Positions 1 to 64,000 of a stretch of DNA of 64,000 bases are shown one piece after another. Source of the DNA: Pseudarthrobacter oxydans (GTDB lineage: Bacteria; Actinomycetota; Actinomycetes; Actinomycetales; Micrococcaceae); assembly GCF_013314975.1 (NCBI RefSeq), contig NZ_JABTYH010000025.1, positions 1-64,000 of the forward strand, given 5' to 3'. Below the pieces are notes generated by a model, which was given only the letters and a program-made list of their open reading frames with translations, was not told the DNA's origin and made no database searches. The first letter of the stretch is position 1; each line of letters opens with the position of its first letter. The position numbers were made by a program, and so were the translations under genes.

Positions 1-834
1 CCCCGCGATCTGCTGGAGCCGGCCTTCATCAATCCTGGAAAATGCATATCCGGCGCCGTCACCGTTGCTGTCCCGGAGATAGGAGGCGTCCCCGGCTCCT
101 GTGGAACCGTCGTCGTACTCCTCCCCGGTGTTTTCCCGCATCCTGCCACCGCCTGCCGTGCCGTAACCCAGCACCGCGCCCCCGGCCACCAGGCCGTCCT
201 CGAGGTCCATCGGCGCCGGTGCCTTTGCGCTGGTCTGTTCGCCGTCGCCAAGGTAGAACACAAGCCGGGGCCGCCCGGGGTGGCTCTGCCGGGCAAGGGT
301 AAGGCGTTCGGAGAGCACCTCGCGGGCCGCCGTGATGCTGCTTCCCTTGGCATAGGCGGTCACCTGCGGCTCAAGGACGGACGTGATGGTGTCCAGCGCC
401 AGCGTGTCGGTGGTCAGGGGCATCCGGACGTGGGCCGCGGTGTCGAAGGTGATGACGGAGAACCGGGCACCGGGCAGTCCTTCGGCGATGGCCGCGATGT
501 CCTGCCGTACCCCCGCCATCCGTGGTTCCGCGTTGCCGTAGTCCTCCGCCACCATGCTGGTGGTGGTGTCCACCACGAAGAACACGTTCAGGTCGGCCGT
601 TGCCACCTGGGCCGTTCCTCCCGGCAGGCCGGGGCGCAGCACAGCCCCCACCAGCAGCAGGACCAGCAGGGCGTGCCGGACCCCGGCGCGGCGGCCCGCT
701 CCCCCGCTCTGATGCCGGCTGTTCCCAGGCCTGCTGATGTTCCCAGGGCTGCGGAGCTGCCAGCCCAGGACGGCCCCGGCGGCAGCGATGAGGGGAAGAA
801 GCAGCCACCAGGGCAGCACCGGCTGGAGGGTCAT
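1..834 (-). CDS. vWA-domain membrane protein (BatB-like), 3' end cut by window
   Basis: This is a partial gene: it starts at ATG 834 and is still open at base 1, giving 278 codons. The N-terminus has a hydrophobic segment at about residues 8-26 and a second at about 52-66. A von Willebrand factor A domain follows, with a MIDAS-like D-T-T-T-S near residue 89. The ATG overlaps the TGA of the preceding vWA gene (ATGA), so the two are probably translationally coupled. Paired vWA proteins next to MoxR and DUF58 genes form the MoxR/Bat type of operon, thought to act in metal-dependent assembly or envelope-associated chaperoning. The specific substrate is unknown. Confidence 0.8.
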   Translation of the reverse strand, partial: MTLQPVLPWWLLLPLIAAAGAVLGWQLRSPGNISRPGNSRHQSGGAGRRAGVRHALLVLLLVGAVLRPGLPGGTAQVATADLNVFFVVDTTTSMVAEDYGNAEPRMAGVRQDIAAIAEGLPGARFSVITFDTAAHVRMPLTTDTLALDTITSVLEPQVTAYAKGSSITAAREVLSERLTLARQSHPGRPRLVFYLGDGEQTSAKAPAPMDLEDGLVAGGAVLGYGTAGGGRMRENTGEEYDDGSTGAGDASYLRDSNGDGAGYAFSRIDEGRLQQIAG

Positions 835-1898
835 GGCCGCAACCGCCAGCCGGCAACCGCGAGGACCAGTCCGGACAGGAGGGCAGCGGCCAACGGAAGG
901 CCGGGCTCATCGGAGACAACCGCCCGCGGAGTGCCGCGGAGCGCTGTTTTCTCCGTTTCCTCGACGCCCCGCACCACGCCCGGCACGGCCTCGGGATTGT
1001 CCAACGCATAGTAGGCCCCGCCGGTGGACTCTGCCGCGGCCCTCAGCTGCGCTCCGGGCTGGTCCGGGCCTGAACCGTAGTCGAGGTCCCCCGGGTTGAG
1101 CGCGTAGACGTGCACCGCCCTTTCCCGCGCGAGGGCTGCGGCTTCGCCAAGGGTCATGATGGGCTCACCGGAAAGGAAGTTGTCCGTCGCCAGGACCACG
1201 GACCGTGAGCGCTGCGGCTGCCCGGGGTCCTGGGTGGCGCCGGCGTCCTGCGTGGCGGCCGGGTCCCCGGTGGTGCCGGGATCCCCGTTACCGGCCCGGC
1301 CGGCGGTGTGCGGGAAGCTGTTGAGGCACGACGCCAGGCCGTCCCCGATCAGGGAGGAGCCCCGGCCGCTCCACGTTCCGTCCAGGAATCCCGAACTTCC
1401 GGGCTGCCCGTCGAACGCGTCCCGCGCCAGCTCCAACTGCTCCCGGGCGTAGTGGTAGTCGTCGGTGAGCGGAAATACCTGGACGGCCGTGCTGTCAAAG
1501 ATGGTGAGTCCGATCCGTTCTCCATCGAATTCCGCCGCGAGTTCGGCGAAGACGTCTACCACCGCGGCGTCGGCACTGCTCATGGAACCCGAGGTGTCCA
1601 GGCACAGCATGATGTCCCGGTTGTGCTGTTCGGGCCGCGTGGTTGTCACCCCGACGGGCCGGGCTGCTGCCACCGCCGTGGAGGCGAGCAGCGCGGCGCA
1701 GGCCAGCAGGGCGACCGCAAGCCAGCGGCGGTGCCGCCGCAGCGCGGCCTGGTATTCCGGCAGGAGGATGAGCCGGTCCGCATGCGCCACCGGCCGCCGT
1801 CGCGCGTTGGCTGTGCTGTCAGTCCGCCTGGCGGCCCACCAGGCTGCGCCTGCCGCCACCGCGGCGGGGAGAAGCAGCCACCACCACATCAGTTCCAT
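831..1898 (-). CDS. vWA-domain membrane protein (BatA-like)
   Basis: The 355-residue protein has a hydrophobic N-terminus (about 4-22), a second membrane segment (about 59-78), a vWA domain with the canonical MIDAS D-T-S-G-S at 101-105, and a C-terminal membrane segment (about 334-352). That places the metal-binding domain on one side of the membrane between anchors, as in BatA proteins. It overlaps the upstream DUF4381-like gene by 10 bases and the downstream vWA gene by 4, so all are one leftward operon. The family is known for MIDAS-dependent protein binding; the partner here cannot be told from sequence. Confidence 0.85.
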   Translation of the reverse strand: MELMWWWLLLPAAVAAGAAWWAARRTDSTANARRRPVAHADRLILLPEYQAALRRHRRWLAVALLACAALLASTAVAAARPVGVTTTRPEQHNRDIMLCLDTSGSMSSADAAVVDVFAELAAEFDGERIGLTIFDSTAVQVFPLTDDYHYAREQLELARDAFDGQPGSSGFLDGTWSGRGSSLIGDGLASCLNSFPHTAGRAGNGDPGTTGDPAATQDAGATQDPGQPQRSRSVVLATDNFLSGEPIMTLGEAAALARERAVHVYALNPGDLDYGSGPDQPGAQLRAAAESTGGAYYALDNPEAVPGVVRGVEETEKTALRGTPRAVVSDEPGLPLAAALLSGLVLAVAGWRLRP

Positions 1899-2359
1899 GC
1901 CTGCACCACCTTTCGGGCTGCGGCAGCGGACGAGGCGACGGGAGGAACGGGGTCGGGGCCGAACGCGGCCGGGTACAGCGCACCAACGGCGGCCGCAGCC
2001 GATGGAAGGGGATGCCCGGCCAGGTCCGACTGCGTCATGCGGGGCGCGTCCACTCCGGTGGCGTCGCGGACGAATTTCCTCAGCAGGAGGCTGATTTCCT
2101 GGTGCGAGCCGCGGGCACTCCGCGTTCCGGCGGCAGCGTCCCGTTCCACATCATCGATCCGCTGCAGGTACGCGGCCTTGAGCGCTGCCAGGTCCGTCAG
2201 CCGGGCAGGACGCTGGACGGCGTCCGCTTCCCGCGGCCTCCGCGTGGCTGCCAGCACAACGCCGTACCAGGCGGCCACCAGGGCCAGCAGCGCCACGCCG
2301 GCCCACATCCATGCCGGGCCATACTGCAGGGGGCCGTAGAACCCGGGGTCAGCCTGCAC
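1889..2359 (-). CDS. Small membrane protein, DUF4381-like
   Basis: The 156-residue protein has one strong membrane segment at about residues 17-37, followed by a charged helical cytoplasmic-type domain containing a conserved-looking L-L-R-K-F stretch near residue 92. Proteins of this size and layout (DUF4381) regularly sit between the DUF58 and vWA genes of MoxR operons. It overlaps both neighbours (11 bases with the DUF58 gene, 10 with the vWA gene), which supports co-translation. No catalytic motif is visible. The family assignment rests on context and architecture, not on a profile search. Confidence 0.75.
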   Translation of the reverse strand: MQADPGFYGPLQYGPAWMWAGVALLALVAAWYGVVLAATRRPREADAVQRPARLTDLAALKAAYLQRIDDVERDAAAGTRSARGSHQEISLLLRKFVRDATGVDAPRMTQSDLAGHPLPSAAAAVGALYPAAFGPDPVPPVASSAAAARKVVQAWN

Positions 2360-3248
2360 GGCGGTGCCTTTCCAAGAGAGCGAACAGCGCGCTCACCACG
2401 TCCCGGCTGCCCGCCACCTCGCCCTCCGTGATGCCGGCCTGGCGCAGCATGGCTTTCCGGCCGGTGTCGCGTTCGGCGACGGCGGTGGCATAGGCAGAAA
2501 CCACCGCCGGGTCCGGGACGAGGTGTGCAGGAAGGGGGTAGGAGCCGGAGACGCTGTAGGAGTCCGGAACCTCGTCCAGCGGCAGCAGGGGTTCATCCGG
2601 GACAAGCCTGGCGTCCCTCACCGTGAGCCAAAGGATCTCGTGCTGGGCCTGGATGCGGCGGAGCAGCCGGCTGGTGGCGGGGCTTGCCGCCACCTCATCG
2701 GCGACGACGAACAGCAGGTTGCGGCCTTTGATGGTCCGCGCAACATGGTCCAGCTGGTCCTCGAGCCTGCTGGGCGCGGCGTCCAGTGTTGCCGCTGAAT
2801 CCACGCGCCGGAGGAGGCGTTCAAGGTGGGCCTCGCCGCCCTTGGCGGGCAACGCCGTCGTGCCCGCGGAATCGCCGGACACCAGCCCCACCACGTCGCC
2901 GTGCCGGTGGGCGAGGTACCCCATGACGCCCAGGGCCATCACTGCAATGTCCTTTTTCGTTTCCCCGCTGCGGGCCGCCGCGGCCATGTTGCGGCCGGTG
3001 TCGGTGACCAGCAGCACTGTCTGCCGGCGGACCGCCACGTAGCGCCTGATCAGCGGCGAACCGTGCCGTGCAGTTGCCTTCCAGTCAATGTCGCGGACCT
3101 CGTCCCCCGGGATATAGGCGCGGAGGTCATCGAAGTCCAGGCTGCGGCCCCGGAACACCGAGCCGTACTCACCGTCAAGCATGCCGCGGGCTTTGCGGTG
3201 GGCGAAGATGGCCATGTCCGACTTCACCCGCTGGAGGAGGCTTGTCAC
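2349..3248 (-). CDS. DUF58 domain protein
   Basis: This is a DUF58 protein. The diagnostic core, G-S-V-F-R-G-R-S-L-D-F followed by Y-I-P-G-D-E-V-R-D-I-D-W, lies about residues 27-55, and a degenerate vWA-like fold follows (V-T-D-T-G-R region). GTG 3248 is preferred as the start because a GAGG stretch precedes it and it falls just after the moxR stop. An in-frame start at 3290 would add 14 residues and overlap moxR. DUF58 proteins accompany MoxR ATPases almost invariably; the biochemical role is unproven. No signal peptide or membrane segment is visible, unlike the longer DUF58 types. Confidence 0.85.
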   Translation of the reverse strand: MTSLLQRVKSDMAIFAHRKARGMLDGEYGSVFRGRSLDFDDLRAYIPGDEVRDIDWKATARHGSPLIRRYVAVRRQTVLLVTDTGRNMAAAARSGETKKDIAVMALGVMGYLAHRHGDVVGLVSGDSAGTTALPAKGGEAHLERLLRRVDSAATLDAAPSRLEDQLDHVARTIKGRNLLFVVADEVAASPATSRLLRRIQAQHEILWLTVRDARLVPDEPLLPLDEVPDSYSVSGSYPLPAHLVPDPAVVSAYATAVAERDTGRKAMLRQAGITEGEVAGSRDVVSALFALLERHRRAG

Positions 3249-3255
3249 GCAGGCC

Positions 3256-4263
3256 TCAGGGCGTCTGGACGGCAGCGACGACGGCGTCAATCACCGTTTC
3301 CACCCGCACTTGTTCCGCCACTGCGTCGAAGTTCAGGATCAGGCGGTGGCGCAGTACCCGGTGGGCCAGCGTTTTGACGTCCTCGGGAATGACGTGGTCC
3401 CTGCCGTTCAGCAGTGCCACCGCACGGGCGGCCTGGCTGAAGGCGATGCTGGCCCGGGGGCTGGCGCCGAACTCGATGAAGGCGGCCAGCCGTGAATCGA
3501 TGTACTGGTGGGCATTCCTGGTGACGAAAACCAGGCCCACGATGTAGTTGATGACGGCGGGATCGATGTAGACACGCCGGACCAGTTCCTGGGCGGCAGT
3601 GACGGCCTCCAGCGAGGCGGCCGCGGCCGGCGCCTGCTCCGGCGTGTACACACCGGCATCGATGCGCCGGATGATCTCGGCTTCCTCCGCAGGTGACGGA
3701 TAGTCCAACACGTCCTTGAGCATGAAACGGTCCATCTGGGCTTCCGGCAGCTGGTATGTGCCCTCCTGCTCGATGGGGTTCTGGGTGGCCAGGACCAGGA
3801 AGGGCGAGGGCAGCGGGTACTCCCGGCCGCCGATGGAAGTCTGGCGTTCCTGCATTGCCTCAAGCATGGCGCTCTGCGTTTTGGCGCTGGAACGGTTGAT
3901 CTCGTCCAGGAGCACAATGTTGGCGTGGACCGGTCCCAGCTGCGTGACGAACGTGCCGTTGGCGGCATCGTAGATCTGGGTTCCCACAATGTCGCTGGGC
4001 AGCAGGTCCGGGGTGCACTGGATCCGCCGGAAGTCGGCGCTCACTGCCTCTGCAACGGCCTGCGCAGCCGTGGTCTTGGCAAGGCCCGGGACGCTTTCCA
4101 GGAGGATATGCCCGCCGGTCAGCAGCCCCACCAGCAGCGATTCACGCAGCCGGGCCTGCCCCACAACCTTCGCGTCAAAGCTGCCGGCAATATTCGCCGC
4201 CACCTGCTGTGCCCGGGCCAGTTCCGAAGGTTCGATTCTCGCAGACGCACTGGTCGAAAGCAC
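3256..4263 (-). CDS. MoxR family AAA+ ATPase
   Basis: This is an AAA+ ATPase of the MoxR class, expected to remodel or chaperone the vWA proteins encoded downstream. Walker A (S-V-P-G-L-A-K-T) lies near residues 57-64, Walker B (V-L-L-D-E-I-N-R) near 118, and the sensor region A-T-Q-N-P-I-E-Q-E-G-T-Y follows. These motifs are characteristic of MoxR. GTG 4263 is chosen because AGGGGGA lies 7 bases upstream; an upstream in-frame start at 4335 lacks such a site. About 335 residues is normal for the family. It is the first gene of the leftward moxR-DUF58-DUF4381-vWA-vWA operon. Confidence 0.92.
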   Translation of the reverse strand: MLSTSASARIEPSELARAQQVAANIAGSFDAKVVGQARLRESLLVGLLTGGHILLESVPGLAKTTAAQAVAEAVSADFRRIQCTPDLLPSDIVGTQIYDAANGTFVTQLGPVHANIVLLDEINRSSAKTQSAMLEAMQERQTSIGGREYPLPSPFLVLATQNPIEQEGTYQLPEAQMDRFMLKDVLDYPSPAEEAEIIRRIDAGVYTPEQAPAAAASLEAVTAAQELVRRVYIDPAVINYIVGLVFVTRNAHQYIDSRLAAFIEFGASPRASIAFSQAARAVALLNGRDHVIPEDVKTLAHRVLRHRLILNFDAVAEQVRVETVIDAVVAAVQTP

Positions 4264-4403
4264 TGGATTTTCCCCCTGGTGGCTGAACTGGGCGTGGCTG
4301 CCGGCCGGCTGCACTCCGCCCGCCATCCTATCCAAGACCGCTCCGGCATTTTGGACAATGGGGACCCCTCCCCATCAGCCGTTGCCAGGTCTATCCTTTT
4401 GGC

Positions 4404-4607
4404 ATGAGCGAGCTTCCAGCCAGTTACAAGGAGTTTCTCGCCGACAAAAGCGAGATGTTCATCAGCACCGTCAAGCCCGTCCTGCAGCAGTCCGCTGCGG
4501 ACAAGCTTCATGGAGTACGGGTCACGTACAACCCGGGTGCCACCGGCCACCAGGCCCACCTCGACGAGGCCCTTCCATTCGGTGTGGTCCTCGAGGATAT
4601 CGACTGA
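4404..4607 (+). CDS. Small hypothetical protein
   Basis: This 67-residue open frame lies in the gap between moxR and the sugar permease, divergent from moxR. It has no membrane segment, signal peptide or Cys pair. The composition is that of an ordinary soluble protein (it begins MSELPASYKEF), and no larger gene overlaps it on either strand. No clear Shine-Dalgarno site precedes the ATG, so it may be leaderless. I do not recognise the family and assign no function. It could still be a chance frame, but third-position GC and length favour a real gene. Confidence 0.55.
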   Translation: MSELPASYKEFLADKSEMFISTVKPVLQQSAADKLHGVRVTYNPGATGHQAHLDEALPFGVVLEDID

Positions 4608-4649
4608 AACCGTCCCTCCTGCCCGTCCGGTTGCGGCCGCGGGGCCTGT

Positions 4650-5525
4650 TCAGCCCCGGACCGCTCCGGACAGGGCAAAGGAACCGCTGCCGCCCCTCGC
4701 CACAATGACGTAGAGGACCAGCACCGGCAGCGAATACAGGATGGAGAACGCGGCCAGCTGGCCGTAGGCCACTGCACCGTGCTGTCCGAAGAAGCTGAAG
4801 ATGGACACCGCCGCGGGCTGCCGTGCCTCCGAGAGGAGCAGGACGAACGGGACGAAGAAGTTTCCCCAGGCCTGGATGAACACGAAAATGAACACCACTC
4901 CCAGCCCCTGCTTCATCAGCGGCAGGACAATGGTCCGCAGGGCGGTCATCCGCGATGCGCCATCCACCCAGGCTGCTTCTTCCAGCGACACCGGCACGCC
5001 CTCCATGAAGTTCCGGGTCATCCAGATGGCCATGGGCAGGGTGGTGGTGGCCATAAAGAAGATGGTGGCTGTCATCGAATCGAGCAGCTCAAGCTGGACG
5101 AAGAGCCCATACACGGGGACCATGATCGCCGTGATGGGCAGGCAGGTCCCAAAAAGGACGGTGTACATGAAGGGCCGGTTGAACCTGGACCGGTAGCGGG
5201 ACAGCGGGTAGGCCGCCAGTACAGCCGCCACAACGGTGACCGTGGCCGTCCCCCCGGAGAGCAGCACACTGTTCCACAGCGGCCGGAGCAGCAACTCCGG
5301 CGTCAGCACTGCGGCGAAGTTGTCCAGGCCGGCCCGGTCCGGAAGCCTCAGCTCATGCCCGGCTTCGGCGTCCAGCGAAGCCAGGATGAGCCAGAGCAGG
5401 GGCAGCAGGAAGCAGGCGCCGATCAGCAGCAGCACCAGGTCAGCCGGAGCGCTGCCGGCCCGGCGCCGCCTGGGTGCGGCCGGCCGGAGCGGAAGGCTGC
5501 CCGGCGTCCTGGCGGGAGCCGTCAT
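4650..5525 (-). CDS. Carbohydrate ABC transporter permease (MalG-like)
   Basis: This is the second inner-membrane permease of a CUT1-type sugar importer. About six membrane segments are visible. The EAA loop that docks on the ATPase reads E-E-A-A-W-V-D-G-A-S and lies near residues 182-191, followed by an I-V-L-P-L-M stretch. A basic, proline-rich N-terminal tail of about 28 residues precedes the first helix. Its start overlaps the stop of the other permease by 4 bases (5522-5525). No ATPase gene lies nearby, so the complex presumably borrows a shared MsmK/UgpC-type ATPase encoded elsewhere. The substrate is not predictable from this sequence. Confidence 0.9.
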   Translation of the reverse strand: MTAPARTPGSLPLRPAAPRRRRAGSAPADLVLLLIGACFLLPLLWLILASLDAEAGHELRLPDRAGLDNFAAVLTPELLLRPLWNSVLLSGGTATVTVVAAVLAAYPLSRYRSRFNRPFMYTVLFGTCLPITAIMVPVYGLFVQLELLDSMTATIFFMATTTLPMAIWMTRNFMEGVPVSLEEAAWVDGASRMTALRTIVLPLMKQGLGVVFIFVFIQAWGNFFVPFVLLLSEARQPAAVSIFSFFGQHGAVAYGQLAAFSILYSLPVLVLYVIVARGGSGSFALSGAVRG

Positions 5526-6403
5526 GGCCGGGGCTCCCGGAGCAGCCGCACGTACGCCAGTCCAAAGGCGGCGCCGATCAGGATGAGCACCGAAGCCACG
5601 GCTGTCCCGTAGCCGATATCACCGAACTTGAAGGCCTCCTGGTATGCGAGGACGGGCAGGGTGGTGCTGGCGTTGGCCGGCCCGCCCGCTGTCATCACCC
5701 AGACGAGCGTGAAGACGGCGAGGGTCTGCAGCGTGATCAGCATCAGGTTGGTGGTGATGCTCCACCGGATCATCGGCAGCGTAATGAACGCGAACCGCTG
5801 CCAGCCGTGGGCGCCATCCATTTGGGCCGCCTCGGTCACCTCGGCCGGAACCTCATTCAATGCGGCCCGGTAGACCAGCATGGAAAAGGCTGTCCCCCGC
5901 CACACGTTGGCGAGCATCACGGCCACCATGGGAAAGGCGTACAGCCAGTCCTGCCGGCCAAGTCCCAGGCCGCCCAGCAGCTGGTTCAGGGTCCCGTCCC
6001 CGCTGAAGTAGGCATAGGCGGCGAAGGCGGCCACGATTTCCGGCAGCACCCAGGCGGCCACCACGGTGGTGCCGACGACGGCGGACACCAGCGGCCGTGC
6101 CCGCCGCATCAGTACGGCCAGCGCGAGGCCCAGCAGGTTCTGTCCCAGTACCGCCGACCCCGCCACGAACACCACCGTGAGGAGGACGGAGAGCGGAAAC
6201 ACGGGATCCGTAAGCAACCTCTGGTAGTTCTCCAGCCCCACCCATGAGGGATTGCGGGCACTGCGCCCGGTGAGGCCGGCGTCAGTGAGGGATGCGTGGA
6301 ATGCCCAGAGCACGGGGCCCGCCAGGAAGACAAGGAGGAGCAGGACAGCAGGAAGGACCGGGAGGTAACGGAGCAGTTGCCGTGCCGTGGCTGGAAACCG
6401 CAC
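5522..6403 (-). CDS. Carbohydrate ABC transporter permease (MalF-like)
   Basis: This is the first permease of the CUT1 sugar importer. The first membrane segment (about residues 14-34) starts close to the N-terminus, so the protein lacks the extended MalF periplasmic loop. The EAA loop (V-T-E-A-A-Q-M-D-G-A) lies at about residues 189-198. The gene begins 3 bases after the binding-protein gene ends and overlaps the MalG-like gene by 4, consistent with one mRNA from the promoter upstream of the binding protein. The length of 293 residues is typical. The sugar transported is unknown. Confidence 0.9.
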   Translation of the reverse strand: MRFPATARQLLRYLPVLPAVLLLLVFLAGPVLWAFHASLTDAGLTGRSARNPSWVGLENYQRLLTDPVFPLSVLLTVVFVAGSAVLGQNLLGLALAVLMRRARPLVSAVVGTTVVAAWVLPEIVAAFAAYAYFSGDGTLNQLLGGLGLGRQDWLYAFPMVAVMLANVWRGTAFSMLVYRAALNEVPAEVTEAAQMDGAHGWQRFAFITLPMIRWSITTNLMLITLQTLAVFTLVWVMTAGGPANASTTLPVLAYQEAFKFGDIGYGTAVASVLILIGAAFGLAYVRLLREPRP

Positions 6404-6406
6404 CCG

Positions 6407-7759
6407 CTACTTCCGGACGGTCTTGGCGGCACCCACGATGTCCGCCACTGCGGCATCGTAGTCCGCAGCCGCTTCCTGGGGCGACCTGGTGCCGGTGACG
6501 ACGGCCTCGGTGGCTTCCTGGACAGCCACGGAAATCCGGGGGTAGTCGGCAGTTGCAGGGCGGTACTTGGTGACCGAAACAAGCGCGGAGACATCCCTGA
6601 CGAACGGATTGGCGTCAAGGTAACCGGGGTCGGCGGCCACGTCCTTGCGGACGGCAATCTGCGAGCTTTCCACGGTGAAGCTGAGGGAGTTCTCTTCCTT
6701 GAGCGCAGTGGTCAGGAAGCTGAATGCCAGCTCAGGCTCCTTGGTCTCCGCCCCGAGCGCCAGTGTCCAGCCGCCGGACATGCTCACAGCTCCCGGGGCC
6801 TGGCCGTTCTGGGTGGGGAAGGGGGCAACGCCCATGTCCTGTTCGTAGCCGGGCCACTCATAGCTTCCGCCATCCTGCCAGAACGACGGCGCGTAGGAGC
6901 CTTCCACGGTGGCGCCCATCCTGGCGTTAGGCAGCCACTCGCCGAACACCTTCTTCCACACGTTGGCGTCGAGGGCCTCGGCTGGGGAAACGGCCAGCTG
7001 TTCGTCATAAAGGGTTTTGAGGAAGGCCAGCGAGTCCTGGAAGCCGGCCGAACCCACCACCCACTTTCCGGCCTCTTCGTCGTAGAGCGATGAGCCCGTG
7101 CCGTACAGCAGCTCGTAGAAGCTCTGCATCACGGTCCCCTCGCCGGTTCCCTTGCCGGCGTACATGTTGAACGGGATAACGGTGGGGTCGTTGGCCTTGA
7201 TCTTCCGTGCCGTGTCCAGGATGTCCTGCCAGCTGCGCGGCTCCCAGGGAAGGGTGACCCCGGCAGCTTCCAGGACTTTCCGGTTGTACCAGATGGCGCG
7301 GGTGTCGGTGCCCAGGGGCACTGCGTACGTCCCGCCGTCGTCCGCCCGCCCTGCCGCCTTGGCGCCGTCGTCGAACGTGTCCCAGTCCTCCCAGCCCTCC
7401 AGGTAGCTGTCCAGCTTCAGGAGGTAGCCGGCGTCCACGTCGGAGCGGACCTTGAACGTGTCCTCGTAGAAAACGTCGGGCGCCGTGGATGGCGAGCGCA
7501 GCGCGAGGGCCAGTTTCGTCCCGTAGTCGTCGTCGTTGGCCTGGATGGGCTGCAGCTCAACGGTCACTCCCTGGTTCGCCGCCTCAAACTCCTGTTTGGC
7601 GGCCTGGAGCATGGTGTCCAGGGCGGTGAAGGAGTCCGTTTTCTGGTACGCAACTTTCAGGGTTTTGAACGAAGCGCCGGGATCGTCCGGGCTGCAGGCC
7701 GCCAGGGCTACCGTTGCCGCGGCAATCAGGGACATGGTCTTCAGGGCCCGGCGACGCAT
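6407..7759 (-). CDS. Extracellular sugar-binding lipoprotein of ABC transporter
   Basis: This is a solute-binding protein of the SBP family 1 type, 450 residues. It has a lipoprotein signal peptide: basic start, hydrophobic core, and lipobox A-L-A-A-C with Cys at residue 22, so the mature protein should be anchored to the outer face of the membrane. It is the first gene of the leftward binding protein-permease-permease operon and lies downstream of the ROK regulator, which is the likely controller. An F-Y-E-D-T-F-K-V-R segment and several Trp-containing segments are typical of sugar-binding clefts. The ligand cannot be named. Confidence 0.92.
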   Translation of the reverse strand: MRRRALKTMSLIAAATVALAACSPDDPGASFKTLKVAYQKTDSFTALDTMLQAAKQEFEAANQGVTVELQPIQANDDDYGTKLALALRSPSTAPDVFYEDTFKVRSDVDAGYLLKLDSYLEGWEDWDTFDDGAKAAGRADDGGTYAVPLGTDTRAIWYNRKVLEAAGVTLPWEPRSWQDILDTARKIKANDPTVIPFNMYAGKGTGEGTVMQSFYELLYGTGSSLYDEEAGKWVVGSAGFQDSLAFLKTLYDEQLAVSPAEALDANVWKKVFGEWLPNARMGATVEGSYAPSFWQDGGSYEWPGYEQDMGVAPFPTQNGQAPGAVSMSGGWTLALGAETKEPELAFSFLTTALKEENSLSFTVESSQIAVRKDVAADPGYLDANPFVRDVSALVSVTKYRPATADYPRISVAVQEATEAVVTGTRSPQEAAADYDAAVADIVGAAKTVRK

Positions 7760-7876
7760 GGCGCTCCATTCGGTCGATGGCGGCGGCCCTGTTGTTGGCG
7801 GGCCCCAAACCGCACAGTATGCACATGCTAGATGGACGTCCTGCGGCAGGCAAGGCGCTGCGTACAGCCCGTCGGG

Positions 7877-9130
7877 TCAGCTCTCCAGGAGGAGCCGCTG
7901 GGCCCGCGGGGCCAGCGTATGCTCCAGGACCAGGGAAGCCGCCCCGATGGCGCCGACGTCGTCCCCCACCCCGGTGCCCACAACATCGATGGGATGGATG
8001 AGCCGGGTGTCGCTGTGGGCATCCAGCAGCGCCGGGACCTTCTCCAGGTAACGGTCTGCCAGGCGGCTCCAGAACGGCCCGCCGAACACCACCCGTTCAA
8101 CGTCCAGCGTGTTGGTCACCACGGCCACGGCCCGGGCCACGCGCACCGCGGACCGGTCAATGATGGCAAGTGCCTGTTCGTTGCCCTGGTCCGCGAGGTC
8201 GCACAAACGGGAAAAGCTCTGCTGTATTTCCGCTCCGCTGTTGCCTGACCGGGAGCCGTCCAGGATGCCGGCGTCTTCCGCTTCGGCTACCAGCACCTGC
8301 GGGATGCAGGTGGATTTCACGCAGCCGCGCAGGCCGCAGTCACAGGGGGCGCCGTCGGGATCCACAATGATGTGGCCGATCTCGCCGGCGTTTCCGGAGG
8401 TTCCCCGGATGACCTCATCATTGAGGACAATGCCGCAGCCTATGCCGGTGCCCATGTACATGAAGATGAAGCTGCCGGAGCCGCTGGGGCCGCCGGCCCA
8501 GGTTTCCGCCACGGCCGCGCTGGTGACGTCCTTGTCCACCAGGACCGAGTATCCGGTGGCTTCGGAAAGGGCGCTGCGCAGTTCCACCCTGTCCCAGCCG
8601 GGCAGCAGCGGCGGATCCACCACTGTGCCGTTGTCCAGGTCGATGGGGCCAGGTGCGGCCACTCCCAGGCCGGCGATCCGCTCCCTGTCCACGCCGGAAT
8701 CCTCCACCAGCTGGTCGATTTCGGCCGCGATGGTGGTGATGACGGCCGAGGGGTCGTTGCCGCCGGGGGTTTTTATCCGGGAATGCCGCACCACCGAGCC
8801 CACGAGGTCCAGGACCACGAACGTGGTCACCGCGGGATCGAGGTGGACGCCGAGGGCGAACACACCGCCGGGGTTGAGCCTGAGGATGGTGCGCGGCTTG
8901 CCCGGGCCGCTGCCTTCCTTGCCGGCCTCCACGATCAGGTTCTGGTCCAGGAGGCGCCGGGAGATGTTGGAGATGGTCTGCGGGGACAGGCCCACAATCT
9001 GGGCAAGTTCCACGCGGCTGAGGCCGCCGGAGGACCTGCGGATGGCGTCCAGGATCACCGTGAGGTTGAAGTCCCCCATTTTGGGCAGGTTGGTTCCGCG
9101 CCTCGGTGAGGATTGGCGGATCTCAGTCAC
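7877..9130 (-). CDS. ROK family transcriptional regulator
   Basis: This is a NagC/XylR-type ROK regulator of 417 residues. An N-terminal winged helix-turn-helix (about residues 22-75, with S-R-V-E-L-A-Q-I-V-G-L-S followed by Q-T-I-S-N-I-S-R-R-L) precedes a sugar-kinase-like ROK domain. The ROK zinc signature C-D-C-G-L-R-G-C lies near residue 260, and a G-T-G-I-G-C-G-I-V-L glycine-rich segment is present. It sits immediately upstream of the sugar ABC operon in the same direction, so it most probably represses that operon and is released by the sugar or its phosphate. The effector is unknown. Confidence 0.92.
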   Translation of the reverse strand: MTEIRQSSPRRGTNLPKMGDFNLTVILDAIRRSSGGLSRVELAQIVGLSPQTISNISRRLLDQNLIVEAGKEGSGPGKPRTILRLNPGGVFALGVHLDPAVTTFVVLDLVGSVVRHSRIKTPGGNDPSAVITTIAAEIDQLVEDSGVDRERIAGLGVAAPGPIDLDNGTVVDPPLLPGWDRVELRSALSEATGYSVLVDKDVTSAAVAETWAGGPSGSGSFIFMYMGTGIGCGIVLNDEVIRGTSGNAGEIGHIIVDPDGAPCDCGLRGCVKSTCIPQVLVAEAEDAGILDGSRSGNSGAEIQQSFSRLCDLADQGNEQALAIIDRSAVRVARAVAVVTNTLDVERVVFGGPFWSRLADRYLEKVPALLDAHSDTRLIHPIDVVGTGVGDDVGAIGAASLVLEHTLAPRAQRLLLES

Positions 9131-9291
9131 AGCGTCCCCTAAACGTCTTCGGCCACGTACATATGGTGATGCTTGAATCGTACGTTACGCGTGGTCAGAC
9201 ACCCATAGGACGGCACGACGGCGCGGCGCGGCCCCCGTGCGCAGCCCGGCAGCGAAGGTGGTGCTGCCCGGCAGGCTGCGGGCCCACGGGC

Positions 9292-10497
9292 TCACGCCCC
9301 TGCCGGGTCCGTGCCGCGGCGGGTGCTCAAGGTCACCGTGAACTTGGGGTTCCGGCCCTTCACCACGGTGGGCCCGACGTGCCGCTCAAGGGCCGGCGGG
9401 TAGGGCAGGTGGCGGTTGAAGACCGTCCACAGTTCGCCGCCCGGAGCGAGCACCCTGCCCGCGGCTTCAATCATCTTCAAACCTGCACCGGCGTGGACGC
9501 CCGCACCCACATGGAACGGCGGGTTGAGCAGGACCAGGTCCACGCTGCCGTCCGCCATGGTGCTGAGCGCGTCGTCCTGCAGGACCGTGATGCGATCCGC
9601 CAGGGCGTTGGCCTCCGCCGTGGCCAGCGCCGAGGCCACGGCCGCGGCGGACTGGTCCGTGGCGGTCACCTGGGAGCCGGGGCGCTGCCGGGCGTACATG
9701 GCGGCAAGGATTCCGGTGCCGCAGCCGAGGTCGACGGCGTGCCGGGCCGTCTTCATGGAGGGAAGGAACGTCAGCAGGAACCTGGTCCCGATGTCCAGTT
9801 TGGTTCCTGCGAAGACGGCACCGTGGGCGGCGACCTTGAGGTCCAGTTCGGCGAGGTGTTCGACGACGGGATAGCGTTCCTGCTCCCCGCTCCCCTGCGG
9901 CCCGCCCGCCAGGATCACGCGCGATTTCTGCCGGGCGAGCTGGGGCCGGACCGAGCGGAAGTGCCGTTCCAGCACGGAGTTCATGCCGAGGGACATGTGC
10001 TTGACCCGCCCGCCCGCGATCAGCGTGACGTCAGGTGCGGCATACCGGGCCACGGCGGCAGCAACTTCATCCAGTTCCGCCAGGGTCTTGGGCAACTGCA
10101 AAAGCACCGCCCGGGCGCCGGCAAGGAGCTCAGGCCCGAGCGGCATCTGCGTGAAGCCGGGCGGGTTCCCGGCTCCGCCGTCGGACGTTCCTGCTGTTGG
10201 CTCCGGCACGTGGGCGGCGTTGCGATATGCGGCCGCGTTGAGCTGCAGAGCGCGCTCTCCGGTGACCAGGTCCTGGTGCACGCGGACCGAATCCGGGCTG
10301 AGCGTGGCCAGGGCGCCGAGGGTCAGGGCCCCGTACCGGTCCCCGATAACGGCAATCGCGCTTCCGCCGAGGACCAGTTCCGCGGCTGTCTCCAGCAGGA
10401 GCCGGTCCGTGGCGTCCCACGCCTGCAGGTTGGGCGCTTCCACATCCGGCCTCCGCCGAAGTGCGCTGAAGACGTCCTGAAGAGTGTCTGATGCCAC
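9292..10497 (-). CDS. Class I SAM methyltransferase, RsmC/RlmG-type (rRNA guanine-N2)
   Basis: The C-terminal half carries the Rossmann methyltransferase fold: motif I D-L-G-C-G-T-G-I-L near residue 255 and the catalytic N-P-P-F-H near residue 325, the signature of N2-guanine methyltransferases acting on 16S or 23S rRNA (RsmC, RlmG). The N-terminal half is the degenerate duplicated domain typical of this group. GTG 10497 is used as the start; a longer open frame upstream would run into the flavoprotein gene. The 401-residue length fits the family. Which rRNA position is modified cannot be decided here. Confidence 0.82.
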   Translation of the reverse strand: MASDTLQDVFSALRRRPDVEAPNLQAWDATDRLLLETAAELVLGGSAIAVIGDRYGALTLGALATLSPDSVRVHQDLVTGERALQLNAAAYRNAAHVPEPTAGTSDGGAGNPPGFTQMPLGPELLAGARAVLLQLPKTLAELDEVAAAVARYAAPDVTLIAGGRVKHMSLGMNSVLERHFRSVRPQLARQKSRVILAGGPQGSGEQERYPVVEHLAELDLKVAAHGAVFAGTKLDIGTRFLLTFLPSMKTARHAVDLGCGTGILAAMYARQRPGSQVTATDQSAAAVASALATAEANALADRITVLQDDALSTMADGSVDLVLLNPPFHVGAGVHAGAGLKMIEAAGRVLAPGGELWTVFNRHLPYPPALERHVGPTVVKGRNPKFTVTLSTRRGTDPAGA

Positions 10498-10577
10498 GTG
10501 TTCTGCCGCTTCCGTTGTGCGTGTGCTGTGTGCGTTTGCTTGGGTGCGTGGACCGGGCACGGGCCGTGCCCCGTCCG

Positions 10578-11660
10578 TCAGCCCCAACTTACCGGTGTTG
10601 CCGCCTGACTGATCCCGGGGAGTTTGAGGATGGCCGCCACGGCGGCGCGTCCGGCCCTGTTGGCCCCGATCGTGGACGACGACGGCCCGTAACCGACCAG
10701 GTGGACGCGGGGTTCCGAGGCTACCTGGGTTCCTTCCATCGCTATGCCGCCGCCGGGTCCCCGCAGGTGCAGCGGCGCGAGATGCTCCAGCTCCGCACGG
10801 AACCCGGTGGCCCACAGGATCGCATCTGCCGGCTGGAAACCTCCTTCAGCGAGCCTGACGCCGCCGGGCTCTATGGAGGTGAACATCGGCTGCCGGTCCA
10901 GGGCGCCCCTGGCCGCCGCCGCCTTGAGGGCCGGCGTCCAGATCAGGCCGGTCACCGACACCACGCTCTGCGGCGGCAGGCCCCTGCGGACCCGTTCCTC
11001 CACCAGGGCCACCGCGTCGTGTCCCGCCCTGGCGTCGAACTCCTCATCCCGCCACACCGGTTCCCGGCGGGTGAACCAGCTGGTGGTGGTGACGCGCGAG
11101 ATTTCGTCAAGGAGGCCGACAGCCGAGATGCCGCCGCCCACCACAATCACGTGCTGTCCTTTGAACTCCTCCGCGGAGACGTAGTCCGCCACGTGGAGCT
11201 GGCGTCCGCGGAAGGTGGACTGCCCGGGGTAGATGGGCCAGAACGGGCGGGTCCAGGTGCCGGTGGCGTTGATGACGGCCCTGGCTGTCCAGTCTCCGTC
11301 CGATGTGGCGATCCCCAGCAGGCCGGCGGGGTCTGTGTCCTCCCGGCTCACCGAGTGGACCTTCACGGGCCGCCGGACGGACAGCCCGAGTTCCTCCTCG
11401 TAGTCGCGGAAGTAGCGTGCCAGGAATTCCGAACTGGGCTCGCGCGGATCCACGGCGGGCTTGGCTATACCGGGAAGATCACTGATGCCGTTGACCGTTT
11501 CCATCCGAAGGCTTTTCCACCGGTGCCGCCACGCGCCGCCGGGACCATCCTCGGCGTCGAGGATTACATGGTCAACACCGCGGCGCTGAAGGTGGTAGGC
11601 AGCCGAAAGCCCGGCCTGGCCCGCGCCGATGACAACGACGTCGGCACGGGCAGAATTCAC
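10578..11660 (-). CDS. FAD-dependent NAD(P)-binding oxidoreductase (flavin monooxygenase-like, CzcO family)
   Basis: The 360-residue flavoprotein starts with an FAD-binding G-A-G-Q-A-G motif at about residues 12-17. It carries a second Rossmann motif (V-G-G-G-I-S-A-V-G) near residue 175 for NADPH, and an A-T-G-F-R motif near the C-terminus. This layout matches the flavin-containing monooxygenase/CzcO group. The gene is divergent from the cyclopropane synthase gene with only 66 bases between the two, so they share a regulatory region, but no shared pathway is evident. The physiological substrate is unknown. Confidence 0.85.
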   Translation of the reverse strand: MNSARADVVVIGAGQAGLSAAYHLQRRGVDHVILDAEDGPGGAWRHRWKSLRMETVNGISDLPGIAKPAVDPREPSSEFLARYFRDYEEELGLSVRRPVKVHSVSREDTDPAGLLGIATSDGDWTARAVINATGTWTRPFWPIYPGQSTFRGRQLHVADYVSAEEFKGQHVIVVGGGISAVGLLDEISRVTTTSWFTRREPVWRDEEFDARAGHDAVALVEERVRRGLPPQSVVSVTGLIWTPALKAAAARGALDRQPMFTSIEPGGVRLAEGGFQPADAILWATGFRAELEHLAPLHLRGPGGGIAMEGTQVASEPRVHLVGYGPSSSTIGANRAGRAAVAAILKLPGISQAATPVSWG

Positions 11661-11726
11661 TCCCCCATGATAGTCGCGGGGCGTCTCCCGGCCTTAGTCT
11701 TGGCCCATGGAGACGGGAGGACCACC

Positions 11727-13049
11727 ATGACCACACACAAAGGACACGCAGCGCGCCTGGCCCAGGCCCTGTCAGTTGTGCTGGACACCGAAGAGCTGCC
11801 GTTGCGCCTGCGGGCCTGGGACGGGTCAGAGGCAGGGCCTGAGGGTGCACCTGTCCTGGAGTTCCGTTCCCGCCGGGCCCTCCGCCGGATCCTGTGGTCC
11901 CCGGGCCAGCTCGGCCTGAGCCGTGCCTACGTGGCGGGCGACATCGATTCGCCCGGGGACATCTTCGCGGCGTTCACCGCGTTGAGTTCAGCCGGGAAGT
12001 TCGCGGAGCCCGGTCCGTTCCGGCGGCTCACGGCCCGGGAAATGTGGACGCTGCTCCGCACGGCCGTCCGGCTGGGGGCGCTGGGCCCCAATCCGGCGCC
12101 GCCGCCCGAGGAGGCAAAAGTGGTGAAGAAGGGCCGGCTGCATTCGCGCCGGCGCGACTCGGCAGCCATCTCCCATCACTACGATGTGGGCAACGATTTC
12201 TACGCACTGGTGCTGGGGCAGTCCATGGTCTATTCGTGCGCGGTCTGGCCGGACGGCAGCTACGGCACGGAATCCCCGGAGTCGGGCAACCGGCTCGCCG
12301 CCGGCCTGGAAGAAGCCCAGGAGGCAAAACTGGACCTGGTGTGCCGGAAGCTGGGCCTGCGGCCGGGAATGCGGGTGCTGGACGTAGGCTGCGGATGGGG
12401 AAGCTTCGCCCTCCATGCTGCCGGAAAGTACGGCGCAACGGTGGTGGGCATCACCCTTTCCACGGAGCAGGCAAACCTTGCACGCAAGCGGGCCGCCGAG
12501 GCCGGCCTGACCGAGCGGGTGGACATAAGGGTCCAGGACTACCGGGACATCGGGGACGGACCTTTCGATGCCATCAGCTCCATCGGGATGTCCGAACATG
12601 TGGGCAGGGAACAGACGCCAGCCTACGCCGCCGCTTTGTTCAGCCTGCTCCGGCCTGGCGGGCGGCTGCTGAACCATGCAATTTCCTGGAACGCGGGCCC
12701 CACCAGGCCGGATCCTGATTCGTTCATTCCGCGCTACGTGTTTCCGGACGGGGAGATGATCAGCCTTGGCGAGATGGTGGCTGCCCTGGAGGGCACCGGA
12801 TTCGAGGTCCTGGATGTGGAGGCGCTGCGGCGGCACTATGCGTTGACCCTGCGTGCCTGGGTCAGCAGGCTGGAGGCCAACTGGGACCACGCCGTAAAGC
12901 TGGCCAGCCTGGGCAGGGCGCGGGTCTGGCGGTTGTATATGGCGTCCAGCGCGCTTGGCTTTGAGGGCGGGCTGACGGGCGTCAACCAGGTCCTGGTCCA
13001 GCGGCCGGGCGGTGATGAACCCCCGCTGCGGCGGACAGCCTGGCTCTGA
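11727..13049 (+). CDS. Cyclopropane-fatty-acyl-phospholipid synthase family methyltransferase
   Basis: This is a SAM-dependent methyltransferase of the CFA synthase/mycolic acid cyclopropane synthase group, 440 residues. Motif I (V-L-D-V-G-C-G-W-G-S) lies near residue 217, preceded by H-H-Y-D-V-G-N-D-F-Y, which is diagnostic for the family. F-I-P-R-Y-V-F-P-D-G lies near 333, also typical. ATG 11727 is clear because GGGAGG lies 6 bases upstream; longer upstream frames only read through the flavoprotein gene. The enzyme probably modifies unsaturated acyl chains of membrane phospholipids, or makes a methyl-branched product as in some actinobacteria. Confidence 0.9.
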   Translation: MTTHKGHAARLAQALSVVLDTEELPLRLRAWDGSEAGPEGAPVLEFRSRRALRRILWSPGQLGLSRAYVAGDIDSPGDIFAAFTALSSAGKFAEPGPFRRLTAREMWTLLRTAVRLGALGPNPAPPPEEAKVVKKGRLHSRRRDSAAISHHYDVGNDFYALVLGQSMVYSCAVWPDGSYGTESPESGNRLAAGLEEAQEAKLDLVCRKLGLRPGMRVLDVGCGWGSFALHAAGKYGATVVGITLSTEQANLARKRAAEAGLTERVDIRVQDYRDIGDGPFDAISSIGMSEHVGREQTPAYAAALFSLLRPGGRLLNHAISWNAGPTRPDPDSFIPRYVFPDGEMISLGEMVAALEGTGFEVLDVEALRRHYALTLRAWVSRLEANWDHAVKLASLGRARVWRLYMASSALGFEGGLTGVNQVLVQRPGGDEPPLRRTAWL

Positions 13050-13069
13050 AGGGGCAGCTGGGTTAACGC

Positions 13070-13102
13070 GGAAGGGACGGTCCCGATGGGACCGTCCCTT
13101 CC
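13070..13102. terminator. Hairpin between CFA synthase gene and tRNA-Ala
   Basis: A perfect 15-bp inverted repeat (GGAAGGGACGGTCCC / GGGACCGTCCCTTCC) is separated by GAT. It sits between two convergent transcription units, the rightward CFA gene and the leftward tRNA-Ala. There is no strong T-run on either side, so it is a terminator by position and stem strength only. Confidence 0.6.
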
Positions 13103-13143
13103 GATGCTCCTTCGCCTTCCGGCTCGGTGCAGATGTTAATCGG

Positions 13144-13216
13144 TGGAGCTGAGGGGACTCGAACCCCTGACCCCCTGCATGCCATGCAGGTGCGCTACCA
13201 GCTGCGCCACAGCCCC
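13144..13216 (-). tRNA. tRNA-Ala(GGC), copy 1
   Basis: A 73-base cloverleaf with a 7-bp acceptor stem (GGGGCTG / CAGCTCC), the TTCGA T-loop sequence and an anticodon arm CCTGC-ATGGCAT-GCAGG, which gives anticodon GGC. The discriminator is A; the genome encodes CCG rather than CCA afterwards, so the CCA end must be added. The sequence is identical to the copy 257 bases away. Confidence 0.95.
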
Positions 13217-13356
13217 GGATGTGCCGCTTCCGGAATAACTCCCCGAAGCAACCTGATCAGCTTAATGCACTTTCGCCCCGCACGCCAATCGTGGTGCCGT
13301 GTCCCGGCCTGGGGCTTGTCCGGGCGCGCGGCTGGGTTCCCGGGAGACGGCAAACA

Positions 13357-13394
13357 AAAAAAATCCGCCGGAATCACAGTGATTCCGGCGGATT
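13357..13394 (-). terminator. Rho-independent terminator of tRNA-Ala copy 2
   Basis: On the minus strand a 13-16 bp perfect hairpin (AATCCGCCGGAATCAC and its complement) is followed by a run of eight T residues. It lies just downstream of the second tRNA-Ala gene and so separates the two tRNA genes into different transcripts. Confidence 0.85.
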
Positions 13395-13400
13395 ATTCGG

Positions 13401-13473
13401 TGGAGCTGAGGGGACTCGAACCCCTGACCCCCTGCATGCCATGCAGGTGCGCTACCAGCTGCGCCACAGCCCC
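13401..13473 (-). tRNA. tRNA-Ala(GGC), copy 2
   Basis: Identical over all 73 bases to the copy at 13144-13216, with anticodon GGC and the same non-encoded CCA. It lies leftward of the rsfS end with a short AT-richer gap and has its own terminator just downstream. Confidence 0.95.
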
Positions 13474-13586
13474 GAACAATTGCTGCCCTTTCGAGCTTTT
13501 TCGGCTTTCCCCGAAGCAACTCAAATATCTTAGAACAGCAATTCCGAAAATTCCAAATCGGGCATATTCCGCGCGATTCCGCGGAT

Positions 13587-13988
13587 TTATTCGGTCTCGG
13601 ACCCTGCGGTGGCCTTGGCTGACGCGTCATCCCCGAGCTGCAGGTCCACCACGGGGCAGTCCTTCCAGAGGCGTTCCAGGGCGTAGAACACGCGGTCCTC
13701 CTCGTGCTGGACGTGGATAACAATGTCCGAGTAGTCCAGCAGCACCCAACGGCCACCGGAACGGCCTTCACGCCGGACGGGCCGCAGGTCCTGCTTGGCG
13801 AGTTCTTCCTCAATACCGTCAACGATGGCGTTGACCTGGCGTTCGCTGGGTGCCGAGGCGATGAGGAAAACGTCGGCCAGGGCGAGCCGCTCGCTGACGT
13901 CCAGGGCAACAATATCCTGGGCAATCTTGTCCGCGGCTGCCCTGGCGGCGGCGCGGGCTATGGTGATGGACGATTCTGATGCAGTCAC
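13587..13988 (-). CDS. rsfS: Ribosome silencing factor RsfS
   Basis: The 133-residue protein is the RsfS (RsfA/Iojap) family member, which binds ribosomal protein L14 and blocks 30S-50S joining when nutrients are scarce. Visible family features are D-V-S-E-R-L-A-L-A-D-V-F-L-I-A-S near residues 29-43, G-R-W-V-L-L-D-Y-S-D-I-V-I-H-V near 79-93, and the following Y-A-L-E-R-L-W region. It is the last gene of the rplU-rpmA-obg-proB-proA-nadD run, its usual place beside nadD. GTG 13988 is the start. A short acidic tail ends the protein. Confidence 0.95.
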   Translation of the reverse strand: MTASESSITIARAAARAAADKIAQDIVALDVSERLALADVFLIASAPSERQVNAIVDGIEEELAKQDLRPVRREGRSGGRWVLLDYSDIVIHVQHEEDRVFYALERLWKDCPVVDLQLGDDASAKATAGSETE

Positions 13989-14047
13989 GTGACTCCTTGT
14001 TGGGTTAAATATGCAGGGGCCGTCCGTTGCCGGCCGGCTGTTGGTGG

Positions 14048-15427
14048 TCAGCGGGACATGCCGCTAATGATCAGGATGATGCCTGAGACGAGTGCCACGA
14101 TGCCGAATGCCAGGATCAGGAACTGCAGGACCCTGGTCCGGTTCGCCCGGGCCAGTCCCGCCGTAGCTGCGTCCAGGGGATCCAGGCCGTGGGCGGACGA
14201 GGCCGGGATCCGCGGGAGGTCCTCGAAGAGGTCCTCCCCCTGGTGCTCTTCAGTAACCACCTGCTGCGGGCGGGCAGCGGCCCGGGCGGCAGCTTCAGCC
14301 CTTGCGATCACCTGCGAGCGGCCGGGACCGTCCTCAGCGGTGGCAGTGCGCTGTGAGCCTGGTGAACGCCGCTTCTTGGTACCGGAAGGGGTGACCTTGG
14401 TTCCCGGGCGGGTGGTGACCGGTACGTGCGAAGTTGCGGGCGGCTTCATGACGGGCCGGTCGATGCCGGGGACCTGCACGAATTCCAGCGGCGTGACCAT
14501 GGCCAGGTTATTGGCGGTAGAGGGCGCGGGGCGCTGTCCGGCCGCGGGCTTCCCGGCCTGGTCCTTTGTGGCGGCATCCACGGGCAGCTTTCCGGCATCC
14601 CGGGAACGTCCCTGGCCGGGATCTTTCGGAGGGGTTGCCGGAGCCGGGGGAACCGAAGGGGCTCCGGCCTGCTCAGCCAGTTTTTGCCTGGCCATGGCCC
14701 GGCGGTTCATGACCGCCGCTCGTTCCGCCAGGGCGATTTGCTCAGCCAGAATCTCCGGATCAACCGCTTCGGGATCCAGGGAGGCAATGTGCTCCATTTT
14801 GGCGATCTGGTTTTTTGCCTGCTCTGCGAGCAGGGAGCGGGCGGCCAGAGCCTGTTCCACGGTCATGCCCTCGGGGCCCGGTGAACCGGCCTTTACGCCG
14901 GGGGCGGGTGTACCGCCCACACGGGCCTGCTCCCCCGCGCCGGTGTTTTCCGGGCCGGCGTGACTGTCTCTGTGGCCGCTGTCCTTATGGCCGTTGTCCT
15001 TTTGCCTGCCGTCAACCCGGGGCCCCTCCGCGGAACGCAGAGGAGCGGAAGCGGGCGGAGTGGAAGCCGGCGGAACAATGGGGTTGGCCGCCGTCAGCGC
15101 CTGTTCCTTCAGCTGCTGGAGGCGGAGCTGCCGACGGGTGGGAGGACCACCGGCGGAGAGCTGGCCTTCTTTTTCCTCCAGCTCCTTGATGGCGCGAAGG
15201 GTTGCACGGTCCCGCGCCCGGATCTGGGATGACCGCGGGGTATTTGCCTGCCCGGCGGCCGTTCCGGCGTCACCGATCCTTGGGGGCGCAGCAGCAACCG
15301 GGGCAGCAGCAACTGTCGTGGGGGCAGGCGGGAGCTGCTCCGCGCCCTTTGAAGCAGACTCCTGCTGGGCGTCCCGGGCCTTCCGGAGTTCCCGGCGGCT
15401 GCGGATGGGGGGCTGTTCCTGACTCAT
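14048..15427 (-). CDS. Disordered, Pro/Ala-rich protein with C-terminal membrane anchor
   Basis: The roughly 459-residue protein is mostly low-complexity Ala/Pro/Gly/Gln sequence with charged coiled-coil-like patches. A single hydrophobic segment of about 21 residues lies at the extreme C-terminus (about 435-456), so it should be tail-anchored with a large cytoplasmic region. ATG 15427 (M-S-Q-E-Q) lies 8 bases past the nadD end and is preferred; an in-frame start at 15457 would overlap nadD. It occupies the spot between nadD and rsfS. I do not recognise a functional domain. Confidence 0.7.
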   Translation of the reverse strand: MSQEQPPIRSRRELRKARDAQQESASKGAEQLPPAPTTVAAAPVAAAPPRIGDAGTAAGQANTPRSSQIRARDRATLRAIKELEEKEGQLSAGGPPTRRQLRLQQLKEQALTAANPIVPPASTPPASAPLRSAEGPRVDGRQKDNGHKDSGHRDSHAGPENTGAGEQARVGGTPAPGVKAGSPGPEGMTVEQALAARSLLAEQAKNQIAKMEHIASLDPEAVDPEILAEQIALAERAAVMNRRAMARQKLAEQAGAPSVPPAPATPPKDPGQGRSRDAGKLPVDAATKDQAGKPAAGQRPAPSTANNLAMVTPLEFVQVPGIDRPVMKPPATSHVPVTTRPGTKVTPSGTKKRRSPGSQRTATAEDGPGRSQVIARAEAAARAAARPQQVVTEEHQGEDLFEDLPRIPASSAHGLDPLDAATAGLARANRTRVLQFLILAFGIVALVSGIILIISGMSR

Positions 15428-15434
15428 TGAGAAC

Positions 15435-16088
15435 TCATTCAGTACTGGCTGGTTCACGTGCTAGGGACGGTGGCGCGTCGGCTTCCGCGGCGGCTTCATA
15501 CAGGCCGTATTTGGCGATGTACTGGACGACGCCGTCCGGCACCAGGTACCAGACCGGATGGTTCGCGGCCACGCGCGCGCGGCAGTCCGTCGAGGAGATG
15601 GCCATGGCCGGGACCTCCAGGAGGCTGACATCATCGCGTCCCATGCCGTCCAGGACATGCCCGGGCCGAGTGACCCCGACGAAATGGGCCAGCGACCACA
15701 GTTCGTCGATGTCCTTCCAGGAGAGGATCTGCGCCAGGGCGTCCGCCCCGGTGATGAAGAAGAGGTCGGCGTCGGGGCGCTGGGCCCGGAGGTCGCGGAG
15801 GGTATCGATGGTGTACGTGGGACCCGGCCGGTCAACGTCCACCCTGCTGACCGTAAAGCGCGGGTTTGACGCCGTGGCGATGACGGTCATCAGGTAGCGG
15901 TGCTCGGGTTCGCTGACGTGCTTGTGGGACTTCTGCCACGGCTGGCCGGTGGGGACGAAAACCACCTCGTCCAGGTCGAATTCCGCCGCTACCTCGCTGG
16001 CCGCCACCAGGTGGCCGTGGTGGATGGGATCGAATGTCCCGCCCATCACGCCCAGCCGCAGCCTGCCGTTGGCACCCGAGCGGTGCAA
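15435..16088 (-). CDS. nadD: Nicotinate-nucleotide adenylyltransferase
   Basis: NadD transfers AMP from ATP to nicotinate mononucleotide, giving deamido-NAD in NAD biosynthesis. The nucleotidyltransferase motif [11 protein letters not shown] lies at about residues 16-26, and I-S-S-T-D-C-R-A-R near the C-terminus replaces the usual I-S-S-T-x-x-R motif. The annotated start is TTG 16088 with no convincing Shine-Dalgarno site; GTG 16049 or ATG 16046, just before G-G-T-F-D-P, are alternatives. The gene is in its conserved place between proA and rsfS. Confidence 0.93.
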
Positions 16089-16101
16089 AACGCGGGAAAT
16101 G

Positions 16102-16332
16102 TTAGTGGCCCTGCCCGTGATCGTGCTTGTTCGGGTGCTGGCGGTGCGGATCCGCGTGCTCCTCGGTGGCCGTGTGGCGGTTGCCCAGGTTGGAGTAGGA
16201 CAGGGTGATGAACATCATGACCAGCAGGATGGCGAAGATGACCACACCGAAGACCCACGGCTCAGCCCACAGCGGCGCGAGTTCGTGTTCTTCGCCTTCG
16301 GCGACGGACGTGGCAATCTGCTGGAACAGCAT
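16102..16332 (-). CDS. Small single-span membrane protein with His-rich tail
   Basis: This 76-residue protein has an acidic N-terminus, one membrane segment at about residues 28-46, and a C-terminal tail unusually rich in His (eight or so His in the last 25 residues, ending H-D-H-G-Q-G-H). It starts 77 bases after proA and ends 13 bases before nadD in the same direction, so it is co-transcribed. A metal-binding role for the tail is possible but unproven. No named family is recognised. Confidence 0.7.
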
Positions 16333-16409
16333 GTTCTCCCCTTGGGCTCAAACGATTGTGGCAGCGGAAAGCTCCGCCGTTTCTGGCTTCTGGTCTATGT
16401 TACCGTGCG

Positions 16410-17783
16410 CTACCCGCGCACCTGGCCCTCGCCCTGCACGATCCACTTCGTGGTGGTGAGTTCGGTCAGCCCCATGGGACCGCGGGCGTGCAGTTTCTGG
16501 GTGGAAATCCCCACCTCGGCACCCAGCCCCAGCTCTCCGCCGTCGGTAAACCGGGTGGACGCGTTGACAATGACGGCCGCGGAATCCACCTCGGCAATGA
16601 AACGCTCGGCGTTGGACAGGTCATTGGTGAGGATGGCCTCGGTATGGCCGGTAGACCAGGTGCGGATGTGGCTGACTGCCTCATCGAGGCTGTCCACCAT
16701 GGCGACCGCAAGGTCAAGGTCCATGTATTCGGTGGCCCAGTCCTCGTCGGTGGCCGGTTCCGACTCGATGGAGGCAGGAAGGGCGGCGCGGGTGCGCTCA
16801 TCGGTGTGCAGCCGGACGCCGGCCTTGCGCAGGGCGGCCGCAACGGCAGGAAGTACGCGTGAACCGGAGTGGACCAGGAGCGTCTCCACCGTGTTGCAGA
16901 CGCTGGGCCGTTGCGTCTTGGCGTTCAGGAGGATCTCCACCGCCATGTCCTCGCTGGCCGACTCGTCGATGAAGATGTGCACGTTACCCTCACCGGTTTC
17001 GATGACGGGGACAGCGGAGTTGGTGACGACGGTCTGGATCAGCTCGCGGCCGCCACGGGGAATGAGTACGTCCACCCGGCCGCGGGCCTTCATCAGGACA
17101 TTGGCGCCGGCGCGGCCGTACTGGTCCACCGTTTGGACAGCGTCGGCGGGCAGGCCCACGGATTCGAGCGCTTCGCGCAGTACCCGCACCAGCACCTCGT
17201 TGGTTGCCTGGGCGGCGCTGCCGCCGCGCAGGATCACGGCGTTGCCGCTCTTGAGTGCCAGCCCGGCAATGTCCACCGTGACATTCGGCCGTGCTTCGTA
17301 GATGGCGGCCACCACGCCCATGGGGACGTTGACCTGTCGGAGCCGCAGGCCGTTGGGGAGCGTCTGCCCGCGCACAACGTTGCCTACGGGGTCGGGCAGG
17401 TTGGCCAGGTTTTCCAGGGCCGACACCAGGCCCGCGATGCGGGTTTCCGTCAGGGTCAGGCGGTCCAGCATGGCCGCGGAGGTGCCGTTGGCCTTTCCTG
17501 CCGCCACGTCCATGGCGTTGGCGGTGAGGATGGATTCAGTGCTCTCCTGCAGGGCTGTGCCTACTGCGCGGAGGGCGCGGTCCTTCCATGCCCGGTTGGC
17601 CATGGCCATCCGCCGCGCCGCGTGGCGGGAACGGTCGGCGATGGCGTGCACTGCGGCCTCGACGTCGCCGGAAGACAACGGAATGTCAGCCGGGACCGGT
17701 GCTGCCGATGACTCAACGGGCTGCGTGGCGGCAGCGGTGTGTCCGGAATTTTCGGCAGTCTTGTGGATCAGGGCCTCAGTCAT
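16410..17783 (-). CDS. proA: Gamma-glutamyl phosphate reductase
   Basis: ProA reduces gamma-glutamyl phosphate to glutamate semialdehyde with NADPH, the second step of proline synthesis. This 457-residue protein has the aldehyde-dehydrogenase-like fold; the catalytic Cys lies in P-S-V-C-N-T-V-E-T-L-L near residue 295, and the P-R-G-G motif is near 235. The N-terminus carries an extra 40-residue Ala/Pro-rich extension relative to typical ProA of about 415 residues. It starts 26 bases downstream of proB, so the two consecutive pathway enzymes are expressed together. Confidence 0.95.
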   Translation of the reverse strand: MTEALIHKTAENSGHTAAATQPVESSAAPVPADIPLSSGDVEAAVHAIADRSRHAARRMAMANRAWKDRALRAVGTALQESTESILTANAMDVAAGKANGTSAAMLDRLTLTETRIAGLVSALENLANLPDPVGNVVRGQTLPNGLRLRQVNVPMGVVAAIYEARPNVTVDIAGLALKSGNAVILRGGSAAQATNEVLVRVLREALESVGLPADAVQTVDQYGRAGANVLMKARGRVDVLIPRGGRELIQTVVTNSAVPVIETGEGNVHIFIDESASEDMAVEILLNAKTQRPSVCNTVETLLVHSGSRVLPAVAAALRKAGVRLHTDERTRAALPASIESEPATDEDWATEYMDLDLAVAMVDSLDEAVSHIRTWSTGHTEAILTNDLSNAERFIAEVDSAAVIVNASTRFTDGGELGLGAEVGISTQKLHARGPMGLTELTTTKWIVQGEGQVRG

Positions 17784-17809
17784 GTTCCAAGTTTAGGCGA
17801 GCCGGAAGC

Positions 17810-20642
<2,833 letters not shown>

Positions 20643-20655
20643 TCAGATCTGGTTG

Positions 20656-20919
20656 TTACTCTGCAGCTGCAGCAGCAACGATGTTGACGACGCGACGACC
20701 GCGGCGGGTGCCGAATTCAACGGCGCCCGGGGTCAGTGCGAACAGGGTGTCGTCGCCGCCACGGCCAACGCCGGCGCCCGGGTGGAAGTGGGTGCCGCGC
20801 TGGCGGACGATGATCTCGCCGGCGGAAACCACCTGGCCGCCGAAGCGCTTGACGCCGAGGTACTGTGCGTTGGAGTCACGACCGTTGCGAGTGGAGCTCG
20901 CGCCCTTTTTATGTGCCAT
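20656..20919 (-). CDS. rpmA: 50S ribosomal protein L27
   Basis: An 87-residue L27, located near the peptidyl-transferase centre. It begins [19 protein letters not shown] without the extra N-terminal leader seen in firmicutes, so no cleavage is needed. The [10 protein letters not shown] motif at about residues 39-48 is diagnostic. It follows rplU by 61 bases and precedes obg by 115 bases in the same direction. The Ala-rich C-terminal tail is typical of actinobacteria. Confidence 0.98.
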
Positions 20920-20980
20920 CTGAAATGCCTGCCTCTAAATTCTGGGGAATCTGCTGAAAAACCTGAACAGTAACGGAAGG

Positions 20981-21301
20981 TTACTTGATACCAGTGATCT
21001 TGACCTTGGTCAGTTCCTGGCGGTGACCCTGGCGCTTCTTGTAACCGGTCTTGTTCTTGAACTTCTGGATCACAATCTTAGGACCACGGAGGTCCTGGAG
21101 GATCTCAGCCGTAACAGTTACCTTGGCCAGGTCAGCAGCGGCGGAGGTGACCTTGTCACCGTCAACCAGGAGCAGTGCGGGCAGCTGAATGGTGCTGCCA
21201 GCTCCACCGGCGACGCGGTTCAGGGTAACGAAGTCTCCAACGGAAACCTTCTCTTGGCGGCCGCCTGCGCGGACAATCGCGTACACCACTTGGGAACTCA
21301 C
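20981..21301 (-). CDS. rplU: 50S ribosomal protein L21
   Basis: The 106-residue L21 binds 23S rRNA in the large subunit. Family features are [11 protein letters not shown] near the start and the C-terminal R-Q-G-H-R-Q, where the motif K-K-R-Q-G-H-R-Q is visible at about 90-97. GTG 21301 is the start used; a GTG at codon 5 or 6 would also be possible. It is the first gene of the rplU-rpmA-obg unit, with a promoter candidate about 120 bases upstream. Confidence 0.97.
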
Positions 21302-21421
21302 TTCTCTCGACGTTTATTACAAATTTGCGTGCGGAACCCGGTTCCATGATTGGGTGGGCTCTCGCTGTGCCTCAACGCCGTGGGGTCATAACCCAAGTGT
21401 TGGCGTAAGCACCGAAGATCT

Positions 21422-21451
21422 AGAATACGCTAGTTTTGGCTTCGGCCGCAA
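21422..21451 (-). promoter_or_regulatory. Candidate promoter of rplU-rpmA-obg
   Basis: On the minus strand TTGCGG (-35-like) and TATTCT (-10-like) are separated by 18 bases, about 120 bases upstream of rplU in an otherwise featureless leader. No experimental support; the spacing and position are what favour it. Confidence 0.4.
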
Positions 21452-21553
21452 ATGAGGCTGGTTCCGGCGGGTTGTCTGTGATACGCACCACAGCCCAGGT
21501 CCGCGCCCTTACCTGTGCCCCACCATAGTACCGGCGGGACGCGCAACAGGGTG

Positions 21554-23131
21554 TCAGGAATGAAGTCGCGGCGCGTCGAAAAAGTCCACCTCGAGGCGGC
21601 AGGACTGCCTGAACGCCGCCACCATGGCGTCCCGGTCCCCTGCGGACGCGCTGCGGCCGGCCCCGTCCACAATCGCAACCGCCGTGCGGGTGGCGGCAGC
21701 GAAGTCCTCGTCCGCGTACGTGCGCAGCCACTCGGCGTAGGGGTGGCCGGCCGGTTCCCCGGCAGCCACGAACCGGGCGTGGAGTGTTGCGCCCACCTCG
21801 GCGTACAGCCAGAAGCAGGGCAGGACCGCTGCGGCCAGCACCGCGTAACTGCCCGACGCCGATGCCGCCGTCAGGTGGTCCACGTAGGACTTGGTGACGG
21901 GTCCCAGCTGCGGCTCAACGGTCCGTGTACTGAGCCAGGAGCGGTGCAGCTCGGACTCCACCTCCAGGCACTGCGCGGCGGAACGTGCCCAGAAGAGCTG
22001 CTCCCCTTCGGTGGGGGCGAGTGCACTGGTCCGCGCCAGCACCCGTGAGTAGCCGTTGAGGTAGATGGCGTCCTGGGCGAGGTAGTAGGCAAACTCCTTC
22101 TCCGGCAGGCTCCCGGAAGCCAGGCCCTGGATGAAGTCCAGCGCGTAGATGTCCTCGAGGTCCTTTGCGGCGTCCGCCCAGAGCTGCGCCGCGAAGCTCC
22201 CCTCGCCGCGCACGGCCGGCAGGTGGTGGAAGTGGTGCACGGGCCCGTTGCCCGCCCCCACCTCCAGGGCCTCCGAGGCCTCCAGCGCGCCGGCAAGCCA
22301 GGGCTTGACCTCGCGCAGGGCTGCCTCCCAGTCCCCCACCCGGGCCTGGACCGTGGCCATGGCCGCGGACAGGGAGCATCCGGTGCCGTGGCTGTTCACT
22401 GTTGCCACCCGCTGACCGGGAACCACGACCACCTCGCGGGACAACATCCCGGCGGTGCTTACGAGGGCGTCGGGGCATTCGGCCCCTGCGAGGTGCCCGC
22501 CTTTGACCAGTACCGTGGCTCCCGTGGCGGCGGAGAGGTTCCGGCCCTGTTCCAGGGCGCCTTCCCAGGTCTGCTGCACGTTGCCGCCAACGAGCATGGC
22601 GAGTTCAGCCAGGTTGGGCGTGATGAGGTGCGCCAGCGGAAGCAGGCCGCTAAGCGCGGCTTCGGCGGATTCCTGGAGGAGCCGGTCGCCGCTGGTGGCC
22701 ACCATGACAGGGTCCAGGACCACGACGGCGGGACGCACCTTTTCGAGCCATGCATGGACGGCTTCGATCACCCCGGCATCGCCCAGCATGCCGATCTTTA
22801 CGGCGTCGATGCTGATGTCGTCGCTCAGGGCGTCGAGCTGCTGGGTAAGGAAGTTGGCGGGGGGAACGTGGACGCCGCGCACGCCGCGGGTGTTCTGTGC
22901 GGTGAGGGCGGTAATGGCGGCCATTCCGTAGCCGCCGTGGGCGGCGATGCTTTTCAGGTCCGCCTGGATGCCGGCCCCGCCGGAAGGATCGGATCCGGCA
23001 ATGGAGAGGACCCGTGGCACGCCGCGGTACTCGCGGCCGGGGGCTGCAGGCGCAGAAGCAGCTGCAGGCCCGGAAGCACACGCGGATGTGCCCTGGATGG
23101 TGGCAGTGGGCATTGCAAGGGTGGAAGACAA
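21554..23131 (-). CDS. thiD: Bifunctional hydroxymethylpyrimidine (phosphate) kinase / TenA fusion
   Basis: This 525-residue thiamine-pathway fusion has an N-terminal ThiD kinase domain (about residues 40-300, with S-I-A-G-S-D-P-S-G-G-A-G), which phosphorylates HMP and HMP-P. The C-terminal TenA domain (about 310-520) has A-A-V-L-P-C-F-W-L-Y carrying the catalytic-type Cys; it salvages degraded thiamine pyrimidine. TTG 23131 is preferred because AAGGG lies 7 bases upstream, inside the 3' end of the TPP riboswitch; ATG 23113 has no ribosome binding site. The gene lies between rne and rplU. Confidence 0.92.
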   Translation of the reverse strand: MSSTLAMPTATIQGTSACASGPAAASAPAAPGREYRGVPRVLSIAGSDPSGGAGIQADLKSIAAHGGYGMAAITALTAQNTRGVRGVHVPPANFLTQQLDALSDDISIDAVKIGMLGDAGVIEAVHAWLEKVRPAVVVLDPVMVATSGDRLLQESAEAALSGLLPLAHLITPNLAELAMLVGGNVQQTWEGALEQGRNLSAATGATVLVKGGHLAGAECPDALVSTAGMLSREVVVVPGQRVATVNSHGTGCSLSAAMATVQARVGDWEAALREVKPWLAGALEASEALEVGAGNGPVHHFHHLPAVRGEGSFAAQLWADAAKDLEDIYALDFIQGLASGSLPEKEFAYYLAQDAIYLNGYSRVLARTSALAPTEGEQLFWARSAAQCLEVESELHRSWLSTRTVEPQLGPVTKSYVDHLTAASASGSYAVLAAAVLPCFWLYAEVGATLHARFVAAGEPAGHPYAEWLRTYADEDFAAATRTAVAIVDGAGRSASAGDRDAMVAAFRQSCRLEVDFFDAPRLHS

Positions 23132-23133
23132 GA

Positions 23134-23213
23134 GACATCCCTTCGCCGGTGCTAGCCGGACAGGTTCAACGGGTCTGGATCTCAGCCGGCTCTCTGCGCG
23201 GCACCCCGTGTCA
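23134..23213 (-). promoter_or_regulatory. TPP riboswitch (THI element)
   Basis: The minus strand carries the conserved aptamer pieces in order: ACGGGGTGCC, GGCTGAGAT, ACCCGTTGAACCTG, GGCTAGCACCGGCGAAGGGA. The P1 strands GACA and TGTC close the element. The ribosome binding site AAGGG of thiD-tenA lies in the closing strand, so TPP binding should hide it and lower translation. No terminator hairpin is seen between the aptamer and the gene, which supports translational control. Confidence 0.95.
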
Positions 23214-23340
23214 GTTCCCCAGCCTAGCTTTTTTGAGGTCCACAGCGTGAAGGTGACACAGTGCGGCCGGAGCGGGGTGGAATGCCGGTGTTCAATGAGG
23301 GTGGTCAAAAGCGCTGCGGAGCGCCGCCTTAAAGGACGGA

Positions 23341-23375
23341 TGCCCGGCCGGCCACTGACTGTGGCTGGCCGGGCA
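23341..23375 (-). terminator. Hairpin downstream of rne
   Basis: A GC-rich inverted repeat (TGCCCGGCCGGCCA / TGGCTGGCCGGGCA, one wobble position) with a 7-base loop lies 60 bases past the rne stop. No clear T-run follows, so it is assigned by stem strength and position. It separates rne from the thiD leader region. Confidence 0.5.
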
Positions 23376-23437
23376 TTCGGTCAATACCCGCCCTGGGTCC
23401 CGGATTCCGGTAACTCCATGCGTGGCAGCTCCAGTTC

Positions 23438-26400
23438 CTAGAGCTCTGAGGCAGGCACCCCGACGCCGAGGATGATCGGCGCGTCCGAGGGCTTGCCGCT
23501 GGCCGGCTGCGAAGCACCCGCCTTGTCCGTTTCCGGTGCCTTGGCGGCGTGGGAATGCCCGGCCGCGGGGGCTGGAACATTCTCGCGATGCTGGACCGAG
23601 GTCTCGTTGGCTGCTCCCTGCGCGCGGCTGGCACTCCGGTTCCGGCGTGCCCTGCGCGGGCGTGACTGCTCCAGGGTGTGGTCCGAGTAGTCCTGCTCCG
23701 CTGCGGCGGCCACCGGCCGCTGCTCCGGCTGGACGGCTGCGGGCTCCCGCTGTTCCGGTGCCTGCTCCGGCTCACGTGTCCGCTCCGGGGCAGGAGCCTG
23801 CTGGGGAGCCTCTTCCGCCCCGCGCTGGACCGGCTGCACGTCCGGCGTTCCAGCCGGCGTGCCGGCTGCCGGTGCGGGCTCGCCCAGGTGGGCGAAGGCC
23901 GCGGCAAGGCGGTCCAGGGTGAGGGCAGGCTTTGGCTGCTGCTCCTCGGCGTGCTCCACGAAGGGCAGGACGACTTTCTCCCCGCCAAAGGTCAGCACGG
24001 CAGCGGGCCTGGACGCATCGCCGTCGTGCTTCTCCGTTTCAGCCGGAACTGCGGGCTGGGCCTGCGTTGCCTGCCTGGCGGCGGCCAACTCGTCGTCATG
24101 CAGGTGGGCCGCGTGGGCGGCAGCCGCGATGTTGGCAAGGGCCAGCCTGGTGGCTTCCGCTTTCGCATGCCGCTCGGCGTCCGTCGGATCAGGGTGGACC
24201 GTGTGGACGTGGACGGCAGCTGCCGGCGCGGCGTCCGGCTGCTGGCCGCCGCGGCCGCGGCGGCGCTTCCGGTCCGGACGGGCACCGGGCTGGCTGCTGT
24301 CCGTGCGCTGCGCCTCGATGCGGTTGCCCTCGGCGCGTGCTTCCGGGCGGTGCTCGGCACGCTGCACGTGATGCTCGGCAGCCACAATGTTCGCCCGGCG
24401 GTGTTCCACCGGGTCATCGTGGGTGACCACGCCGCGGCCGGCGCAGGCCTCGCACTGCTCGCCGAACACTTCAAGGAGCCCCGTGCCCATCCGCTTGCGG
24501 GTCATCTGCACCAGGCCCAGCGAGGTGACTTCGGCAACCTGGTGCTTGGTGCGGTCACGGCCCAGGCACTCCACCATGCGCCGCAGGACCAGGTCGCGGT
24601 TGGACTCCAGGACCATGTCGATGAAGTCGATGACAATGATGCCGCCGATGTCGCGGAGGCGGAGCTGCCGGACTACTTCCTCCGCAGCTTCCAGGTTGTT
24701 CTTGGTGACTGTTTCTTCGAGGTTGCCGCCGCTGCCGGTGAACTTGCCGGTGTTGACGTCCACCACGGTCATGGCCTCGGTCCGGTCGATCACCAGCGAG
24801 CCGCCGGAGGGCAGGAAGACCTTCCGTTCCAGGGCCTTGTGGATCTGCTCATCGATGCGCCAGGCACTGAAGATGTCCTGGTCCTTGGTCCACTTCTCGA
24901 GCCGTCCCACCAGGTCCGGGGCGACGTATGTGACGTATGCCTCGATGGTGTCCCAAGCTTCCTCGCCGGAGACGATCAGCTTGGAGAAGTCCTCGTTGAA
25001 GACGTCGCGGACCACCTTGATGGTGAGGTCCGGTTCGCCGTAGAGCAGCTCGGGGGCAAGGATCTTGGTGGACTTCGACTGGCTTTCGATGCCCTCCCAC
25101 TGGGCACGCAGCCGGTTGATGTCGTGCGTCAGCTCTTCCTCGGAGGCACCTTCCGCGGCCGTACGGACAATCACGCCGGCGTGCTCGGGAAGGCGGTCCT
25201 TGAGGATCCGCTTCAGGCGGTTGCGTTCGACGTCGGGAAGCTTCCGGGAAATGCCGGTCATGGAGCCGCCGGGAACGTACACCAGGTAGCGGCCGGGCAG
25301 GGAGATCTGGCTGGTCAGGCGCGCGCCCTTGTGGCCCACCGGGTCCTTGGTCACCTGGACCAGGACGGTGTCGCCGGACTTCAGCGCGTTCTCGATGCGG
25401 CGCTGCTTGCCCTCAAGGTTGACGGCCTCCCAGTTCACCTCGCCGGCGTACAGCACGGCGTTGCGGCCGCGGCCGATGTCCACGAAGGCAGCTTCCATGG
25501 ACGGCAGGACGTTCTGGACCTTGCCCAGGTAGACGTTGCCGATCAGGGAGTCCTGCTGGGTCTTGGACACGAAGTGCTCGGCCAGGACCCCGTCTTCGAG
25601 GACAGCGATCTGGATTCTGTCGTCGCGCTGGCGGACGATCATCTGGCGGTCCACGGATTCCCGGCGTGCCAGGAACTCGGCTTCGGTAATGACGGTGCGG
25701 CGGCGGCCGGTATCGCGTGATTCGCGGCGGCGCTGCTTCTTGGCTTCCAGGCGGGTGGAGCCCTTGACGCTGGTGACGCGGTTGTTCACGGCGGGTTCGC
25801 TGACGGCGCGCGGAGCGCGGACCCGGGTGACCGTGTTGGGCGGATCGTCGTCTTCCCCGCCCGTCAGTTCGAGGTCCTGGTCGCCACGGCGGCGGCGGCG
25901 GCGGCGACGGGAGGTCACGCCTTCATCGGCCTGCCCGGCGGAGTCCTCATCAGCATCCTCGGCGGCGTCGCTGTCTGCGGCAGCGGCGCTGTCGCCTTCT
26001 TCACCGTCACGCTCGCCCGCCCTGCTGCGGCCGCGGCGGCCGCGGCCGCGGCGCCTCCGGCGGTTGCCGGCGTCGTCCGAATCGTCCTCGGCGTCGTCAG
26101 CCTCGGCATCCTCGACGGGCACCGGGGCGGGCCGGACGACAGTGCTGAGGTCCGGGGCCTGGAACAGCACCGACGTCGGGGAACCCGGTTCCATGAACAG
26201 GGACCCGAACGGGCTGGCGGGGGCTGACGACCCTGCGGCGCCGGCCTCGGGCTCGGCAGAAGAATTGGCGTCGCCTTCAACGGAAGGCTCGACGGCGGAC
26301 GTTGGCTGCGCGGAAGCGCCGGCGGCTTTGGCGGCAGGCGCCTGGGCTGCAGCCTCAGTTACCGGTTCAGAGCCGGCGGGCGCATCGGCGGAGGCCGGAA

Positions 26401-26923
26401 CAGCGGTGCCAGACGCCGCGGGTGCGGGCTCAGCCGACCCGGTGTCTGCCGGCTCGGTGTCAACCGGCCCAGGTGCGGCCGTCCCTGCCGGCGGCTCCTC
26501 CGCCTCGACGACGGCCGGGGCAGACGTCTTGCGCGTGGCAACCCGGCGGCGCCGGACGGGCTTCGATTCTTCCGCGGCAACCTCTGCAGGCCCGGCGGCA
26601 GGCGCCTGCTGCGCGCCGTCGTCGTTGGCGTTGTTGGTGTTCCCGGTTTCGGTGCCGGCCTCCGCAGCAAAGACGGGAAGCGGCTCGGCGGTCTCGACTT
26701 TCTTCCGCGAACGGCTCCGGCGGGCGGGCGCCTTGGCCTCGGCGGCCTCAGCTTCCGCGGCCCCGGCCTCGGCGGTGACACCTTCGGCGGCAGCCTCAGT
26801 GGCCACGGCCTCGCCGGTTTTCGGAGCGGCCTTCCGCCGGGTCCTCGTGGCCTTCTTCGGCACGGAGTCGGCATCCACGGACGCTGCTTCATCGTTAACG
26901 GCTAAAACTTGTTCATTATCCAT
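23438..26923 (-). CDS. rne: Ribonuclease E/G
   Basis: This is an RNase E/G family endonuclease for mRNA decay and rRNA processing. The S1 and catalytic core start near residue 434 (N-V-Y-L-G-K-V-Q-N-V-L-P-S-M-E-A-A-F-V-D-I-G-R-G). The active-site region I-D-F-I-D-M lies near 768, and the Zn-link Cys pair C-E-A-C near 824. Unlike E. coli RNase E, low-complexity Ala/Glu/Arg-rich extensions flank the core on both sides, with about 430 residues before and 330 after it. ATG 26923 begins M-D-N-E-Q with AGGAG upstream; the frame continues open further up but without support. Confidence 0.93.
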   Translation of the reverse strand: MDNEQVLAVNDEAASVDADSVPKKATRTRRKAAPKTGEAVATEAAAEGVTAEAGAAEAEAAEAKAPARRSRSRKKVETAEPLPVFAAEAGTETGNTNNANDDGAQQAPAAGPAEVAAEESKPVRRRRVATRKTSAPAVVEAEEPPAGTAAPGPVDTEPADTGSAEPAPAASGTAVPASADAPAGSEPVTEAAAQAPAAKAAGASAQPTSAVEPSVEGDANSSAEPEAGAAGSSAPASPFGSLFMEPGSPTSVLFQAPDLSTVVRPAPVPVEDAEADDAEDDSDDAGNRRRRRGRGRRGRSRAGERDGEEGDSAAAADSDAAEDADEDSAGQADEGVTSRRRRRRRRGDQDLELTGGEDDDPPNTVTRVRAPRAVSEPAVNNRVTSVKGSTRLEAKKQRRRESRDTGRRRTVITEAEFLARRESVDRQMIVRQRDDRIQIAVLEDGVLAEHFVSKTQQDSLIGNVYLGKVQNVLPSMEAAFVDIGRGRNAVLYAGEVNWEAVNLEGKQRRIENALKSGDTVLVQVTKDPVGHKGARLTSQISLPGRYLVYVPGGSMTGISRKLPDVERNRLKRILKDRLPEHAGVIVRTAAEGASEEELTHDINRLRAQWEGIESQSKSTKILAPELLYGEPDLTIKVVRDVFNEDFSKLIVSGEEAWDTIEAYVTYVAPDLVGRLEKWTKDQDIFSAWRIDEQIHKALERKVFLPSGGSLVIDRTEAMTVVDVNTGKFTGSGGNLEETVTKNNLEAAEEVVRQLRLRDIGGIIVIDFIDMVLESNRDLVLRRMVECLGRDRTKHQVAEVTSLGLVQMTRKRMGTGLLEVFGEQCEACAGRGVVTHDDPVEHRRANIVAAEHHVQRAEHRPEARAEGNRIEAQRTDSSQPGARPDRKRRRGRGGQQPDAAPAAAVHVHTVHPDPTDAERHAKAEATRLALANIAAAAHAAHLHDDELAAARQATQAQPAVPAETEKHDGDASRPAAVLTFGGEKVVLPFVEHAEEQQPKPALTLDRLAAAFAHLGEPAPAAGTPAGTPDVQPVQRGAEEAPQQAPAPERTREPEQAPEQREPAAVQPEQRPVAAAAEQDYSDHTLEQSRPRRARRNRSASRAQGAANETSVQHRENVPAPAAGHSHAAKAPETDKAGASQPASGKPSDAPIILGVGVPASEL

Positions 26924-27362
26924 ATGTGGCAACACTCCTGCCCCTGACGTACCGCCACATCCGGCACCCATTGGGGCACATATTGTCAAAACCCGCAGGC
27001 GTTGACAGAAGTCAAGTGGATACCCCCAGGTTCGCACCGGCAGTGGGGTGCGGCAGCCCGTGGGGGCCGGCAGGATGTTCAAGAACCCGTTGTTCCACAT
27101 GCCACAACCAGGTGCCGCCCCATGGAGTTGCGGAGTTCGGATCAAAGAATCCAAAGCCTGCGCTGCTCATCACTGGCGGTCTTGCGAACAAGCTGCCGGA
27201 CCGGAGTCCGAATGTGGATCGGGTTCCAGCCACGTTCATTCTCTCATACCCCGGCTATTCCACGGCGGAAGCAGCAGCACTTGTTCGCTTTCCTGGAAGG
27301 TCTTTCCAGCGTCCGGCGTTACAATCGGGCAAGGACCACCCGATGAAAAGGACGCCTTGCCA
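26924..27362. other. Gene-free gap between rne and VKOR gene
   Basis: This 439-base stretch separates the divergent rne and VKOR genes. It must hold both promoters. A TACAAT near 27320 is a possible -10 element for the VKOR gene, without a good -35. I see no supportable gene, RNA or repeat in it. Confidence 0.5.
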
Positions 27363-28034
27363 ATGCCCAGCATCTCCCCCTTGAGCGGCACCCACACGCC
27401 GGAACGGACTGTGGATCCGGACAGCAGTGCAGCCGCAGCCCGCCCGCGGATGACCCGTGACCGGCCGCTTGGCTGGCTGATGGTCATTACCGGGGTGGTC
27501 GGATGGCTGGCTTCCGGAACGCTGGTGCTGGAGAAACTGGAGGTCCTCAAGGACCCCAACCACACCACGGTGTGCGACGTGAACCCGTGGATCTCCTGCG
27601 GCCAGGTGATGCAGACGTGGCAGAGCTCGCTGTTTGGCTTCCCCAATATGTTTATCGGCATCGTGGCGTTCGCCATCGCCATCACCGTGGGCATGTCACT
27701 GCTGGCCGGCGCCCAGTTTGCGCGGTGGTACTGGGTGGGCCTCCAGGCGGGGGTCACGCTCGGTTTCGCGTTCGTGGTGTGGCTGTGGTCCCAGGCCCTC
27801 TACGTCATCCACATACTGTGCCCGTTCTGCATGGTTGTCTGGGCAGCCATGATCCCGCTGTTTGTCTGGGTGACCATCCGGAACATCAGCGCCGGGGTCA
27901 TTCCCGCCCCCGCCAACGCCGCCCGCATCCTGGGTGACTCCGGCTGGATCATCACCGCCCTGCTGTATGTGGCCGTCATCGCCACCATCTTCTTCGCCTT
28001 CATTCAGGTGTTCGCCGGCACCTCCGGCTTCTAG
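27363..28034 (+). CDS. Vitamin K epoxide reductase family protein
   Basis: This 223-residue integral membrane protein is a VKOR homologue that reduces quinone and supplies oxidising equivalents to DsbA-like proteins for disulfide formation outside the membrane. The two Cys pairs are C71 and C79 (C-D-V-N-P-W-I-S-C) and the redox C-P-F-C at 153-156. Four to five membrane segments are visible. ATG 27363 (M-P-S-I-S) is used; the frame is open further upstream, but that stretch lies over the divergent rne leader. No fused thioredoxin domain is present. Confidence 0.9.
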   Translation: MPSISPLSGTHTPERTVDPDSSAAAARPRMTRDRPLGWLMVITGVVGWLASGTLVLEKLEVLKDPNHTTVCDVNPWISCGQVMQTWQSSLFGFPNMFIGIVAFAIAITVGMSLLAGAQFARWYWVGLQAGVTLGFAFVVWLWSQALYVIHILCPFCMVVWAAMIPLFVWVTIRNISAGVIPAPANAARILGDSGWIITALLYVAVIATIFFAFIQVFAGTSGF

Positions 28035-28046
28035 GCCTGCTGACGG

Positions 28047-28082
28047 AAAAAGCCCCTGGTTCCGAGGAACCAGGGGCTTTTT
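28047..28082. terminator. Bidirectional terminator between VKOR gene and ndk
   Basis: A near-perfect 17-bp hairpin (A-run, AGCCCCTGGTTCC / GGAACCAGGGGCT, T-run) lies between convergent genes. T-runs on both strands make it a good bidirectional intrinsic terminator. Confidence 0.9.
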
Positions 28083-28097
28083 GCTGTCCCTGGGCTG

Positions 28098-28517
28098 TCA
28101 GCCCTGGAACCAGATCTTGATCTCGCGTCCGGCGGATTCGGCGGAGTCGGAGCCGTGGACCAGGTTCTGCTGGACCTTCAGGCCCCAGTCGCGGCCGAAG
28201 TCGCCGCGGATGGTGCCGGGGGCGGCCGTGGTGGGGTCGGTGGTGCCGGCCAGCGAACGGAAGCCCTCGATGACGCGGTGGCCCTCGAAGATGGCCGCCA
28301 CCACGGGTCCGGAGAGCATGAAGTCCACCAGGGGCTCGTAGAAGGGCTTGCCCACGTGCTCCTCGTAGTGCTGCTCCAGGAGTTCGCGTGAGGCGTCAAC
28401 CTTCTTCAGCTCAGCCAGGGTGTAGCCCTTGGCTTCGATCCGGGCCAGGATGGCGCCGGTAAGGTTGCGGGCGACGCCGTCGGGCTTGATCAGGACGAGG
28501 GTGCGCTCAGTAGTCAC
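28098..28517 (-). CDS. ndk: Nucleoside diphosphate kinase
   Basis: Ndk balances nucleoside triphosphate pools by passing phosphate from ATP through a histidine. The 139-residue protein begins [10 protein letters not shown] and contains the catalytic His in N-L-V-H-G-S-D-S near residue 120, within the normal length range. It lies 40 bases downstream of the DUF4233 gene in the leftward ileS-folC-DUF4233-ndk run. Confidence 0.97.
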
Positions 28518-28557
28518 AACTGCTCCAATGCGTTGGTAAGGGGTTTCGGGGTCAAGT

Positions 28558-29022
28558 CTACGGGGACTGCGGCTGCTGGCCGGGCCCGGCCTCCTCCGGA
28601 TGGGCGGCTTCCCAGGCAGCCTGTTCGCGGGCCCGTTCCCCGGCTTCCCGGTCCAGCCGGATTCCGGTGCGGATCCCGTACCACCACGCCGCGGCGAACA
28701 GGGTGCCCACCAGGAACATGGCCGGCTCGAAGATCCCGGTGAGGATCAGGACCAGCTGCAGGATCCAGCCCAGGCCGATGCCCCAGGGCTTGGTGAGGAA
28801 GGCGCACGCAACGATCATCACCACGCAGAGCCCAATCCCCACCCCCAGGATGACCGCCGGCGGGAACTCCCCCCGCCGCAGGCCGAACACCGCCAGGGTG
28901 GCAAAGAACATTACGAAGGCTTCCAGCAGCAGGACCGTGGATGCGAACATCACCTTGGTGGAGCGGCGCTTCCTGGGCATGCCCGGCCGCCACTCGCGCT
29001 GCGCTTTGGTCAACTTGGCCAT
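28558..29022 (-). CDS. DUF4233 membrane protein
   Basis: This 154-residue protein has a basic N-terminus ([11 protein letters not shown]) and four membrane segments at about residues 23-45, 50-71, 79-95 and 99-115, followed by a charged Glu/Ala-rich tail. DUF4233 proteins regularly lie between folC and ndk in actinobacteria, as here; only 4 bases separate it from folC. ATG 29022 is the start of the conserved part; longer upstream frames only read over folC. Function is unknown. Confidence 0.82.
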
Positions 29023-29026
29023 GGAC

Positions 29027-30385
29027 TCAGGCCTCCGTCTTGCCGAGCAGGATCCGTGCTTCGGCCACGAGCGTGATGGAGCCTGTGACCAGCACTCCCC
29101 CGGAGAGGTCGTCATTGGCTTCGGCGCGTTCCACCGCCCATTCCAGGGCGTCATCGAGCTTCTCGGCGATGTGCACGTTGTCCTCGCCGAAGCCAAGCTC
29201 AATTGCCAGTTCGGCCAGCTCAGCGGCCGGCACGGCCCGTGGGGAGTTCGACTGCGTGAAGCAGTACTCCTCCGCCATCCCGCCCAGGGATTCCTTGAGC
29301 TGGCGGAGGATCTCCTCGGCGTCCTTCTCCTTGAGTACTCCGACCACCGGGACAAGCCTGGTGAAGGTGAAGGCTTCCTGCAGGGCGGCTGCGGAGGCCT
29401 TGATGCCGTCCGGGTTGTGGGCAGCGTCCACCACGATCGTGGGAGCTGTCCGCACCACTTCAAGGCGGCCCGGAGACGTGACGTTCGAGAAGCCTTCCTG
29501 GAGCACCTCGAAGTCGAGTTCCTTTTCTCCCCCGAAGAAAGCTTCCAGGGCCGCCACGGCCACCGCGGCGTTCTGTGCCTGGTGGGCGCCGTGCAGCGGG
29601 ACCAGCAGTTCAGGGTAGCGGCCGGCGATGCCCTGGATGCTCACCACCTGCCCGCCCACTGCCACGGTGCGGGATTCGACGCCGAATTCCACGCCTTCGA
29701 AGCGGAACGGCACCCCCACGTCCTTGGCCTTGTCCAGCAGGACCTGCGCAGCGTCCAGCGGCTGGGCGGCACTGATGAGGTAGCCGCCGGGCTTGATGAT
29801 GCCGGCCTTTTCGTACGCGATGTCCTCCGTGGTCTCACCCAGCAGGTCCGTGTGGTCCAGCGAGATGGGGGTGATCACGGAAACCTGCCCGTCACCCACG
29901 TTCGTGGCATCCGTGATTCCGCCGAGGCCAACCTCGATCACCGCCACGTTGACCGGCTGGTCCGCGAAGATGGCGAAGCCCAGGATGGTGAGGCATTCGA
30001 AGTAGGTGAGCCGAGGTTCGCCTGCAGCCTCGAGCTCGGAGTCGACGATCTGCAGGTAGGGGCGGATCTCGTCCCAGATGCGCACGAAGGTCTCGTCGGG
30101 GACCGGGTGCCCGTCGATGCTGATCCGCTCCGTCACCTTGGACAGGTGCGGGCTGGTGTACCGTCCGGTGCTCAGGCCGTGGGCCCGCAGGACGGATTCG
30201 ATCATCCGGGCCGTGGAGGTCTTGCCGTTGGTCCCGGTGACGTGGATGATCGGGAACGCCTTGTTCGGCTCGCCCAGCACATCCATCGCCCGGAACAGCG
30301 GGGCCAGCCGCGGCTCCATCTTGTTTTCCGGCGCCCGGCCCAGCAGCTCGGCGTAGACGCTCTCTACGGAAAATTCGTCAGTCAT
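29027..30385 (-). CDS. folC: Dihydrofolate synthase / folylpolyglutamate synthase
   Basis: FolC adds glutamate to dihydropteroate and then extends the glutamate tail of folates, using ATP. The Mur-ligase-like P-loop G-T-N-G-K-T-S lies at residues 51-57, with Y-T-S-P-H-L near 76 and the second-domain H-N-P-D-G motif near 322. At 452 residues it matches bifunctional FolC. It begins 3 bases after ileS ends, so both are likely translated from the T-box-controlled message. Confidence 0.95.
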   Translation of the reverse strand: MTDEFSVESVYAELLGRAPENKMEPRLAPLFRAMDVLGEPNKAFPIIHVTGTNGKTSTARMIESVLRAHGLSTGRYTSPHLSKVTERISIDGHPVPDETFVRIWDEIRPYLQIVDSELEAAGEPRLTYFECLTILGFAIFADQPVNVAVIEVGLGGITDATNVGDGQVSVITPISLDHTDLLGETTEDIAYEKAGIIKPGGYLISAAQPLDAAQVLLDKAKDVGVPFRFEGVEFGVESRTVAVGGQVVSIQGIAGRYPELLVPLHGAHQAQNAAVAVAALEAFFGGEKELDFEVLQEGFSNVTSPGRLEVVRTAPTIVVDAAHNPDGIKASAAALQEAFTFTRLVPVVGVLKEKDAEEILRQLKESLGGMAEEYCFTQSNSPRAVPAAELAELAIELGFGEDNVHIAEKLDDALEWAVERAEANDDLSGGVLVTGSITLVAEARILLGKTEA

Positions 30386-30388
30386 GGA

Positions 30389-33300
30389 TCAGGCCTCTAC
30401 TTTTTCGACGGCGACGGCCGGCTCTGCGGCGTCCCCGGGTTCCGCCGTGAGTTCCACGGACAGGGTCTCGCCCTTCACCAGGCCGGCGTTGGCCAGCAGG
30501 GCGTCGACGACGTTCTGCTGCGCGGTGACGGTGGTCCGGATCCGGTCGCTGACATTGAGTCCGGCGTCCTTGCGCGCCTGCTGGATGGCACGGACCATGT
30601 CGCGGGCCAGGCCTTCCGCCTCGAGTTCAGGAGTGACCTCGGTGTTGAGGACCACGAACCCGCCGCCGGGCAGGACCGCCACTGCCTTCGTGGCGGCGGC
30701 AGCACCGCCGTCGGACTCTGCCACGACGGTTTCCAGCGTGTACTCCTGGGGCTCCAGCTCCAGGCCGCCCGCGGTGACCACGCCTGCCTCGGATACCGAC
30801 CAGTCGCCGGACTTGGAGCCCTTGATGGCCTGCTGGACGTTCTTTCCCAGGCGCGGGCCCGCGGCGCGGGCGTTGACCACGAGTTTCTGCTGGATCCCGA
30901 ACTCTTCCGGCGAGGCCGTGGCAGCATCCAGCAGCCTGACGGAGCGGAGGTTCAGCTCATCTGCGACGACGGCGGCAAAACCTTGCAGCGCATCGGCGCC
31001 GGGTGCCACAACCGTCAGTTCCTGCAGCGGCAGGCGGACGCGAAGGTTCGCAGCCTTGCGGAGGGAAGATCCCGTGGAGCAGATCTGCTGGACCTTGTCC
31101 ATGGCCTGGACCAGGTCCGGGTTGGCGGGGAACAGCGCAGCGTCCGGCCAGTCTGCCAGGTGGACGGACCGTCCGCCGGTGAGCCCGCGCCAGATCTCTT
31201 CGGACACCAGCGGCAGCAGGGATGCCGCTGTGCGGGACACCGTCTCCAGTGCGGTGTAGAGCGCATCAAAGGCATCCTGGTCCTCGTCGAAGAACCGCTG
31301 GCGGCTCCTGCGGACGTACCAGTTGGTGAGCATGTCCAGGTAGCTGCGCAGGGCGTCGCAGGCACCTGAGATGTCGTAGTCGTCCAGGCGTTCGGTCATC
31401 GTGCCGACCAGTTCGCCGGTGTTGGCCAGCAGGTACTGGTCCAGGGTGTCGGAATAGCCGTCGTAGCGGAGCTTTGCGTCGTAGCCTGAGCCGCCGGCCG
31501 CGGCGTTGGTGTACAGCGTGAAGAAGCTGTACACGTTCCACAGCGGCAGGATGACCTGGCGGACGCCGTCGCGGATTCCCTGCTCGGTGACCACAAGGTT
31601 GCCGCCGCGCAGGATGGGGCTGGACATCAGGAACCAGCGCATGGCATCCGAGCCGTCGCGGTCCAGTACCTCGGAGACGTCCGGGTAGTTGCGCAGGCTC
31701 TTGGACATCTTCTGCCCGTCCGAGCCCAGCACGATGCCGTGGCTGATGACGTTGCGGAAGGCCGGCCGGTCAAACAGAGCCGTGGAGAGGATGTGCAGCA
31801 TGTAGAACCAGCCGCGGGTCTGGCCGATGTACTCCACGATGAAGTCAGCCGGGTTGTGCGTGTCGAACCACGCCTCGTTCTGGAACGGGTAGTGCACCTG
31901 GCCGTACGGCATGGAGCCGGAGTCGAACCAGACGTCCAGGACATCCTCCACGCGGCGCATGACGGACTGGCCCTCTTCGGGGGTGCGGGGGTCGTCCGGG
32001 TTGGGCCGGGTCAGTTCATCGATGAACGGGCGGTGCAGGTCCACCTGGCCGTCCTTGTTCAGCGGCAGCCGGCCGAAGTCCGCCTCGATCTCGGCGAGCG
32101 AGCCGTAGACGTCGGTGCGGGGGTAGTCGGGGTCGCTGGACTGCCACACCGGGATGGGGCTGCCCCAGTACCGGTTGCGGCTGATGGACCAGTCACGGGC
32201 GTTCTCCAGCCACTTGCCGAACTGGCCGTCCTTGACGTTGCCGGGGATCCAGTTGATCTCCTGGTTCAGTTCGGACATCCGGTCCTTGAACTTGGTGACT
32301 TCCACGTACCAGGAGGAGACGGCGCGGTAGATCAGCGGGTTGCGGCAGCGCCAGCAGTGCGGGTAGCTGTGCTCGTAGCTGGCCTGCTTGACCAGCCGGC
32401 CCTGGGCGCGCAGCACCTGCGTGATGGGCTTGTTGGCCTCGAAGACCTGCAGGCCCGCGATGTCGTGCAGGTCGCCGTGCTTGAAGAGCGGGAGGAATTT
32501 GGCGCCCTCGTCCACGGAGAGGACCACCGGGATGCCGGCTTCCTCACAGACTTTCTGGTCGTCCTCGCCGTAGGCCGGAGCCTGGTGCACGATGCCGGTA
32601 CCGTCGGTGGTGGTGACGTAATCGGCAACCAGGAAGCGCCAGGCGTTCTCCATGCCGTACTTTTCGTTGTCCGCGAAATCGCTCCACAGCGGCTGGTACG
32701 CCAGGCCTTCCAGCTCGGTGCCGGTGTGGGTGGAGACAACAGCGGCCCGGGCGGCCTCGAAATCGTCATAGCCCAGGTCCTTGGCGTAGTTGCCCACGAG
32801 GTCCGCGGCCAGCAGGAAGCTGCCCGTGACGGGCGCGTCCGCAGCGGCGGCCTTGACACCGTTGGGGCCGGCCGGGAGCACGGCGTAGGTGATGGAAGGG
32901 CCGACGGCGAGCGCCGCGTTGGTGGGCAGCGTCCAGGGCGTCGTGGTCCAGGCGAGGGCCTGGACGCCGGCGAGCTGCCGGGACAGGTCCGACTCCCCTG
33001 CCGTGATGGGGAAGGTTACCGTGACCGTCTGGTCCTGGCGGTTCTTGTAGACGTCGTCGTCCATGCGCAGCTCATGGTTGGACAGCGGCGTCTCGTCCTT
33101 CCAGCAGTACGGCAGGACGCGGTAGCCGTTGTAGGTCAGGCCCTTCTCGTGAAGCTGCTTGAACGCCCAGAGGACGGACTCCATGTATTCCACGTTGAGG
33201 GTCTTGTAGTCGTTGTCGAAGTCCACCCACCGCGCCTGGCGGGTCACGTAGCTCTTCCACTCGTCGGCGTACTTCATGACGGAGGCGCGGCAGGCGTCGT

Positions 33301-33721
33301 TGAACTTGTCGATGCCCATGGCTTCGATCTGGGTCTTATCCGTCATCCCGAGCTGCTTCATTGCCTCGAGCTCGGCGGGCAGGCCGTGGGTGTCCCAGCC
33401 GAACCGGCGCTCAACGCGCTTCCCGCGCTGGGTCTGGTAGCGGCCCACCAGGTCCTTGGCGTAGCCGGTAAGGAGGTGCCCGTAGTGGGGCAGGCCGTTG
33501 GCGAAGGGCGGGCCGTCGTAGAAGACGAACTCGTTGCTGCCGGGCTCCCCGCCCGGGGCGTCCGCGCTCCGCTGGTCGATACTGGCCTGGAAGGTGCCGT
33601 CCTGGTCCCAGTACTTCAGGATGCGCTCTTCGATCTCCGGAAACTTCACGGAGGCGGAAACGGCGGCACCGCCGCTGGACGAAGGGCCGGTGGAGGCTGA
33701 GGCCTTGGGGTAATACGACAT
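30389..33721 (-). CDS. ileS: Isoleucyl-tRNA synthetase
   Basis: The 1110-residue class I synthetase charges tRNA-Ile. The HIGH-type signature reads H-Y-G-H at residues 79-82 and K-M-S-K-S lies near 673. The large editing CP1 insertion is present between them (with [11 protein letters not shown] near 258), and an extended anticodon-binding C-terminus follows. The HYGH form and length fit the long eukaryote-like IleS group common in actinobacteria. It is preceded by a T-box leader and followed closely by folC. Confidence 0.97.
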
Positions 33722-33736
33722 GTCGACATCCTGGGT

Positions 33737-34008
33737 TGAGCTTGGCGAACTGCCGGCTTGCGCCTTCTGTTCCGTTCAGGATGCGAGGACGGATCCTGTG
33801 GTGTCCGTCCGGACTCCACGCTCACCGCGGTACCACCTCACTTACCGCCGCTGCCAGCTTCCCGGGGGAACGTGTGCCGCGACGGCCACTCATTACTGCT
33901 GTGACGGGCTTACCCGTCCGGTTCTACTGGCGCGTGCCCCTTATTTGTCCTGCCAGGGCGGTCCGCGTGTTCTTCCGGAAGCTCACCGGTGATTGCCGGG
34001 TCGTAGCC
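33737..34008 (-). promoter_or_regulatory. T-box leader of ileS (ultrashort stem I type)
   Basis: On the minus strand a short hairpin CCGG-CAATCA-CCGG exposes the Ile codon ATC (33991-33993) as specifier, and GGTGAGCTTCCGGAAGAAC follows. Near the gene lies the conserved T-box GAGGTGGTACCGCGG (33824-33838), whose TGGT can pair with the ACCA end of uncharged tRNA-Ile. No intrinsic terminator lies before ileS, so the switch is probably translational: tRNA binding would expose the AGGA ribosome binding site just before ATG 33721. Confidence 0.9.
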
Positions 34009-34046
34009 TTTTTGAGTCTACTATTTCCGGGGCCGGGCCACCAATA

Positions 34047-35135
34047 ATGGAACCTATGCGAGAGTATGGGCCCGGGGTGCGCGGCGGCAGGCCCCGCCGG
34101 GCCTGGTCCCGGTGGTCAGCTGCCGCCGCCGTCCTGGCCATGCCGGGTGCTGCACTGGTGTTCCTGCGCATGGTTCCGTGGGATGTCGGCACCCCCTGGA
34201 TCCAGCTCCTGGCTCTCTTCCCCGCGGGGCTGATCACAACAACGGCGGCCCTCGCTGCCGCCGTCGTAGTGCTTTTCCGCAACACCGGACCCCGCAGGGC
34301 CGTGGCCGCTGCCCTCGTGGCGGGGCTGCTCGCCGTGCAGCTCGGCTGGGTGCTGGACCGCGTCGTGCCGCCCGGCACGCTGGCCACGCCGCCGTCCGGA
34401 AACGTGCAGCCGGCCAACGTCCAGTCCCCTGCCCCGCCCGCGGACCTGGCACCGGGGCCGGTGCTGACAGTCATGGCGGTGAACGTGGGGTACTCCGGCG
34501 TGGATCCCGGTGCCCTGCTGGCAGAAATCAGGACCCGCAACGTGGACGTCCTGGCCCTGCCGGAGCTTGCCCCCGCCGGCTTGAAGGCACTGGATAAGGC
34601 GGGGCTGTCGACCCTGCTGCCGTCGCGCGCCACGGATGTGGACTGGGACAAGATTGGAAGCGCCCTCTTCTCGCGATTCCCCCTCGAGCAGGTGGAACGC
34701 GTTCCCGGCTCGGCCTTCCATCAAAGCCGCGCCGTCGCCGTCATTCCCAGCGCTTCCGGGCCGGTGCACCTGACTGCGGTCCACGTGGACTCGCCGCGCA
34801 GGGGGCACATCACGTCGTGGCGGCAGGAGCTGCGGCAGCTGGGCGAACTGTGGCAGGCACTGCCTGACAGCCGGCTTGCCATCCTGCTGGGCGACTTCAA
34901 CGCCAGCGCGGACCACAGCGAGTTCAGGGATCTCGTGGCCACGGGGCTGTCCGACGCCGCGCAGGTGACCGGCAAGGGGCTGGCCCCCACGTGGCCCGTA
35001 AATTCACCGGCACCGGCTTTCGTGGCCATCGACCATGTCCTGGTCAGCCCCGGCATCGAGGTGGTGGACTTCGACGTGGTCACGCTCCCGGGGACGGACC
35101 ATGCCGCGGTGGTGGCGCGCCTGGTCCTGCCGTAG
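34047..35135 (+). CDS. Endonuclease/exonuclease/phosphatase family membrane protein
   Basis: The protein, about 362 residues, has an N-terminal membrane region of three hydrophobic segments (about residues 20-110). An EEP-fold domain follows, with an A-V-N-V-G-Y start, L-A-L-P-E-L (metal-binding Glu), L-L-G-D-F-N-A-S (Asp/Asn of the active site) and a G-T-D-H-A-A-V-V terminal motif. These cover the expected metal and catalytic residues. The substrate (nucleic acid, phospholipid or other phosphodiester) cannot be decided. ATG 34047 and ATG 34056 are both possible starts. It diverges from the ileS T-box region. Confidence 0.82.
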   Translation: MEPMREYGPGVRGGRPRRAWSRWSAAAAVLAMPGAALVFLRMVPWDVGTPWIQLLALFPAGLITTTAALAAAVVVLFRNTGPRRAVAAALVAGLLAVQLGWVLDRVVPPGTLATPPSGNVQPANVQSPAPPADLAPGPVLTVMAVNVGYSGVDPGALLAEIRTRNVDVLALPELAPAGLKALDKAGLSTLLPSRATDVDWDKIGSALFSRFPLEQVERVPGSAFHQSRAVAVIPSASGPVHLTAVHVDSPRRGHITSWRQELRQLGELWQALPDSRLAILLGDFNASADHSEFRDLVATGLSDAAQVTGKGLAPTWPVNSPAPAFVAIDHVLVSPGIEVVDFDVVTLPGTDHAAVVARLVLP

Positions 35136-35138
35136 GCG

Positions 35139-35897
35139 CTACGCCTTGCGGATGAGCTTGTAGTTGGAAGCCTGCGCCACCGGCCGGATGACGATCTGGT
35201 CCAGGTTGACGTGGTGCGGAGCGGTGACCGCGTAGCGGACCACGTCGGCGACGTCGCCGGCCGTCAGCGGCTTCTCCACGCCCTGGTAGACCCTGTCCGC
35301 TGCCTGCCGGTCCCCAAGCCGGTTCAGGGCAAACTCCTCGGTCTGGACCAGCCCGGGTGCCACTTCGATCACGCGGACGTTGTGCTCGGCTTCCTCCAGC
35401 CGCAGTGCCTCCGTCAGGGCGCGCTGGGCGAACTTCGCCGCGTTGTAGCCGCCACCGCCCTCGTACGCCGCCAGCCCGGCGGTGGAGGTCAGGTTCAGTA
35501 TTGTCCCTTCGCCGTTGGCCCGCAGCATCGGCAGGAACGCCTTGATGAGCTTCATGGTGCCCAGCACGTTCACCCGGTACATCCATTCCCAGTCACCGGT
35601 GCTGGCGGATCCGATGGTGTCCGCGCCCCTGGCACCGCCGGCGATGTTGACCAGCGTGTCGATTCCCCCCGCTTCGGCCACCTGCGACACAAGCCGGGAC
35701 ACGTCGTCGTCCTCGGAAATGTCGGCGGGCAGCGCGACGGCGCCGGTCTCCTTCTCCAGTTCGGCCAGGCGGTCCGCGCGGCGGGCCACGGCGAACACCT
35801 TCCAGCCATCCGCCGCCAGGGCGCGGACAGTGGCCTCCCCGATTCCGCTGCTCGCGCCGGTCACCAAAGCTGCCTTTTTCTGCGAAACATCAGTCAT
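35139..35897 (-). CDS. Short-chain dehydrogenase/reductase
   Basis: This 252-residue SDR family oxidoreductase has the NAD(P)-binding T-G-A-S-S-G-I-G at residues 14-21 and N-I-A-G-G near 87. The catalytic triad is Ser in L-T-S-T-A-G near 138 and Y-N-A-A-K near 152-156. ATG 35897 begins M-T-D-V-S-Q-K-K; upstream in-frame starts read over the valS promoter region. It is convergent with the EEP gene, separated by 3 bases. The substrate is unknown; serine-type 3-hydroxy acid dehydrogenases are close relatives by pattern, but this is only a guess. Confidence 0.88.
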   Translation of the reverse strand: MTDVSQKKAALVTGASSGIGEATVRALAADGWKVFAVARRADRLAELEKETGAVALPADISEDDDVSRLVSQVAEAGGIDTLVNIAGGARGADTIGSASTGDWEWMYRVNVLGTMKLIKAFLPMLRANGEGTILNLTSTAGLAAYEGGGGYNAAKFAQRALTEALRLEEAEHNVRVIEVAPGLVQTEEFALNRLGDRQAADRVYQGVEKPLTAGDVADVVRYAVTAPHHVNLDQIVIRPVAQASNYKLIRKA

Positions 35898-36012
35898 GGC
35901 ACCACCATAGCGGGACGGCGGGAGGGCGACGCCGACCGGCCCGCCCATGGGAACAGGGCGCCCGGCACCGCAGCGGGCGGGCGGACAGGCCCGGACATGA
36001 AACAATTGGCAG

Positions 36013-38634
36013 ATGGCTGAAGACACGCAGGGTACAGACACGCCCACAACCGCCCCCATCAACGTTCCGGACAAGCCGGCCCTCGAAGGCCTTGAAGCTG
36101 CCCTCACGCAGCGGTGGCTGGCCGAGGGGACCTACAAGTTCGACCGGGAAACCACCCGGGACCAGGTCTACTCGATCGACACTCCCCCGCCCACGGCGTC
36201 CGGGTCGCTCCACGTGGGGCACATGTTCTCCTACACGCAGACCGACGTGCTGGCACGCTACCAGCGGATGACAGGCAAGAACGTCTTCTACCCCATGGGC
36301 TGGGACGACAACGGCCTGCCCACCGAACGCCGGGTGCAGAACTTCTACGGGGTCCGCTGCGATCCCTCCATCCCGTACAACCCCGATTACCGGCCGCCGG
36401 CGCAGCCTGCCAAGAACCAGCGGGACTTCGACGTCGTCTCCCGCCGGAACTTCATCGAACTGTGTGAAGAGCTGGCCGTTGAGGACGAGAAGGTCTTCGA
36501 AAACCTTTTCCAGACCCTTGGCCTGTCCGTTGACTGGGAGCTCACCTACCGCACCATCGACGACAACTCGCGGGCAGTCTCGCAGCGCGCCTTCCTGGCC
36601 AACCTTGCCGCGGGCGACGCCTACATGGCAGAGGCACCCACCCTCTGGGACGTCACGTTCCGTACCGCCGTGGCGCAGGCGGAACTTGAGGACCGCGAGA
36701 TGCCCGGCGCCTACTACCGCTACCCGTTCTTCACCGAGGACGGGGAGAAGATCTACATCGAGACCACCCGTCCGGAACTGCTGGCGGCCTGCGCCGCCCT
36801 GGTGGCAAACCCCGACGACGAACGGTACCAGCCGCTGTTCGGCAAGAAGGTCACGTCCCCGCTGTTCGGCGTGGAGGTTGAGGTCAGGGCGCATCCGCTC
36901 GCGAAGGCGGACAAGGGCTCCGGCATCGCCATGGTGTGCACGTTCGGTGACCTGACCGACGTCACCTGGTGGCGCGAACTTCAGCTGCCCACCCGGGCGA
37001 TCGTGGGCCGCGACGGACGGATTGTCAGCGAGGCTCCCGAGTGGATCACCACCGACATCGGCCGCGAAGCCTTCGCCGCCATTGCGGGCAAGACCGTCTT
37101 CAGCGCCAAGGAAGAGGTGGTGAAGCTCCTGACCGCCGCCGAACTGCTTGACGGCGAGCCCAAGAAGATCATGCACCCCGTGAACTTCTACGAAAAAGGC
37201 GACAAGCCCCTTGAAGTGGTCACCTCCCGCCAGTGGTACATCCGCAACGGCGGCCGTGACGAGGACCGCCGCGAACGCCTGATCGCCCGCGGGCACGAAA
37301 TCGACTTCCACCCCGCCTTCATGCGCTCGCGCTACGAGAACTGGATTGCCGGCCTGAACGGCGACTGGCTGGTGTCCCGCCAGCGCTTCTTCGGCGTGCC
37401 CATCCCGGTCTGGTACCCGCTGGATGCTGACGGCAACCCGGACTACGACTCCCCCATCGTCCCGTCCGACGGGCAGCTGCCCGTTGACCCGGCTGCGGAC
37501 GCCGCACCCGGGTTCGACGAATCCCAGCGCGACGTTCCCGGCGGCTTCACGGGCGACGCTGACATCCTGGACACCTGGGCCACGTCCTCCCTCACGCCCA
37601 AGATCGTTGGCGGCTGGAAGCGCGACGAGGACCTCTTCGCCAAGGTCTTCCCCTTTGACGTCCGGCCCCAAGGCCACGACATCATCCGGACCTGGCTCTT
37701 CTCCTCCGTGGTCCGCGCGGACGCCCTGGAGAACAGCGCGCCGTGGAAGCACGCGGCCATCTCCGGCTGGATCCTGGACCCAGACCGCAAGAAGATGTCC
37801 AAGTCCAAGGGCAACGTGGTGGTACCCACCGACGTGCTGGAGGAGTACGGCTCCGACGCCGTCCGCTACTGGGCGGCCTCCGCAAAGCTCGGTGCGGACA
37901 CAGCCTACGAGATCGCCCAGATGAAGATCGGCCGGCGCCTGGCCATCAAGCTGCTCAATGCCTCCAAGTTCGTCCTGAACCTGGGCGCCACGGAAGACTC
38001 CGTGCTGGCCGCCGACCTCTCCGTCCTCACCAATCCGCTCGATCGGGCGGTCCTGGCGCAGCTGTCGGAGGTGGTGGCCCAGGCCACCAAGGCCTTTGAC
38101 AACTATGATTACGCACGGGCGCTGCAGATCACGGAAAGCTTCTTCTGGCAGTTCACGGATGACTACGTGGAGCTGATCAAGGACCGGGCCTACGGCGCCG
38201 CCGGTGAGGCCGAACAGGCTTCCGTACTGGCGGCATTGGCCACCACCCTGGACACCCTGCTGCGGCTCTTCGCTCCCTTCCTCCCCTTCGCCACCGAAGA
38301 GGTGTGGAGCTGGTGGCGCACGGGCTCCGTCCACCGCGCCCAGTGGCCAGCACCGCTGGATGTCCCAGGGGGCGACACCACCATGCTCGCAACCGTTGGG
38401 GTGGCCCTCAGCGGCGTCCGCAAAGCCAAGTCCGAAGCGAAGGTCAAGCAGCGCACGGAGGTCCTTACCGCGACCATCACGGCGCCGGAAGCACTGGCCG
38501 CGCAGCTGCAGGCCGGCCTGGCTGACCTGAAGGCGGCCTCCAACGCCCGCGAGATCATCCTGGCTGTGGGCGAGGGCGAGCTGAGCGTCAGCGACGTGGC
38601 GCTTGCGGCGACGGAAGAGCCGGCGAAAGCGTAG
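36013..38634 (+). CDS. valS: Valyl-tRNA synthetase
   Basis: The 873-residue class I synthetase charges tRNA-Val. The signatures are H-V-G-H at residues 68-71 and K-M-S-K-S-K-G-N-V near 594, with an editing domain between them and an anticodon-binding domain plus a short C-terminal helical arm after. It reads rightward, away from the SDR gene, and has no T-box upstream. Length is normal for the compact actinobacterial ValS. Confidence 0.97.
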   Translation: MAEDTQGTDTPTTAPINVPDKPALEGLEAALTQRWLAEGTYKFDRETTRDQVYSIDTPPPTASGSLHVGHMFSYTQTDVLARYQRMTGKNVFYPMGWDDNGLPTERRVQNFYGVRCDPSIPYNPDYRPPAQPAKNQRDFDVVSRRNFIELCEELAVEDEKVFENLFQTLGLSVDWELTYRTIDDNSRAVSQRAFLANLAAGDAYMAEAPTLWDVTFRTAVAQAELEDREMPGAYYRYPFFTEDGEKIYIETTRPELLAACAALVANPDDERYQPLFGKKVTSPLFGVEVEVRAHPLAKADKGSGIAMVCTFGDLTDVTWWRELQLPTRAIVGRDGRIVSEAPEWITTDIGREAFAAIAGKTVFSAKEEVVKLLTAAELLDGEPKKIMHPVNFYEKGDKPLEVVTSRQWYIRNGGRDEDRRERLIARGHEIDFHPAFMRSRYENWIAGLNGDWLVSRQRFFGVPIPVWYPLDADGNPDYDSPIVPSDGQLPVDPAADAAPGFDESQRDVPGGFTGDADILDTWATSSLTPKIVGGWKRDEDLFAKVFPFDVRPQGHDIIRTWLFSSVVRADALENSAPWKHAAISGWILDPDRKKMSKSKGNVVVPTDVLEEYGSDAVRYWAASAKLGADTAYEIAQMKIGRRLAIKLLNASKFVLNLGATEDSVLAADLSVLTNPLDRAVLAQLSEVVAQATKAFDNYDYARALQITESFFWQFTDDYVELIKDRAYGAAGEAEQASVLAALATTLDTLLRLFAPFLPFATEEVWSWWRTGSVHRAQWPAPLDVPGGDTTMLATVGVALSGVRKAKSEAKVKQRTEVLTATITAPEALAAQLQAGLADLKAASNAREIILAVGEGELSVSDVALAATEEPAKA

Positions 38635-38640
38635 TCCCAG

Positions 38641-38663
38641 TCCGGCCCTGTTCCAGGGCCGGA
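38641..38663 (+). terminator. Hairpin just after valS
   Basis: A 9-bp inverted repeat (TCCGGCCCT / AGGGCCGGA) with loop GTTCC lies 6 bases after the valS stop. It is followed by CCTGTTTC rather than a strong T-run. Confidence 0.55.
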
Positions 38664-38682
38664 CCTGTTTCAGGGCAAAGGG

Positions 38683-38718
38683 GAAGCCCCATCAGCGTTT
38701 TGCCGTTGGTGGGGCTTC
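38683..38718 (+). terminator. Second hairpin downstream of valS
   Basis: GAAGCCCCA / TGGGGCTTC with an 18-base loop is followed by GACTTTTC. It is probably a second terminator for valS, about 50 bases after its stop. The rest of the 38,635-38,997 gap holds this, the hairpin at 38,923 and no gene that I can support. Confidence 0.55.
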
Positions 38719-38922
38719 GACTTTTCGGCCATCCGGTGACGTCTTGATGGTCTGGCAGGATCCTCTGATCTTCAGGTCTTCCTACCACGTCACTGGTAGC
38801 TTGCATCTGGCTTTGCCGATGGCTGCGTCAGATGACATATCACTGAATCTTTGGTTCCTGCGTCCCCCTTCTTTCGAAGTGGGTAAGAACCATTGTTGTC
38901 CTGCCCACCCGCAAGCGCAAGA

Positions 38923-38964
38923 GCCCCGGTGGAACTACTTGGTTGTAGTTCCACCAGGGCTCCT
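38923..38964 (-). terminator. Long hairpin past the nitroreductase-type gene
   Basis: An 18-bp stem with one wobble (GAGCCCCGGTGGAACTAC / GTAGTTCCACCAGGGCTC) and a 6-base loop lies 34 bases past the end of the leftward DsbA-like gene. It is the likely terminator of that gene. Confidence 0.7.
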
Positions 38965-38997
38965 TTGGCCCTGCCGTGCGGGCCGGCCGGACCAGTC

Positions 38998-39612
38998 CTA
39001 GGTGAACTCAGGCTGCTCGGTGCGGCTGCGCTTGAGCTCGAAGAAGTGCGGGTAGGCCGCAATGGCCGTGGTGGCGTCCCAGAGCCTTCCGGCCTCCTCA
39101 CCGCGGGGAATCCTGGTGAGCACGGGGCCGAAGAATGCTGTTCCGTTAAAGGCCACTACGGGAGTTCCGACGTCCTGGCCCACCAGCGAGATGCCCTCCT
39201 GGTGGCTTGCCCGGAGCTGGTCATCGAAGGCGTCCGTAGACGCGGCAGCGGCAAGGGTGGCGGGAAGCCCGCAGTCCGCAAGCGCTTTGGTGATGACCAC
39301 GTCGCGGTCCTTCTCGCCGGCTTCGTGGATCAAGGAGCCCATGGCATCGTAGAGCACCTTGACTGTTGCATCTCCGTGCTGTTGCTGCGCTGCAATGATC
39401 ACACGGACCAGTCCCCAGGCGTTGTCCATGGATTCGCGGTAGGCAGGCTCAAGGTCACGGCCCTCATTGAGGACCGCCAGGCTCATGACGTGCCAGTCCG
39501 TTTCGATGTCGCGGACACTTTCCACTTCGCCGATCCAGCGGGAAGTGATCCAGGCGAAGGGGCACAGGGGATCGAACCAGAAATCGGCTTTGTTCTTCAC
39601 GGAATCAGTCAT
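38998..39612 (-). CDS. DsbA-like mycothiol-dependent nitroreductase (Rv2466c family)
   Basis: The 204-residue protein has a thioredoxin fold with the active-site C-P-F-A-W at residues 17-21, preceded by F-W-F-D-P-L. This pattern marks the Rv2466c family, which uses mycothiol in M. tuberculosis to reduce nitro compounds and respond to oxidants. No signal peptide is present, so it is cytoplasmic. Mycothiol dependence is inferred from the family and from the actinobacterial host. A terminator-like hairpin lies downstream. Confidence 0.85.
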   Translation of the reverse strand: MTDSVKNKADFWFDPLCPFAWITSRWIGEVESVRDIETDWHVMSLAVLNEGRDLEPAYRESMDNAWGLVRVIIAAQQQHGDATVKVLYDAMGSLIHEAGEKDRDVVITKALADCGLPATLAAAASTDAFDDQLRASHQEGISLVGQDVGTPVVAFNGTAFFGPVLTRIPRGEEAGRLWDATTAIAAYPHFFELKRSRTEQPEFT

Positions 39613-39747
39613 GGGGCATTCCTTCGCTGGTCGCCGTGGCGCAGGGTTGCCACGGTGTGGACGGGGGTGGGTGCGGGGTGACGGCGCTGTTCCAGGACAA
39701 GCCGTATCGGGACAACAAGCTGTCGCGGGACAAGCCGTGCGGACGAA

Positions 39748-41028
39748 TCAGGCCGACTTACGGCGCTTGGTGACGTGCGGAACGATGGTTGGTTCGGCAC
39801 CCTTCAGGACAACGTCCTCCGTGATGATCACGCTGGCAACGTCTTCGCGGCTTGGGAGATCGAACATCACGGGCAGCAGGACTTCTTCCATGATGGCGCG
39901 CAGCCCGCGGGCGCCCGTCCCGCGCTCAAGCGCCTGCTCGGCGATGGCGTCCAGGGCAGTGTTGTCAAAAACCAGTTCCACGCCGTCTATCTGGAACATC
40001 TTCTGGTACTGCTTCACCAGGGCGTTCTTGGGTGTGGACAGGATCTGGATCAAGGCGTCGCGGTCCAGGTTGGACACGGTGGTGATCACGGGCAGCCGGC
40101 CGATGAACTCGGGAATGAGGCCGAATTTGAGCAGGTCCTCCGGCATCACCTCGCCGTAGGAGTCCACTTTCTTGCTCGCCTCGTTGAGGGGGGCACCGAA
40201 GCCAATGCCCTTCCGGCCGGACCTGGACCCGATGATCTCCTCAAGGCCGGCAAAGGCGCCGGCAACGATGAACAGCACGTTGGTGGTGTCGATCTGGATG
40301 AATTCCTGGTGCGGGTGCTTCCTGCCGCCCTGGGGAGGAACGGAAGCAACAGTTCCCTCAAGGATCTTCAGCAACGCCTGCTGGACGCCCTCGCCCGAGA
40401 CGTCCCGGGTGATGGAGGGGTTTTCGCTCTTGCGTGAAATCTTGTCGATCTCATCGATGTAGATGATGCCCTGCTCGGCCTTCTTGACGTCGTAGTCAGC
40501 GGCCTGGATGAGCTTGAGGAGGATGTTCTCCACATCCTCGCCCACGTAGCCTGCCTCGGTCAGGGCCGTGGCATCGGCGACGGCGAACGGGACGTTCAGC
40601 CGCCGCGCCAGGGTCTGGGCCAGATACGTCTTGCCGCATCCTGTAGGCCCGATCAGGAGGATGTTCGACTTGGCGATTTCGACGTCGTCATGATGCCCGC
40701 CATCGGCAAGGCTTCCGGACTTGGGGGCGTGGCCGGCCTGGATGCGCTTGTAGTGGTTGTAGACGGCGACGGCGAGGGACCGTTTTGCAGGTTCCTGGCC
40801 GATGACGTATTCCTGCAGGAAATCAAAGATCTCACGGGGCTTGGGGAGCTCGAAGCTGCCCAGATCGGCAACCTCCGCGAGTTCCTCTTCGATGATCTCG
40901 TTGCAGAGCTCAATGCATTCATCGCAGATGTAAACACCGGGCCCGGCAATGAGCTTGCGCACCTGCTTCTGGCTCTTTCCGCAGAAAGAGCACTTCAGCA
41001 GATCCGTGCTCTCGCCAATCCGAGCCAT
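39748..41028 (-). CDS. clpX: ATP-dependent Clp protease ATP-binding subunit ClpX
   Basis: ClpX unfolds substrates and feeds them to ClpP. The N-terminal zinc-binding domain has Cys 13, 16, 35 and 38. The AAA+ core carries Walker A G-P-T-G-C-G-K-T near 124 and Walker B I-I-Y-I-D-E-I-D near 188. The I-G-F tripeptide used for docking on ClpP lies in G-I-G-F-G-A-P-L near 277. ATG 41028 follows AGGGG closely; upstream in-frame residues lack support. At 426 residues it is standard. It lies downstream of clpP1-clpP2, but a terminator hairpin separates them. Confidence 0.97.
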
Positions 41029-41156
41029 ATGTGAACCCCTTAGTATTTTGCTGCCAGGCAGCCTTGCACCGTTGCTGGAATCTTCACCAGCCTGCATGGA
41101 CCGGTTGTGACAACATCCACTCTAGGTCACATTAGCTTCCCAGGGTGGAAGGAAAA

Positions 41157-41190
41157 GGCCGGTGGGGCCAAATGATTGGCCCCACCGGCC
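41157..41190 (-). terminator. Terminator of the clpP1-clpP2 operon
   Basis: A perfect 15-bp hairpin (GGCCGGTGGGGCCAA / TTGGCCCCACCGGCC, loop TGAT) lies 14 bases past the clpP2 stop. It is followed on the minus strand by TTTTCC, so it is a typical intrinsic terminator and gives clpX its own promoter. Confidence 0.9.
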
Positions 41191-41203
41191 CATTACTTTA
41201 CCG

Positions 41204-41863
41204 CTACCTGGTGATTGCTTGCGGTTTGATCTTGCGGGAATCCAGGACCTGGTCGATCAGGCCGTACGACTGGGCTTCCGCGGCCGTAAGGATCTTGTCG
41301 CGCTCGATGTCGTTGTTGACCTGCTCCGACGTCCGTCCGGAGTGGTGCGCCAGCGTGTCCTCAAGCCAGGAGCGCATGCGCATGACTTCGGCAGCCTGGA
41401 TTTCGAGGTCCGAGGCTTGGCCGCCCTGGCCGCCGGACAGGGCCGGCTGGTGGATCAGGACCCGGGCGTTGGGCAGGGCAAGGCGCTTGCCGGGAGTACC
41501 CGCCGCCAGCAGGACCGCCGCGGCGCTTGCGGCCTGGCCCAGGCACACCGTCTGGATCTCCGGGCGGATGTACTGCATGGTGTCGTAGATCGCCGTCATG
41601 GCGGTGAAGGAACCGCCCGGGGAGTTGATGTACAGGGTGATGTCGCGGTCCGGGTCTGTGGACTCAAGGACCAGCAGCTGGGCCATGACGTCATCGGCGG
41701 AGGCGTCATCCACCTGGACACCGAGGAAGATGATGCGGTCCTCAAAGAGCTTGGTGTACGGATCCTGGCGCTTGAAGCCGTACGGTGTGCGCTCTTCGAA
41801 CTGTGGCAGGACGTAGCGGCTGGTCGGTAGGTTGCCGGCAGTCGATCCGAAGTTGTAGGTCAT
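41204..41863 (-). CDS. clpP2: ATP-dependent Clp protease proteolytic subunit 2
   Basis: This is the second of two ClpP subunits, which in actinobacteria form a mixed ClpP1P2 tetradecamer. The catalytic residues are Ser113 (G-Q-A-A-S-A) and His138 (L-I-H-Q-P), with an Asp downstream. It begins M-T-Y-N-F-G with a 30-residue N-terminal segment including F-E-E-R-T-P-Y-G. It follows clpP1 by 38 bases. The 219-residue length is normal for ClpP2. Confidence 0.96.
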
Positions 41864-41901
41864 TTTTTGGTGCTCCTGATCTAAGTGTTCTAAATGCCGG
41901 G

Positions 41902-42552
41902 TTACTTCTCGGATGCCGACTCGCCGGATGCTCCGTTGGCAGTTCCGCCGCCACCGGACACCGAACCGGCGTGCGCGGCAATCTTGTCGAAGAAACCGTA
42001 CTCAAGCGCTTCGGTTGCCGTGAACCACTTGTCACGGTCGTTGTCCTTGAGGATGGTTTCAACGGTCTGGCCGGTCTGCTCGGCAGTCAGCTCGGCCATG
42101 ACCTTCTTCATGTGCAGGATGAGCTCGGCCTGGATCTTGATGTCAGAGGCCGTGCCGCCAATGCCGCCCGACGGCTGGTGCATCAGGACGCGGGCATTCG
42201 GGGTGGCGTAGCGCTTGCCCTTGGTGCCCGACGAGAGCAGGAACTGCCCCATGGAGGCGGCGAGGCCGGTGGCAACGGTCACGACGTCGTTCGGGATGAA
42301 CTGCATGGTGTCGTAGATGGCCATGCCGGCAGTCACGGAGCCGCCCGGTGAGTTGATGTAAAGGTAGATGTCCTTTTCCGGGTTCTCCGCGGACAGGAGC
42401 AGCAGCTGCGAGCAGATGGCATTGGCGTTGTCGTCACGCACCTCTGAGCCGAGCCAGATGATCCGCTCCTTGAGGAGCCGGTTGTAGATGTAGTTGTCCT
42501 GGGCTGCAGGATCGACAGTCGCCATCCGGGGGGACTCTGGGTGCTGTGACAT
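41902..42552 (-). CDS. clpP1: ATP-dependent Clp protease proteolytic subunit 1
   Basis: This is the first subunit of the ClpP1P2 protease. The catalytic residues are Ser100 (L-A-A-S-M-G) and His125 (L-M-H-Q-P), with Asp expected near 176. ATG 42552 is supported by GAGAGG upstream; an in-frame start at 42621 only reads into the promoter. The C-terminus has a Gly/Ser-rich tail. A ClgR-type operator lies about 100 bases upstream, indicating control by the ClgR protease regulator. clpP1 and clpP2 share one promoter and terminator. Confidence 0.96.
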
Positions 42553-42648
42553 GTGTACTAACCTCTCGCTGGTGACGGTGACATCACTGAAAATCACTAC
42601 TTGGACACTAACCGGTTTCACCGGCGTTTTGTTCGCACATCCGCGGCT

Positions 42649-42662
42649 GTTCGCTGACGGCG
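42649..42662. promoter_or_regulatory. ClgR-type operator upstream of clpP1
   Basis: The sequence GTTCGC-TGACG-GCG matches the Streptomyces ClgR site pattern GTTCGC-N5-GCG. It lies about 97 bases upstream of the clpP1 start in the gap after tig, where a ClgR-activated promoter would be expected. A second partial GTTCGC begins at 42631. Confidence 0.65.
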
Positions 42663-42705
42663 CACGATCGGCCGGGCAGGTCCGGCAGCGCCGGATCTTA
42701 ACGCA

Positions 42706-42739
42706 AAGGGCCCCCGGATCGGGTGATCCGGGGGCCCTT
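42706..42739 (-). terminator. Terminator of tig
   Basis: A 15-bp hairpin (AAGGGCCCCCGGATC / GATCCGGGGGCCCTT) lies 20 bases past the tig stop and is followed on the minus strand by TTGCGTT. It separates tig from the clpP1 promoter region. Confidence 0.85.
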
Positions 42740-42758
42740 CGGCGGCGCGTCCTGAAGC

Positions 42759-44138
42759 CTAGGCCTTGGCCTCTGCCTTGTCGTCGTCAGCGGCGGTCTC
42801 TTCGGTTTCCGCTTCCACAGCCTCGGCTGCCGGAGCTTCCTCTTCGCCGCCGGGGCGCACGAAGTCGCTGAGGTCGACAGCCTTGCCTTCGGTGTCGGTG
42901 ACCTCGGCCTGGCCGAGGACAACAGCCAGCGCCTTGCGGCGGCGGACCTCGGAGACCATCATGGGCACCTGGCCGCTCTGGTCGATGATCTGGGCGAACT
43001 GGTTCGGGTCCATGCCGTACTGGCTTGCCGTGGTGACGATGTAGTCAATCAGCTCGTTCTGGCTGACGTTGACTTCTTCCTTCTCGGCAATGGCGTCGAG
43101 GATGATCTCGTTCTGGAAGGCACGGGCCGTGTTGGCGCGGACCTCTTCGCGGTGCTCCTCGGTGTCGTGCTCGCCTTCACCGTGTCCGTTGCCCTCCTTG
43201 AAGTGGGCCTCGAGCTGCTCTTCAACCACGGAATCCGGAACCGGAACCTCGACGAGCTCAACGAGCTTGTCCAGGACCTTGTCGCGGGCCTCAACGCCCT
43301 GCTCCACTACCTTGGAGTCGGCGGCCTGCTTGGCGAGGTCCTCGCGGAGTTCGGCCAGGGTGTCGAACTCGGAGGCGAGCTGGGCGAAGTCGTCGTTTGC
43401 CTCGGGGAGTTCGCGCTCCTTGACGGCCTTCACAACGACCTTGACCTGGGCCTCTTCGCCGGCGTGGTCACCGCCCACCAGGGTGGTGTTGAAGATGGCG
43501 TCCTCATCGGCGCTGAGGCCGGTAACGGCTTCGTCGAGTCCGTCGAGCATGGTGCCGGCACCAACCTGGTAGGACAGGCCGGCAGCGGAGTCAACCTCTT
43601 CGCCGTCGATGGTGGCGGTGATGTCGATGGTGAGGAAGTCACCATCGGCAGCGGGGCGCTCGACCGACTTGAGCGTGCCGAAGCGGCCGCGCAGTTCGTC
43701 GAGGGCCTTGTCCACGTCCTCTTCGGACGACTCGGCAGCTGCAACCTCAACCTTGATGCCGGCGTAGTCCGGGAGTTCGATCTCGGGGCGGACATCCACC
43801 TCGGCAGCGAACTTCAGGCCGCCGTCGGTAGCCGACGGGTCCGGAACCTCGGTGATCTCAACCTCGGGACGGCTCAGGGGACGGATGCCGGATTCCTGCA
43901 CGGCAGCCTGGTACCAGCCGTTGAGGCCTTCGTTGATGGCAGTCTCCAGGACGTAGCCGCGGCCGACGCGCTGGTCGATGAGCTTTGCCGGTACCTTGCC
44001 CTTACGGAAGCCAGGGACCTGGATCTGCGAAGCAACGGTCTTGTAGGCCGAGTCGATGCTGGGCTTCAATTCCTCAAAGGGGACCTCAACATTGAGCTTG
44101 ACCCGCGTGGGGGTGAGGTTCTCGACAGCGCTCTTCAC
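42759..44138 (-). CDS. tig: Trigger factor
   Basis: Tig is the ribosome-associated chaperone with peptidyl-prolyl isomerase activity. The N-terminal ribosome-binding domain ends with the signature G-F-R-K-G-K-V-P near residues 44-51, and the FKBP-like PPIase domain lies about 155-245. A C-terminal substrate-binding arm follows, with an acidic Glu/Ala tail. At 459 residues it is the usual length. It is upstream of clpP1, clpP2 and clpX, the conserved tig-clp order. Confidence 0.96.
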
Positions 44139-44220
44139 GGTCTAAGTACTCCTGGGTTTGTGGGATGGGTTTCTGCAAACGCAATGTTTTTGTCCAGGCC
44201 AACAGGTCCGGGCCGCAGAG

Positions 44221-44295
44221 TCGGGGTGACAGGATTTGAACCTGCGACTTCCTGCTCCCAAAGCAGGCGCTCTAGCCAAGCTGAGCTACACCCCG
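44221..44295 (-). tRNA. tRNA-Pro(TGG)
   Basis: A cloverleaf of 75 bases with acceptor CGGGGTG / CACCCCG and anticodon arm CCTGC-TTTGGGA-GCAGG, giving anticodon TGG. CCA is not encoded (a C follows the discriminator A). It lies just upstream of tig, transcribed leftward. Confidence 0.95.
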
Positions 44296-44437
44296 TAAGT
44301 GCACAGGCAAGTCTACGGTCATACGCGGCGAGTTTGCACATTTGACACGTAGGCCATGGATTAGGTTTAGTTGTATCCGGCTTGAACAGCCAGCCCGAAG
44401 TCGCAGGCCTGCTAATGTTGCAGATGCAGCTTCTTCC

Positions 44438-44511
44438 GGGGACGTAGCTTAATGGTAAAGCCTCAGTCTTCCAAACTGATTACGCGGGTTCGATTCCCGT
44501 CGTCCCCTCCA
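44438..44511 (+). tRNA. tRNA-Gly(TCC)
   Basis: A cloverleaf with acceptor GGGGACG / CGTCCCC and anticodon arm TCAGT-CTTCCAA-ACTGA, giving TCC. The CCA end is encoded at 44509-44511, unlike the tRNA-Ala and tRNA-Pro genes in this window. It is read rightward. Confidence 0.95.
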
Positions 44512-44517
44512 GAAACG

Positions 44518-44545
44518 AAGGCCCCTCAGTTGAGGGGCCTTTTTT
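44518..44545 (+). terminator. Terminator of tRNA-Gly
   Basis: An 11-bp hairpin AAGGCCCCTCA / TGAGGGGCCTT followed by a run of T residues begins 7 bases after the tRNA-Gly CCA. Confidence 0.9.
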
Positions 44546-44575
44546 CATGTCCGACCAAGGATGCCGGCACCGAAT

Positions 44576-45511
44576 TCAGGCCTGGCAGGACGGGCACCAG
44601 TACAGCCTGCGGCCCACCAGGTCTGCGGCCAGCACCGTGGTGCGGCAGACCCGGCAGGGCAATCCGTCACGCTTGTACACAAAATGCGCGTTGCCCCGGG
44701 CGGGAAAGGAACTGCTTTTCAGTGCGGCGGCTTCGGCTGCGGGTTTGGCCTTCTTGCCGTTTGCCGTCCAGTAGCGGGGCGTCGTGGTGATGATCCTGCC
44801 GTCGGCGACGCCGTCGTTCATCACGGAGACGACGTCGCGCCAGAGCTTCCGTGCCTCGCTGTCCGCGAGGTTGCTGCCCGGTAGCCAGGGGTCGAGCCGC
44901 CGCCGGAACAGGACCTCCGCCCGGTAGACGTTGCCCACGCCGGCGATGATCTTTTGGTCCATCAGGAGCGCGGCCACGGGTGCCTTGCGGCCCTGGAGGT
45001 TGGCGGCGAACCGCCCGGCGTCGCCCCGGCGGTTGACCAGCGGATCCGGCCCCAGCCGCGCCCGCACCAGGTCGGTCTCGGCCAGGGTGATGGCTTCGCA
45101 CGTGGTGGCACCCCGGAGATCGGCCCAGCCGTTCGAGGCGGCCAGCCTGACACGCACGGCACCCACCGGCGCCGGCGGTCCTGAATAGGCGTCGTCGTCG
45201 TTTCCGTCCGCGAAAGACTCCTGCTCCCCCACGCGGCGCGGCGCACCGATGCTGGAAGATCCGTTGAAAGTGCTGTCGCCGCCGAAGCTCCAGGCCCCGT
45301 ACAGCCCGAGGTGCACGTGCAGCACCAGGGCGTTGTCGAAGTGCAGGAAGAGGTGCTTGCCGTGCGCTTCGGCCGCGAGCAGCGTGTGCCCGTCCAGCAG
45401 CGCGGCCCCTGCGCTGAACCTGCCCTGCGGACTGGACACACTGAGCCGCCGGCCGCCGAAGACGTCCCCGAACTGCCGCGCCAGCCTGCGGACGGAATGC
45501 CCTTCAGGCAC
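44576..45511 (-). CDS. Nei/Fpg-family DNA glycosylase
   Basis: This 311-residue base-excision repair glycosylase/lyase keeps the N-terminal P-E-G-H-S after the starter residue, with Pro2 as the catalytic amine and Glu3 as catalytic acid. The C-terminal zinc finger has paired Cys (C-R-V-C near residues 283-286 and C-P-S-C near 306-309). The H after P-E-G points to Nei2-type endonuclease VIII rather than Fpg (usually P-E-L). GTG 45511 overlaps the rpiB stop by one base. It probably removes oxidised pyrimidines or related lesions. Confidence 0.9.
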   Translation of the reverse strand: MPEGHSVRRLARQFGDVFGGRRLSVSSPQGRFSAGAALLDGHTLLAAEAHGKHLFLHFDNALVLHVHLGLYGAWSFGGDSTFNGSSSIGAPRRVGEQESFADGNDDDAYSGPPAPVGAVRVRLAASNGWADLRGATTCEAITLAETDLVRARLGPDPLVNRRGDAGRFAANLQGRKAPVAALLMDQKIIAGVGNVYRAEVLFRRRLDPWLPGSNLADSEARKLWRDVVSVMNDGVADGRIITTTPRYWTANGKKAKPAAEAAALKSSSFPARGNAHFVYKRDGLPCRVCRTTVLAADLVGRRLYWCPSCQA

Positions 45512-46005
45512 TACTCGATGACCTCGCCGGTTGATTCGTAAGCGGCGATCTTGCCGATGCGGCGGACGTGCCGTTCGTCGTTGCTGAAAGGCTCGCTCAG
45601 GAAGGCTTCGATGAGCGCGGTGGCCTCCTCCACGGTGTGCTGGCGGCCGCCGACGGCAACAACATTGGCATCGTTGTGCTCGCGCGCCAGGACGGCGGTG
45701 GAGTGGTTCCAGGCCAGGGCGGCACGGACACCTTTGACCTTGTTGGCGGCAATCTGCTCACCGTTGCCGGAACCGCCCAGCACGATGCCCAGGGCGTGGA
45801 CCCCTGCCTGCTGGTCCGCAACTACTGCAAGGGCTGCGTTGATGCAGAACGACGGGTAGTCGTCCTGTGCGTCGTAGACCTTGGGACCGTGGTCCACCAC
45901 CTCGTATCCCTTGGCGGACAGGTGCTGCACCAGGTGGGCGCTGAGCTCCATGCCTGCGTGGTCGGTGGCGATGTGGACCCGCGGGAAGGCAGGGGAAGAA
46001 GTCAC
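45511..46005 (-). CDS. rpiB: Ribose-5-phosphate isomerase B
   Basis: RpiB interconverts ribose-5-phosphate and ribulose-5-phosphate in the pentose phosphate pathway. It starts with I-A-T-D-H-A-G at residues 12-18 and contains G-S-G-N-G-E-Q-I-A-A-N-K near 78-89. The Glu in that motif takes the position of the catalytic Cys of E. coli RpiB, as in the M. tuberculosis enzyme. The 164-residue length is normal. It overlaps the glycosylase gene by one base. Confidence 0.93.
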   Translation of the reverse strand: MTSSPAFPRVHIATDHAGMELSAHLVQHLSAKGYEVVDHGPKVYDAQDDYPSFCINAALAVVADQQAGVHALGIVLGGSGNGEQIAANKVKGVRAALAWNHSTAVLAREHNDANVVAVGGRQHTVEEATALIEAFLSEPFSNDERHVRRIGKIAAYESTGEVIE

Positions 46006-46085
46006 GAGCAGAATCCGTTCGGTTGGGGCGCCGGCAGCCGGCCGGGACGGCGCAGGCCAGGGTCAGGACAACAGGGTCAAGGATA

Positions 46086-47105
46086 CTAGGACTCCGGCTG
46101 CGCGGCCGGTGGCTGCCCGCCGCCTCCGCGGCGTGCCCTTGCCGCCACACGGGTCAAGACTTCAGCCAGCCTTGCAGCGGACGCGGGGCTGCCGCCGCTC
46201 ACCGCGAGGCGCTGGCCGTCAGTTTTGCTGACGACGACGGCGGGGCCGCTGCTGACGAGCATGGCTGAGGTCCCGCCGTGGTGCCGGTAGCCCCACCCGC
46301 CATAGTCTGCCGCCTTCACATCCGCCGCGGTGGCGCCGGAGATGGCTCCCGCCGGCACGTTCATGACCGGCACGATGCCGGCCAGGAGGACCTTCAGGCC
46401 CTGGCGGTCGGCTTTGATCCGAGCGAACAGGAAGGCGGCGCCCACCACGGCGAGGAGCACCAGGAGCATTCCAAGCCAGGGGACGGCGACCGTGATCAGC
46501 GCGGAGGGGAACAGCGACGCTACGGCGATCATGATGAAGACCGAGCTGCGGGCGTGCACCCAGAGGCGGATGCTGTCCTTCGCCAGGTCCGGGTCCGCTT
46601 CCCTGGCGAGGGCGAGCTGGAGCGCACGGTCATCGTCGAGCGACCACTGCTGGTCGGCCTTGAAAACGAAGGCGATGATGACGCCTAGCGACAAGGCCGC
46701 ACCGCTTCCGAGGGCGAGGACCGTCATGTCCACATGGGATTCCCTGGCGTCTGCCGACCCTGCCTGCCCCACTAGGCCGGCCGCGACGACGCTGGTGACA
46801 AAAAGGCTGAGGAACATTCCGGCACCCATCATGATCCGGCGCATGATGGCAGGCCTGTTGAGCGTCACGGCCTGGGAGAGGACCAGCCAGCCCGCCGCCA
46901 CGATCGCCGCCGCCCCTACACCCACATAGGTGCCGAAGGGAGCGAAGGCCGCGCCGCCGTCGTTCGTCCACCGGATGGCGAGCGGCTCGGGGAGGTCCGG
47001 CCGGATCAAAAAGGCGCACACCACAAAACCGGCGGCAAGGACCACCGGAAACCCTGCGGCGAACCGCAGCGCCCTGGCGTCCACCGAATCCATAAGCTTG
47101 CCCAT
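46086..47105 (-). CDS. DUF1648 membrane protein
   Basis: The 339-residue protein has an N-terminal DUF1648-like region with a hydrophobic segment and L-P-E-P-L-A-I-R-W-T-N-D-G-G, followed by four to five further membrane segments. A soluble C-terminal domain of about 120 residues with a Gly-rich tail ends it. DUF1648 proteins are often sensors or accessory membrane proteins near transporters, but no function is assigned here. It is divergent from pepN, with about 160 bases between starts. Confidence 0.72.
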   Translation of the reverse strand: MGKLMDSVDARALRFAAGFPVVLAAGFVVCAFLIRPDLPEPLAIRWTNDGGAAFAPFGTYVGVGAAAIVAAGWLVLSQAVTLNRPAIMRRIMMGAGMFLSLFVTSVVAAGLVGQAGSADARESHVDMTVLALGSGAALSLGVIIAFVFKADQQWSLDDDRALQLALAREADPDLAKDSIRLWVHARSSVFIMIAVASLFPSALITVAVPWLGMLLVLLAVVGAAFLFARIKADRQGLKVLLAGIVPVMNVPAGAISGATAADVKAADYGGWGYRHHGGTSAMLVSSGPAVVVSKTDGQRLAVSGGSPASAARLAEVLTRVAARARRGGGGQPPAAQPES

Positions 47106-47263
47106 GATCCAACGCTACTCCGGCCGCAGGCACCTGGCGTCCTGCCCCTTTCTCCGTCCGCTGTGAGCCGCGCTACGTTTCCGGCGCTGAAGGAATGCAA
47201 GAATGAGCAGTGCCGCCGCTGGGCACCGCCAGCTGCGCAGACGCAATCTTTCTGGAGGTCCCT

Positions 47264-49840
47264 GTGCCAGGTATGAATCTCACGCGAGTTGAAGCCACTG
47301 AACGTGCCAAGCTGATTTCCGTCGAGTCCTACGAGGTCAGCCTGGACCTGACCCGCGGCGCAGACGTTTTCGGCAGCACCACCACCGTGAAGTTCAGCGC
47401 CAGGCCCGGGTCCTCCACTTTCATTGACGCCGTCACCTCCGCCGTCCACAGCGTCACCCTGAACGGCAGGAGCCTGGATCCGGCCGCCGTGGCCGACGGC
47501 GTCAGGATCCAGCTGCCGGAGCTCGCGGACCAGAACGAGCTCACCGTCGTGGCCGATGCACCCTACATGAACACCGGTGAGGGCCTGCACCGCTTCGTGG
47601 ACCCGGTGGACAACGAGGTCTACGTATACACGCAGTTCGAAGTTCCGGATTCGCGCCGGATGTTCGCCGTGTTCGAACAGCCCGACCTGAAGGCGGCGTT
47701 CACCTTCACGGTCACCGCGCCCTCGCACTGGGACGTCATCTCCAACTCCCCAACGCCCGCACCCCAGGAGGCCACGCCCGGGGACGACGGCGGCGCCCGT
47801 TCCGTATGGTCCTTCTCCCCCACGCCGAGGCTGTCCTCCTACGTCACGGCACTGATTGCCGGCCCCTACCAGTCCGTGCGCAGCGAAGTGGTGAGCTCCG
47901 ACGGGCGGACCATTCCGCTGGGTGTCTTCGCCCGGAAGTCGCTGATGCAGTACCTGGACGCCGACAACATCTTCGAGCTCACCCGACAGGGCTTTGCATT
48001 CTTCGAGGCACAGTTCGGCTGCCCCTACCCGTTCGAGAAGTACGACCAGCTGTTTGTTCCGGAGTTCAACGCCGGCGCCATGGAAAATGCCGGGGCGGTC
48101 ACCATCCTGGAGGGCTACGTCTTCCGCAGCAAGGTCACGGAAGCCCAGATCGAACGCCGTGCCATCACGGTGCTCCACGAACTCGCGCACATGTGGTTCG
48201 GGGACCTGGTGACCATGCGCTGGTGGAACGACCTGTGGCTGAACGAATCCTTTGCCGAATACATGTCCCACCTCGCGGCGGTGGAGGCGACGTCCTTCAC
48301 CAGCGCGTGGACCACCTTCGCCTCAGTGGAGAAGTCCTGGGCCTACCGCCAGGACCAGCTGCCCACCACGCACCCGATCTTTGCCGAGATCAACGACCTG
48401 CAGGACGTCGAGGTCAACTTCGACGGCATCACCTACGCCAAGGGCGCCTCCGTCCTCCGCCAGCTGGTGGCATGGGTGGGCCCGGAACAGTTCATGGCCG
48501 GCGTGCGTGAGTACTTTGCCAAGCATTCCTGGCAGAACACGGAGCTGAGCGACCTCCTGGTGGAACTGGAGAAGGCCAGCGGCCGCGACCTTGACGACTG
48601 GGGCCGGCAGTGGCTGGAAACCTCCGGCGTGAACACCCTCAAGCCGGAGCTTGAAGTGGACGGCGACGGCGTGCTCACGTCCTTTGCGATTGTCCAGTCT
48701 GCCGTTGACGAGTGGCCCACGATCCGGCCGCACCGCCTGGCGGTGGGCTTCTACAACCTCAACGGGTCCGGCAAGCTTGAGCGGGTGCACCGCGAGGAGC
48801 TGGATGTCGACGGCGGACGCACCGAGGTACCCGGGCTGGTGGGGCTTGCCCGGCCGGACCTGATCCTGGTCAACGATGACGACCTCGCCTACGCCAAGGT
48901 CCGGCTGGACGAAAAATCCCTGGCAACGGCCACGGCCCACCTGAAGGACTTCAGCGAGAGCCTGCCGCGGACCCTTGTCTGGAACTCGGCCTGGGACGCC
49001 GCCCGCGACGGCGAGACGCCGGCGCGGCGGTACGTTGACCTGGTCCTCGCCAACGTGGCGGCAGAGTCTGATTCCTCGGTGATCCTGGTCCAGCTCCGCC
49101 AGCTGGCCACAACCCTGAACTTCTACGTTGCGGAGAAGCACCGCGAGGCCACCGCGGTGGCAGCCGCGGACCGGCTGTGGAACCTGGCGTCCGGAGTGGC
49201 CGGCGGATCCGACGCGCAGCTCCAGTTCGTCAAGTCCTTCGCGCTGCTGGCCCGCAGCGAGTCCCAGCTGGACAGGGTGGCGGGGCTCCTGGACGGTTCA
49301 GCCACCCTGGAGGGGCTGGCCGTGGACCAGGACCTGCGCTGGGAGCTGGTGGCCTCCCTGGTGGCCGGCGGACGCCTCGGCCAGGACGGCATTGATGCCG
49401 AACTCCAGCGCGACAACACCTCCAGCGGCCAGAATGCCGCGGCCCTCGCCAAGGCTGCCATCCCCACCCCCGAAGCCAAGGCAGCGGCCTGGGACTCCAT
49501 CGTGGTCAGGGGCGACCTCTCCAACGCGCTCCAGGGTTCGGCGGTCACCGGCTTCATGCGGGTCCTGGACCGCACCCTGCTGGAGCCGTACGCGGAGAAA
49601 TACTTCGAGGCGGTACCGGGCATCGTCGAAACCCGCACCCACGCACTGGCCCAGCAGATCGTCGTCGGACTCTACCCGGCCCTGCTGACCACCCAGGCGA
49701 CCGTTGACCGCACGGACGGCTTCCTGGCCGCGCTTCCGCCGGCAAGCGCCGCGCTGCGGCGCATGATGCTGGAAAACCGCGACGGCGTTGCCCGGGCACT
49801 GCGCGCCCGCGCGGCTGATGTCCTCCCGGGCGAGGCATAG
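47264..49840 (+). CDS. pepN: Aminopeptidase N
   Basis: This M1-family zinc aminopeptidase has 858 residues. The substrate-binding G-A-M-E-N lies near 271-275, and the zinc motif H-E-L-A-H near 305-309, followed by N-E-S-F-A-E-Y with the second zinc-binding Glu near 328. GTG 47264 is used: GGAGG ends 4-5 bases upstream, whereas an in-frame start at 47210 has no site. It removes N-terminal residues from peptides in the cytoplasm (no signal peptide). An OsmC gene follows 9 bases after its stop. Confidence 0.96.
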   Translation: MPGMNLTRVEATERAKLISVESYEVSLDLTRGADVFGSTTTVKFSARPGSSTFIDAVTSAVHSVTLNGRSLDPAAVADGVRIQLPELADQNELTVVADAPYMNTGEGLHRFVDPVDNEVYVYTQFEVPDSRRMFAVFEQPDLKAAFTFTVTAPSHWDVISNSPTPAPQEATPGDDGGARSVWSFSPTPRLSSYVTALIAGPYQSVRSEVVSSDGRTIPLGVFARKSLMQYLDADNIFELTRQGFAFFEAQFGCPYPFEKYDQLFVPEFNAGAMENAGAVTILEGYVFRSKVTEAQIERRAITVLHELAHMWFGDLVTMRWWNDLWLNESFAEYMSHLAAVEATSFTSAWTTFASVEKSWAYRQDQLPTTHPIFAEINDLQDVEVNFDGITYAKGASVLRQLVAWVGPEQFMAGVREYFAKHSWQNTELSDLLVELEKASGRDLDDWGRQWLETSGVNTLKPELEVDGDGVLTSFAIVQSAVDEWPTIRPHRLAVGFYNLNGSGKLERVHREELDVDGGRTEVPGLVGLARPDLILVNDDDLAYAKVRLDEKSLATATAHLKDFSESLPRTLVWNSAWDAARDGETPARRYVDLVLANVAAESDSSVILVQLRQLATTLNFYVAEKHREATAVAAADRLWNLASGVAGGSDAQLQFVKSFALLARSESQLDRVAGLLDGSATLEGLAVDQDLRWELVASLVAGGRLGQDGIDAELQRDNTSSGQNAAALAKAAIPTPEAKAAAWDSIVVRGDLSNALQGSAVTGFMRVLDRTLLEPYAEKYFEAVPGIVETRTHALAQQIVVGLYPALLTTQATVDRTDGFLAALPPASAALRRMMLENRDGVARALRARAADVLPGEA

Positions 49841-49849
49841 GAGGCCGGG

Positions 49850-50323
49850 ATGGGACTCAGTGAGCACCGGTATGGGCTGACCGTCCAGTGGACGGGCAAT
49901 TCGGGTGAGGGGACCTCGTCCTACCGGGGCTATTCCCGGGACCACGACATCCTGATTCCCGGGCTGCCGGTCCTGAAGGGCTCAGCGGACCCCACGTTTC
50001 ACGGGGACAAGGCACGCTACAACCCGGAGCAGCTGCTCCTGGCGGCCCTGGCCCAGTGCCATATGCTTTCCTACCTGCACGTGGCCGTGAAGCACGGCGT
50101 GGTGGTCACGGCCTACCGCGACGAGGCGTCGGGGATGCTGAAGCTGAACCGGGACGGCAGCGGCCAGTTTGAGAGTGTGACGCTGCGCCCGACGGTTACG
50201 GTGGCGGATCCGGCACATGCGGAGCTGGCCGGCCGGCTGCACCATGAGGCGAACCAGGTGTGCTTCATTGCCCGCAGCGTGAACTTCCCGGTGGGACATG
50301 AACCGGTGACGCTAACGGCCTGA
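49850..50323 (+). CDS. OsmC family peroxide-resistance-type protein
   Basis: The 157-residue protein has the OsmC/Ohr fold pattern with two redox Cys: C70 in A-Q-C-H-M-L-S-Y-L and C138 in Q-V-C-F-I-A-R-S. These Cys reduce organic peroxides in Ohr/OsmC proteins. GGAGG precedes ATG 49850 closely, and it is co-directional with pepN, 9 bases after that stop. Which OsmC subgroup it belongs to is not settled here. Confidence 0.87.
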   Translation: MGLSEHRYGLTVQWTGNSGEGTSSYRGYSRDHDILIPGLPVLKGSADPTFHGDKARYNPEQLLLAALAQCHMLSYLHVAVKHGVVVTAYRDEASGMLKLNRDGSGQFESVTLRPTVTVADPAHAELAGRLHHEANQVCFIARSVNFPVGHEPVTLTA

Positions 50324-50331
50324 CGGTGGAC

Positions 50332-51324
50332 TCAAAGGCTCCGGGGCAGCAGCCCGGCCAGCCGCGCCTCGGTCTCCGGCGCCAGCCCGGCCTTCCGCTG
50401 CCGGTTGAGTCCACGGACGCGTTCGTCGGCCAAGGCATCCGCCAGCGTCTCCTGCCACGGCCGCAACTGCAGTCCCCGGGCCAAAGCTGCGCTGTTGCTC
50501 CGGGCCATAAAGCCGCCGTGCCCGGGCGGGAGCCACAGCGGCAGTGAATCCGGGCCCGCCCAATAGTTCACGCCGTGCTCCGCCAGCCAGGTTTCCTCTG
50601 CCGGAAGGATCGTGCCGCGGTGGCCTGCAGCGTCCCGGGACGCTGCAATGTAGTTCCCGAAAGGCACCTGTTCGCCTACAGCGTTCAGCGGCCCGGTCAC
50701 GCCGTCCCCGGCGGCGCGCAGGATCCAGGCCGCGAGGTCGCGGACGTCGATGGCCTGGGTGGGGCTGGTGTCGATGGCGGGTACGAGGACCGGGCGGCTG
50801 TCCCTGGCAAACCGGGCAGGCCAGTAGCCGTAGCGGTCTGAGCTGTCCCAGGGGCCTCCGATCAGTCCGGCACGGCACAGGTGGGCTTTCCCGCCCGCGG
50901 CCTGCATGGTTGCCTCCTCGATGGCCGCCTTGGATTCGCCGTAGGTATCCGGCGTGGACGGAGTCCCGGCCGGAAGCGCAGGCAGGAGGGGAGCGTCCTC
51001 GTCCGCGCCGGGAACCGAAGCATCCGCGTAAACCGAGCAACTGGAGACGAACGTCCAGTGTGCAGCGCGGCCTGCGAGGGCCTCAAGCGCCTCAGTGGCA
51101 GGGACAGGGTCGCGGGCGACCTCGACCACGGCGTCCCACTCCCCGGTCGCACCGGCGTAGGCGTTCGCGCCCAGTGAACGGTCCGCCCTGAGCCAGGATG
51201 CACCCTGGGGCGGAACAGCCGCGGAGCCGCGGGCAAGGCAGGTGACGTCATGCCCGGCCGCCACAGCGCTGCGGACAATTCCTGCGGAGAGGAAGGCCGT
51301 TCCGCCGAGGACAAGGATGCGCAT
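50332..51324 (-). CDS. NAD-dependent epimerase/dehydratase family protein
   Basis: The 330-residue extended SDR begins M-R-I-L-V-L-G-G-T-A-F-L-S, a Rossmann motif of the G-G-T-x-F-(L/V)-(G/S) type. A tyrosine in Y-G-E-S-K lies near 126-130, giving the Y-x-x-x-K catalytic pair. It is convergent with the OsmC gene, 8 bases apart, and divergent from the MscS gene. The substrate is unknown; this subgroup includes reductases related to isoflavone reductase and nucleotide-sugar epimerases. Confidence 0.87.
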   Translation of the reverse strand: MRILVLGGTAFLSAGIVRSAVAAGHDVTCLARGSAAVPPQGASWLRADRSLGANAYAGATGEWDAVVEVARDPVPATEALEALAGRAAHWTFVSSCSVYADASVPGADEDAPLLPALPAGTPSTPDTYGESKAAIEEATMQAAGGKAHLCRAGLIGGPWDSSDRYGYWPARFARDSRPVLVPAIDTSPTQAIDVRDLAAWILRAAGDGVTGPLNAVGEQVPFGNYIAASRDAAGHRGTILPAEETWLAEHGVNYWAGPDSLPLWLPPGHGGFMARSNSAALARGLQLRPWQETLADALADERVRGLNRQRKAGLAPETEARLAGLLPRSL

Positions 51325-51441
51325 GTTGAGAGGCTACGGCGATAGTGTTGAAGGAGAACAGGGCGTCCGCGCCGGGCGAAACCGGCATCACGGCATACCC
51401 TTCCCGGCACAGCCAAACAACAGCAGGAGTACTACCCCCTC

Positions 51442-52128
51442 ATGGTCAGCACGTTGTCCATCCTTCCTTCCGCCGCCAGCGAGCCGGACGGCATCAGCGT
51501 CACCGGCATCGTGATCAGCCTCGGCGTCGGCGTTGCCATCTGGCTGGTGGCCACCTTCGTCATCTCCCGCATCACCAGGCGCGTGGCGGCAGGCAGCAAT
51601 TTCTTCAAGAAACCCACCTTCAGGTGGGCCGCCCCTGCCTTCAGGGCGCTGGACCATGAGCGGCGCGTACAGCGTGCCGAAACCATCGGTTCACTGCTGA
51701 ACAGCATCGTGGGAGTACTGGTGGTGGTCATCACCGGCATGTACGTCCTGCAGAACCTGGACATTAACATCGCACCCCTGCTGACCAGCGTCGGCATCCT
51801 GGGTGTGGCCATCGGCTTCGGCGCCCAGCAGCTGATCCGCGATTTCCTGGCAGGAATATTCATCACCATTGAGGACCAGTTCGGCATCGGCGACGTGATC
51901 GAAACCAGCGAGGTGGTGGGCGTGGTGGAATCCATGGGCCTGCGCATCACCCGCGTCCGGTCCGACGACGGCGCCATCTGGTACCTGCGCAACGGCGAGA
52001 TCCTGCGGGTCGGCAACCGGTCCCAGGGCACGTACGTCCCCCTGCACGAATCGCCGGACGGCACCACAGACCAGGGCTCGGACCACGGCACCGAGAACAC
52101 CAAGACCGAGCAGAAAGCCGGAGAATAG
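51442..52128 (+). CDS. Mechanosensitive ion channel of the MscS family
   Basis: The 228-residue protein has membrane segments near residues 15-38 and 75-98, and a pore-lining MscS helix A-I-G-F-G-A-Q-Q-L-I-R-D-F near 113-125. The soluble beta domain follows, with I-E-D-Q-F-G-I-G-D-V near 135. It opens under membrane tension to release solutes on osmotic downshock. It is short for the family and lacks the large C-terminal domain. The globin gene starts 2 bases after its stop. Confidence 0.88.
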   Translation: MVSTLSILPSAASEPDGISVTGIVISLGVGVAIWLVATFVISRITRRVAAGSNFFKKPTFRWAAPAFRALDHERRVQRAETIGSLLNSIVGVLVVVITGMYVLQNLDINIAPLLTSVGILGVAIGFGAQQLIRDFLAGIFITIEDQFGIGDVIETSEVVGVVESMGLRITRVRSDDGAIWYLRNGEILRVGNRSQGTYVPLHESPDGTTDQGSDHGTENTKTEQKAGE

Positions 52129-52130
52129 CG

Positions 52131-52580
52131 ATGACGATTCCCATCGAGCCGCAGCGGCCGCAGCTGATGCAGAACGATCCGTTCAGCAAGCCCGGCTACA
52201 CCGACAACTTCTATGATGCCGTGGGCGGGCACGACACCTTCGTGAAGCTGATCGACGTCTTCTACGACGGGGTGGCGACGGATCCCCTGCTGCGGCCGAT
52301 GTACCCCGAGGAAGACCTTGCACCGGCGAAGCGCCGCTTCCTGATGTTCCTTGAGCAGTACTGGGGCGGGCCCACCACCTACGGCGAGGAACGCGGCCAC
52401 CCCCGGCTCCGCATGCGGCACATGCCGTTCAAGGTGACTCCCGAGGCCAAGGACCGCTGGCTGTTCCACATGCGCAAGGCTGTGGACGCCCTGGAACTTC
52501 CGCCGCTGTACGAGGGCACCCTGTGGGACTACATGGAGCGGGCCGCGCTGTCCATGGTGAACAGCCCCTCGGCGCCCTGA
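52131..52580 (+). CDS. glbO: Group II truncated haemoglobin (GlbO type)
   Basis: The 149-residue globin has a short Pro/Gln-rich N-terminal extension, then F-Y-D-A-V-G-G near 27-33. Other globin residues seen are Tyr45 (B10 position), Tyr58 (CD1), the haem-binding His97 in R-M-R-H-M-P-F, and Trp110 at G8. The F-L-E-Q-Y-W-G-G-P segment is diagnostic of trHbII. It binds oxygen or other small ligands; proposed roles in mycobacteria include oxygen delivery and oxidant defence. It lies 2 bases after the MscS gene, so they are co-transcribed. Confidence 0.93.
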   Translation: MTIPIEPQRPQLMQNDPFSKPGYTDNFYDAVGGHDTFVKLIDVFYDGVATDPLLRPMYPEEDLAPAKRRFLMFLEQYWGGPTTYGEERGHPRLRMRHMPFKVTPEAKDRWLFHMRKAVDALELPPLYEGTLWDYMERAALSMVNSPSAP

Positions 52581-52602
52581 CTGGTGACGCCGGAACCGGC
52601 GG

Positions 52603-53262
52603 TTAGAGGAGTCCGCTTCCGGTCCGCGCCAGGACGTGGCCGCGGCTGCCCGTGAGGCGGAACCACCGGCCGGCCCGGTAGAGCTTCTGGTCGCCGTCGG
52701 CTAGGAATCCCAGGGCCAGTGCGGCGAAGGCAGCGCCGGCGGGCAGCCCCGACGCATCGAGTTCCCGGCCCCACACCGCGGCGCGGGCATTGTTGACGAT
52801 GAGAGCACCGGGCTTGTCCGGCACGATTCCGGCCACCTCGGCGATGCCTGCCTCGGCTGCCGCCCGCAGTTCCGCATCGGGCCGTGAGCCGACCAGTTCC
52901 CACCCGCTCCGCGGGGCGCCCACCCCCGTCCAGGACTCGGTGACGGTGGACGGCGGAACGGGGAGTTCGGCGTCGTCCTGGCCGGCGCGGGCCAAACGGT
53001 CCAGGACCGCGGACAAGGCCACGGTCACATCCGTCGCCGAGGGTTCCGCCAGGGCCATGGTGCGCAGCCCGAGGATCGTGGGGGTCGATTCGCCCAGGAG
53101 CCTCGGCCGGAGCACGCACACATACGCGGCAAGGACGGAACCTGCCGCCTGAAGCCGGATGGCGCCGTCGTCAATGGCTTTTGCCCGCGTGGCGAAGGTC
53201 TTCAGATCGGCAAGATCCTGGGAGTCGGCAAAACGGAAGGACGAGGTGAGGAGATCAGACAC
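52603..53262 (-). CDS. Hypothetical protein
   Basis: This 219-residue protein of Ala/Leu-rich composition has no membrane segment, signal peptide or recognisable motif. It faces the globin gene across a 22-base gap and diverges from the thioesterase gene. Helical, repeat-like Ala-rich stretches suggest a soluble fold. It is not identified; third-position GC and length support a real gene. Small inverted repeats in the gap may terminate both transcripts. Confidence 0.7.
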   Translation of the reverse strand: MSDLLTSSFRFADSQDLADLKTFATRAKAIDDGAIRLQAAGSVLAAYVCVLRPRLLGESTPTILGLRTMALAEPSATDVTVALSAVLDRLARAGQDDAELPVPPSTVTESWTGVGAPRSGWELVGSRPDAELRAAAEAGIAEVAGIVPDKPGALIVNNARAAVWGRELDASGLPAGAAFAALALGFLADGDQKLYRAGRWFRLTGSRGHVLARTGSGLL

Positions 53263-53325
53263 ACCAAGAACACTACCGGCTGGGGCTTTGTTGAGCAGTG
53301 CCGGGGCGCCGTCTAGAGTCGAACC

Positions 53326-54306
53326 ATGACTGAAGCCGACGCCGGACTGCTGGCGCTCCCCAGCGAAGATCCCACCTCATCGCTCATCTCCCTCCTTGAC
53401 CTTGGTGAGCTGGAGGGGGCGCGGACGGACGAGGACATTTTCCTGGGACCTTCCCAGCAGCAGCCCCACCACCGGGTGTTCGGCGGCCAAGTGCTGGCCC
53501 AGTCGCTCATCGCATCCATCAGGACTGTGGCCCCTGACCGCTTTGTGCACTCCATGCACGGCTATTTCCTTCGGCCGGGCGACGCCAACAAGCCCATCAC
53601 GTTCGGCGTCCAGCGACTCCGCGACGGCCGGTCCTTTTCGGCACGCCGGGTCCACGCCTACCAGGAAGGCACGCCGATCCTGTCGATGATCGCTTCCTTC
53701 CAGGGGGAGGATGAGGGGATTGAGCACCAGTCCACGATGCCCGGCGGCATTCCGGACCCGGAGTCTCTGCCCAGTACCGCTGACCTGCTGGGAAAATTCG
53801 ACCACCCCGTGGCGCGGCACTGGGCCTATGAGCGTCCTTTCGACATCAGGCATGTGGATCCTCCGCTGTACGTCTCCGCGAAGGGCAAGCGGGAAGCCCG
53901 CAATGCGGTGTGGATGAAGACTTTCGGGCCGATGCCGGACAATCCCAACCTGCACCGGGCGGCCCTGGCATACGCCAGCGACTACACGCTCCTTGAGTCC
54001 ATCCTGCGGCGCCACGGTTTGAGCTGGATTACCCCCGGAATGAATGTGGCCAGCCTCGACCACGCGATGTGGTGGCACCGCCCCGCCCGCGTGGACGAGT
54101 GGCTCCTCTATGTGCAGGAATCGCCCAGCGCGCAGGGCGCCCGCGGCCTGGCGACGGGCAAGATCTTCAACCAGGCCGGCCAGCACGTGGCGTCCGTGGC
54201 GCAGGAAGGCATGGTCCGGGTCCCCACGGACCTGAAAAATAAGGTGGTGGGCGCCTTCCAGTCCAAGGTGATGGAGCACCAGATCCGCAAAGCCGGGCGG
54301 GACTGA
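53326..54306 (+). CDS. tesB: Acyl-CoA thioesterase II (TesB family)
   Basis: The 326-residue double-hotdog thioesterase hydrolyses acyl-CoA to fatty acid and CoA. The first hotdog contains the H-R-V-F-G-G-Q-V-L-A-Q near residue 47-57, and S-M-H-G-Y-F-L-R-P-G-D lies near 75-85. The second hotdog has L-D-H-A-M-W-W-H-R-P near 243-252, the typical TesB signature. It faces ettA, separated by a bidirectional terminator. Its physiological substrate chain length is unknown. Confidence 0.93.
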   Translation: MTEADAGLLALPSEDPTSSLISLLDLGELEGARTDEDIFLGPSQQQPHHRVFGGQVLAQSLIASIRTVAPDRFVHSMHGYFLRPGDANKPITFGVQRLRDGRSFSARRVHAYQEGTPILSMIASFQGEDEGIEHQSTMPGGIPDPESLPSTADLLGKFDHPVARHWAYERPFDIRHVDPPLYVSAKGKREARNAVWMKTFGPMPDNPNLHRAALAYASDYTLLESILRRHGLSWITPGMNVASLDHAMWWHRPARVDEWLLYVQESPSAQGARGLATGKIFNQAGQHVASVAQEGMVRVPTDLKNKVVGAFQSKVMEHQIRKAGRD

Positions 54307-54336
54307 CCGTAAATTCCGCGCCCGGCGCAGAACACG

Positions 54337-54371
54337 GAACAGGCCGGCACCCACTGGGTGCCGGCCTGTTC
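54337..54371. terminator. Bidirectional terminator between tesB and ettA
   Basis: A hairpin with about a 17-bp stem (GAACAGGCCGGCACCCA / TGGGTGCCGGCCTGTTC) lies in the gap between these convergent genes. Confidence 0.85.
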
Positions 54372-54414
54372 TGCGCTGTTGGTGGAGCGTTGCCCCTCGT
54401 TATCCCGCCGCGGG

Positions 54415-56097
<1,683 letters not shown>

Positions 56098-56149
56098 GGT
56101 TCCAAATCTAGTGGGTTGGCAGGCATATCTCACATTCCGGGCGACAGGC

Positions 56150-56806
56150 TCAGGTGCCTACAAAGCACTTGCCGCTGGCCAGGACTGGCAGGACGGTCAC
56201 TGCTACCGCACCGTCGCGGACCTGGCCGATCACGCAGTCACGCCCTTGGAGCACTGCGGCCTCAATGGCATCTGCTTCCAGGCCTGTGGGTGTCCGGCTC
56301 TGCGACACTTCAAGCACTCCGGGTGCAATGCCCGCCCCCGTGAGCGCGTCGCTTACCTGGGCAGTGGCGGGTTTGGGCGTTCCTGCCGCCAGCCTGCCCA
56401 GCGCGTCAGTGACCGTCTGGCGGACAGTTTCCGTGGCGGCGGCTTCGGGGGCGCCGTTTGAGGCAGCCCCGGAGGTATCCGCCAGGGGTCCGGCGTCCTG
56501 CGTCCCGGGAGTGCCGGCGCCTGTCTGATCTGCGGCCGCCGGGCCGGCAGCCTGTGACGGTGCAAGTCCCGGCTCTGCAATTCCTTTCTTCAGAACGCCA
56601 GGCGCTGCTGAACCGGATTCGTTGACAGACGGTGTCCCGCCCACGCAGCCTGCCAAGGATCCCGCCAGGGCGGCGGCCGATAGCGCAGCCAGCAGGCGGC
56701 GGGTGGGGCGCTGGTGTGACAACCGGGCAGATTTCGCCGAGGCGGTGCGGGCAACCTGCGGGTCCCCCGCCGAGACAATCTTCCGGTGGTCGAGGGTAAG
56801 CCGCAT
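56150..56806 (-). CDS. Lipoprotein, function unknown
   Basis: This 218-residue protein has an N-terminus with basic residues and a hydrophobic core ending in the lipobox L-A-G-C, with Cys near residue 54, so it is probably a membrane-anchored extracellular lipoprotein. An Ala/Gly/Pro/Thr-rich linker follows, then a compact C-terminal domain with two Cys (C-V-I-G-Q near the end and K-C-F-V-G-T as the terminus). ATG 56806 (M-R-L-T-L-D) is the likely start. A family is not named with confidence. Confidence 0.72.
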   Translation of the reverse strand: MRLTLDHRKIVSAGDPQVARTASAKSARLSHQRPTRRLLAALSAAALAGSLAGCVGGTPSVNESGSAAPGVLKKGIAEPGLAPSQAAGPAAADQTGAGTPGTQDAGPLADTSGAASNGAPEAAATETVRQTVTDALGRLAAGTPKPATAQVSDALTGAGIAPGVLEVSQSRTPTGLEADAIEAAVLQGRDCVIGQVRDGAVAVTVLPVLASGKCFVGT

Positions 56807-56940
56807 GCAGTCATTCTGCCACGAGGTGGTGAACCTCCTTCGCAACCTGGACGGGAACAACCTCGACGGGCAGGACACGGCCGGGGGGTGCCGTGGTCCT
56901 GCCCGCAAAGGCAGCCATGGAAGCAACAGCAACAGCCCTC

Positions 56941-57504
56941 CTACACTCCGGATTCGGCGAGCTCCCCCGTTTCCAGGTTCAAACCAACGATGTCGCCGTT
57001 GGTGTCCTCGATGAAGGCAGCCGCCGGATCCCCGCCGCCGTCCAGGTCTTCGTCACCATCTTCAGGTTCATCGAACGTTCCGTCTGCTGCCCGGTGTTCG
57101 CCCTCGGAGGGGGGAGGATCCTGCTCCACGAGTGAGAGGATCGGTTTGGCGGAGGAGCGGATGAAGTTGGCCGTGCCCCACGTGAGGTCGTGACCCACGG
57201 CGTCGGCATCAATGGTGTGCGAGTAGTAAACTCGGCCGTCCCTCTCCCAGCTGCGGATTTTCAACGTACCGAACACAATGACGGGCTGTCCCTTCCTGAT
57301 GCTGCAGCCGATGTTTCCCGCGAGGTGGCGGTAGCCCTGGACCAGGAACCAGTTCGTGTGGCCATCCGTCCATGTGCCTGATTCCCTGTCGTAGCGGCGG
57401 GAGGTGGATCCGATACGGAAAGAAGCCGTGGCCACTCCCCCTGGTGTTGTGGAGCTCTTGACCTCGGTGGCAACAAAGCCCCGGACCGTTATGGTGTCGC
57501 TCAT
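56941..57504 (-). CDS. ssb: Single-stranded DNA-binding protein
   Basis: This SSB has an OB-fold over about residues 1-110 (M-S-D-T-I-T-V-R-G-F-V start, N-W-F-L-V-Q-G-Y near 52), followed by an acidic Asp/Glu-Gly linker. It lacks the D-D-D-I-P-F-type C-terminal tip that normally recruits partners, ending instead in E-S-G-V. It may therefore be a paralogue rather than the main replication SSB. It is located between the lipoprotein gene and tRNA-Arg. Confidence 0.85.
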   Translation of the reverse strand: MSDTITVRGFVATEVKSSTTPGGVATASFRIGSTSRRYDRESGTWTDGHTNWFLVQGYRHLAGNIGCSIRKGQPVIVFGTLKIRSWERDGRVYYSHTIDADAVGHDLTWGTANFIRSSAKPILSLVEQDPPPSEGEHRAADGTFDEPEDGDEDLDGGGDPAAAFIEDTNGDIVGLNLETGELAESGV

Positions 57505-57719
57505 CTTTACGTCCTGTCTTTATGAGTGATGCCCTAGAAGGCAGGACCAGCATCGCCCGCGCCGCCGGCCGTGATCGATGGAGTGGCCTGCCTATGTGGA
57601 CAACCCGGCTCTGTACCTGCCTGTGGAGGAAAAGTGGGTGGGCGGGCCGCTGGTGACTTGCCGGCGCTCCGGGCAATGTAAACTTTTTGAGGCGCCGGAG
57701 ATCAGCTCCGGAAGGCCAT

Positions 57720-57792
57720 GCCTCAGTAGCTCAGGGGATAGAGCAGCGGCCTTCTAATCCGCCGGTCGGGGGTTCGATTCCCTCCTGGGGCA
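57720..57792 (+). tRNA. tRNA-Arg(TCT), prophage integration target
   Basis: A 73-base cloverleaf with acceptor GCCTCAG / CTGGGGC (one T-G pair) and anticodon loop CTTCTAA, giving TCT. The lowest anticodon-stem pair is a C-T mismatch (position 31-39). CCA is not encoded. A phage integrase operon begins just downstream, so the 3' part of this gene is the probable attachment site. Confidence 0.92.
57753..57792. other. Probable attL: 3' half of tRNA-Arg
   Basis: The junction of host and prophage is inferred from the tRNA-Arg at 57720 followed directly by a terminator and the leftward integrase operon. The exact core cannot be set without the right end, which lies outside the window. Confidence 0.5.
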
Positions 57793-57800
57793 CACAGAAA

Positions 57801-57846
57801 AGCGGTCCTGACCAGCACAAACGCTGATCAGGACCGCTTCTGTTTT
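57801..57846 (+). terminator. Terminator of tRNA-Arg
   Basis: An 11-bp hairpin AGCGGTCCTGA / TCAGGACCGCT with a large loop is followed by TCTGTTTTT. It serves the tRNA-Arg transcript and may also stop leftward read-out of the integrase operon from the other side. Confidence 0.85.
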
Positions 57847-57885
57847 TGGTTGGCATTCAGCCAATCCACCGCTTACCCACCGCTT

Positions 57886-58512
57886 TCACTTCCCCAAGGT
57901 GGAAAGCCCGTAAAGCCGGAGGATGGCGAGGGCTCTCTTTGAATCTCCTGTTTCCACCACTCGGCGCACCCACTGGATACGGGGACGGTACGCAAAGATC
58001 TGGAACCGCGAAGTCATGAGCGCGTCATAGAGGAGGTTGAAGTACGGGGCCACCTGCCGGCGCATGTTTTCCATCCCGACCTCTGCCAGCACCAAGCCCT
58101 GTAGGAGTCCGGCGGCATGTTCCACCAGGCGCAAGACGGGGGTGGGCAGATGATGGCCGCCTACGGCATAAGCCGACGCCATGTCGTCTGAAAGGTCTGC
58201 GATTTTTTGCAGGCACGCAGCATTGTGCAGGTCTACATATTCCTGCATCGCGGCCCGCGCATCTTCCGGGACGCTCAGGAGCACGTCCGGCGCCATTCCT
58301 TTGCGCGTTTCAATCATGATGGCCCGCACGACCTTGACGATCTCCATGCGGTCTTTGGCCTGCTGAGAGAACTTCTCGTTCCTCACCTGCAGCCTGGGTT
58401 TTAGAAAGAAGTCAACGAGCAGAGCAACCAAGGCGCCAGCCCCGGCGGTGCCCAACACTGTCCATATGTTCCAAGCAGGAGCGGCGGCGGCCGCAGCTTC
58501 GGCAGGGATCAC
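57886..58512 (-). CDS. Single-span membrane protein in the lysogeny arm
   Basis: This 208-residue protein has one membrane segment near residues 14-36 and then a helical cytoplasmic domain (K-D-R-M-E-I-V-K-V-V-R-A-I-M onwards) with no recognised motif. GTG 58512 overlaps the integrase stop by 4 bases, so it is translationally coupled to int. It lies between attL and int, where phages often carry accessory (moron) genes such as superinfection exclusion or host-protection proteins. No homologue is recognised and the role is open. Confidence 0.65.
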   Translation of the reverse strand: MIPAEAAAAAAPAWNIWTVLGTAGAGALVALLVDFFLKPRLQVRNEKFSQQAKDRMEIVKVVRAIMIETRKGMAPDVLLSVPEDARAAMQEYVDLHNAACLQKIADLSDDMASAYAVGGHHLPTPVLRLVEHAAGLLQGLVLAEVGMENMRRQVAPYFNLLYDALMTSRFQIFAYRPRIQWVRRVVETGDSKRALAILRLYGLSTLGK

Positions 58513-59705
58513 GCTCCCCCCGCAACTTCCCCGAAGGCCTGCAGAAGCTCGGTCATATCAGGCGCCTCGTGCGTCTTTTGGACGTAGTGCCGGCTGGTGA
58601 TCTGCTCGCTGGAGTGACCCAGCTGGGCGGAGGCTGAGGCCATGCCCTCGGCTTTGGCCAGGAGCGTGCCCACAGACTTCCGGAACGTGTGGGGAGTGAC
58701 CCACTGGAAGCCGATCTCGTACCGAGCGGACCGCCACTGCTTCCGGAAGTTGCCCGGATCCCGCAACGTGCCGGTGGACGACGGGAAAACGACGTCCCAC
58801 GGATTCGCGACGAGCTGCTGTACTTGGCGCCGGAGGAGCATCTCCACTGCGAACGGCGGCAGGTAGTAGCGCTGGCGTGAGTTGGTGGACTTGGGATGCT
58901 CCTGAATCGTCATTCCCTCCCCCTTCACGTAGATGACCGTGCCAGTGACGGTGAGCGTCGGTCTGGCGGCCTTCAGGTCGATGTCCTTCCAGCGGACAGC
59001 CAGTGCTTCGCCTATCCGGGCACCGGTGGCGAGCATGACGTCCACAACGTCCAAGAGGTCGTCAGGACGCTTGCGGCCGCGGGGTTGCGACGACTCCTGC
59101 CACTGCCGGAGGCCGGCACGCAGGGCGGCCGCTTCCTCCACGGTCAGGGCGCGGACTTCCTTACGGCTCACGGGCACCTTGGCAACGTCGCGGAGGGGGT
59201 TCGCGGAGACCGCGCCGTGCCGGGCTGCGAGGCCCAGCATGGCCGACAGTACCGTCTTTGCCAGCTTCGCCGTGGCGCTCCCGTGCTTCGCCGTCGTGGC
59301 CTTCAGGAACCGATCCAGGCGGGAAACAGTGGCCTCGCGGATGGTCAGGCCGCCAACGCCAGGGATTACGTACGAGTCCATAACCTCCCGGTAGCGCCGC
59401 TGCGTGTTGATGGCCCGGTCCTGATCCATAAACTCAAGCCACCAGATCTCCCCCAGCTTATTCAGGCGCGTATCAGGGGTGATGTCATCCCCGGCCGGCA
59501 TCGCCCGATCCCGCAGGGCTGCTATGAGGGCCTGCTCCGCCTTGGATCCACGGTCATTCTTGGAGATTGAAACGGCGCGGGCCTCCACCTTCCGGGTGAC
59601 GCCGTCGAAGTCACGGAACCGGGCCATGGCCCGCCACACGCCTGGCGTGACCTCGTCGCGGCTGATCTTCCCCCAAGTGCCGATCTGCAGCGGCGGCCTA
59701 GGCAT
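58509..59705 (-). CDS. int: Tyrosine recombinase (phage integrase)
   Basis: This site-specific recombinase of about 398 residues has the full C-terminal catalytic set: Arg in G-A-R-I-G-E near 231, H-T-F-R near 337, L-G-H-S near 362 and the nucleophile Tyr in R-H-Y-V near 372. The N-terminal half carries the SAM-like core-binding domain. ATG 59705 is preferred, as AGGGGG lies 9 bases upstream; ATG 59714 is the next in-frame choice. Its start overlaps the repressor stop by 8 bases. It would act on the tRNA-Arg site to its left. Confidence 0.93.
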   Translation of the reverse strand: MPRPPLQIGTWGKISRDEVTPGVWRAMARFRDFDGVTRKVEARAVSISKNDRGSKAEQALIAALRDRAMPAGDDITPDTRLNKLGEIWWLEFMDQDRAINTQRRYREVMDSYVIPGVGGLTIREATVSRLDRFLKATTAKHGSATAKLAKTVLSAMLGLAARHGAVSANPLRDVAKVPVSRKEVRALTVEEAAALRAGLRQWQESSQPRGRKRPDDLLDVVDVMLATGARIGEALAVRWKDIDLKAARPTLTVTGTVIYVKGEGMTIQEHPKSTNSRQRYYLPPFAVEMLLRRQVQQLVANPWDVVFPSSTGTLRDPGNFRKQWRSARYEIGFQWVTPHTFRKSVGTLLAKAEGMASASAQLGHSSEQITSRHYVQKTHEAPDMTELLQAFGEVAGGA

Positions 59706-60183
59706 CTTTGCCATCCCCCTGCCCGCCGACGTCGTCGAGCTCAAGCAGGAAAGCTGCGTGCTTGGTGGTGTCCTCGATCTTCTGCAGATCTTCCTTGAGT
59801 GCGGCCGTCAGTGCCGGCATGCCTTGAAGCGTCATCCGAAGCTTTGAGTAGACGCGCCGTAGCTGCTCGTCGTCCACGCCGCTGGTATCGAGCCGGCTGC
59901 CGAAGTCGGGCGCAAAGGCGTAGGCGTCGCTGATGCGTATAGCCTCGCCCTCCGAGGAGGTGAAGAGGTATTGAACCTGACACCCCAGAACGCTTGCCAA
60001 CGCCATGACCTCCGCGGCCACGAATGACCGTTTGCCGCCTTCTGCCTGGGACACGGTCGACCTGGACCAGGAGGAGCCGAGGAGCATCCCCACTTCCTCG
60101 CCTAGTTCCGCCTGCGAGATACCGTTCCGCTCCCGCAACTTGCGGACGTTCTCCCCGATGAGTACTTCAATGCGTTTCGCCAT
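59698..60183 (-). CDS. XRE-family repressor (CI-like)
   Basis: The 161-residue protein has an N-terminal helix-turn-helix (about residues 8-65; R-K-L-R-E-R-N-G-I-S-Q-A-E-L-G and S-R-S-T-V-S-Q-A-E), typical of XRE/Cro repressors. A long helical C-terminal part ends it, without the Ser-Lys self-cleavage dyad seen in LexA-like CI proteins. It starts the leftward lysogeny operon, divergent from the rightward early operon with the operator region between. It is the likely prophage master repressor. Confidence 0.85.
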   Translation of the reverse strand: MAKRIEVLIGENVRKLRERNGISQAELGEEVGMLLGSSWSRSTVSQAEGGKRSFVAAEVMALASVLGCQVQYLFTSSEGEAIRISDAYAFAPDFGSRLDTSGVDDEQLRRVYSKLRMTLQGMPALTAALKEDLQKIEDTTKHAAFLLELDDVGGQGDGKDA

Positions 60184-60193
60184 GTCACCCTCT

Positions 60194-60285
60194 GATGTTT
60201 AGAAGTTCCTTACCCAAGTATTGATCACGATCAGAAGCTTGACAAGTGCTCAACGACGGGCAATAGTTAGATAACGGTAAACATC
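60194..60285. promoter_or_regulatory. Divergent operator/promoter region of the prophage
   Basis: The gap between repressor and the first rightward gene holds GATGTTTA (60194-60201) and its inverse TAAACATC (60278-60285), the dyad TGATC-AC-GATCA (60222-60233), and a rightward promoter TTGACA (60239-60244) with AATAGT 17 bases on. The paired elements fit operator sites for the divergent repressor and its rightward counterpart. Confidence 0.55.
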
Positions 60286-60324
60286 AAGCTAAGGTTTACG
60301 AAAAGCAAAACAGGAAGGGATGTC

Positions 60325-60534
60325 ATGGAAGGCAAAGACACCACCCACGAGCGGCTCCTGGGAATGCAGGACATCGCAGACCGGTACGGGGTGCCCCTCG
60401 CTACCGTCCGCGGATGGCGGACAAAGAACTACGGACCCAAGGGCATTCCAATCGGGAAGTACGTCCGCCACCGACTCAGCGAATGCATCGCTTGGGAAGA
60501 AGCACAGCTGGCCAAGGCCAGCACAGCAGCCTAG
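60325..60534 (+). CDS. Small helix-turn-helix protein, excisionase/AlpA-like
   Basis: This 69-residue protein has an N-terminal HTH of the MerR/excisionase type (G-M-Q-D-I-A-D-R-Y-G-V-P-L-A-T-V-R-G-W near residues 13-31) and a small tail. It is the first gene of the rightward operon, right after the operator region, with AGGAAGGG just upstream. Such proteins act as excisionase (Xis) or Cro-like directional regulator. Which one is not decided from sequence. Confidence 0.75.
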   Translation: MEGKDTTHERLLGMQDIADRYGVPLATVRGWRTKNYGPKGIPIGKYVRHRLSECIAWEEAQLAKASTAA

Positions 60535-60571
60535 ACCCCATGGCGGCCACCCGAACCAGACCAAAGAAAAA

Positions 60572-60595
60572 GGGAGCCAGCGGTAACTGGCTCCC
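60572..60595 (-). terminator. Leftward-facing terminator inside the early operon
   Basis: A 9-bp hairpin GGGAGCCAG / CTGGCTCCC is followed on the minus strand by TTTTTCTTTGG, while the plus side lacks a T-run. It would stop transcription coming from the right (leftward) before it reaches the repressor side, while largely sparing rightward transcription. Confidence 0.6.
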
Positions 60596-60635
60596 AAAGA
60601 ATCCAACCCCCGACACCACGAAGGAAGTAAAGATC

Positions 60636-60887
60636 ATGACAACCATAACAGCAGAAGCACCCGCCGCAGCCGAAGAGATGAAGCCGTGGCATAACCTGGC
60701 CGGCCTCATTGTCGCCATCCGCCCGGACTGGACCATCGAGACCGTGGCCGACGTCCTCCACCGTTGCCGCAACCTGAAGACCCCCGCAGAACTCGTGGAG
60801 ATCGGCACCCGCGTTGCCTCCTCCTACCGGAAATTCGAAACCCCGCGTTCCATCGGAATGGTCGCCGCCGGCCTGGTGGAGCTGTGA
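60636..60887 (+). CDS. Small early protein, member 1 of a tandem paralogue pair
   Basis: This 83-residue protein has an Ala/Glu-rich start and a helical core (L-I-V-A-I-R-P-D-W, R-N-L-K-T-P-A-E-L, V-A-S-S-Y-R-K, ending I-G-M-V-A-A-G). ATG 60636 follows AAGGAAG. It ends in TGA overlapping the GTG of the next gene. It resembles the next protein along its length (see findings). No known function. Confidence 0.72.
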   Translation: MTTITAEAPAAAEEMKPWHNLAGLIVAIRPDWTIETVADVLHRCRNLKTPAELVEIGTRVASSYRKFETPRSIGMVAAGLVEL

Positions 60888-61159
60888 TCACCATGATGAC
60901 CGCAGCCCCCGACCCGCTCCCCGCCGAACCCACCACCGCGGACTTCCGCCGCGTCGCCGCCATCGTCACGATGAATCGTTACCGCGTGGATCCCAATTCC
61001 CTTTGGCACCAGGACGGCGTCGCAGAGAAGCTTTGGCAGGCACGCAATACGATGCCCTTCCCGGACCTCGCAGTGCTGGCCGGTGCTGTAGCCCGGGACG
61101 CCAAGTACAAGGGCCCCGGCGCCATCTACCTCGTAGCGGCAGGAGTGATCAAGCCGTGA
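60884..61159 (+). CDS. Small early protein, member 2 of the pair
   Basis: This 91-residue protein starts at GTG 60884, overlapping the previous TGA (GTGA). An in-frame ATG at 60893 is an alternative. Its core (V-A-A-I-V, Q-A-R-N-T-M-P-F-P-D-L, V-A-R-D-A-K-Y-K, and I-Y-L-V-A-A-G-V-I near the end) aligns with that of the preceding gene. No motif of known function is present. The next gene starts at GTG 61156, again overlapping the stop. Confidence 0.72.
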   Translation: MITMMTAAPDPLPAEPTTADFRRVAAIVTMNRYRVDPNSLWHQDGVAEKLWQARNTMPFPDLAVLAGAVARDAKYKGPGAIYLVAAGVIKP

Positions 61160-61890
61160 CCGCCGTGCAGCAGTTCATCTACGCCGGCAACGACGTTCGG
61201 ACAATCGACGCGGACGGGGAACCGTGGTTTGTCGCCGCCGACGTCGCCCGCATCCTCGGCTACTCCGCAACGGCCGCACTCACGCGGCGGCTCGATGACG
61301 ATGACAAGGGGGTGCGGGAGCTGCACACCCCTGGCGGCCGGCAGTCCATGGCCGTGATCTCCGAGCCCGGGCTGTTCGCCGCGATCCTCGGGAGCCAGGT
61401 AATCGGAGCAAAGGCATTCAAGCGGTGGGTCACCCATGAGGTCCTGCCAGTCATCCGCAAGACAGGCACCTACGGGACCGCGCAACCCCACACCCTCCCA
61501 CAGAGCTTCGCGGACGCGCTCCGGCAGCTCGCAGACACCCACGAGCAACTGGAGGCCGCGACGCCGAAGCTCGAGGCCTATAACGCGCTGGTGGAGGCAG
61601 ACGGCCTACTGTCCATGCAGGCCGCCGCGAAGACTCTTGGCTACGGGCCGAACATCCTGTACCGCGACCTGCGGCGCCTTGGCATCCTGCAGGGCAACAA
61701 CCTCCCCTATCAGCGCTATCTCCACCACTTCGAGGTCGAGCTGGGCAGCTACAAGAACAGGCGCGGTGAGACGGTGCCCACGACCACGACAATGGTCCGG
61801 CCATCAGGCCTGGACTTCCTCCGCCGGAAGCTCGCTACGACGGCCGAAGGGGCCACCGCGGCGGCTGAAGGGGCAGGAGCCAGGGCATGA
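61156..61890 (+). CDS. Phage antirepressor (BRO-N / KilAC type)
   Basis: This 244-residue protein has two domains: an N-terminal BRO-N domain (about residues 1-105; W-F-V-A-A-D-V-A-R-I-L-G-Y and W-V-T-H-E-V-L-P-V-I-R near 90-100) and a C-terminal KilAC/ANT-like domain (about 125-235; L-S-M-Q-A-A-A-K and Y-R-D-L-R-R-L-G-I-L). Antirepressors of this type help lytic induction by binding repressor or its operators. GTG 61156 overlaps the previous stop by 4 bases. It is followed at 61887 by a small ORF in the same tight operon. Confidence 0.85.
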   Translation: MTAVQQFIYAGNDVRTIDADGEPWFVAADVARILGYSATAALTRRLDDDDKGVRELHTPGGRQSMAVISEPGLFAAILGSQVIGAKAFKRWVTHEVLPVIRKTGTYGTAQPHTLPQSFADALRQLADTHEQLEAATPKLEAYNALVEADGLLSMQAAAKTLGYGPNILYRDLRRLGILQGNNLPYQRYLHHFEVELGSYKNRRGETVPTTTTMVRPSGLDFLRRKLATTAEGATAAAEGAGARA

Positions 61891-62048
61891 TCACCGCAGC
61901 AGACCTCGCCGCCGCCTGGGCATCAGGCTACTGGCACGGGACCAGCCACGAGGGCCCGCTGAATGACGCCGTGGTGGCCGCAAAGAACCCGTACAGGGCC
62001 AGAGGCACTGACCCGGGAATCCTTGCTCCGGACTCGCCCACTGACTGA
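61887..62048 (+). CDS. Tiny conserved-context ORF, 53 residues
   Basis: The ATG overlaps the antirepressor stop (ATGA). The 53-residue product (M-I-T-A-A-D-L-A-A-A-W-A-S-G-Y-W-H start) is small and rich in Ala and Gly with no known motif. The tight overlap argues it is translated. Function unknown. Confidence 0.6.
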   Translation: MITAADLAAAWASGYWHGTSHEGPLNDAVVAAKNPYRARGTDPGILAPDSPTD

Positions 62049-62074
62049 CTACCGATATTTGGAGGTGCAGCACT

Positions 62075-63301
62075 TTGGGTGCTGGAAACGTAGCCCTCGC
62101 ATTCGCGAACTGGGCAACGCTGGACGACCGGTCCTTCCGCGTCCTGTGCCGCATGGCCCTCGTGTCCATGGACAACGGGAACCCGCCCCGGTACTTCGCC
62201 GGCCGCGACGACCTGGCAGCAGCCCTGGGCAAGCCCCTCCCTGCCAAGCCCGAGGAGGACGACGTCAGCGCTGCAGCTGAAGCAGCCAGAAAAGCCCGGG
62301 CCAGCGTCTACGAGGTGGTGCGGAAGGCAGTAGCCCGGCTGGTGAAGGAAGGCGTCATCGTCTCCAGCGGGGATGCCCGGTTCAGGAGCCGTGCCGAGTA
62401 CACGCTGTACCTGCACCGCAGCGGCCAGCCCCAACAAAACGTTGCCCCAGTACCCAACGAATCGTTGCCCCAACAGCCCCAACAAATTGTTGCCCCTATG
62501 CCCCAACAAAACGTTGCCCCATTGGCCCAACAGATCGTTGGTACAGGCCCAACAGATCGTTGCCCCCTAGGAGTAGAGGAACCACTAAAGGAACAACTCA
62601 TAGGAATACCAGCAGGAACCAATCCCGGCATGACCCTTGAGTCACCTAAGCAATTGGAGGCAAAGCAGGGAGAGATAGAAATCGATCTCCCTGCAGAAAG
62701 AACTCCCTCGTCCAAAACAGCACTGGCAAGACAGCTCGCTGAGGACTTCCAGGACTGGTACGCCATCTATCCCAAGCACGTCGGCCGGGGCGCTGCAGTG
62801 AACTCCTACAACAGGGCCCGGAAGAACGGCGCCACCCCTGAAGAACTCATCAACGGAGCACGGCGCTACGCAGCAGAGCGCAAAGGCCAGGACCCCCAGT
62901 ACACGGCAGCCCCGGCCACCTGGCTCAACCAGGAGCGCTGGACTGACGATCCGGACCACCTCGGAGAGATCGACGTCGACGCCATACTCGGCAAGGACTA
63001 CTGGACCCCAGGCCCGCCCCCCGCAGGGCTCAGTGTCGCGGAAGAGATCGGCTGGAAGAAAGAACAGCGGGCCCTCCGCAACGCTGCACGGCTCGAAGAA
63101 GCCAAAGCCAAAGCATCCTCAGCCAATCTCTCCCCTTGGGACCCCGCATACCACCAAGCCAAGCCTTCCGTTGAAGACAAGATGCGAGCCACTATGGCCG
63201 CCGGCCAGCGCCTACAGGCTCAAACCGGTGCCGTGCCGCGGCAATACCAATGGTGCAACCCTCCCCGCGAAATCGAAGCCCCAGAACAGGAGTCAGCATG
63301 A
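62075..63301 (+). CDS. Phage replication initiator-like protein (carries iteron origin)
   Basis: The 408-residue protein has an N-terminal winged-helix-type region (A-N-W-A-T-L-D-D-R-S-F-R-V-L-C onwards, about 1-105), a Gln/Pro-rich middle (110-180), and a C-terminal domain with D-W-Y-A-I-Y-P-K-H and A-T-W-L-N-Q-E-R-W near 225-290 seen in phage replication proteins. TTG 62075 follows GGAGG at 9 bases. The gene contains the six-repeat iteron array. By analogy with lambda O, the N-terminal part could bind those repeats and organise replication. Confidence 0.75.
   Translation: MGAGNVALAFANWATLDDRSFRVLCRMALVSMDNGNPPRYFAGRDDLAAALGKPLPAKPEEDDVSAAAEAARKARASVYEVVRKAVARLVKEGVIVSSGDARFRSRAEYTLYLHRSGQPQQNVAPVPNESLPQQPQQIVAPMPQQNVAPLAQQIVGTGPTDRCPLGVEEPLKEQLIGIPAGTNPGMTLESPKQLEAKQGEIEIDLPAERTPSSKTALARQLAEDFQDWYAIYPKHVGRGAAVNSYNRARKNGATPEELINGARRYAAERKGQDPQYTAAPATWLNQERWTDDPDHLGEIDVDAILGKDYWTPGPPPAGLSVAEEIGWKKEQRALRNAARLEEAKAKASSANLSPWDPAYHQAKPSVEDKMRATMAAGQRLQAQTGAVPRQYQWCNPPREIEAPEQESA
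62432..62562. repeat. Six palindromic 13-mers, probable phage replication origin
   Basis: Six copies of CAAC-N5-GTTG (consensus CAACRRAWCGTTG) start at 62432, 62455, 62480, 62504, 62528 and 62550, a period of 22-25 bases, about two helical turns. Most are followed by CCCC. They lie in the Gln/Pro-rich part of the replication gene but are not kept in reading frame, so selection is on the DNA. A relatively AT-rich segment follows. Confidence 0.8.
62565..62720. other. AT-richer stretch next to the iterons (possible DNA unwinding element)
   Basis: After the last repeat the sequence becomes richer in A and T than the surrounding phage DNA (A-rich runs around 62575-62620 and 62680-62720). In iteron-type origins such a segment is the usual opening site. 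The boundaries are estimated by eye. Confidence 0.4.
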
Positions 63302-63465
63302 CCACCACCGCGACACTCACTGAGTGGTACGTACGCCCTGAAGACTGCCCAGACTGCTACGCCCAAGAAACCATCGCCCAAGACCACGGCATCGACTGGA
63401 CCATCGAAACCACCCACGAAACCAACTGCCCCAACCACCCCCACAACCAGGAGACCCCCGCATGA
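63298..63465 (+). CDS. Small Cys/His-rich protein
   Basis: This 55-residue protein begins at ATG 63298, overlapping the TGA of the replication gene. It contains C-P-D-C near residues 17-20 and a later C-P-N-H, so it may bind a metal ion. Small zinc-ribbon proteins are common in phage early regions. No specific function is assigned. Confidence 0.6.
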   Translation: MTTTATLTEWYVRPEDCPDCYAQETIAQDHGIDWTIETTHETNCPNHPHNQETPA

Positions 63466-63635
63466 GCAAGCAGAAACACGACATCGGAAACAAGAAGCGC
63501 CGCGCAGCGGAAGCATCCAAAGAAGCCCCGAAGCACACCAGCACCGACGCACTCGCTCACCGACTCGTCACCCGTGGTCTAGCAACAAAGCGGATCCTTG
63601 ACCACCTCGTCCCCGCTGGAGACCGGCAGCCATGA
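63462..63635 (+). CDS. Small basic protein
   Basis: This 57-residue protein is rich in Lys and Arg (M-S-K-Q-K-H-D-I-G-N-K-K-R-R start), overlapping the preceding TGA by 4 bases (ATGA). The basic N-terminus may bind nucleic acid. Function unknown; position in an overlapping operon supports it as real. Confidence 0.55.
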   Translation: MSKQKHDIGNKKRRAAEASKEAPKHTSTDALAHRLVTRGLATKRILDHLVPAGDRQP

Positions 63636-63672
63636 ACCGACCCCATGAAGCCGTGACCTGGAGGGTGACCTC

Positions 63673-64000
63673 ATGAAGAACCAGTGTGGTGCGAAGGCCA
63701 AAGGCACCGGGGAGCGCTGCAAGCGGGCGCCTATTGCCGGCGGGACCGTGTGCCGCGTCCATGGCGGTGCCTCGAGCTCGGTGAAGGCTGCCGCCGCCCG
63801 GCGAGCGCAGGAGGAGGCGGCCAGGCAGCAGCTCATGGCCCTGGGCGAACCTGAGGACATTGATCCCTCGGAGGCGTTGCTGCGCCTGATCAGCTGGAAA
63901 TACGGGGAGGTCAAGTGGTTGCGTCAGCGCGTTCAGAATCTTCCCGGCCATGAGCTGACGTGGGGCGTCGCACAGACCGACGTAGGGCTGACGGCTGAAG
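63673..64000 (+). CDS. Zinc-finger HGG protein, cut by window end
   Basis: The first 109 codons are seen; the gene runs past 64,000. GGAGGG lies 7 bases before ATG 63673. The N-terminus has C-G-A-K-A-K-G-T-G-E-R-C then C-R-V-H-G-G, a small Cys/His motif seen in phage proteins near terminase genes. A charged helical part follows. It may be a terminase-associated or DNA-binding protein; the assignment is by motif only. Confidence 0.65.
   Translation, partial: MKNQCGAKAKGTGERCKRAPIAGGTVCRVHGGASSSVKAAAARRAQEEAARQQLMALGEPEDIDPSEALLRLISWKYGEVKWLRQRVQNLPGHELTWGVAQTDVGLTAE

Follow-up and report, generated by a model that had tools for sequence, protein, structure and literature searches.

The window, by which we mean the whole 64,000-nucleotide stretch that was analysed, carries toward its downstream end a gene of 408 codons with a TTG start, whose product matches phage replication initiation proteins and whose coding sequence contains an array of six short palindromic repeats. 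The features on which the argument depends, and the genes upstream of them, are as follows.

58509-59744, minus strand: tyrosine integrase (Pfam PF00589, 1.5e-15; phrog_1, 4.2e-51).
59698-60183, minus strand: Cro/CI-type repressor (PF13560, 5.3e-10; PF01381, 5.4e-8).
60325-60531, plus strand: excisionase-like HTH protein (phrog_66, 7.8e-8).
61156-61887, plus strand: anti-repressor with Bro-N and KilAC/ANT domains (PF02498, 2.1e-21; PF03374, 1.2e-18; phrog_130, 5.6e-61).
62075-63301, plus strand: replication initiator gene, TTG start, 408 aa (phrog_270 replication initiation protein, 1.5e-23).
62075-62428, plus strand: putative N-terminal winged-helix-like DNA-binding domain, residues 1-118 (alignments A1 and A2, AlphaFold2 model).
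62297-62347, plus strand: predicted recognition helix, residues 75-91 (model helix 66-91; column scan, partial Mantel test).
62432-62444, no strand assigned: iteron 1, CAACAAAACGTTG (exact site match).
62455-62467, no strand assigned: iteron 2, CAACGAATCGTTG (exact site match).
62480-62492, no strand assigned: iteron 3, CAACAAATTGTTG (exact site match).
62504-62516, no strand assigned: iteron 4, CAACAAAACGTTG (exact site match).
62528-62540, no strand assigned: iteron 5, CAACAGATCGTTG (exact site match).
62550-62562, no strand assigned: iteron 6, CAACAGATCGTTG (exact site match).
62567-62620, plus strand: second repeat element, a candidate unwinding element (AGGA repeats in a local GC dip).
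62714-62956, plus strand: C-terminal domain, residues 214-294 (phrog_270, phrog_9327 and phrog_9474; 83 phage records by tblastn).

Further downstream on the contig, a tape-measure protein is encoded at 69579-72683 (phrog_13339, 5.3e-183; 1,034 aa, matched to a profile of 2,156 positions), together with DNA-binding proteins, a MazF-like toxin and a PHROG 3678 protein. The first-pass annotation placed the locus in an actinobacterial prophage, and the element carries an integrase, repressor, anti-repressor and tape-measure gene; but among the 9 + 9 ORFs scanned, which are part of the element's total, none matched a head or packaging gene at an E-value of 0.001 or better, and the word prophage may therefore claim too much. 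A satellite-like or decayed element is just as likely. For a satellite to supply its own tape measure would be unusual. No helicase gene follows the initiator among the window genes scanned. The MazF-like growth inhibitor (phrog_1936, 1.2e-6) lies at about 67209-67607 of the contig (L189:9210-9605). Among related elements, a tape-measure-like gene is also found downstream of rep in G146 (L196) and, weakly, in G138 (L192, 3e-7); G009 and G161 have at the corresponding side of rep genes of 908 and 955 aa that match no PHROG, beside which lie weak minor-head/neck and minor-tail or fibre matches, those to minor-head and neck proteins in G009 falling in a small protein.

The initiator itself appears to consist of two domains. 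The PHROG 270 match (1.5e-23) covers residues 82-312, and phrog_9327 and phrog_9474 also match the C-terminal domain, at residues 207-294; no Pfam family scores above its cut-off anywhere in the 408 residues. The C-terminal domain is common to many phage initiators and probably recruits the replisome. The N-terminal domain was modelled with AlphaFold2 (mean pLDDT 72.9), which predicts helices at residues 3-12, 18-30, 44-50 and 66-91 and renders the wing region poorly, with pLDDT below 50 at residues 100-110 and 112-120. Foldseek returned no match to this model below 0.001, and a sequence search of the PDB was empty. A structural second look gave best Z scores of 5-6.5, a weak range that may mean only a common arrangement of helices; these weak matches include a plasmid initiator (4pta) and the N-terminal domain of DnaD (Z 5.5), both of which are winged-helix proteins.

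As first reported, the array comprises six exact 13-bp copies of CAAC-N5-GTTG, beginning at 62432, 62455, 62480, 62504, 62528 and 62550 (spacings of 23, 25, 24, 24 and 22) and spanning 62432-62562, that is, 357-487 nt into the gene at 62075-63301. Each copy is palindromic, with strict arms of 4 bp on either side of a 5-bp centre. Five of the six copies have CC on both flanks, which does not lengthen the dyad. The 64-kb window holds no site beyond these six, and 100 shuffles yielded a mean of 1.03 and at most 4. When the gene was permuted synonymously 20,000 times, 11,848 permutations contained no site, 6,896 one, 1,192 two, 61 three and 3 four, and six sites never arose; since no permutation exceeded four, the array is evidently constrained as DNA, as the first-pass annotation had held. 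Its further statement that the repeats are not in one reading frame is right, copy 2 (PNESLP) and copy 6 (PTDRCP) occupying the other two codon phases, but copies 1, 3, 4 and 5 share a phase (QQNVAP, QQIVAP, QQNVAP and QQIVGT). With four of six copies in frame, the DNA-level argument is carried by the synonymous test and not by the frames alone.

A whole-protein search found some match in 23 of the 206 genomes of the genus, and matches to the N-domain alignment occurred in 12 of 206 genus, 21 of 395 family and 14 of 396 order genomes, sets that overlap. No relative of the full-length window protein was found in IMG/VR or the genome collection, and nothing matching its N-domain in phages (50,697 records), plasmids or IMG/VR. 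Twenty-nine genus and family loci and 12 order loci were examined; five further order loci, L073-L077, are the same genes as L017, L034, L035, L039 and L038. Among close relatives, L002 keeps six exact CAAC-N5-GTTG sites, L003 and L006 five each and L007 three, or four to six in each if slight mismatches are allowed, the second site being missing from L006 and L007. L009, whose N-terminus is 38-45% identical, has five exact sites. In more distant relatives the site sequence differs and the architecture is kept: 6-bp half-sites, a 5-bp centre and a position in the linker after the domain.

To score such arrays we used a dyad finder that presupposes the 5-bp centre and allows gaps of 20-27. Arrays of 6-5-6 bp dyads scored above all 30 of their own synonymous nulls in 22 of 28 same-domain genes, the window included; the six that did not are L007, L010, L048, L049, L065 and L068. 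Another 13 of the 41 loci, outside the 28 put to the dyad finder, have only one or two copies (order loci L060-L064, L067, L069, L071 and L072; family and genus loci L046, L047, L050 and L057), and most of these frames end soon after the N-domain. An earlier, cruder finder that was blind to dyads placed 15 of the 29 genus and family loci above all 60 nulls. In the 23 loci with a dyad-finder score of 20 or more, 80 of 82 centre-to-centre gaps measure 22-25 bp; a score of 20 was reached by 284 of 840 nulls and is not significant by itself, so we rely on each locus's own nulls. In L068, which is not above its dyad-finder nulls, seven repeats like GGTGCAC-CGTC-GTGCACC are spaced 33/22/23/33/22/23, as if a block of three copies had been duplicated.

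We used the differences among these sites to look for alignment columns that predict how half-sites differ after correction for overall similarity (19 loci, 88 columns). Residues 80 and 83, both in the predicted recognition helix and occupied in the window protein by E80 and R83, rank first and second of the 88. The eight-residue helix block gives a partial r of -0.72, reached in 0 of 20,000 permutations, and other eight-column blocks go no lower than -0.20 in the main run and -0.24 in any of three runs. For the main column scan five window-type rows were cut to two and the outlying centres of L035, L037 and L044 were omitted; a repeat without hand trimming, on the strongest arrays only, gave the same result. 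Within the E80 class alone, where residues 80 and 83 are invariant, the partial r is -0.61 (1 of 5,000). E80 is accompanied by C at half-site position 6, and R/K80 by G; at position 4, genes of the E class pair K/Q84 with A and R84 with C. Thus CAAC accompanies the helices SAEEVYRK (L009) and SAAEVFRK (L042), which have E-V-x-R-K in common, and CACC accompanies NAQEQ(Y/F)RR (L016, L019) and SAAEQFRR (L039, L041), which have E-Q-x-R-R in common; L035 and L038 fit the trends poorly. A tree puts L042 with L039-L041 (support 85/84) and does not resolve the position of L009, L016 and L019, though L009 and L019 are 85% identical. It offers one well-supported independent pair for position 6 and two for position 4, all of which agree, in a test that is underpowered; when every one of the 19 rows is used, an average of 1.5 of the 2 position-4 pairs agree and 0.1 are opposed. 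Base labels for these pairs were set by hand, and the tree does not include L010; the position-6 test was run without L035, L038 and L045, and the position-4 test without L038. Shared ancestry may therefore inflate the result of the Mantel permutations.

The first-pass annotation had proposed that relatives keeping the protein while losing the repeats would speak against its reading; the outcome favours it. Genes with the same N-domain (L002, L003, L006, L007 and L009) retain exact sites, and where the N-domain has been exchanged the sites are gone. From residue 194 on, L004, L005 and L008 are 77, 68 and 60% identical to the window protein; their N-terminal domain is different, and instead of CAAC-N5-GTTG, each of them has a different repeat, present four times at 21-bp intervals and in one codon phase. 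In L027, whose N-terminus also differs from the window's, CCAGACCTACCAC recurs at intervals of 22-23 bp, in two phases. The converse case is L010, in which the window's type of N-domain is joined to an O-like C-terminal part (phrog_391, 3.2e-23), although the array of L010 does not exceed its nulls. Judging from these swaps in gene sequence, we conclude that the array goes with the N-domain as a single module and that the C-terminal part is a second one.

L011, L012 and L013 have in common with the window protein only a tail like 'GEIDVDAVLG...EEIAWKKEQR' (56-70% identity to residues 296-366), and since the resemblance is confined to the tail, it seems that tails are exchanged too; L012 is another type of initiator, with a phrog_3171 N-terminus and an O-like domain. 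A 595-aa frame at L002 (G009:C96) contains a second, diverged copy of the C-terminal domain, 41-46% identical to window residues 222-314. Two C-terminal peptides, like PWxx(Y/F)H and VPxQYxWAN, recur in 11 and 9 of 42 genes; the carriers (the window protein, L002, L003, L004, L006, L008, L010, L018, L020, L021, L023, L028 and L087) include initiators with other N-domains and L010 with its other C-terminal domain. These patterns were written after sight of the sequences, and in 1,536 neighbouring open stretches they hit only four of these same genes. Possibly the peptides are a docking motif for a host replisome protein.

Arrays also occur in some phage initiators that share the C-terminal domain. 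Sixteen of the 83 phage records that share this domain were fetched; by the finder, used here without a null, six (Cupello, PhluffyCoco, Galaxy, Abidatro, D_HF5_3 and EBPR podovirus 2, the last two being records without a cultured host) have three or more regularly spaced copies, and ten have no clear array. The ten include MrSmee, CheeseTouch, Dardanus and Catfish, in all four of which the next gene is annotated as a helicase. In Cupello and PhluffyCoco four copies stand every 22 bp, out of frame. The repeats of Arthrobacter phage Cupello (L089), PhluffyCoco (L101), and Galaxy and Abidatro (L088 and L100), spaced by 22 bp in two or three codon phases, lie in genes annotated as replication initiation or HTH proteins and are followed by GAACC(G/A)TCC repeats 11-13 bp apart in three phases. 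Among IMG/VR loci with this C-terminal domain (the best 80 of 488), 17 had too little coding sequence before the domain; three or more copies were present in 18 of the 63 testable genes, against 19 of 2,520 shuffled. Those 18 include near-copies and amount to about 13 distinct cases, and two of them, L121 and L129, were equalled by 5 and 8 of their own 40 nulls.

Directly after the array lies a second repeat element that the first-pass annotation had not listed. In the window AGGA stands at +13, +21, +33, +46 and +58 from the last iteron centre, a spacing of 8-13 bp (mostly 10-13 bp across loci), and the 60 nt behind the array have a GC content of 0.47, down from 0.68 in the domain. Over 23 loci, five of which are close relatives and a few of which have outlying centres, the 60 nt after the array average 0.52 GC against 0.65 in the domain (Wilcoxon 4.8e-7). 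The AGGA motifs are conserved even where the iterons differ: in 23 loci AGGAA occurs 49 times against 14.9 expected (maximum of 300 nulls, 23) and TAGGA 13 times against 0.8. Positions within one base of +13, +23, +35 and +47, chosen after sight of the data, hold AGGA in 52 of 92 cases against 20.5 expected and 28 at most; L042, L045, L048 and L049 have none there. In 19 other initiators, which have their own arrays and other N-domains, the same place is enriched for AACC: 15 of them contain it, and the total of 41 occurrences compares with 19.5 expected and a maximum of 26. The AGGAA and AACC words are not among the top twelve in a control stretch 120-195 nt downstream. Six near-copies were dropped from the k-mer test and L005, L100 and L101 were not included; L088/L089 and L004/L008 remain in it as related pairs. 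In an 8-mer tandem-repeat test three copies were reached by 17 of 51 loci, near-copies included, against 3.7 expected. The window's own second element has two copies in that test, a number matched by 35 of 100 nulls and not significant, and for this reason our case for the element is built on the family-wide k-mer and position tests. A pattern for the element, which does not fit the window's own variant, matched in three of 204 genus genomes, twice in known family genes (L022 and L009) and once at an unrelated site, L211, which directly follows the stop codon of a frame outside the family.

We read the AGGA stretch as a candidate for the place of DNA unwinding; alternatively, a host factor may bind there, or the conserved peptide around 'RSTEEPLEE' may account for part of the constraint. 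Unwinding elements that contain repeats have been described in RK2, F, oriC and lambda (PMC4081077). A bolder reading combines this element with the co-variation described above: helix residues E/R80, V/Q81, R83 and K/R84 would set the half-site in a readable code, and a second signal independent of the iterons (AGGA(A/G) here, AACC after the arrays of unrelated phage initiators) would be read by a conserved partner, probably as a single strand during opening. We offer it tentatively and consider it rather more apt to fail than to hold. If it were true, each protein would carry its own target within itself, and the pair could switch in steps or by domain exchange.

Taken together, these observations argue that the segment is a lambda-type intragenic replication origin of an integrated element, served by an initiator of a non-O family, a reading to which we assign a probability of roughly 0.87. 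We are more confident still that the six repeats are the binding array for the gene's own protein. The array and its constraint as DNA, its linkage to this N-domain, its co-variation with the predicted recognition helix, the GC dip and the second repeat are shown here. In the mechanism we envisage, the six 13-bp dyad iterons would each be occupied by an N-domain dimer that recognises the CAAC half-site through the helix around E80-K84, and several bound dimers, on sites 22-25 bp apart, would form a nucleoprotein complex. That complex might strain the adjoining, less GC-rich AGGA stretch (62567-62620) so that the strands open there, after which the C-terminal domain would bring in the host helicase or its loader, the segment then being the start site in vivo. 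The linker peptide need only be flexible, and it would therefore be free to carry the origin. No DnaA-box-like site lies near the array, the one match within one mismatch being at 70229.

Iteron arrays often also regulate, and the strongest competitor of an origin is that the sites are operators, which the protein would bind only to shut off transcription of its own gene by a roadblock, the origin lying elsewhere. The binding logic predicted from the co-variation of helix and site is identical for the two roles. We nevertheless judge this explanation unlikely, as the sites begin 357 nt inside the gene, no exact copy exists upstream of it or elsewhere in contig bases 58,000-75,757, the array is followed by a GC dip and a second repeat, and the known origin of lambda has the same layout. 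Less probable again is that the array serves packaging, partition or incompatibility of a satellite-like element and is not a replication start: an integrase, repressor, anti-repressor and tape-measure gene without a recognised head or packaging gene in the scanned ORFs would suit such an element, but the array lies in a member of replication-initiation gene families, and the Galaxy and Cupello arrays, of other sequence, sit in genes annotated as replication initiation proteins. That the repeats are coding repeats only, in a proline- and glutamine-rich linker grown by tandem duplication, is hardly credible, for although four of the six window copies encode QQxV in one phase, the 21-bp repeats of L004, L005 and L008 keep one phase, and so do the arrays of L045 (above its nulls in the dyad finder only) and L048 (above its nulls in neither finder), two window copies lie in other phases, the L036 repeats occupy all three, 50 of the 82 gaps in the 23 loci are not multiples of three, and six sites were never reached by synonymous permutation.

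If a lambda-type origin is the correct reading, origins can be predicted to the base pair in a group of actinobacterial mobile elements; the titles and abstract openings searched describe no intragenic iteron origin in phages of Arthrobacter or other actinobacteria. Predicted origins of this sort would give small vectors for Arthrobacter-type hosts. The family also provides a matched protein-DNA set, about twenty related DNA-binding domains, for each of which the probable target stands a few dozen bases further along the same gene, and this makes a change of initiator-origin specificity without loss of function directly testable. The specialist's interest will lie in that matched set of helices and sites and in the second element. 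An intragenic origin is a known kind of arrangement; the initiator family is new.

Among systems already described, iteron plasmid origins of the RK2, P1 and F type consist mostly of non-palindromic direct repeats bound by monomers (PMC5043065), and we set this type aside, the window repeats being dyads. The second element is another matter: like the direct repeats of RK2 oriV and the 13-mers of E. coli oriC, it has repeats of about 12-13 bp beside initiator sites (PMC4081077), but its core is AGGA(A/G), it lies in coding DNA of a high-GC element, its spacing is looser, and single-strand binding is putative. In the PLE RepA proteins of Vibrio satellites the DNA-binding domain co-varies with the origin and the C-terminal part is conserved, much as here, whereas their origin is intergenic and their domain family is RepA_N (PMC8263062). 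The PHROG 270 proteins of Arthrobacter, Gordonia and Mycobacterium phages share the C-terminal domain, and some have out-of-frame arrays of their own; they differ in N-domain and iterons, and most of the 16 fetched lack a clear array. A study of mycobacterial RepA presumes cis sequences within or next to repA and, in the regions it examined, did not identify repeats (PMC7157519).

The closest parallel is the lambda origin inside gene O, which the first-pass annotation had already invoked and which our comparison supports in place, spacing and dyad geometry. Profiles of both window domains (A2 and A5) found no match to O, even with filters off. In lambda the annotated iterons begin at offset 348 of gene O, after the N-terminal domain, with spacings of 20, 24 and 23 in three codon phases; the same repeat finder recovered them and, in the same run, the window array from offset 355. 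Both arrays have 6-bp arms around 5 bp, copies 20-24 bp apart in lambda, more than one codon phase, and the centre AAAAC, found in lambda iteron 1 (TCCCTC-AAAAC-GAGGGA) and in window iterons 1 and 4. Lambda has four iterons with the half-site TCCCTC, the window six with CCCAAC in an actinobacterial host. Lambda iterons bind O dimers and adjoin a 40-bp A+T-rich region (PMC5043065); the window's flank, a possible counterpart, is only relatively A+T-rich, at 47% GC in 60 nt against lambda's 23% in 40 nt and 32% in 60 nt. In a lambdoid origin, iteron changes that left the O protein unaltered abolished plasmid transformation (PMC7466680).
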